Below are positions 1 through 24,509 of a DNA stretch of 24,509 nucleotides, piece by piece (the first letter of the stretch is position 1; each line of letters starts with the position of its first letter). The notes under the pieces were generated by a model. The model was not told the DNA's origin and ran no database searches. It saw only the letters and a program-made list of their open reading frames with translations. The stretch is from a virus, in the IMG/VR virus record IMGVR_UViG_3300009085_000084, positions 1 to 24,509 of that record, one strand, 5' to 3'. The translations under genes and the position numbers were made by a program.

Positions 1-188
1 ACCTTCGGTATCCCTTTAGAGTATTATATAAGAACTTAGATCCTTTTCTCAACGGGGACAAACCTAGTCTACTATGAATTATGAATCTTGTCAAGTACTT
101 ATGTGCCAGTTCATAAAGTGGCACCAGACCTCATCAGACTCGATAAGATTCCTGTCATACTGAACTCGTTCAACACCAAGAACCACTC
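1..188. other. Left-edge intergenic stretch with no clear gene
   Basis: No start-to-stop gene is visible. One forward frame is open from the window edge to a stop at 75-77 (about 24 codons). It could be the tail of a gene lying to the left, but nothing in it is recognisable. The stretch ends in a family A regulatory cassette (116-161). At 102-124 there is a small inverted repeat, GTGCCA with TGGCAC, whose right arm contains the AAGTGGCAC box shared by most family A cassettes. Confidence 0.5.
116..161 (+). promoter_or_regulatory. Family A promoter cassette for the gene at 189
   Basis: AAGTGGCAC lies at 116-124 and a -10-like CATACT at 156-161, exactly 40 bp from box start to hexamer start. 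The hairpin seen between them in other copies is weak here. No good -35 is present. The first start codon downstream is at 189. Promoter activity is inferred from sequence and from repetition of the arrangement. Confidence 0.5.
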
Positions 189-371
189 ATGAGCATTTAC
201 ACCAACAACGGATACGCAAATCGTAAAGAGTATTTGAATGAACTTCGTGAAGAGTACGGAGATCTTGTAGACATTCTTACCAGTGTGCTACCATCGTCTG
301 AAGATTTCGATGGTCTTGTAACCGCCCTAGAAGACGCTGTAGAGTCTGGAGAGTACGAAGACCTCCTGTGA
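189..371 (+). CDS. Small acidic phage protein of unknown function (60 aa)
   Basis: A 60-residue acidic protein beginning MSIYTNNGYANRKEYL. It has no signal peptide or membrane segment. The body is mostly helix-forming, with an acidic C-terminal half (EDFDGLVTALEDAVESGEYED). From general familiarity, proteins of this NNGY..RKEYL / EDFDGL type are common in cyanophages without an assigned role; this was not checked by search. The ATG is the first start after a family A cassette and has no strong Shine-Dalgarno, like its neighbours. Its stop TGA overlaps a TGTGACAC sequence similar to the start of the next cassette. It is followed 79 bases later by another small gene on the same strand and is probably expressed early. 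Confidence 0.8.
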   Translation: MSIYTNNGYANRKEYLNELREEYGDLVDILTSVLPSSEDFDGLVTALEDAVESGEYEDLL

Positions 372-391
372 CACTTTAAGCACTGTTCCAA

Positions 392-425
392 GGGCACACA
401 GGAGTCTCTCAGAGTGCCCTATACT
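392..425 (+). promoter_or_regulatory. Family A hairpin and -10 for the gene at 451
   Basis: The hairpin arms are GGGCAC (392-397) and GTGCCC (414-419). TATACT (420-425) follows the right arm directly, and then AAACAAGTCA, a leader shared with the cassettes at 2605, 3357, 5004 and 5815. The AAGTGGCAC box expected near 380 is degenerate. The hairpin could terminate the upstream transcript while the adjacent -10 starts the next one. Confidence 0.6.
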
Positions 426-450
426 AAACAAGTCAACCCAACCAAACATC

Positions 451-915
451 ATGGGAACCCGCTCACGCATCGGAATCGAAATGCCAGATCACACTGTGGT
501 TAGTGTCTACTGCCATTGGGATGGTTATGTAGAGGGCAATGGCAAAATCTTGGTAGAGCACTATCAGAACCGTGAAGACGTACAAGAACTTATTGATGGT
601 GGTTCGATGTCATCACTGAGAACTCGTGGCACTTGGAATCATGATACCGCTCTTCGTGATGAGAATGGAGAGTATATTAATGATGCTGCCGGTTATCTAA
701 TGTATGAGAATGATCGTGAACCACAACCACTTTATCACTCAGAGCGTGGTGATGGTGAAGATCCTATGCACTCCGATTTTGATACCTTTGTTGCAGGTAA
801 CTCTATGGAAGAGTATGCTTACCTGTATGATCTCAATGGTAACTGGAAAGCATATGAGATTAACTATAATGCACCAGTGGAACGTGTTGAGATTCCAAAC
901 TATGCAGTAACATAA
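451..915 (+). CDS. Conserved phage protein, MGTRSRIGI type, unknown function (154 aa)
   Basis: A 154-residue acidic protein starting MGTRSRIGIEMPDHTVVSVY, then CHWDGYVEGNGKILVEHY. The N-terminal pattern MGTRSRI...D..V.S.YCHWDGY.EG.G..L..HY belongs to a widespread phage/plasmid hypothetical family as I know it; no enzymatic role is established to my knowledge. The middle is rich in D, E, N and G, and the tail in aromatic residues. No membrane segment is present. The start is the first ATG after the -10/AAACAAGTCA leader. The last 56 bases (860-915) overlap the 3' end of a convergent HNH endonuclease gene on the minus strand, which suggests that gene inserted immediately behind this one. Confidence 0.88.
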   Translation: MGTRSRIGIEMPDHTVVSVYCHWDGYVEGNGKILVEHYQNREDVQELIDGGSMSSLRTRGTWNHDTALRDENGEYINDAAGYLMYENDREPQPLYHSERGDGEDPMHSDFDTFVAGNSMEEYAYLYDLNGNWKAYEINYNAPVERVEIPNYAVT

Positions 916-1372
916 ACCCCCTACATTTTCCTGTTTTTCTTAATTGACTCGGATAAAGATTATTCTCTAAACAAAACTTATTTAAATTGAAAACATCTAC
1001 AGATTCGCCCGTAGGGGTTTTTATTTTATACCATTTAGAAAGAGAATATTCGGAATTATATTGATGATTACACCATTCCAAATTACTCACATGATTGTTA
1101 GTTTTATCTTCATCTTTATGATTAACTTGTGGTAGATTGTTTGGATTGGGAATATAAGTTTCTGCAACTAATCTATGAACATACTTATACTTAGGTTTTT
1201 TCGGTGATGCATTTTCATACTTATGAATTCTGATTACACTATATCCTCTCCATTTACCTGTTTGTTGTCTAAGTTCTCTTTCTGTTTTATAAGAACCGTA
1301 TCTTGTCCAAGTTGTAAAAACTTTGCCATCTTCTGTGACAAAGTAACCCTTAAGGGTAGGATGCTCTTTCAT
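860..1372 (-). CDS. HNH homing endonuclease (170 aa)
   Basis: The N-terminus (residues 8-30, LKGYFVTEDGKVFTTWTRYG) matches the NUMOD4-like lead-in of phage HNH enzymes. The HNH core runs from about residue 62 to 105: H66 in YVHRLVAETYIPNP, N84-H85 in QVNHKDEDKTNN, then N97-L98-W100. Residues 115-158 form a C-terminal DNA-binding-like segment with NLNKFCLENNL. Such enzymes nick or cut DNA to drive their own spread. It is encoded against all its neighbours, convergent with the gene at 451-915, and overlaps that gene by 56 bases. The start at 1372 lies about 25 bases below a minus-strand TATAAATA, so late expression is likely. The sequence is more AT-rich than its neighbours, consistent with acquisition. 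Confidence 0.88.
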   Translation of the reverse strand: MKEHPTLKGYFVTEDGKVFTTWTRYGSYKTERELRQQTGKWRGYSVIRIHKYENASPKKPKYKYVHRLVAETYIPNPNNLPQVNHKDEDKTNNHVSNLEWCNHQYNSEYSLSKWYKIKTPTGESVDVFNLNKFCLENNLYPSQLRKTGKCRGFMLLHSLESQHVPLVHYS

Positions 1373-1381
1373 CTGCTTCTA

Positions 1382-1454
1382 AATTAGGTGACATATTATT
1401 TATACAAGAAAAGAGGCATTTCTGCCCCCTTTCTACCCTATAGTGTCACCTAAT
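1382..1454. repeat. 12-bp inverted repeat flanking a minus-strand late promoter
   Basis: AATTAGGTGACA at 1382-1393 is mirrored exactly by TGTCACCTAATT at 1443-1454. Between the arms are a minus-strand TATAAATA and a small hairpin (GGCA...TGCC, near 1413-1424). The arms sit just upstream of the HNH gene. They may be a terminator-like structure, or the border of an inserted segment. Confidence 0.7.
1397..1404 (-). promoter_or_regulatory. T4-type late promoter for the minus-strand HNH gene
   Basis: Read on the minus strand this is TATAAATA, the T4-type late promoter element. It sits 25 bases upstream of the HNH start codon at 1372, a normal distance for a late -10 element. Confidence 0.65.
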
Positions 1455-1465
1455 TAGAGCACCAT

Positions 1466-1473
1466 TATTTATA
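1466..1473 (-). promoter_or_regulatory. Second minus-strand TATAAATA late promoter
   Basis: A second exact TATAAATA on the minus strand, 69 bp above the first and inside the same short context (ATTATTTATAC on the plus strand in both). It may be a duplicated late promoter for the HNH gene. Confidence 0.5.
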
Positions 1474-1477
1474 CTGT

Positions 1478-1500
1478 ACCACTTGATGAACTGGTACAAG
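1478..1500. repeat. Palindrome GTACCACTTG...CTGGTAC
   Basis: A near-perfect palindrome, GTACCACTTGATGAACTGGTAC. It is the inverted form of the sequences at 102-124 and 1589-1609 (GCCAGTTCAT then AAGTGGCAC). The three copies suggest a protein-binding site whose half-site AAGTGGCAC is retained in all family A cassettes. Confidence 0.6.
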
Positions 1501-1600
1501 GAGTCTGGATTCCCTTCAGATCTCTGCTACATTACATTTGTTCCTGAGATTCTTATGTACCGCACACTTTCTGAACACTGTTTCTGTATGCCAGTTCATC

Positions 1601-1648
1601 AAGTGGCACAATGGGGGTCTTGACATCTGATCAAGACCCTCCTATAAT
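1601..1648 (+). promoter_or_regulatory. Family A cassette with consensus -35/-10 promoter
   Basis: AAGTGGCAC at 1601-1609 is followed by TTGACA (1620-1625), exactly 17 bp, and TATAAT (1643-1648): a full match to the bacterial housekeeping sigma consensus. A perfect 9-bp stem, GGGTCTTGA (1615-1623) with TCAAGACCC (1631-1639), overlaps the -35 and the spacer. A hairpin or inverted-repeat operator is therefore built into the promoter. It drives the gene at 1750 through a leader of about 100 bases. Confidence 0.85.
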
Positions 1649-1749
1649 TCTATACATGGGGTGAATGGTTATAAAGAGTTCGATTCTCTTTCTCCTCCTG
1701 GTACATAAAGTACCTAATATTACATATCTTAATTCAATCAAACAACATC

Positions 1750-1971
1750 ATGCGTAACTTTAATGTCAATAGTACTGCCATCTCAACTCTGAGTATGGAA
1801 GGTGAACAAGTGAACATTCAATTCACAAGTACCGATAAGCAGTACACTTTCCGTGCTTCTGATCCTAGCACCTTTGTTGCAGATCTAGAGCAAGTGATTG
1901 CTGATCCTACAGGTTCTGTGGGTTCTTACATTCACCGTGCTCGTACTAGTGAACTTCTTGTTGAAGTCTGA
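1750..1971 (+). CDS. KTSC-domain-like small protein (73 aa)
   Basis: A 73-residue protein starting MRNFNVNSTAISTLSMEGE. The pattern V.STAI..L, then V.I.F.S....YTFRA, then a helix ending in SVGSYIHRA resembles the small KTSC fold (a start like VNSTAI, a Y-F strand and a late S-G-Y motif). This is a tentative family call and no biochemical role is firmly known to me. No membrane segment is present. The start is the first ATG after a strong promoter and long leader, with little Shine-Dalgarno. Its last codons (GTC TGA) are part of the next family A cassette, a feature shared with three other genes in this region. Confidence 0.75.
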   Translation: MRNFNVNSTAISTLSMEGEQVNIQFTSTDKQYTFRASDPSTFVADLEQVIADPTGSVGSYIHRARTSELLVEV

Positions 1972-1972
1972 T

Positions 1973-2016
1973 AAGTGACACCTAGGGGTCTTGTGTTCTC
2001 ATAAGATCCCTATAAT
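1973..2016 (+). promoter_or_regulatory. Family A cassette reading into the TTGGTTACC array
   Basis: AAGTGACAC is at 1973-1981, the hairpin is GGGGTCTT (1985-1992) with AAGATCCC (2003-2010), and TATAAT follows at once at 2011-2016. Box-to-hexamer distance is 38 bp. A transcript started here would run through the repeat array at 2031-2301 before reaching the gene at 2316. Confidence 0.65.
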
Positions 2017-2030
2017 ACTTAAGAATCTTA

Positions 2031-2301
2031 TTGGTTACCAATAAATCTTAAAATAATATGATTTATATTGGTTACCAGTTCTAAACAATTGGTTACCAAT
2101 AAATCTTAAAATCTTATACTAATACCATTTATATTGGTTACCAATTGTTTTTTATTGGTTACTAATAAATTCACAAGATGGTAGATTATACTAATATGAT
2201 TTATATTGGTTACCAATTGTTTTTTATTGGTTACCAATAAATCTTAAAATCTTATACTAATATGATTTATATTGGTTACCAGTTCTAAATAATTGGTTAC
2301 T
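2031..2301. repeat. Array of nine TTGGTTACY palindromic sites with 21-bp phasing
   Basis: TTGGTTACC or TTGGTTACT starts at 2031, 2068, 2089, 2134, 2155, 2206, 2227, 2272 and 2293. Most copies sit within the palindrome ATTGGTTACCAAT or a close variant. The distances alternate 37, 21, 45, 21, 51, 21, 45, 21, so the sites form pairs exactly two helical turns apart. The longer linkers are AT-rich and repeat AAATCTTAAAAT and ATATGATTTATA. It looks like a cooperative protein-binding array (operator, origin or partition-like) and not coding sequence. Confidence 0.85.
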
Positions 2302-2315
2302 AATAAATTCATAAG

Positions 2316-2612
2316 ATGGTAGATTATACTAAATCAATTAAAGGGCAAAGAGGATTCTCTAAGATGTATCAGATCTTAGGTGATTGTAAAACCATGAGAG
2401 TTCCCTTAACTGTTTATGATAAGATTAAATGTATCTTATCATTATTTGAAGAGATTCAAGATTTAGATAAGGTTCATACGATATTAGATAAAAATATTAT
2501 TGGATTAGAAAATCTTGTAAAGAATCGTATTGAATCTGAAGAGGATGAATGTGACAGTCTGACAACTGGCACAGACAGGCACCTAGGAGACCCTAGAGTG
2601 CCCTTATACTAA
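2316..2612 (+). CDS. Hypothetical protein reading through a cassette (98 aa)
   Basis: A 98-residue protein of unknown function. Residues 17-75 are a plausible helical domain (MYQILGDCKTMRVPLTVYDK, then an acidic helix with EEIQDLDKVHTILDK). The first ten or so codons lie inside the last unit of the TTGGTTACY array, and the same bases occur earlier in the array near 2170-2195. A start at the ATG at 2364 is therefore possible and has a better Shine-Dalgarno (AGAGGA at 2349-2354). The C-terminus is odd: after ESEEDE the frame crosses a whole family A cassette out of the usual frame, adding about 21 residues and ending in the -10 hexamer. This suggests a small frameshift near 2545 or a recent cassette insertion. 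Confidence 0.6.
   Translation: MVDYTKSIKGQRGFSKMYQILGDCKTMRVPLTVYDKIKCILSLFEEIQDLDKVHTILDKNIIGLENLVKNRIESEEDECDSLTTGTDRHLGDPRVPLY
2564..2610 (+). promoter_or_regulatory. Family A cassette for the gene at 2637
   Basis: AACTGGCAC is at 2564-2572, the hairpin is GGCAC (2578-2582) with GTGCC (2598-2602), and TATACT is at 2605-2610, followed by AAACAAGTCA. Box-to-hexamer distance is 41 bp. The cassette lies inside the 3' end of the preceding open frame. Confidence 0.65.
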
Positions 2613-2636
2613 ACAAGTCAACCAAACACCCCTGAC

Positions 2637-2771
2637 ATGGACTTTGACACCTTTGAAACCGATTTCTGGTCTGAGATTCAAGATGCTCCTGGTGAGATCT
2701 TTGACATTGATGAAATGATGGAAGATGAGCAGACCTGGAATGAGTTTGTAAACAGCAATGTGACAGTCTGA
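2637..2771 (+). CDS. Very small acidic protein (44 aa)
   Basis: A 44-residue, strongly acidic protein: MDFDTFETDFWSEIQDAPGE, then IFDIDEMMEDEQTWNEFVNS, ending NVTV. About a third of its residues are D or E, giving a DNA-mimic-like charge, but no family is recognised. The start is the first ATG after the AAACAAGTCA leader. Its last four codons, GTG ACA GTC TGA, are the beginning of the next family A cassette, the same ending used at 3315 and nearly so at 5773. Confidence 0.75.
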   Translation: MDFDTFETDFWSEIQDAPGEIFDIDEMMEDEQTWNEFVNSNVTV

Positions 2772-2772
2772 T

Positions 2773-2818
2773 AAGTGGCACACGGGGTCTTGTGTTCTCA
2801 TGAGATCCCTGCCATACT
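2773..2818 (+). promoter_or_regulatory. Family A cassette for the gene at 2848
   Basis: AAGTGGCAC is at 2773-2781, the 7-bp hairpin is GGGGTCT (2784-2790) with AGATCCC (2803-2809, one G-T pair), and CATACT is at 2813-2818. Box-to-hexamer distance is 40 bp. The ATG at 2800 lies inside this cassette and is not used as the start of the next gene. Confidence 0.65.
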
Positions 2819-2847
2819 ACATTTGTTCAACCAATCACACCAATCTC

Positions 2848-3315
2848 ATGGGTTATAACGTTTTCATTGAAGAAAGCACTTTTCAGATTCCTGCTGAAAA
2901 TCTTGATGAAGCATACAACCGTATGTGTCAACTGAACTTTACTGTTCCCAACAAACATAAGAATGGAGGTTCTTATCCTGATAAGGATAATGCACCCGAA
3001 TTTGGAGCAAATAAGTCATGTTGGTTCTCTTGGATGGAATGGAACTATCATGAAGAGTGTAATAATTCCGAAGAGATTCTGCAACAATTAGGTTTCTATA
3101 CTTCAACTGATGAAGATGGAAATCTTCATATTGATGGTTATGATTCCAAGACTGGTCAGGAGAATCTCTTTTTGGAGGCAATCTCTACACTTTCCAAAGG
3201 TTACATTATATGGGAAGGTGAAGATGATGAAGTCTGGGGAGAAACTTATGGTGGTGAGGAAGTCATTGTAAAGAGACAAGGTGCTCCAGATTACAGTCAC
3301 CTTGTGACAGTCTGA
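2848..3315 (+). CDS. Conserved hypothetical protein, WFSWMEWNY motif (155 aa)
   Basis: A 155-residue acidic soluble protein, MGYNVFIEESTFQIPAENLD at the N-terminus. It has a mid-section with SCWFSWMEWNYHEEC (about residues 55-70) and a C-terminal part with GYDSKTGQE and GYIIWEGEDDEVWGE. The layout of two strands, a WFSWM core and a G.E..F.. stretch resembles small proteins of phages and bacteria with no known function. No catalytic motif or membrane segment is seen. The ATG at 2848 is chosen over an in-frame ATG at 2800 because the latter sits between the hairpin and the -10 of the promoter. It ends in the cassette-encoded VTV. Confidence 0.82.
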   Translation: MGYNVFIEESTFQIPAENLDEAYNRMCQLNFTVPNKHKNGGSYPDKDNAPEFGANKSCWFSWMEWNYHEECNNSEEILQQLGFYTSTDEDGNLHIDGYDSKTGQENLFLEAISTLSKGYIIWEGEDDEVWGETYGGEEVIVKRQGAPDYSHLVTV

Positions 3316-3316
3316 T

Positions 3317-3362
3317 AAGTGGCACATAAGGCACCTAGAACACCCTAGAGTGCCTCTATAAT
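3317..3362 (+). promoter_or_regulatory. Family A cassette for the three-gene set at 3387-3846
   Basis: AAGTGGCAC is at 3317-3325, the hairpin is AGGCAC (3329-3334) with GTGCCT (3350-3355), and TATAAT is at 3357-3362, followed by AAACAAGTCA. Box-to-hexamer distance is 40 bp. It precedes three genes joined by ATGA overlaps. Confidence 0.7.
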
Positions 3363-3386
3363 AAACAAGTCAATCACCAACACCTC

Positions 3387-3548
3387 ATGAACGACACAGC
3401 AGACCAGATCAAAGATTTCTTTACATCTGAAGAATGGGATATGATATACGATCTTGTTGGTCGTCATGGTCTGGATGATGATGATGAAAACTCTGAAACT
3501 GTTTATGACATTCGTAACAAAATTCACACTATCTTTGACGAAGAATGA
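3387..3548 (+). CDS. Small acidic protein (53 aa), first of an overlapping trio
   Basis: A 53-residue acidic protein, MNDTADQIKDFFTSEEWDMI at the N-terminus, then HGLDDDDENSETVYDIRNK and a final helix ending in FDEE. It is predicted to be mostly helical and soluble, with no recognised family. It is the first gene after a family A promoter. Its stop overlaps the next start (ATGA at 3545), so the trio 3387-3846 is probably one translationally coupled operon. The coupling makes each of these very short genes more credible than length alone would. Confidence 0.75.
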   Translation: MNDTADQIKDFFTSEEWDMIYDLVGRHGLDDDDENSETVYDIRNKIHTIFDEE

Positions 3549-3670
3549 TTGACACTTACAATTTCACTGGAGATGGTACAACAATTTTAGGACTGGTTGG
3601 CATCATCTCCACTGGTATCATTATTGTTACTGCATTCACCCGTTATTTTAATTCTCCTCTAAGGAAATGA
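3545..3670 (+). CDS. Small single-pass membrane protein (41 aa)
   Basis: A 41-residue protein: a short polar N-terminus (MIDTYNFTGDGTT), one hydrophobic span of about 19 residues (ILGLVGIISTGIIIVTAF) and a basic tail (TRYFNSPLRK). The positive C-terminus suggests an N-out, C-in orientation. It overlaps its neighbours by four bases at both ends (ATGA at 3545 and 3667). It could be an inner-membrane effector of host takeover, but no family is recognised and this role is inference from the membrane segment and early-region position. Confidence 0.75.
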   Translation: MIDTYNFTGDGTTILGLVGIISTGIIIVTAFTRYFNSPLRK

Positions 3671-3846
3671 CTTACAAAGAACTTCTTGCCGAACTTCAAA
3701 AACTCAACGAAGAACAACTCAATCAGGATGTTTGTATTTGGGATTGTTGGGGGCAAGATGAGTATTACCAAAAAGGTGTAGAGTTTGTATTTGCAACTGA
3801 TGCACAAGATGTTCTAGATGTAGACCACCCTATCATTCAATACTGA
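3667..3846 (+). CDS. Small hypothetical protein (59 aa), last of the trio
   Basis: A 59-residue acidic protein beginning MTYKELLAELQKLNEEQLNQ, a helix common at the start of phage and bacterial small proteins. It continues DVCIWDCWGQDEYYQKGVEF and ends with ATDAQDVLDVDHPII. The second half looks like a few strands. It holds two cysteines and three tryptophan/tyrosine clusters but no clear metal site. No function is known. Translation is coupled to the membrane-protein gene by an ATGA overlap. Confidence 0.78.
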   Translation: MTYKELLAELQKLNEEQLNQDVCIWDCWGQDEYYQKGVEFVFATDAQDVLDVDHPIIQY

Positions 3847-3852
3847 TAAAAA

Positions 3853-3939
3853 TCTAGTCGAGACTACAATCTCGTCGAGATGTGACAGTCACACGCACAC
3901 AATCTCGACGAGACACACACATATTCACACATCGAGATT
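3853..3939 (+). promoter_or_regulatory. Family B operator leader: ATCTCGWCGAGAT palindromes
   Basis: The palindrome ATCTCGTCGAGAT is at 3869-3881, a second copy ATCTCGACGAGAC at 3903-3914, a degenerate copy TCTAGTCGAGAC near 3853-3864, and a half-site ATCGAGATT (3931-3939) touches the ATG at 3940. The same arrangement precedes the gene at 7260. It is probably a repressor or activator site, or an RNA structure, shared by the two genes. Confidence 0.65.
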
Positions 3940-4128
3940 ATGAATAACGCAATCGTCACACCAATCTCGCGTAAGGCAAAGAATCGCTTTGCCAACCTTA
4001 TGTGCAATGACGGGCAATGTATTATAGAGCAACACAAGGGTAATCGAGTGTTTCTCACGTCTGAGAATGGTAAGAATCACTTTTGGGTGATGCTTGACAA
4101 AGACCCGGACTGGATGGTAGAATTGTAA
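3940..4128 (+). CDS. Small basic hypothetical protein (62 aa)
   Basis: A 62-residue protein beginning MNNAIVTPISRKAKNRFANL, with a basic N-terminal half, then MCNDGQCIIEQHKGNRVFL and FWVMLDKDPDWMVEL. It looks like a compact strand-rich fold. I know of similar small proteins in cyanobacteria and their phages but no function. The start codon directly follows a family B half-site. This gene and the one at 7260 are the only two in the window with this leader, so they are probably co-regulated. Confidence 0.78.
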   Translation: MNNAIVTPISRKAKNRFANLMCNDGQCIIEQHKGNRVFLTSENGKNHFWVMLDKDPDWMVEL

Positions 4129-4225
4129 GATACAGACGGAAGGGGTTTTGCCGTCGCTGAATGTTAAAGTCACCCTGCGCGTAAGAAAACAGATACTGAT
4201 TATAGCATAGGTGAGTGTATGATGT

Positions 4226-4256
4226 GGGTCAGGGTGGTGCCTGATCCATTTTTTTA
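4226..4256 (+). terminator. Intrinsic terminator
   Basis: An eight-pair stem, GGGTCAGG (4226-4233) with CCTGATCC (4240-4247, one G-T pair), six-base loop, then A and seven T. This is the clearest factor-independent terminator in the window. Confidence 0.85.
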
Positions 4257-4262
4257 ATATAT

Positions 4263-4271
4263 TGTTATAAT
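4263..4271 (+). promoter_or_regulatory. Extended -10 promoter TGTTATAAT
   Basis: TGTTATAAT matches the extended -10 consensus (TG, one base, TATAAT). No -35 is seen: the upstream region is the T-run of the terminator. It would start the family C leader that precedes the gene at 4487. Confidence 0.6.
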
Positions 4272-4280
4272 TATTTTATG

Positions 4281-4385
4281 GCAGGAGGAGTACCGATGTA
4301 TTGTTCAGTAGAGATACCTTTCTCCCGTTGGTGCTGGTTGTCCTCTTAGGATATCACCAAACCACCCCAAAACTGCCACCAAAAA
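4281..4385 (+). repeat. Family C leader, copy 1
   Basis: From GCAGGAGGAG to CTGCCACC this leader aligns with 6192-6296: shared pieces include CCGTTGGTGC and CACCAAACCACCCCA, and by eye about two thirds of bases match. It is not convincingly coding in either place. It may be a structured RNA leader. Confidence 0.6.
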
Positions 4386-4486
4386 CCAGTTTGATCACTG
4401 GCACAAGGTCTATGGATCTGGTCGGTTCTGGTGTGTCATCATTCATTCAACGGCGCACCACTGCCGCCTACCACCACTCCATACCG

Positions 4487-4954
4487 ATGACTACCATCCA
4501 ACTTGTTATCAACGGCAACCAAGTTGAAGGCACAATGTTAGAACTTGCTCAAATGTTGGGCATGATTTCTAACACTCCTACACAACCAGTTGCTCCGGTT
4601 GTTAACAATGAACCGGCAGAATTGGCACCATTCAATGCCTTTTTGATGGTAGAATTGACACCCTACTTTGGTGCTGAAAACGCAACTAAGATTGTCACTA
4701 AGTTACAACGTTCCCGTGCAATCAATGATTTTCGGTATTTCATTTCAATGTACCGATTGGCAAAAGGTGATCTACAAAAGCGTCAACTTCTGAAGGTTGT
4801 AAGTGCAGTCTACCGCTACAAGTTTGGTGGTTATAAGAATCCTGAGCAGTACTCTTTGCGTTCTGAAATTAAGTATGCAAAAGCGTGTGATCATTGCGGC
4901 AAACTTGCACAAGTTCTAGTTGCTCGTTTGACTGCTGAGAAACTCTGGAAGTGA
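4487..4954 (+). CDS. Hypothetical protein with C-terminal CxxC (155 aa)
   Basis: A 155-residue protein. The N-terminus is a strand pair (MTTIQLVINGNQVEGTMLEL), followed by a proline/asparagine linker (residues 30-47) and a helical domain of about 100 residues ending in a CDHCGK (CxxC) motif near residue 134. A single CxxC is not enough to call a zinc finger. The start at 4487 follows CCACCACTCCATACCG, matching the CACC..CCG leader of the genes at 6380, 6530 and 6747. In-frame upstream codons lie in the family C leader and read as low-complexity sequence. The stop (TGA) falls in the GTGACA of the next family A cassette. Confidence 0.75.
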   Translation: MTTIQLVINGNQVEGTMLELAQMLGMISNTPTQPVAPVVNNEPAELAPFNAFLMVELTPYFGAENATKIVTKLQRSRAINDFRYFISMYRLAKGDLQKRQLLKVVSAVYRYKFGGYKNPEQYSLRSEIKYAKACDHCGKLAQVLVARLTAEKLWK

Positions 4955-4963
4955 CAATCTGAC

Positions 4964-5009
4964 AACTGGCACAGGGGGGTCTCTGATCCCCCATTGAACC
5001 CCTTACAAT
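4964..5009 (+). promoter_or_regulatory. Family A cassette for the GP88 gene
   Basis: AACTGGCAC is at 4964-4972, the hairpin is GGGGG (4975-4979) with CCCCC (4988-4992), and TACAAT is at 5004-5009, followed by TAACAAGTCACACACA. Box-to-hexamer distance is 40 bp. The cassette is almost identical to the one at 5775-5820, so it was copied recently. Confidence 0.7.
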
Positions 5010-5035
5010 TAACAAGTCACACACACCAGACCGCC

Positions 5036-5773
5036 ATGCTTCACCTCTCCAACGGCAACGGCAAACTATCCAACGACACCCTAATTTTTAATCTTCCTGC
5101 CGGTAAGACTTGCCCCGGTGCAATGTTCTGCAAGTCGTTTGCAGTTGTTAATGATGATGGAAAACGGTCAATTGTTGATGGTAAGCACACTGAGTTTAGG
5201 TGCTTCGCTGCTAGTAGCGAGGTGCAATATGATAAAGTTTTTAACAATCGCGCAGAGAATCTGCAACTGATTGTTGATGCAATTGCCAACAATTCTGCTG
5301 CTGATCTGATTCACAACAGTATTCAATTTAAGCGCACAAAAAAGACCAAACTGGTAAGAATTCATGAGAGCGGTGACTTTTTCTCTGGTGCATATTTGGA
5401 TGCTTGGATTGAAGTCGCTCACCGCAATCCTGATCTTAAATTCTATTGCTACTCAAAGAGTCTTCAACTATTTTTACACTTTCCTCTGCCTTCCAACTTC
5501 TACCTTACCGCATCTTATGGTGGTAAGTTTGACTATTTGATTGATGAAGGTTACTTTTCTCGTTATAGCAAAGTCTGCTTGAATGATGCAGACGCTGATG
5601 CTTTGGGTCTAGAAGTTGATCATGATGATTCACACTGTTTTGGTAATAAACCGTTTGCTCTATTAGTTCATGGAACGCAACCCAAGGGATCTATCTGGGG
5701 CGCTGCGATTCATCTACGTCGTGTTAACAATCAGTTCGGAGGTTACAGTAAGAAACATGCTGTGACGGTCTGA
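5036..5773 (+). CDS. GP88-family protein (245 aa), function unknown
   Basis: A 245-residue protein. The N-terminus LSNGNGKLSNDTLIFNLPAG then KTCPGAMFC matches the start of the phage GP88 family (G..K....T..FNLP.G..CPGA..C). The middle holds HESGDFFSGAYLDAWIEVAH and YCYSKSL, the family core. The C-terminal part has SHCFGNKPFALLVHGTQPKG. The conserved cysteines (CPGAMFC, near residues 24-30) and the H-S-G-D-F motif look like a metal or nucleotide site, but no reaction is established to my knowledge. The start at 5036 is preferred over an in-frame ATG at 4994, which lies before the -10 hexamer. Its last codons are the cassette-type VTV ending. Confidence 0.85.
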   Translation: MLHLSNGNGKLSNDTLIFNLPAGKTCPGAMFCKSFAVVNDDGKRSIVDGKHTEFRCFAASSEVQYDKVFNNRAENLQLIVDAIANNSAADLIHNSIQFKRTKKTKLVRIHESGDFFSGAYLDAWIEVAHRNPDLKFYCYSKSLQLFLHFPLPSNFYLTASYGGKFDYLIDEGYFSRYSKVCLNDADADALGLEVDHDDSHCFGNKPFALLVHGTQPKGSIWGAAIHLRRVNNQFGGYSKKHAVTV

Positions 5774-5774
5774 C

Positions 5775-5820
5775 AACTGGTACAGGGGGGTCTCTGATCC
5801 CCCATTGAACCCCTTACAAT
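5775..5820 (+). promoter_or_regulatory. Family A cassette for the gene at 5848
   Basis: AACTGGTAC is at 5775-5783, the G-run/C-run hairpin matches the one at 4975-4992, and TACAAT is at 5815-5820. Box-to-hexamer distance is 40 bp. The leader TAACAAGTCACACACA is shared with the copy at 5004. Confidence 0.7.
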
Positions 5821-5847
5821 TAACAAGTCACACACACACACACCATC

Positions 5848-6129
5848 ATGGCAATCTCTGAAACGATCCGGACCTTTCTTCAGTCTGCCGGATCAACCAT
5901 CATAACTGTTGAGTTTATTAAAAAAGATGGCACAATTCGCAAAATATCATTTAATCCCCGCGATCGCAATGAGATTAAAGGGACTGGAACAGCAGTAAAG
6001 AATCCCGACATTATTCGAGTTCGGGACTTTAACCTAGCGCGGAAGAATGAACCAGCATGGCGCTCATTCAATGTTAACTCAATTCGGCGGATTAATTGTA
6101 ACCGTCAAACCTTCGATTTTGCGATCTGA
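5848..6129 (+). CDS. Small SH3-barrel-like (WYL_2-like) protein (93 aa)
   Basis: A 93-residue basic protein. The N-terminus is a short helix (MAISETIRTFLQSAGS), then a strand-rich body with ITVEFIKKDGTIRKISFNPR, a G..K....I.VRDF segment, and the C-terminal WRSFNVNSIRRINCNRQTF. The body and the W-R-S-F-N-..-S-I ending resemble small Sm/SH3-barrel proteins of T4-like phages grouped as WYL_2 (formerly DUF2693). This is a tentative call made from memory of the pattern. Such barrels often bind nucleic acid. It has its own family A promoter and is followed by a terminator/family D cassette. Confidence 0.75.
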   Translation: MAISETIRTFLQSAGSTIITVEFIKKDGTIRKISFNPRDRNEIKGTGTAVKNPDIIRVRDFNLARKNEPAWRSFNVNSIRRINCNRQTFDFAI

Positions 6130-6130
6130 T

Positions 6131-6171
6131 TATACTTAAGGGGGCACAAGTTGCCCCTCTTTCTTTATACT
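6131..6171 (+). terminator. Terminator hairpin in a family D cassette
   Basis: GGGGCA (6141-6146) pairs with TGCCCC (6152-6157), followed by a T-rich run to about 6178. TATACT boxes flank the hairpin at 6131-6136 and 6166-6171, 35 bp apart, as in the other family D cassettes. It ends the transcript of the gene at 5848 and may start a new one. Confidence 0.75.
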
Positions 6172-6191
6172 TTTTTTTATATTATTTGATC

Positions 6192-6296
6192 GCAGGTTCC
6201 GTGGCGATGAATTGATCAGGCAGATACCCTTCTGCCGTTGGTGCCGATTGTTCACTTATTATAAACACCAAACCACCCCATAAACCCCCACCAGTG
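6192..6296 (+). repeat. Family C leader, copy 2
   Basis: From GCAGGTTCCG to ACCCCCACCA this parallels 4281-4385, including CCGTTGGTGC and CACCAAACCACCCCA. Like copy 1 it follows a terminator and T-run and precedes small genes with CACCACC leaders. Confidence 0.6.
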
Positions 6297-6332
6297 GACA
6301 GTTCTCAAGGTGTCACACCCCCCCAGTTTCAT

Positions 6333-6354
6333 GGGGTCTGTCGTGCCCCATACT
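6333..6354 (+). promoter_or_regulatory. Hairpin and -10-like CATACT for the gene at 6380
   Basis: GGGG (6333-6336) can pair with CCCC (6346-6349), followed directly by CATACT (6349-6354) and then CAGTTCACCACCACCGACC, the leader shared with 6506-6528. The hairpin-then--10 layout is the same as family A without the AAGTGGCAC box. Confidence 0.45.
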
Positions 6355-6379
6355 GGTATCAGTTCACCACCACCGACCG

Positions 6380-6493
6380 ATGACCCTATCACCCGCTAGC
6401 GACCTTAAGACTCAGCAGATCGTATGGGTCCGAAACGGAATTGTTAAGACTTCCGTAGAATGGGCGGCACTGGGTCACACTGGTCGCCTCTGA
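6380..6493 (+). CDS. Very small hypothetical protein (37 aa)
   Basis: A 37-residue protein, MTLSPASDLKTQQIVWVRNG then IVKTSVEWAALGHTGRL. It is too short for a family call. The evidence for it is its context: an identical 19-base leader (CAGTTCACCACCACCGACC) immediately precedes both this start and the one at 6530, and the reading frame is intact between the cassettes. No membrane segment is present. The GC content is higher than in the genes to the left. Confidence 0.55.
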   Translation: MTLSPASDLKTQQIVWVRNGIVKTSVEWAALGHTGRL

Positions 6494-6498
6494 TCTGC

Positions 6499-6504
6499 TA
6501 CAAT
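6499..6504 (+). promoter_or_regulatory. -10-like TACAAT for the gene at 6530
   Basis: TACAAT sits eight bases after the stop of the previous gene and is followed by TAACCCAGTTCACC, close to the TAACAAGTCA leader of family A. No -35 is obvious. Confidence 0.4.
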
Positions 6505-6529
6505 TAACCCAGTTCACCACCACCGACCA

Positions 6530-6676
6530 ATGACCTACAAGATCCTCCGCTTCCACGTTACCAAGGCAACCCGAGTCATCTATCGGGGTCTGACCCTTGA
6601 GCAGGCACAGGCACACTGCCACAACCCTAAGACACGTCAGGATGGCGTCTGGTTTGACGGATACGAGGCAGAATGA
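6530..6676 (+). CDS. Small hypothetical protein, GLTLEQAQAHC type (48 aa)
   Basis: A 48-residue basic protein: MTYKILRFHVTKATRVIYRG, then LTLEQAQAHCHNPKTRQDGV and WFDGYEAE. The layout is a strand pair, a helix with T-L-E-Q-A-Q..C, then W-F-D-G-Y. It is a familiar pattern among tiny phage proteins, with the helix following a turn G-L-T-L. The proteins at 7260 (FTTLDEAQRM) and 8964 (LTEDQAENEV) share the same layout and may be distant relatives. Function is unknown. Confidence 0.7.
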   Translation: MTYKILRFHVTKATRVIYRGLTLEQAQAHCHNPKTRQDGVWFDGYEAE

Positions 6677-6684
6677 ATCTCACC

Positions 6685-6719
6685 GGGGACCCGCAACGGT
6701 CCCCGATCCATGCTATGAT
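6685..6719 (+). promoter_or_regulatory. Hairpin and -10 for the gene at 6747
   Basis: A perfect seven-pair stem, GGGGACC (6685-6691) with GGTCCCC (6698-6704), is followed by TATGAT (6714-6719) and CAGTTCACCAC. It is another hairpin-then--10 unit. Confidence 0.6.
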
Positions 6720-6746
6720 TCTCTCAGTTCACCACAACCCGATCCG

Positions 6747-6950
6747 ATGCCCGCCCCCACTGCTATTGACTACCTAGAAGTCTTAGAGTCTTATATGGAC
6801 CCCAAGAATGGCACAGTTGCTTATGATTATGCAAAAATCTGTGCCAAATTGCTTAAACTCTCAGATCAGTTTGTTACCGACTATTCTTGTATGGAAGGTT
6901 ACAGAGTAGATGTCGGAGAGTTTAACTATTGGGCATTGAATCTCCTCTGA
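6747..6950 (+). CDS. Small acidic hypothetical protein (67 aa)
   Basis: A 67-residue helical, acidic protein beginning MPAPTAIDYLEVLESYMDPK, then AYDYAKICAKLLKLSDQFVT and a C-terminus with FNYWALNLL. No family is recognised. The ATG at 6747 is chosen because it follows the GTTCACCAC..CCG leader; in-frame codons upstream overlap the previous gene and the promoter hairpin. It is followed at once by a family D cassette. Confidence 0.72.
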   Translation: MPAPTAIDYLEVLESYMDPKNGTVAYDYAKICAKLLKLSDQFVTDYSCMEGYRVDVGEFNYWALNLL

Positions 6951-6955
6951 TTCTT

Positions 6956-6998
6956 TATACTTAAGGGGACTCACAATCCCCCATCTATTCTTTACACT
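6956..6998 (+). promoter_or_regulatory. Family D cassette for the gene at 7014
   Basis: TATACT (6956-6961), hairpin GGGGA (6965-6969) with TCCCC (6977-6981), then TACACT (6993-6998). The two boxes are 37 bp apart. The right box, followed by TCCC, is the probable -10 for the next gene. Confidence 0.6.
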
Positions 6999-7013
6999 TC
7001 CCTCTCAATTATC

Positions 7014-7184
7014 ATGGAAACCTTTCTTAATATCGAAGAACTTATTCAGTTAGTTGAAACTGGAATGATTGAATTAACCGATGATCTTATGCTCAGACTG
7101 GAATTCAATCCTAATACAGAATCTTATGAGAATTCTGATTGGTATAATGATCCTAACAACGTAATGTCAAAGCATCATTATTAA
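7014..7184 (+). CDS. Small acidic hypothetical protein (56 aa)
   Basis: A 56-residue acidic protein: an N-terminal amphipathic helix (METFLNIEELIQLVETGMIE), a short strand LTDDLMLRLEF, then an N/D-rich tail ending NNVMSKHHY. It has no cysteines, membrane span or known domain. It is placed between a family D promoter and a family B operator region that starts one base after its stop. Confidence 0.7.
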   Translation: METFLNIEELIQLVETGMIELTDDLMLRLEFNPNTESYENSDWYNDPNNVMSKHHY

Positions 7185-7254
7185 ATCTCGACGAGATACA
7201 CACATAAGTCTCGACGAGATTACATCATGCAACACACACAAACACATCGAGATT
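7185..7254 (+). promoter_or_regulatory. Family B operator leader, second copy
   Basis: ATCTCGACGAGAT is at 7185-7197 and GTCTCGACGAGAT at 7208-7220, with the half-site ATCGAGATT at 7246-7254, five bases before the ATG at 7260. Part of the leader is itself duplicated: CGAGATTACATCATGCAACA occurs at 7215 and again at 7248, 33 bp apart. Confidence 0.65.
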
Positions 7255-7259
7255 ACATC

Positions 7260-7400
7260 ATGCAACACACATTCACTGTACGCTATCAAATACCTTATGG
7301 TGATTGTGAGTGGCGTACACAATCATTCACAACGCTAGATGAGGCGCAACGCATGATAGAGTTTTATAGATCGTGCGGAAGTCCTGCGAGGTTAGTATAA
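7260..7400 (+). CDS. Small basic hypothetical protein (46 aa)
   Basis: A 46-residue protein: MQHTFTVRYQIPYGDCEWRT, then a helix QSFTTLDEAQRMIEFYRSCG and SPARLV. It has a two-strand plus helix layout, with a T-L-D-E-A helix start as in other tiny phage proteins. A second in-frame ATG 33 bases upstream (7227) arises from duplication of the leader and would add eleven residues, MQHTQTHRDYI. The downstream ATG is preferred because it has the same distance to the half-site class as at 3940. Two cysteines are present but no metal motif. Function is unknown. Confidence 0.72.
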   Translation: MQHTFTVRYQIPYGDCEWRTQSFTTLDEAQRMIEFYRSCGSPARLV

Positions 7401-7410
7401 ACAATCAAAT

Positions 7411-7502
7411 AAGATTAGAAGATATAAAGAATATACAATAGATTAAGATTAGAAGATATAAAGAATATACAATAGATTAAGATTAGAAGATATAAAGAAT
7501 AG
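7411..7502. repeat. 34-bp tandem repeat, nearly three copies
   Basis: Two identical 34-bp units start at 7411 and 7445, and a third diverges after about 24 bases from 7479. Each begins AAGATTAGAAGATATAAAGA. The unit is AT-rich and noncoding, directly behind the gene at 7260. Confidence 0.9.
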
Positions 7503-7510
7503 AGAATTAC

Positions 7511-7575
7511 ACAGGATTGAATGTAACTTAATGGTCGTGGTGTGGTTTATTGCTTACATTCAGTCCTGTCTAATT
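7511..7575 (+). terminator. Long stem-loop followed by T-run
   Basis: ACAGGATTGAATGTAA (7511-7526) pairs with TTACATTCAGTCCTGT (7554-7569): 16 pairs with one G-T, and a 27-base loop. A T-rich run follows from about 7573. It could be a terminator, but the stem is unusually long and the loop large, so a structured small RNA or replication element is also possible. Confidence 0.6.
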
Positions 7576-7634
7576 TTTTATACTTTTGGAGTTTGTTATT
7601 TTTTATACTTTTGGAGTTTGTTATTCTTTATACT
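7573..7634. repeat. 25-bp repeat carrying TATACT boxes
   Basis: TATACT occurs at 7579, 7604 and 7629, exactly 25 bp apart. The first two are followed by the identical TTTGGAGTTTGTTATT. TATACT is the same box that flanks family D hairpins, so this may be a tandem promoter array. Confidence 0.75.
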
Positions 7635-7984
7635 TAGTGGGGTCTGAGTTGTTTATGCTAACTGCTGCTGCTGGTTAGGTGTTGCTACCGCTGCTGCTGA
7701 GATTCCAACCATACCGACCGCCCATCCGTCAAGGTTTGACCGATCAGCGTTGCTAATCAGACGAGTTTGGTATTTTGTATCCGTTGATACCGTTTAGGGG
7801 TTGTGGGATCGGGGCGGACCTGATACAGTTACCTTGAACCTAGAAAAACGAAGAACGGCATCGGGGCGGAGCGCGGGAGCGTTTCGCGGGTCAGGTCGCG
7901 CGGGTTCACTGGTCACCCGTTGCCGTTTTCTATACTTTCTAAGTTTGCCTAAGTTACATTTTTGTCCTTTCAATTCTTTACACC

Positions 7985-8275
7985 ATGGATCTGCAAACTA
8001 ACGCTTCCAAAGTTGTTGAATTAGACGCTAAGATTAAGAAACTTTCTGAGCAATTCACTGCTGTTAAGTTAGAGTTATTGAATCAGATGATCGCTGATAA
8101 TGTCAGCGAGGTCGTGATTAAGCGAAAGAAAGTTATACTCTGCCACCGCCAAAACAAAGACTTTGGCAGTGAGATTAACCGCCAAGAGTTAGAACTTAAG
8201 GCAGAAAAGAAAAAGTTAGAAACTCTTGGAGAGTTTACCATCTCCAGTGTAACTAACTTCATTCAAGTCCGCTGA
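7985..8275 (+). CDS. Coiled-coil hypothetical protein (96 aa)
   Basis: A 96-residue basic protein. Two long helices (residues 7-37 and 64-82) with leucine/valine at heptad-like positions, such as VVELDAKIKKLSEQF and QELELKAEKKKLETL, suggest a coiled-coil hairpin. A short strand pair with VSEVVIKRKKVILCHR lies between them. That strand-loop-helix arrangement is seen in small phage proteins that bind nucleic acid or host enzymes, but no specific family is recognised. The start is the first ATG after a TTTACACC element. It is followed by a family D cassette. Confidence 0.75.
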   Translation: MDLQTNASKVVELDAKIKKLSEQFTAVKLELLNQMIADNVSEVVIKRKKVILCHRQNKDFGSEINRQELELKAEKKKLETLGEFTISSVTNFIQVR

Positions 8276-8313
8276 TACTTAGGGGTGACATTCTCACCCC
8301 TATTCTCTACACT
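8274..8313 (+). promoter_or_regulatory. Family D cassette for the gene at 8336
   Basis: GATACT (8274-8279), hairpin AGGGGTGA (8281-8288) with TCACCCCT (8294-8301, perfect eight pairs), then TACACT (8308-8313). The boxes are 34 bp apart. The left box overlaps the stop codon of the previous gene. Confidence 0.65.
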
Positions 8314-8335
8314 TTCCCCACTATACTTTCCTGTC

Positions 8336-8617
8336 ATGCTTTCTACTTTCGATCAAAATTTTCAAAGGGTTCGTGATGTTGAGCAGTTCGCACTTGACTT
8401 GCTTTATTCTAAATTAAAGCGGGACGTTGATCCTATCGGTGAGGCAGAATACCACTGCCAGGGTTATGCTGGCGAGTGCAATCCGCCGCATGATGTTGTT
8501 ATTGCTTGCACAGTTAGCATCACTCAGAAAGGCAAGTTACGCTCTGATTTTAGATTAAATGGCAAGAGAATTGCCTGCCATAAAATCACACTTAGACTCG
8601 GAGAATTAGGCGTCTAA
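8336..8617 (+). CDS. Hypothetical protein (93 aa)
   Basis: A 93-residue protein beginning MLSTFDQNFQRVRDVEQFAL, then a helix DLLYSKLKRDVDPIGEAEYH, a segment CQGYAGECNPPHDVVIAC and a strand-rich C-terminus with FRLNGKRIACHKITLRLGE. Four cysteines and two histidines between residues 40 and 85 might bind a metal, but their spacing fits no standard finger. The ATG at 8336 is used because the in-frame ATG at 8285 lies inside the hairpin of the promoter cassette. No family is recognised. Confidence 0.75.
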   Translation: MLSTFDQNFQRVRDVEQFALDLLYSKLKRDVDPIGEAEYHCQGYAGECNPPHDVVIACTVSITQKGKLRSDFRLNGKRIACHKITLRLGELGV

Positions 8618-8619
8618 GT

Positions 8620-8662
8620 TACACTTGGGGGGACTCACAATCCCCCATCTATTCTTTACACT
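8620..8662 (+). promoter_or_regulatory. Family D cassette for the gene at 8681
   Basis: TACACT (8620-8625), hairpin GGGGGGA (8627-8633) with TCCCCC (8641-8646), then TACACT (8657-8662). The boxes are 37 bp apart. The segment from the hairpin to TTTACACTT is almost identical to the cassette at 6956-6998. Confidence 0.65.
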
Positions 8663-8680
8663 TTCCATCGCTATCTAACC

Positions 8681-8917
8681 GTGTTTCTTTACAATCAAGA
8701 TCGCAACTTTACCGCTGTTATGTGTAATCCTAATGGTAAAGGTTACATCGTAACTGCTACCAATATCGCCAAAGGTGTCACAATGGAGGTATCTAATGTA
8801 ATTGAATCTGTTCAAGAGGCAACAATTAGGGCGATGCGATTCGCTGGTCACAGTGTAAACAAACCTCTAGATCCTGACGCGGTTGAAGAATATCTGTCGG
8901 AGCGATTAGGTTTTTGA
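8681..8917 (+). CDS. Small hypothetical protein with GTG start (78 aa)
   Basis: A 78-residue protein read from GTG at 8681: MFLYNQDRNFTAVMCNPNGK, then GYIVTATNIAKGVTMEVSNV and a helical half ending VEEYLSERLGF. The N-terminal half looks like strands, the C-terminal half like two helices. The GTG is chosen because it falls 18 bases after the -10 box and keeps the strand pair whole; the next in-frame ATG would remove thirteen residues. No family is recognised. Confidence 0.7.
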   Translation: MFLYNQDRNFTAVMCNPNGKGYIVTATNIAKGVTMEVSNVIESVQEATIRAMRFAGHSVNKPLDPDAVEEYLSERLGF

Positions 8918-8950
8918 GTTACTGACATTCTCACCCCTATTCTTTACACT
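8918..8950 (+). promoter_or_regulatory. Degenerate family D cassette for the gene at 8964
   Basis: GACATTCTCACCCCTATTC followed by TTTACACTTTCC matches the right half of the cassette at 8274-8313, but the left arm AGGGGTGA is missing, so the hairpin cannot form. TACACT (8945-8950) is kept. It gives a natural test of whether the hairpin matters. Confidence 0.5.
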
Positions 8951-8963
8951 TTCCCAATCTATT

Positions 8964-9143
8964 ATGACTTTCGCAATCTACTCTAAGGTCGCCAATGTTG
9001 TGAGAGTACACTATTCTCACCTTACGGAAGATCAGGCGGAGAATGAGGTTTATCGCCTCAATTCTCACCTTTCCAGTATAGGTCAAACCGCAGTCTATTG
9101 GTGTGAGGAGCATCACCCAGAGCACGTATTCGTGATAGGTTGA
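8964..9143 (+). CDS. Small hypothetical protein (59 aa)
   Basis: A 59-residue protein: MTFAIYSKVANVVRVHYSHL, then a helix TEDQAENEVYRLNSHLSSIG and a final strand QTAVYWCEEHHPEHVFVIG. The strand, L-T-E-D-Q-A helix, strand plan resembles the genes at 6530 and 7260, hinting at a family of tiny paralogues or convergent small folds. The end has a C-E-E-H-H cluster that could bind a metal, but this is speculative. It is the last gene of the small-gene region. Confidence 0.72.
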   Translation: MTFAIYSKVANVVRVHYSHLTEDQAENEVYRLNSHLSSIGQTAVYWCEEHHPEHVFVIG

Positions 9144-9150
9144 GTATATC

Positions 9151-9172
9151 GGGGCAGGATTGCGCCTGCCCC
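9151..9172 (+). terminator. Hairpin after the gene at 8964
   Basis: GGGGCAGG (9151-9158) pairs perfectly with CCTGCCCC (9165-9172) around a six-base loop. There is no T-run behind it, so termination would be weak or need a factor; it may instead stabilise the 3' end of the transcript. Confidence 0.6.
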
Positions 9173-9182
9173 CTAATGTATG

Positions 9183-9301
9183 CGTTCGTGCGGCGACAGT
9201 TGTTTATACTTAGTGCCGCTAATCGTTCGTGATTAGTACTTCTGATCGTTCGTGCGGCGGCAGTTAAGGGGTTCTGATATTAGTGATGCTGATCGTTCGT
9301 G
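9183..9301. repeat. Four CGTTCGTG repeats
   Basis: CGTTCGTG starts at 9183, 9224, 9247 and 9294. The last two are within CTGATCGTTCGTG and are followed after a few bases by CAGTTAAG. The spacing is irregular (41, 23, 47 bp). They could be iteron-like binding sites or remnants of duplicated cassettes. Confidence 0.6.
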
Positions 9302-9446
9302 TTTGGACAGTTAAGCGCGCCTTATGGGTATGCCCCCGTGCCCCCATGGGGCGTTATTATAAGGTTCCATAAGCATAATCTATAGTCGGACCAGATCGAC
9401 CTCAATATAACAAGTACCATTTTAAAAATTTTTTGGTAGTAAAATA

Positions 9447-9455
9447 TGTTATAAT
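9447..9455 (+). promoter_or_regulatory. Extended -10 promoter for the HNH gene at 9492
   Basis: TGTTATAAT is a perfect extended -10. No -35 is recognisable, and the flanks are A/T runs that can pair (TTTTTTGGTA and ACCAAAATTTTTTACC). Confidence 0.6.
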
Positions 9456-9491
9456 ACCCCACATAAGACCAAAATTTTTTACCAAGAAATA

Positions 9492-10085
9492 ATGCCCCAA
9501 AAGATCACACAAGAAAAAATAACACAGATAATAGAACTTAGAGAATTTGGATGTACTTTTAATGATATTTGCAAAATAACAAAATCCTCAAAAAGAACAG
9601 TGCAAAGAATATGCAATTCAAATATCAAGAAACTTGAATATCAACCCATAAAAATTCCACCCAATATAAAAGAAACTCAATATTCTGGGTATTATGTTTC
9701 CGAAGATGGAAAGGTATGGACAGAGTTCAATAGGTATACCGGAAAAAAGGATATTTTAAGAGAAGTAAGTCAACATCCAAGAGGAGGAACAAACATAAAT
9801 GATAGGTATATGTCTGTCAATATCTCAATAAAAGATGAAAATGGAAAATTTATCAAACAGATCAAATATTATACACATCGCCTCATAGCAGAAACTTTAA
9901 TACCAAATCCAGAAGATTATGCTGAAGTGGATCATATTGATAGAAATAAAAAAAATAATTCTAAAAGTAATTTAAGATGGACGACAAGATTTGAAAATAT
10001 GAGTTCTTGGGAAAGGGATGATGAATACCGAAAAAAATTATCTGAAAACAATAGATGGACTCAAAATATAACCCTCCCTATATAA
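9492..10085 (+). CDS. HNH homing endonuclease with N-terminal HTH (197 aa)
   Basis: A 197-residue protein. Residues 5-43 look like a resolvase-type helix-turn-helix (KITQIIELREFG then FNDICKITKSSKRTVQRIC). Residues 64-80 are the NUMOD4-like YSGYYVSEDGKVWTEF. The HNH core has H129 in YTHRLIAETLIPNP, D147-H148 and D150 in VDHIDRNKKNN, and N160-L161-W163. The enzyme would cut or nick a target site, the HTH and tail giving specificity. Codon use is strongly A-rich. It opens the AT-rich half of the window and lies just ahead of a glycosyltransferase gene that has another HNH gene behind it, so the glycosyltransferase is flanked by homing genes. Confidence 0.9.
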   Translation: MPQKITQEKITQIIELREFGCTFNDICKITKSSKRTVQRICNSNIKKLEYQPIKIPPNIKETQYSGYYVSEDGKVWTEFNRYTGKKDILREVSQHPRGGTNINDRYMSVNISIKDENGKFIKQIKYYTHRLIAETLIPNPEDYAEVDHIDRNKKNNSKSNLRWTTRFENMSSWERDDEYRKKLSENNRWTQNITLPI

Positions 10086-10109
10086 AAATTGAAACAATAA
10101 TACCTTCAC

Positions 10110-10286
10110 ATGCAAAAAAATCCCGAGGAAAATTTTCAGTTCCTACAAGTCGATCCAATTACCGGAGAATATTTTATCACAATACCAGAATGGATGACAA
10201 ATGATCTAGAATGGTACGAGGATACACAAATCAGACTATCAATTGATGGAAATGATTTGATAGTTTCAGAAAATAATAATGATTGA
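10110..10286 (+). CDS. Small acidic protein, AbrB/MazE-like pattern (58 aa)
   Basis: A 58-residue acidic protein: MQKNPEENFQFLQVDPITGE, then YFITIPEWMTNDLEWYEDTQ and IRLSIDGNDLIVSENNND. The run I.IPEW....LEWYEDT.I.L..DGNDLIV resembles the swapped-hairpin strands of AbrB/MazE-type proteins, which usually bind DNA as dimers. This is a pattern-based suggestion only. No partner toxin is seen next to it. The stop at 10286 overlaps the -35 of the next promoter. Confidence 0.65.
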   Translation: MQKNPEENFQFLQVDPITGEYFITIPEWMTNDLEWYEDTQIRLSIDGNDLIVSENNND

Positions 10287-10311
10287 CAATCTCTATATAA
10301 TGATGTATGAT
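10283..10311 (+). promoter_or_regulatory. Sigma-70-type promoter for the glycosyltransferase
   Basis: TTGACA (10283-10288), exactly 17 bp, TATGAT (10306-10311): a near-consensus housekeeping promoter, 24 bases ahead of the ATG at 10335. The -35 begins inside the stop codon of the preceding gene. A closer TATAAT at 10296 is too near to pair with this -35. Confidence 0.75.
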
Positions 10312-10334
10312 ATTTAAAATAACTACTTACAATT

Positions 10335-11093
10335 ATGACTCGTGGTTTTACCGTAAAAGCATCTGCCCCAGTGGCAGCAAATAAAGAACCAGAATGGGAC
10401 TATAATCTAGCAAAAGAAATGATAAAAGGCAAATCAATTGTCTTTTGTCTTCCAGGAAGAGGAGTATCTTATACCTATCTAAAAAGTTTTGTTCAACTTT
10501 GTTTTGATATTGTTCAGTCCGGAGCAAGTATTCAAATCTCACAAGACTACTCATCCATGGTAAACTTTGCCAGATGCAAATGTCTAGGAGCAAATGTTCT
10601 CAGAGGTCCGAATCAACTTCCATGGGATGGAAAACTGAATTATGATTGGCAGCTTTGGATTGACTCTGATATTGTCTTTAACAGTGAAAAGTTCTGGCAA
10701 TTGGTTCTCATGGACAGAGACATTGCCTCAGGCTGGTATGCAACCGAAGATGGACATACAACCTCGGTGGCACACTGGATGGAAGAGGATGATTTCCGCA
10801 ATAATGGTGGAGTCATGAATCATGAGACCGTGGAGAGTATCTCTAAGCGTCGTAAACCATTTACAGTTGATTATGCCGGATTTGGCTGGTTACTCATTAA
10901 GAAAGGTGTCTTCGAGCACTCGGAGATGACATATCCCTGGTTTGCACCAAAGATGCAAGTCTTTGAATCCGGAGAAGTTCAGGATATGTGCGGAGAAGAT
11001 GTATCATTCTGTTTAGATGCAAAAGAAGCAGGATTTGAGATTTGGTGTGATCCTCGTATTCGAGTCGGCCATGAAAAAACTCGTATCCTGTAA
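10335..11093 (+). CDS. GT-A fold glycosyltransferase (252 aa)
   Basis: A 252-residue protein. After a short N-terminal extension (residues 1-35) comes the first strand GKSIVFCLPGRG. The metal/nucleotide-sugar motif DSD is at residues 110-112 (LWIDSDIVF). The acceptor-side acidic motif GED is at 220-222 (MCGEDVSFCLDAKEAGFEIW), followed by a C-terminal histidine in RVGHEK. This order is typical of GT-A, family 2-like enzymes that move a sugar from a nucleotide sugar. In phages they decorate DNA, capsid or host surface; which applies here cannot be told. It has its own promoter, and an HNH gene starts three bases after its stop. Confidence 0.85.
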   Translation: MTRGFTVKASAPVAANKEPEWDYNLAKEMIKGKSIVFCLPGRGVSYTYLKSFVQLCFDIVQSGASIQISQDYSSMVNFARCKCLGANVLRGPNQLPWDGKLNYDWQLWIDSDIVFNSEKFWQLVLMDRDIASGWYATEDGHTTSVAHWMEEDDFRNNGGVMNHETVESISKRRKPFTVDYAGFGWLLIKKGVFEHSEMTYPWFAPKMQVFESGEVQDMCGEDVSFCLDAKEAGFEIWCDPRIRVGHEKTRIL

Positions 11094-11096
11094 GTT

Positions 11097-11654
11097 ATGG
11101 AGTACGAAATAAAAGGATGGTCTGGATACTATCTTCATATTACTGAAAATGAAATTAATGTTTATAGTTCTTGGGGATTTGATAAAGGTAAACCTTCTAA
11201 AGGAGAATCTAGACCATCTATTATTATTGATAATAAGAGAAGAAAATTGTCTCAAAGAATTAGTCGCCATGGATATTTGAGAATAGATTTAAATAATGGG
11301 GAGAATGGAAAAAAACAATTATTTTTGCATCGCCTAATTGCAGAAACCATAATTCCCAATCCGAATAATCTCGAATGCATTGATCATATTGATGGAAATA
11401 AATTAAATAATAACCCATCAAATTTACAATGGATAACAAGAGGTGATAATGTAAGAAAAGCACAATCTATGGGAAAATGGGGCACTTATCCTAAAAAATA
11501 TGAAATTAAATTTGAATGTGGATCTAAAATTCAGATAGAAAACATGAGCAAATTTTCTAGAGAAAATAATTATGCTGCGACTAAATTAGTTGCAATATCT
11601 AAAGGTAGATTAAAAAAGCATAAAAATGTTATAGGAGTTTTAGAATTAACATGA
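11097..11654 (+). CDS. HNH homing endonuclease (185 aa)
   Basis: A 185-residue protein: lead-in IKGWSGYYLHITENEINVYS (NUMOD4-like, divergent), then an HNH core with H78 in FLHRLIAETIIPNP, D96-H97-D99 in CIDHIDGNKLNNN and N109-L110-W112. The C-terminal segment (residues 135-182) contains MSKFSRENNYAATKLVAISK, which parallels the C-terminus of the HNH enzyme at 860-1372. The core is close to that of the enzyme at 9492 (RLIAET.IPNP, DHID.NK.NN), so the two probably share a recent ancestor. It is wedged between the glycosyltransferase (3-base gap) and the next gene (4-base ATGA overlap), consistent with precise insertion. Confidence 0.9.
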   Translation: MEYEIKGWSGYYLHITENEINVYSSWGFDKGKPSKGESRPSIIIDNKRRKLSQRISRHGYLRIDLNNGENGKKQLFLHRLIAETIIPNPNNLECIDHIDGNKLNNNPSNLQWITRGDNVRKAQSMGKWGTYPKKYEIKFECGSKIQIENMSKFSRENNYAATKLVAISKGRLKKHKNVIGVLELT

Positions 11655-11812
11655 AACAAGTATACAATATAATCTGTAAGGGTCGTAAAATTTATTCCAA
11701 TCTTACAGAAGAAGAATACTTTAATACTATGGAGGATCTGTCGGAACAATTTTATCAGACGGGTTCTCCAAATCCAAATGAAATTGAAACTGAAATTATA
11801 GGAGAAAACTAA
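11651..11812 (+). CDS. Small conserved phage protein (53 aa)
   Basis: A 53-residue acidic protein: MKQVYNIICKGRKIYSNLTE, then EEYFNTMEDLSEQFYQTGSP and NPNEIETEIIGEN. It has a strand pair with K-G-R-K-I-Y-S-N-L-T-E followed by an amphipathic helix. I know similar proteins in T4-like cyanophages (V..K.R..Y.NLTE.E.F..MEDL...FY..G.P), always without a function. Its start overlaps the HNH stop and its stop overlaps the next start (TAATG), so it belongs to a coupled string of genes. Confidence 0.8.
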   Translation: MKQVYNIICKGRKIYSNLTEEEYFNTMEDLSEQFYQTGSPNPNEIETEIIGEN

Positions 11813-11955
11813 TGGCAATTAAAAAATCATCAAGTGGTGGTGTGATTGAATCCCACCCAAAGAAAACCAGACAGGGAATGGGAAAGAATACAAAGTACGC
11901 ATCATCTCCTAGCAATAAATCTCGTAAAAAATATAGAGGTCAGGGTAAGGGATGA
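11812..11955 (+). CDS. Small very basic protein (47 aa)
   Basis: A 47-residue, strongly basic protein: MAIKKSSSGGVIESHPKKTR, then QGMGKNTKYASSPSNKSRKK and YRGQGKG. About a quarter of its residues are K or R, and it is rich in S and G, so it is probably disordered and nucleic-acid binding. The pattern SSSGGVIES.PKKTRQG is one I associate with T4-like cyanophage and related marine phage genomes near structural genes, function unknown. It could be a minor virion or DNA-packaging protein. It overlaps its neighbours on both sides (TAATG at 11810, ATGA at 11952). Confidence 0.8.
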   Translation: MAIKKSSSGGVIESHPKKTRQGMGKNTKYASSPSNKSRKKYRGQGKG

Positions 11956-12329
11956 CTCCTGATTTAACAATTTACACCTATCTCGCACCCAGTAAAGTCT
12001 GTGGTGGAGTGGGTGTTTTTTCTTTAGTGAATATTCCAAAGAAAACCATTATATTTAAATCAAAAAAAGAAATTAAAGTTTTATGGAATTCGATTCCAGA
12101 AAATACACATAAAATAATCAAATCTATTACTCTTAATGATCAAGAAGGATTTTGGATTGATTGTGATTTAAATAAAACTTATGGTGCATACTATATCAAT
12201 CATTCTACCGAAAATGAAAATGTAAAATACGACTATGCGAATAGACTTTGGTATGCCACAAGAAATATTGTAAAAGATGAAGAATTACTAAACACATATG
12301 AACCTGAGGAAATAGATTGGCTTACTTAA
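11952..12329 (+). CDS. SET-domain protein (125 aa), possible lysine methyltransferase
   Basis: A 125-residue stand-alone SET domain. The N-terminal motif KVCGGVGVFSLVNIPKKTII corresponds to SET-N (G.G.fa...I..G..I). The cofactor-binding N-H-S is at residues 83-85 (YYINHSTENENVKY). The closing motif DEELLNTYEPEE includes Y116, the usual catalytic/final tyrosine. SET enzymes move a methyl group from S-adenosylmethionine to a lysine. The domain is short and lacks a visible post-SET cysteine cluster. Its target is unknown, with a phage or host protein equally possible. It overlaps both neighbours, and speD, another AdoMet-consuming enzyme, is encoded two genes downstream. Confidence 0.82.
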   Translation: MTPDLTIYTYLAPSKVCGGVGVFSLVNIPKKTIIFKSKKEIKVLWNSIPENTHKIIKSITLNDQEGFWIDCDLNKTYGAYYINHSTENENVKYDYANRLWYATRNIVKDEELLNTYEPEEIDWLT

Positions 12330-12952
12330 ATCACAGTCTTCCAGATTGGTCTTGCTATATTCGTAATGAATTTTTATTCAATCATAAGAAAGGACACGGA
12401 GAAGTCACAAAATGTGATGTACATTGTGTTGCAAGTATAGAAAAAAGAATTCCTCTCTTTGAGGCATTTCTTGAGAATGGTGTAAACTGGACAAGAAGAC
12501 CACTTCATGCATTTTGTTGGAGGCCAGATGCAGAAATTGAACCCCTAGAAGATATTATGTATTGGGATTGTTTTTCTCCCTACATTGATGTTCAGAGACG
12601 TGCTCGACTTGCAAATTTGGATGCAGAATTAATTCGACCAGATGGAAAACGAGTAATTGGAACCTATATGTTCACTCTGGATTGGTCATGGGAGAATAAA
12701 GGAGTTCCAGATTTTAATTTTTCCGAGACCCCAGAACATAAATGTGCTCATTTGTTTAAGATGAGGACTGGAAATTATTATGCATATCCAAATAATAGAA
12801 TAATTTGGTATGATAATGCATGGACATTGAATAGAATTCATAAAAATCCAGGTTATGAAATAGATTTAACTGTTTATTCAGTTGAAAATAAAATAAAAAT
12901 TGAGACATCCGATCATTATATGTACGAAGTTACTAATTTAGAACAAAACTAA
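12317..12952 (+). CDS. Conserved hypothetical protein, TTG start (211 aa)
   Basis: A 211-residue protein of unknown function beginning at TTG 12317 (LNHSLPDWSCYIRNEFLFNH). It is rich in aromatics, W and H: FENGVNWTRRPLHAFCWRPD-like and MYWDCFSPYIDVQ segments in the middle, and NRIIWYDNAWTLNR near the C-terminus. It has five cysteines and many histidines, but no standard metal motif, and no membrane segment. The TTG is supported by a good Shine-Dalgarno (GAGGA at 12306-12310) and by the 13-base overlap with the SET gene; no in-frame ATG exists nearby. From general familiarity I believe proteins like this recur in cyanomyoviruses near the baseplate genes. Confidence 0.75.
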   Translation: MAYLNHSLPDWSCYIRNEFLFNHKKGHGEVTKCDVHCVASIEKRIPLFEAFLENGVNWTRRPLHAFCWRPDAEIEPLEDIMYWDCFSPYIDVQRRARLANLDAELIRPDGKRVIGTYMFTLDWSWENKGVPDFNFSETPEHKCAHLFKMRTGNYYAYPNNRIIWYDNAWTLNRIHKNPGYEIDLTVYSVENKIKIETSDHYMYEVTNLEQN

Positions 12953-12955
12953 ATA
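12948..12955 (+). promoter_or_regulatory. Possible late promoter for speD
   Basis: ACTAAATA matches six of eight bases of TATAAATA and lies about 36 bases ahead of the speD start. Weak alone, but the next two start regions downstream also carry TAAATA elements. Confidence 0.4.
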
Positions 12956-12990
12956 AATTTTTGGCATAAATTTAATTGGAACAGTATTCA

Positions 12991-13317
12991 ATGGGTAGGC
13001 ATTTACTTCTGGAAGTGTATGATGTTAAATTCAATCTCTTAAATGATGAAACTGCCCTTCAAGAAACTATGGTGCATGGAATTGAACGTGCAAAAATGAC
13101 CATATTGAATATTTTTTCACATTGTTTTTCTCCTCAGGGATGTACTATCGTAATTGCACTTTCAGAAAGTCATATATCATGTCATACATGGCCTGAAAAT
13201 GGATGCATTGCAATAGATGTTTATACTTGTGGTGAAGGAAATCCAAAATTAATTGCCATTGAATTATTAAAATACTTAAACTCCAACAATTTTAGACTTC
13301 GTGAAGTGAATCGTTAA
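12991..13317 (+). CDS. speD: S-adenosylmethionine decarboxylase SpeD (108 aa)
   Basis: AdoMet decarboxylase of the short bacterial/archaeal class: it removes CO2 from AdoMet to give the aminopropyl donor for spermidine. It is made as a proenzyme that cuts itself between Glu59 and Ser60 (LSESHISCHTWPE), turning Ser60 into the pyruvoyl cofactor. His65 and Cys80 (DVYTCGEG) complete the active site; the S-H-C spacing of 5 and 20 equals that of the Thermotoga enzyme (63, 68, 83). The length of 108 aa is slightly under the usual ~120-130. The start at ATG 12991 is used; a TTG five codons upstream (12976) is the alternative. speD is a known auxiliary metabolic gene of cyanophages, thought to raise polyamine supply for DNA packaging or host photosynthesis. 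Confidence 0.95.
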   Translation: MGRHLLLEVYDVKFNLLNDETALQETMVHGIERAKMTILNIFSHCFSPQGCTIVIALSESHISCHTWPENGCIAIDVYTCGEGNPKLIAIELLKYLNSNNFRLREVNR

Positions 13318-13320
13318 ATA
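13313..13320 (+). promoter_or_regulatory. Possible late promoter for the gene at 13385
   Basis: GTTAAATA overlaps the speD stop codon and matches TATAAATA at six of eight positions. Weak candidate. Confidence 0.35.
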
Positions 13321-13350
13321 GTATTAGGAGATAGAAACCTCCTTTATAAA

Positions 13351-13380
13351 AGTTCTGTTTTAAAAGTAAAACAGGAGTTT
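13351..13380 (+). terminator. Hairpin between speD and the next gene
   Basis: CTGTTTT (13354-13360) pairs with AAAACAG (13367-13373) around a six-base loop, followed by GAGTTTAAA. The A/T-rich stem is weak, so it may be a terminator or an mRNA-stability hairpin just ahead of the ATG at 13385. Confidence 0.45.
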
Positions 13381-13384
13381 AAAA

Positions 13385-13561
13385 ATGCTATTCGAATCAG
13401 ACGAAAATCAAAAAAGAATTATTCAAGAAGTGGTTTATGATGTTGCACCAAAACATAACCTGAAAAAGCAGGTTGAACTACATGAAAAAATTCGTAATGA
13501 TGATGACTATGATGATTGGTCATATGGAACAGAACCCAATTATGGATCTGCCTGGAAGTAA
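13385..13561 (+). CDS. Small acidic hypothetical protein (58 aa)
   Basis: A 58-residue protein: MLFESDENQKRIIQEVVYDV, then APKHNLKKQVELHEKIRNDD and DYDDWSYGTEPNYGSAWK. It starts as two helices and ends in an acidic, aromatic tail that is probably disordered. No family is recognised. The stop TAA at 13559-13561 lies two bases before the late promoter of gp25. Confidence 0.75.
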   Translation: MLFESDENQKRIIQEVVYDVAPKHNLKKQVELHEKIRNDDDYDDWSYGTEPNYGSAWK

Positions 13562-13562
13562 G

Positions 13563-13570
13563 TATAAATA
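13563..13570 (+). promoter_or_regulatory. T4-type late promoter TATAAATA for the baseplate genes
   Basis: An exact TATAAATA, 20 bases ahead of the gp25 start. In T4-like phages this element is read late by the phage late sigma factor (gp55) with the sliding clamp. It probably drives gp25, gp6 and the giant protein, since no other promoter is seen through 15873. Confidence 0.85.
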
Positions 13571-13590
13571 AATAAAAAACCTTTCATTCA

Positions 13591-13992
13591 ATGGCAATTC
13601 AAAGGATATCCCGATCATTCAAAGATATCAGTTTATCCTTTGAACCACATCCAGTAACCAAGGATCTTCCGATACTAAAGAATGAAAATGCGATTCGTAG
13701 ATCCGTAAGAAATATTGTAGAAACTATTCCAACCGAAAGATTCTTCAATTCAATATTAGGATCTGATATCACAAGAAGTTTATTTGAATTTGTTGATTTT
13801 GGTACTGCATCAGTAATACAAAGTCAAATTGAAATTTCAATTAATAACTTTGAACCTAGAGTGAATAATGTAGAAGTTCAGGTGGATCCTATTCCAGATG
13901 ATAATACATTTAATGTAACAATTATTTTTGATATTATAGGTCAAGAATTTCCGACTCAAGAGTATTCATTCATATTAGAGGCAACAAGATAA
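13591..13992 (+). CDS. gp25: Baseplate wedge protein gp25 (133 aa)
   Basis: A 133-residue homologue of T4 gp25 (GPW/gp25 family). The N-terminus has SRSFKDISLSFEPHPVTKDL, then the family motif LKNENAIRRSVRNIVETIPT-E-R and F.SILGSDITRSLFE. The C-terminus alternates strands ending in FPTQEYSFILEATR. In T4, gp25 sits in the baseplate wedge core with gp6 and gp53 and helps start sheath assembly. The length is normal (T4 132). It follows an exact late promoter and is one base away from gp6, the expected partner. Confidence 0.96.
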   Translation: MAIQRISRSFKDISLSFEPHPVTKDLPILKNENAIRRSVRNIVETIPTERFFNSILGSDITRSLFEFVDFGTASVIQSQIEISINNFEPRVNNVEVQVDPIPDDNTFNVTIIFDIIGQEFPTQEYSFILEATR

Positions 13993-13993
13993 A

Positions 13994-15871
13994 ATGCCTT
14001 TTACTAAATTTACAAATCTAGATTTCGATCAGATAAAGACATCCATCAAAGATTATCTCCGTGCCAACTCCACATTTACGGATTTTGACTTTGAGGGATC
14101 TAATTTTTCAGTATTAATCGATACTCTGGCATATAATACCTATATTACGGCATTCAACTCGAATATGATTGTGAATGAATCCTTTCTGGATTCTGCAACT
14201 GTTCGTGAAAATGTAGTTTCACTGGCAAGAAATATTGGTTATGTACCTCGCTCCAGAACGTCCTCAAAGGCGCAGGTTTCCTTTAATGTGTTTACTACCA
14301 CAGATACTTCCATAGTCACCCTGAAGGCGGGTTTGGTGTGTGTGGGGTCCATTGATAATACATCATATACATTCTCAATTCCTGACAATGTATCATCAAA
14401 TGTGGTGAACGGAATTGCATCCTTTAATAATATTGATATCTATCAGGGAACCTTTCTCACGAAACAATTTGTGGTGGATGGATCTTTAGATCAAAGATTT
14501 ATATTGAATAATTCGTTTATAGATACTTCTACGATTTCAGTCTATGTAAAGGGTATTAATGATAGTGGTCTTGGATTTGAATATTCTTCTGTTGATAATA
14601 TTCTTGAGGTAAATTCAACATCAAAAATTTATCTTTTACAAGAAGTTCAGGATGAAAAATATGAATTACTTTTTGGTGATGGTCTAATTGGAACCAAATT
14701 AGAAAATAATGCGGTAATCACAGTAAATTATATCGTTACCGATGGTGAAGAGGGTAATGGGGCATCTTCATTTTCTTTTGCGGGAAGTATTACTCCGAAT
14801 ATTCAAACTGGTTCAGTTTCGGTAATAACAAATCAGTCATCTCAAAATGGTTCTGAGATAGAATCTATAGATTCTGTCAAATATTTTGCCCCAAGAATCT
14901 ATTCTTCTCAATATAGAGCAGTAACACCAAGAGATTATGAGGCAATTATAAAAAAAATATACCCTGATACCGAATCAGTTGCGGTTATTGGTGGTGAAGA
15001 ATTAGATCCTCCAGAATTTGGTACAGTATCAATAAGTATTAAACCAAAAAATGGAACTTTTGTTTCAGATTTTAATAAACAACAAATTAAAAATAAACTA
15101 AGACAATATAGCATTTCAGGAATTAATCAAAAAATAATCGATCTTAAAATACTTTATGTAGAAATTGATTCATCAATTTATTATAACTATTCTCAAGTGT
15201 CTGCAGTAGAATCATTAAAAACAAAAGTAATAAATTCACTTACGGAATACTCAAAATCTGTGGATCTTAATTCATTTGGTGGAAGATTTAAGTATAGTAA
15301 GGTTCTTCAAATAATTGATAATACCGATACTTCAATAACTTCCAATATCACCAAGATTAAAATTAGAAGAGATTTGAAGGCACTGATAAATCAGTTTGCT
15401 CAATATGAATTATGTTTTGGAAATAAATTTCATATTAATAGTGGTGGTTTTAATATCAAAAGTACCGGATTTAAAATTTCTGCAGATCCAGATACCGTAT
15501 ACCTAACAGATGTACCTAATTCTGATGGAAAAACCGGAATAATATCAGTGGTAAAACCCCTGAGTGACGGCACCACAAGAATAGTTGCAAAATCTGCCGG
15601 AACAGTGGACTATATGAAAGGCGAAATTAAATTAGGAACCATAAAAATTATTTCAACCACCAAAGAGAATAATACTATTGAAATACAGGCGTTCCCAGAA
15701 TCTAATGATGTTCTAGGACTAAAAGATTTATATTTGAATTTTAGCATTGAAAAAAGCACAATAAATATGGTAAGAGATGTAATTGCTTCTGGTGATGAAA
15801 TATCTGGTACAGTATTTGCCAAAGACTATTACACTTCAAGTTATTCAAACGGGAATCTAATAAGAGTATAA
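13994..15871 (+). CDS. gp6: Baseplate wedge protein gp6 (625 aa)
   Basis: A 625-residue homologue of T4 gp6 (660 aa), the baseplate J-like ring protein. The N-terminus KFTNLDFDQIKTSIKDYLRA and DFEGSNFSVLIDTLAYNTYI are the family hallmark, followed by VRENVVSLARNIGYVPRSRT. The central domain has QDEKYELLFGDGLIGTKLEN (about residues 216-236) and YRAVTPRDYEAIIKKIYPDT (about 309-328). Gp6 forms the iris-like ring holding the six wedges and changes shape when the tail contracts. The start is the ATG two bases after the gp25 stop. The C-terminal ~150 residues are strand-rich and less conserved. Confidence 0.95.
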   Translation: MPFTKFTNLDFDQIKTSIKDYLRANSTFTDFDFEGSNFSVLIDTLAYNTYITAFNSNMIVNESFLDSATVRENVVSLARNIGYVPRSRTSSKAQVSFNVFTTTDTSIVTLKAGLVCVGSIDNTSYTFSIPDNVSSNVVNGIASFNNIDIYQGTFLTKQFVVDGSLDQRFILNNSFIDTSTISVYVKGINDSGLGFEYSSVDNILEVNSTSKIYLLQEVQDEKYELLFGDGLIGTKLENNAVITVNYIVTDGEEGNGASSFSFAGSITPNIQTGSVSVITNQSSQNGSEIESIDSVKYFAPRIYSSQYRAVTPRDYEAIIKKIYPDTESVAVIGGEELDPPEFGTVSISIKPKNGTFVSDFNKQQIKNKLRQYSISGINQKIIDLKILYVEIDSSIYYNYSQVSAVESLKTKVINSLTEYSKSVDLNSFGGRFKYSKVLQIIDNTDTSITSNITKIKIRRDLKALINQFAQYELCFGNKFHINSGGFNIKSTGFKISADPDTVYLTDVPNSDGKTGIISVVKPLSDGTTRIVAKSAGTVDYMKGEIKLGTIKIISTTKENNTIEIQAFPESNDVLGLKDLYLNFSIEKSTINMVRDVIASGDEISGTVFAKDYYTSSYSNGNLIRV

Positions 15872-15872
15872 T

Positions 15873-18800
15873 ATGATACAGACTGGGTTCGAATCTAGGG
15901 TTAAGGTTCAGCAAGTTATTGAAAATCAACTTCCAAACTTTATTTTGGATGAGAGTCCAAATACGGCAGAATTTTTAAAGCAATATTATATTTCTCAGGA
16001 ATATCAAGGTGGTCCAATTGATATTGCAGAAAATTTAGATCAATATCTGAAGTTAGATAATTTAACTCCAGAAGTTATTGTAGGATTCACCGAACTATCT
16101 ACTAATATTTCATCTTCTGCCGGAATTGTAACGGTTACTTCAACTAAAGGATTTCCTCAAACTTATGGATTATTGAAGATTGATGATGAAATTATTACAT
16201 ATACTGGAATAACAACAAATACATTTACGGGATGTATTCGTGGATTTAGTGGTGTTACTAATTATCATTCAAATTTGAATCAAGAAGAGTTAGTATTCTC
16301 AGAATCAATATCAGCATTTCATAATACCGGATCTTCTGTACAAAATCTAAGTTCTCTATTCTTAAAGGAGTTTTATAAAAAATTAAAATATACTTTTACT
16401 CCTGGTCTGGAAGAAGTTGATTTTGTATCAAATTTAAATGTTGGAAATTTTATAAAAGAAGCAAGATCCTTTTATCAGGCAAAAGGAACTGACGAATCAT
16501 TTAGAATTTTATTTAATGTTTTATATGGTGTAACTCCTCAAGTAGTAAATTTAGAAGAGTTTTTAATTAAACCATCTTCGGCAGAATTCATAAGAAGAGA
16601 AATTGTAATTGCAGAAAGAATTTCTGGAGATCCTTCTAAATTAGTCGGACAAACAATTCAGAAATTTAATGATGAGAATACTAGTGCATCAATTTCTGAA
16701 ATAGAACCGTTTACCAGAAATAATATACAATACTTTAAGATTTCACTTTTTATTGGTTATGAAGAGGTTTCTGCTGTTCTTGGGAATTTTACAATTACTC
16801 CAAATACAAAAACTCTAAAGAATGTCTCAGTTGGATCGTCAGTAATTTCTGTAGATTCTACAATTGGATTTCCAGAACAAGGAACCATTATATCAGGAAA
16901 CAATATAATTACATATACTAGTAAAAGTATTAATCAGTTTTTTGGATGTACCGGAATTACGACACAAATTTCATCAACAGATGATATAAGATCTGATGAA
17001 ATTTATTTTGGATATGAAAATGGAGACCTGAACAAAAAGGTTGAGTTGAGACTCACTGGGGTTTTATCCGAATTCGTTCAGGTATCAGATACTTTGAATT
17101 TGGAGGAGGGTCAAATTATCTCGGTTAAAAATATTGGAGATTTGATTCAAAATCCTCCACAGAATAAAACATATAAAGAAATTTTTGCAAATTCGTGGAT
17201 ATACAATACAGGATCTAGATATGAAATAGAAAATATCAATAACTATACTCTTAAGAGTACTATCGATAGATCCAGTCTAAAAATTGGAGATCAAGTAGAA
17301 ATTTTAGAAAGAGATACTAATAATGTAGTGTCTTCATCTGGTGCATATATTTCTAGTATTGTATTTTCAGAAAATAGAGTTATTATAGATGATTCGGGGT
17401 TTTCTGCAGAAAGTGGAGTGCAGTATGACCTAAGAAGAAAACTTAATACTGCAAATAGCACGGTAGTTCCAATAGAATTTGGAAATAATGTCATTTTATC
17501 AGATGTTCAAAATTTATATACCGATGGCAATGAGTATGCATACGTAGCCTCCAACTCATTACCCTCGGGTAGAGTTGAATATGATGGAAATTTTACATAT
17601 AAAATAACAAAAGATATTAAAACCTCTGTAGGAGTAGGAACTGCTGATGTAATAGATGGAAATTACACCAGTATAGTATTTCAAAATTCGGTTCCATTTA
17701 TTACTGGAGATAGAATTTACTATCAACCTTCAGGAACTCCTATTGTTGGATTGGACACTGGAGATTATTATGTACAAGTTCTGGATCCTTCCAATAAAAT
17801 AAGACTATACTCGGCATTATCATTTGTTGGAACTGATAGTTTTTTAACATTTTCCAATTCTGATTTTGTTAATCAAACTCATAAATTTACATTATACTCT
17901 CAAAAATCTTCTATCATTGGCGCTCAAAAATTATTTAAAAAGTTTCCATTATCTGAAAGTATTGATACTGGAAACGGAGAACTAACACTTCCAGGTTCAA
18001 TTGGAATGTTAATCAATGGTGTAGAAATTGAAAATTACAAATCTAATGATAAAGTATATTATGGTCCCTTAGAGTCTATTAGTGTATTGAGCGGTGGAAT
18101 TGGATATGATGTAATTAATCCTCCACTAATAGAAGTTTCTACAGGAACTGGATCTACTGCTTTAGTTCAACCAGTTGTTAGTGGGTCAGTTGAAAAGGTC
18201 TATATCGATTCTCAAGATTATGATATCAATACAATCGTATCTATTGGTATAACAGGTGGTAATGGATCTGGTTGTGTGCTAGAACCTATTATCACAAAGA
18301 GAAAGAGAGATATTTTATTTGATGGAAGATTGACTACCAATTCCGGAGGAATCAGTTCAACTACAAGTCAATTACTATTTTTAACAGATCATAATTTAAG
18401 TAATGGGGAATTGGTAGTTTACAACTCTAATGGAAATTCTCCAATTGGTATTGGTACTACAAATTTAACTTTGATCAATAATGCTTCATATTATTCTAAG
18501 ATTGATAATAATAGAACTATAAGACTCTTTCAGACTAACTTAGATTACTTATCCGGAATCAATACAGTATCTTTTAATGGATCTAATACTGCAGGAATTC
18601 ATAAATTTTCTACTGCATCATTTAAAAACACAATATCAGAGATTAAAATATTAAATGGTGGTAATGAATACACGAATAGAAAATTAATTGTCTCTTCAGT
18701 AGGAATATCTACATTTAACAATACCATTAATTTCAAAAATCATGGATTTAAGGATGGAGAACTTATAACTTATCAATATCAAACATCTACAATTGGAATT

Positions 18801-21800
18801 TCAACATCATCCCAATATTATGTATTGAAAAATGATGATAATTCTTTTAGACTTTGTGATGCTGGAATTGGTGGAACTGACATATCAAACTATAATAGAA
18901 AAAATTATATCAAATTTTCTTCTATCGGATCTGGATATCAATATTTCAGTTATCCAGATATTTCAGTTTTCATACAATATACCCCAGTTGGATTTGGTAC
19001 TACAAGTCAACAGATTCAATCTCTTGTGGCAACTCCTGTTGTTAAAGGTAATATTATAGATGCTTATGTGTATGAAAGTGGAACTGGATATGGGTCTACC
19101 ATTTTAAATTTTCAAAAGAAACCATTAATATCAATAAAAACTGGAAGCGAGGCAAAATTAAAACCAATTGTTATTAATGGTCAAATTAATGCTGTAAATA
19201 TTCAATATGGTGGAGTTGAGTATTATTCAACTCCAAATTTAATCATAACGGATTTAACTGGAAGTGGATCTGGAGCAGATTTGAGAGCGATTATCACTAA
19301 TCAAAAAATAACAGATGTTAAGATAATAAATCCAGGAATTGGATACTCAAGTACCTCAACAATAATCAAAGTAAACCCTTCAGGTTCTAATGCAATTTTA
19401 GACCCTAGTATCAGGTCTTTAACTGTTAATAATAATGTAAAGTTTGGTGATGAAACTTTAATAGAATCTGAAAATAAATTACAGTATTCTGTTTGTGGAT
19501 ATTTCCAAAACTTAAGAAGTTCATTTGGAGACAGTGGGTCTCAAGTATCCAATATCATCGGATGGGCATATGATGGAAATCCAATATATGGACCATATGG
19601 ATACTCAGATTCTCAAAATTCAAACTCTGTCCCCAAATTGTTAGAATCTGGATACACATTAAATGATTCTAATGTTATTGATAGACCACCATTTACATCA
19701 GGATTTTTTGTTGAGGATTATCAGTATACAAATTCAGGAGACTTGGATGAAAATAATGGAAGATTCGGAAAAACTCCAGAATTTCCAAATGGAGTATACG
19801 CATATTTTGCAACTCTAAATCTTTTATTATCGCCAGAATTTCCATATTTTATAGGTAATAAGTATAGATCTAATACCCTAAAAGAAAACTCTACCTTAAA
19901 TCAAACATTTGATTTTAATAACTCGAATTTACTTAGAAATACTCTACCTTATAAAGTTTCTGATGATTATGCGAAGAATGATTTTATAGTGGAGACTAAT
20001 GAGAATACAAATCAAGAATCGATTGTTGAGTCGATATCTGAGGGATTTGTAAATGATTTCGATATTATTAATTCTGGATCTAATTATAAAGTTAATGATA
20101 TTTTAAATTTTGATGATGGTAATACTTCTGGGGGTGGATTAATTGCGAGAGTATCTTCAATAGAAGGAAAGGATATTGTAAAAATAGACACCTCTATAGA
20201 AACTTATGAAAATTCTATTTTTACCTATAAAAATGGAGGACAGGTAGAAGTTACCATTAAACCATATCACAATTTATCCAATAATGATTTTGTTGTGATT
20301 TCTGGATTTTCAACTAATTTATCCAAGTTGAATAATTCATATAAAATTGGAGTATCTTCATATTATTCGAATGTTCTTAAGGATATTCCAGTATCAACAT
20401 CAGGATTGACAACTGAGATTTATATTACACAACTTCCAACAAAAGTATCTGTAGGAAGTAGTATTATAATAGGCAGTGAAACATTATCAGTATTAGAAGT
20501 ATATAAAAATCTCAATATACTTAAAGTAGAAAGAGGATCTACTGGGGTATCTCATACTGCAACTACACAAATAAACTTTATTCCCGATTCATTTACCATT
20601 TCACAAAAAATAGATTATTTTGAATCCAATGTAAATGATAAAGTATTTTTCAATCCAAAGCAATCTGTTGGATTGGGAACTACACCCGGAATTACAAACA
20701 ATATAACATTCGAATTTGGCGATTCTAGTATTACTAGAAATATCCCAACTCAGGGGATTTATATTGAGAATCATCCGTTTAAGAATAATCAGCAAGTAAT
20801 ATTTGTAATAAATGGTAATAGTCCAATATCAATTTCAACTTCACTAAGTACGGGTACATTTGATTTACCCCAAAATGTATATGTAACTAATAAAAATATC
20901 AATACAATCGGAATAAAAACTACTCTTAATTCTTCCGAAGTATTCTTCATTACTAATGGTGATGACAGTGATAAGTATTCATTTGAAAGTACATACTCAC
21001 AAATAGTCGGGAAGGTTGAACAAGTCAAATCTACAGTTTCAGTATCAACTTCTCACGAACTTTCTAATTCTGATGTGATTAGTTTAAGTATAGAACCAAA
21101 TCTTTCTGTTGGTATTGGAACTTCTGTGGCAGTTAGAGTAAAAAGGGATTTGAAAACTGGTAATATTATAGTTAATCCAATTGGTTTTAATTCGACCGGA
21201 ATCAATACAACAACAAATACAATTTCAATTAATTCACACAACTTAAAAACTGGAGATAAGATTCTATATGTATCCAATGTAGTTGCATCTGGACTATCAA
21301 CTGGATTTTACTATGTTTATCGAGTTAATGACAATACAATAAAACTTTCGGAAACATATGTAGATTCTAAAACTATTCCACCAACAACTGTAAGTATTGC
21401 TAGCACTGGTGGATCAAGTCAAAGTATTTCATTAATAAATCCCCAAATCGAATCGATTAAAAATAATAACCTTGTATTTGATTTGTCGGATAATTCTTTA
21501 GTTGGATATAAATTTAAACTCTATTATGATCAAAATTATAATAATGAGTTTATTTCAACTCCTTCCTCCAATTTGTTCACATTATCCGGTATTGGAACCA
21601 TTGGAGTTTCTACTAATTCGTCTTTAACAGTCAATTATAGTGAAAGTCTACCCACCAAATTATACTACAATTTGGAAAAATCTGGATACATTAGTACTTC
21701 CGACACAGAAGTGAATAATTATTCTGAAATATTATTCATGAATAGTGTATATAATTCCAATTATGCAATTTCTGGTATAGGAGAGACTACATTTACAATT

Positions 21801-24509
21801 TCCCTATCCAAAAAACCCGAAAAATTAACGTATATTCAAAGTGAGTGCGATAAACTACAATATACCACAACCTCACTATCGGAAAATGGACCTATTCATA
21901 AAATTAATATTGTTTCTGGTGGTTCTGGGTATAAAAAACTTCCAACATTCATAGGATCTAATTCTATAAGTGGAAGAGATGCTTACATAACTCCAAAATC
22001 GAAATCTATAGGTAATGCAAAGGAAGTTCGAATTGTTAATGAAGGATTTCAATATTCTTCGGATAAAACTCTACAACCAACTGCATCTATATCTCCACTA
22101 ATCACAATTAAAAATTCAAATACAATTGGTATAATCACAGTTACTAGTGGCGGAAATGGATATACTGATGCTCCATTTATAGTAATTGTAAATTCTGATA
22201 CTGGGGAAGAAATTGATAGTGGAATATTGGAAACAAAACTATCAGGAAATTCTATCAATTCTGTAAGTATTGTAAAACAACCAAAGGGTCTTCCAGAAAC
22301 ATCAGTACAATTATTTACAACTAATAATACTAACGGAATTAGTATTCAAAGAGTTGTGTCTAGTTCAACTGGAATTTTCACTTGCTTTATAACAACTCCA
22401 ACAATTGGATTTTCTACCTTTGTACCATATCCTTTCAGTGTTGGTGATGAAGTATTTGTAGAAGGAATTCAAGAATTTAGTACTGAAGGAACTGGATTTA
22501 ATTCCAAAGACTATGGATATAAATTCTTCACGATTGATAGCATTAATACTACAGGTGTTCTTGATTCAGTAACAATCGATATTTCCGAGTTAACCACAAA
22601 TACTGGTATAGCAAAAACAATTCAAGATTCTGTTGGAAATATTATAAAAAGATCTGATTATCCACAATTTACAGTTACTCAAATTCCATCTCAGTTTATT
22701 GTTGGTGAAAAACTCATTTCAAATAGTATTGAAAGAGACTTAAAAATTTCTTCATATGAAAATTCATTCATTAAAGTGTCTGGAACCTATGAACTGTCTA
22801 TTGGTGAAATTATTATAGGAAAAGAATCTGGAAATATTGCAACAATAGACAAAATTGAATCTGGTACTGGTAGATTCAAGATTGACTATTCAGTTGGAAA
22901 GAATATTGGGTGGTCTAATGATATTGGTAAATTAGATCAAGATAATCAAGTTATTCCTGATAATGATTATTATCAAAATCTTTCATATACTGTGAAGAGT
23001 CCAATTACATATCAAGAATTAAGAACACCAGTCAATAGTTTACTTCATCCAAGTGGATTAAAGAATTTTGCAGATACTGGAATTACATCGACTACAGACT
23101 TTGGTGTTATAAATTCAGAGAATGTCACAACCATACTTTATGATATAATAGAAGAAAGTCGAGTAGATACAATTTACGATTTCGATTTAGTAAAAGATAT
23201 TGATGTAGTTGGAAATTCTTCAAAGTTCTTAAAACTAAAAAATAAAAAATTAACCGATTACATTGAGTGTATAAGTAATGTAGTTCTAAAGATAGATGAT
23301 ATAAATCGTCAATTTTCAGATGCTGATGGAAATCCAAGTGAATTTATTAATTTACTGGAATTAAATTCTGGGGTATCCTATGATAATATATTAGTTAGAG
23401 TTTCTAATCTGAATAATACAGAAATTCAATTAACAGAATTAGTTTTATTGAATGATGGAAGTAATTCATTTTTGGCAGAAAAATCAAATCTAGTTAATAC
23501 TGGAGTAGGACTTGCACATATTTCTGGAGAACCCCTAGGAGAATTTGTATTAATTGAAGATGAAGCGGATGATACTAATTACTTAAGATTTATTCCTAAG
23601 AATCCATTCGATATTGATTATGATGTTAAATTAATCAATAGTAACTTTAATTCTACTTTACCAGGAATTGGAACAACTTCGGTGGGATTCATAAATCTAA
23701 CTGGTTCCAATAGAACTGCAGTAACCGGAATACAAACTTCAATTATATCAGTAGAATCAAATAAAGTTTCTTCACTATATTCAAATATTCAGATTATTGA
23801 TTCAGTAACGAATCAAATGAACTTTGCAGAAGTTTATTTGACTTATGATGGAGTAGAGAATACTTATATCTCAGAATATTACTTTGATTCTGAATTTTCA
23901 AGCAATTATTATTCCGAAAATAATATAGGAATATTCACGGCAAGTGTTTCACCTTCTGGAATTTTATCACTAAACTATATTAATAATTCATCAAATCCTG
24001 TAAATGTTAGGTCGAAGATTGTTGGGTTTGGTACAACATCTATAGGTACTGGTGCATATAGATTTATATCTCCTGGTCAAATTCCAGGAAATGAGAGAAG
24101 TGCAGTATATCAATCAACCTATTCATCTACAGTTTCTTCATCATCGACTATTATATCACTTGATAAATTTAATTTCAATGCCGTTAAATCTCTAGTAGAA
24201 GTCAGTGTTGGATCAACAAGTGCTCTTCACCAAATTATGTTAGTACAAGACGAAACTAACATTTATGTTCAACAATCACCCTTCCTTTCTGGCGTAAGTA
24301 CGAATGGAATTGGAACTTTCGGTGGGGAATATTCTGGTGATAATTTTATACTGAAATTTTATCCAGAACCAACAATAACTTCAAGGGTTAATATTTTAGC
24401 ATTTAATCAATGTTTATATACAACTGTAGATACTCAAAATACTGCTCCAAATTTAAATTACGGAACCGTAGAGGAATCCATTGATATTAAGATATATAAT
24501 GCAATTAAT
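15873..24509 (+). CDS. Giant baseplate/tail structural protein with YHYH domain (partial, at least 2,879 aa)
   Basis: The frame is open from ATG 15873 to the window edge without a stop, 2,879 codons, so the 3' end is missing. It occupies the place of gp7 in T4 order (25, 6, 7) but is far longer than T4 gp7 (about 1,030 aa) and no clear similarity to it is seen. The N-terminus (residues 1-270: SRVKVQQVIENQLPNFILDE, ..AEFLKQYYISQEYQGG, SFYQAKGTDESFRILFNVLY) is the best-defined domain. Residues about 1225-1313 are a YHYH domain: GWAYDGNPIYGPYGY, RPPFTSGFF, NNGRFGKTPEFPNGVYAYFAT. The rest is beta-rich, S/T/N/G-rich repeats of three types (GGxGYxxxP; H-L-xxGD-x-V-x-Y...YYV...IRL; GFP..G.I.I..E.I.Y..). 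It is probably a multi-domain virion arm or wedge protein binding host-surface ligands; the role is inferred. Confidence 0.88.
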   Translation, partial: MIQTGFESRVKVQQVIENQLPNFILDESPNTAEFLKQYYISQEYQGGPIDIAENLDQYLKLDNLTPEVIVGFTELSTNISSSAGIVTVTSTKGFPQTYGLLKIDDEIITYTGITTNTFTGCIRGFSGVTNYHSNLNQEELVFSESISAFHNTGSSVQNLSSLFLKEFYKKLKYTFTPGLEEVDFVSNLNVGNFIKEARSFYQAKGTDESFRILFNVLYGVTPQVVNLEEFLIKPSSAEFIRREIVIAERISGDPSKLVGQTIQKFNDENTSASISEIEPFTRNNIQYFKISLFIGYEEVSAVLGNFTITPNTKTLKNVSVGSSVISVDSTIGFPEQGTIISGNNIITYTSKSINQFFGCTGITTQISSTDDIRSDEIYFGYENGDLNKKVELRLTGVLSEFVQVSDTLNLEEGQIISVKNIGDLIQNPPQNKTYKEIFANSWIYNTGSRYEIENINNYTLKSTIDRSSLKIGDQVEILERDTNNVVSSSGAYISSIVFSENRVIIDDSGFSAESGVQYDLRRKLNTANSTVVPIEFGNNVILSDVQNLYTDGNEYAYVASNSLPSGRVEYDGNFTYKITKDIKTSVGVGTADVIDGNYTSIVFQNSVPFITGDRIYYQPSGTPIVGLDTGDYYVQVLDPSNKIRLYSALSFVGTDSFLTFSNSDFVNQTHKFTLYSQKSSIIGAQKLFKKFPLSESIDTGNGELTLPGSIGMLINGVEIENYKSNDKVYYGPLESISVLSGGIGYDVINPPLIEVSTGTGSTALVQPVVSGSVEKVYIDSQDYDINTIVSIGITGGNGSGCVLEPIITKRKRDILFDGRLTTNSGGISSTTSQLLFLTDHNLSNGELVVYNSNGNSPIGIGTTNLTLINNASYYSKIDNNRTIRLFQTNLDYLSGINTVSFNGSNTAGIHKFSTASFKNTISEIKILNGGNEYTNRKLIVSSVGISTFNNTINFKNHGFKDGELITYQYQTSTIGISTSSQYYVLKNDDNSFRLCDAGIGGTDISNYNRKNYIKFSSIGSGYQYFSYPDISVFIQYTPVGFGTTSQQIQSLVATPVVKGNIIDAYVYESGTGYGSTILNFQKKPLISIKTGSEAKLKPIVINGQINAVNIQYGGVEYYSTPNLIITDLTGSGSGADLRAIITNQKITDVKIINPGIGYSSTSTIIKVNPSGSNAILDPSIRSLTVNNNVKFGDETLIESENKLQYSVCGYFQNLRSSFGDSGSQVSNIIGWAYDGNPIYGPYGYSDSQNSNSVPKLLESGYTLNDSNVIDRPPFTSGFFVEDYQYTNSGDLDENNGRFGKTPEFPNGVYAYFATLNLLLSPEFPYFIGNKYRSNTLKENSTLNQTFDFNNSNLLRNTLPYKVSDDYAKNDFIVETNENTNQESIVESISEGFVNDFDIINSGSNYKVNDILNFDDGNTSGGGLIARVSSIEGKDIVKIDTSIETYENSIFTYKNGGQVEVTIKPYHNLSNNDFVVISGFSTNLSKLNNSYKIGVSSYYSNVLKDIPVSTSGLTTEIYITQLPTKVSVGSSIIIGSETLSVLEVYKNLNILKVERGSTGVSHTATTQINFIPDSFTISQKIDYFESNVNDKVFFNPKQSVGLGTTPGITNNITFEFGDSSITRNIPTQGIYIENHPFKNNQQVIFVINGNSPISISTSLSTGTFDLPQNVYVTNKNINTIGIKTTLNSSEVFFITNGDDSDKYSFESTYSQIVGKVEQVKSTVSVSTSHELSNSDVISLSIEPNLSVGIGTSVAVRVKRDLKTGNIIVNPIGFNSTGINTTTNTISINSHNLKTGDKILYVSNVVASGLSTGFYYVYRVNDNTIKLSETYVDSKTIPPTTVSIASTGGSSQSISLINPQIESIKNNNLVFDLSDNSLVGYKFKLYYDQNYNNEFISTPSSNLFTLSGIGTIGVSTNSSLTVNYSESLPTKLYYNLEKSGYISTSDTEVNNYSEILFMNSVYNSNYAISGIGETTFTISLSKKPEKLTYIQSECDKLQYTTTSLSENGPIHKINIVSGGSGYKKLPTFIGSNSISGRDAYITPKSKSIGNAKEVRIVNEGFQYSSDKTLQPTASISPLITIKNSNTIGIITVTSGGNGYTDAPFIVIVNSDTGEEIDSGILETKLSGNSINSVSIVKQPKGLPETSVQLFTTNNTNGISIQRVVSSSTGIFTCFITTPTIGFSTFVPYPFSVGDEVFVEGIQEFSTEGTGFNSKDYGYKFFTIDSINTTGVLDSVTIDISELTTNTGIAKTIQDSVGNIIKRSDYPQFTVTQIPSQFIVGEKLISNSIERDLKISSYENSFIKVSGTYELSIGEIIIGKESGNIATIDKIESGTGRFKIDYSVGKNIGWSNDIGKLDQDNQVIPDNDYYQNLSYTVKSPITYQELRTPVNSLLHPSGLKNFADTGITSTTDFGVINSENVTTILYDIIEESRVDTIYDFDLVKDIDVVGNSSKFLKLKNKKLTDYIECISNVVLKIDDINRQFSDADGNPSEFINLLELNSGVSYDNILVRVSNLNNTEIQLTELVLLNDGSNSFLAEKSNLVNTGVGLAHISGEPLGEFVLIEDEADDTNYLRFIPKNPFDIDYDVKLINSNFNSTLPGIGTTSVGFINLTGSNRTAVTGIQTSIISVESNKVSSLYSNIQIIDSVTNQMNFAEVYLTYDGVENTYISEYYFDSEFSSNYYSENNIGIFTASVSPSGILSLNYINNSSNPVNVRSKIVGFGTTSIGTGAYRFISPGQIPGNERSAVYQSTYSSTVSSSSTIISLDKFNFNAVKSLVEVSVGSTSALHQIMLVQDETNIYVQQSPFLSGVSTNGIGTFGGEYSGDNFILKFYPEPTITSRVNILAFNQCLYTTVDTQNTAPNLNYGTVEESIDIKIYNAIN

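Follow-up and report, generated by a model that had tools for sequence, protein, structure and literature searches.

Gene content and predicted promoters of the locus

The window, meaning the whole 24,509-nucleotide stretch that was analyzed, derives from a T4-like cyanophage, with the best matches, baseplate wedge genes among them, in Synechococcus phages S-SKS1 and S-SRM01. Gene 2316 (2316-2612, + strand) is an open reading frame of 98 amino acids proposed to encode a repressor of its own expression, and residues 1-66 correspond to the conserved domain of the family described below. Its upstream neighbor (1750-1971, +; 73 amino acids) served to locate the empty site in relatives, and its downstream neighbor (2637-2771, +; 44 amino acids) adjoins the upstream gene in 17 relatives. 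The last ~20 codons of gene 2316 cross a conserved intergenic hairpin (2549-2612); they have no counterpart in the orthologs and were left out of the family domain. Because the orthologs end at 67-75 amino acids, this C-terminal tail probably arose from recent loss of a stop codon.

A likely upstream promoter, predicted only from consensus, has its -10 element TATAAT at 2011-2016 (+), preceded by a hairpin at ~1983-2012 that recurs ahead of other small genes of the region. All nine of the repeated sites described below lie downstream of this best upstream -10. A possible tandem promoter of the form TTACCA-16-TATACT, likewise a consensus prediction only, begins inside a putative operator at 2093-2120 (+) and is found again at 2231-2258. 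Eight matches of this type were found, compared to 3.5 expected, and TATACT hexamers are present in the linkers between the site pairs.

Throughout positions 1-4200 of the window, a hairpin stands ahead of each small gene, directly followed by TATAAT or TATACT and an AAACAAGTCAACC-like leader. Examples are found at 1983-2020, 2549-2636, and 2760-2848, and the same module recurs in S-SRM01 and in many related loci. The module resembles a promoter/terminator cassette present in repeated copies.

Nine near-palindromic sites precede gene 2316

The leader of gene 2316 contains nine TTGGTTACY sites (2031-2301), all on the + strand, which are proposed to be operators on the basis of their positions and of their counterparts before orthologous genes. 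They start at 2031, 2068, 2089, 2134, 2155, 2206, 2227, 2272, and 2293, giving start-to-start spacings of 37, 21, 45, 21, 51, 21, 45, and 21 bp. The motif matched 10 times in the 24.5-kb window, compared to 0.56 matches expected, and none of 100 shuffled sequences reached 10; the tenth match (13653, - strand) is within coding sequence. The original prediction, made from the letters of this DNA, had reported nine such sites in pairs exactly 21 bp apart, and both the positions and the spacings proved exact and far above chance. It had also described many sites as palindromic, which agrees with the five sites that are palindromic at 12 of 13 positions, as ATTGGTTACCAAT, and the other four that are so at 10 of 13. 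The TTGGTTACCAA of the window sites has its core in common with the sites of the orthologs, GTTACC being the reverse complement of GGTAAC.

Scans of viral contigs with the exact pattern identified twelve loci with paired TTGGTTAC sites. Eleven of these were examined and rejected, since none had more than two or three sites and the contexts were unrelated, many of them apparently coding.

Tandem duplication within the array

Repeat comparison showed that much of the array consists of a 138-bp tandem duplication, with a first copy at 2048-2185 (+; site pairs A and B) and a second at 2186-2323 (+; pairs B' and A'). The copies are 87% identical, and each is composed of two sub-units of ~66/72 bp and contains two site pairs, so that the order of pairs along the array is A B B A. 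The second copy extends into the first codons of gene 2316 and stops there, and thus the duplicated unit includes the start of the gene. Because of this duplication, the second run of 21, 45, and 21 bp is a copy of the first, and the spacings are not independent observations. Within a pair, the 12-bp spacer reads AGTTCTAAAYAA for A but AATTGTTTTTTA for B, the two being identical at only 5 of 12 positions, and the differences between the 138-bp copies are concentrated in these spacers. As the A and B spacers differ in sequence yet are always 12 bp long, the 21-bp step has persisted despite the change of spacer sequence. That the A/B difference arose by inversion of the 12-bp spacer was only weakly supported (shuffle P 0.047). 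Since most spacings are divisible by three, peptides encoded by the array (for example 20 amino acids at 2178-2240) were also considered; they were rejected as a by-product of the duplication with early stops.

Co-occurrence of the gene and its sites in related phages

The two genes that flank gene 2316 are separated by only 60-76 bp in 17 related phage loci (L024-L026 and L028-L041, some of which are near-duplicates of each other), and the gap contains neither gene 2316 nor any GTTAAC, GGTAAC, or GTTACC site. Among the loci with these flanks, an insertion is common only to the window and L027, which has an ortholog of gene 2316 (53% protein identity) together with four sites. Orthologs in other surroundings were found in L047 and L048, again with four sites each. 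Relative to the ATG, the sites are GTTAAC at -74, -52, and -22 and GGTAAC at -8 in L027, GTTAAC or GGTAAC at -64, -42, -22, and -8 in L047, and GGTAAC at -60, -46, -27, and -13 in L048. In other words, each of these genes has four GKTAAC sites within 80 bp of its start codon, where 0.06-0.15 were expected. A TATAAT hexamer is located at -33 to -35, between the second and third sites, in all three. Within each ortholog contig the site motifs are nearly confined to the gene leader, which accounts for three of the three copies of TACGTTAAC in the L027 contig, three of the four in the L047 contig, and all four copies of GGTAACGCAT in the L048 contig. Gene 2316 and the array have been gained or lost together.

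The phage comparison amounts to effectively three independent leaders. Background for each leader was estimated by first-order Markov resampling of 100-bp leaders, a procedure which in the window counts only two GTTACC cores within 100 bp, and the per-leader P values are descriptive because the counted variants were chosen after the first leaders had been inspected. No homologs of the 2316 protein were found among phage records by tblastn or in genome contigs by pattern search.

Distant homologs on cyanobacterial plasmids

A tblastn search with the L027 protein matched a protein encoded on a Microcystis plasmid (E 0.6), which in turn led to a family of cyanobacterial plasmid proteins with the N-terminal signature KGGRG..APY.TTH.R.P.P.K..V. 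Comparison of phage and plasmid family profiles with hhalign gave a probability of 91 and an E value of 9e-7, while 30 column-shuffled controls reached at most 0.6%. When 2877 viral ORFs were searched with the plasmid HMM, the four phage proteins were the top four (E 0.004-0.1), the window member being the weakest of them (E 0.098), and the phage HMM in reverse placed plasmid members at top ranks. The phage-plasmid link is thus weak by BLAST and supported by profiles, and the gene 2316 family appears to be a previously undescribed one that is common to T4-like cyanophages and cyanobacterial plasmids.

Most of the plasmid genes are also preceded by such sites, usually clustered, with GTTAAC as the core. 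These are located at -79, -54, and -19 before ORF2 of the Synechocystis plasmid pCA2.4, at -80, -45, and -11 in Calothrix, at -69, -45, and -12 in Trichormus and Nostoc, and, in two Scytonema plasmids, at -78, -45, and -12 before MSDLIAK, the likely true start. A single GTTAAC is present at -17 in pCC5.2 and in Synechocystis B12. pCA2.4 encodes two family members in tandem, of 93 and 53 amino acids (L053:1857-2320), each with GTTAAC just before its ATG; the site of the second, 53-amino-acid ORF is at -11. The pCA2.4-ORF2 family as defined here combines the homologous N-terminal domain with a site cluster before the ATG, and both were found. Like gene 2316, pCA2.4 ORF2 and the small ORF that follows rep in pCC5.2 (4578-4859) have the N-terminal domain and a site just before the ATG, but their core is GTTAAC rather than GGTTACC, and there are three sites or one rather than nine. 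Previous studies of Synechocystis plasmids reported no similarity for ORF2 (PMC6066503) or no hits outside of Synechocystis (PMC10667661), and neither assigned it a function.

A GTTGACA sequence located 13 bp upstream of the core is common to pCA2.4, Calothrix, and Rivularia, which would place the operator-like core inside the spacer between the -35 and -10 elements. The promoters predicted here from consensus matches are TTGACA-17-TATAGT in Calothrix and TTGACA-17-TAGCAT in pCA2.4. The core at that spot in Rivularia is GTATAC, with the same flanks. The exact GTTAAC core was missing before the Microcystis and Oscillatoria homologs; GTCAAC-like variants were seen by eye in the Oscillatoria leader.

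The original prediction had attached particular weight to the 21-bp phasing as placing both sites of a pair on the same face of the helix. This emphasis fails across the relatives, in which the step is not conserved: spacings are 14/19/14, 22/30/14, and 22/20/14 in the phages and 24/33, 33/33, 35/34, and 25/35 in the plasmids.

Two further features of these plasmids were observed. The Microcystis-type gene (L069:1990-2069) is found beside CRISPR-like repeats, with ATCAGTT 7-mers near a TATAAT and no GTTAAC core. In Scytonema plasmid4, a second cluster (10752-11439; L076:1254-1950) has four TGTTAACAGGTTT sites around other genes, which are perhaps further targets.

Features of the protein family

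Neither phage nor plasmid members of the family matched any Pfam or NCBIfam model, PDB sequence searches with family members returned no match and no ribbon-helix-helix (RHH) chain, and matches in PHROGs were insignificant. The structural model of the L048 protein (pLDDT 72.6) has confident helices at residues 35-55 and 57-74 following a poorly modelled RVP stretch, and a Foldseek search with it gave nothing significant; the model of the L069 protein was poor (pLDDT 54). On the reading favored below, the gene 2316 product would probably be a dimeric DNA-binding regulator.

The locus may be compared with two types of known regulators. Like the CopG and Omega RHH regulators, the family includes small plasmid proteins with repeated sites at their own promoter and apparent control at the promoter level, and by sequence the repeated sites do overlap the predicted promoter of the gene itself. 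The family differs in that it has no sequence match to RHH proteins, and it is not assigned to that fold here. Furthermore, Omega recognizes contiguous 7-bp repeats and has a ParA partner, while the sites here are near-palindromes of 11-14 bp located 14-51 bp apart with no ParA partner seen. The resemblance to CopG/Omega would therefore be one of regulatory logic. Phage repressors of the lambda CI/Cro type bind near-palindromic operators present in multiple copies at the promoter of the regulator itself. The array is similar in having multiple near-palindromic operator-like sites at its own gene, and unlike that type in that there is no HTH match, the phage is a lytic T4-like one, and the sites are found only before the gene itself in the DNA examined.

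A proposed autoregulatory operator and its alternatives

We consider the array to be, with reasonable though far from complete confidence, an autoregulatory operator of gene 2316, because promoter-flanking near-palindromes occur only together with the gene and recur in diverged form before its distant homologs. The 2316 protein would bind, several copies at once, to the near-palindromes overlapping or flanking its own promoter, and the bound protein would lower transcription of its own gene; in this phage, tandem duplication would have enlarged the operator/promoter leader to nine sites. We infer each of three components of this model, namely that the gene's own product is the binding protein, that DNA rather than leader RNA is the target, and that the effect is repressive. 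The core of the sites differs by branch (GGTTACC, GTTAAC, GGTAAC, or GTATAC), which would fit operators that diverged along with their proteins but also weakens the motif link; the core common to all branches is short. Other observations that count against the model are the missing exact core before the Microcystis and Oscillatoria homologs, the location of every window site downstream of the best upstream -10, the small number of independent phage leaders, and the lack of database matches and of good structural models for the family.

Control at the level of RNA, in which two long hairpins (A with B and B' with A') or repeated protein-binding RNA motifs would govern how well the 2316 mRNA is translated or how stable it is, is unlikely, though it accounts for several observations. 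The window leader folds far better than shuffled sequences (z -8.2), complementarity between pairs A and B reaches 81% across 36 nt, folding is also seen for the leaders of L027 (z -2.7) and L047 (z -3.0), and the last site is 8-21 bp before the ATG. However, palindromic DNA sites produce RNA hairpins automatically, no Rfam match was above threshold, and in three plasmid homologs the site lies in the promoter spacer, upstream of the expected start of the transcript. The L048 leader has only direct copies of the site and no structure (z +0.72), so the hairpin is not the conserved feature, and secondary structure was not conserved across the window, L027, L047, and L048. Of the earlier suggestion of cooperative protein binding with control in the leader, binding sites with transcriptional control are thus backed by the comparative data, and translational control is possible. 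Purely neutral tandem duplication of an AT-rich leader, with no function, is already disfavoured and has little probability. The 138-bp duplication explains about half of the repeats, and to that extent the original view that the regularity goes beyond duplication was not supported. Site cores are kept where spacer sequences change, and sites cluster ahead of both orthologs and plasmid homologs even though the leaders of these genes are otherwise different (descriptive P ≤ 0.0012 for each leader with at least three sites), both of which argue against neutrality.

Two other roles named in the original prediction concern DNA maintenance. The RHH protein Omega of plasmid pSM19035 binds arrays of 7-bp repeats that overlap the promoter of its own gene and those of related genes and also serve as the centromere (PMC9499535). 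By analogy, an Omega- or ParB-type protein on the array could both control its own gene and segregate or tether DNA, and the homologs are indeed plasmid-borne, with genes for a ParA-like protein (annotated as cobyrinic acid a,c-diamide synthase) and a CopG-domain protein near the family homologs on a Scytonema plasmid. Such a partition role is conceivable but improbable: no ParA/ParM-like gene was seen beside the phage gene among the window ORFs or on pCA2.4, which encodes rep and two family ORFs, the spacings are irregular and the repeats not contiguous, and partition would be of no evident use to a lytic T4-like phage. A replication origin, with the sites as iterons bound by an initiator, is the least probable of these explanations, although the repeats do resemble iterons in AT-rich DNA ahead of a small gene and the homologs adjoin rep on pCA2.4 and pCC5.2. 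The 98-amino-acid product has no match to any Rep family and is not itself a Rep, rep is a separate gene on both plasmids with the site clusters before the small ORF instead, and phages that lack the array keep the same gene order.

The autoregulatory reading provides a concrete, testable function for a family of small ORFs with no described role, among them ORF2 of pCA2.4, which is a native plasmid employed in Synechocystis engineering, and the family links this plasmid to cyanophages. If the proteins do bind the arrays, cyanobacterial genetics would gain a ready-made collection of small regulators that differ in the sites they recognize, and possibly a means of controlling small plasmids. 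A more speculative and rather doubtful extension is that this is a new DNA-binding family whose operators diversify along with the protein, with phage copies acting in trans on any competing phage or resident plasmid with a similar operator, as a form of immunity or anti-plasmid activity.

Other features of the window

Tandem repeats were also found at 7410-7501 (34 bp, 2.7 copies, 100% identical) and 7573-7635 (25 bp, 2.5 copies), where there are no long ORFs. Three ORFs for HNH_3 endonucleases are encoded at 860-1372 (-), 9492-10085, and 11097-11654, one of them with a resolvase-type HTH.
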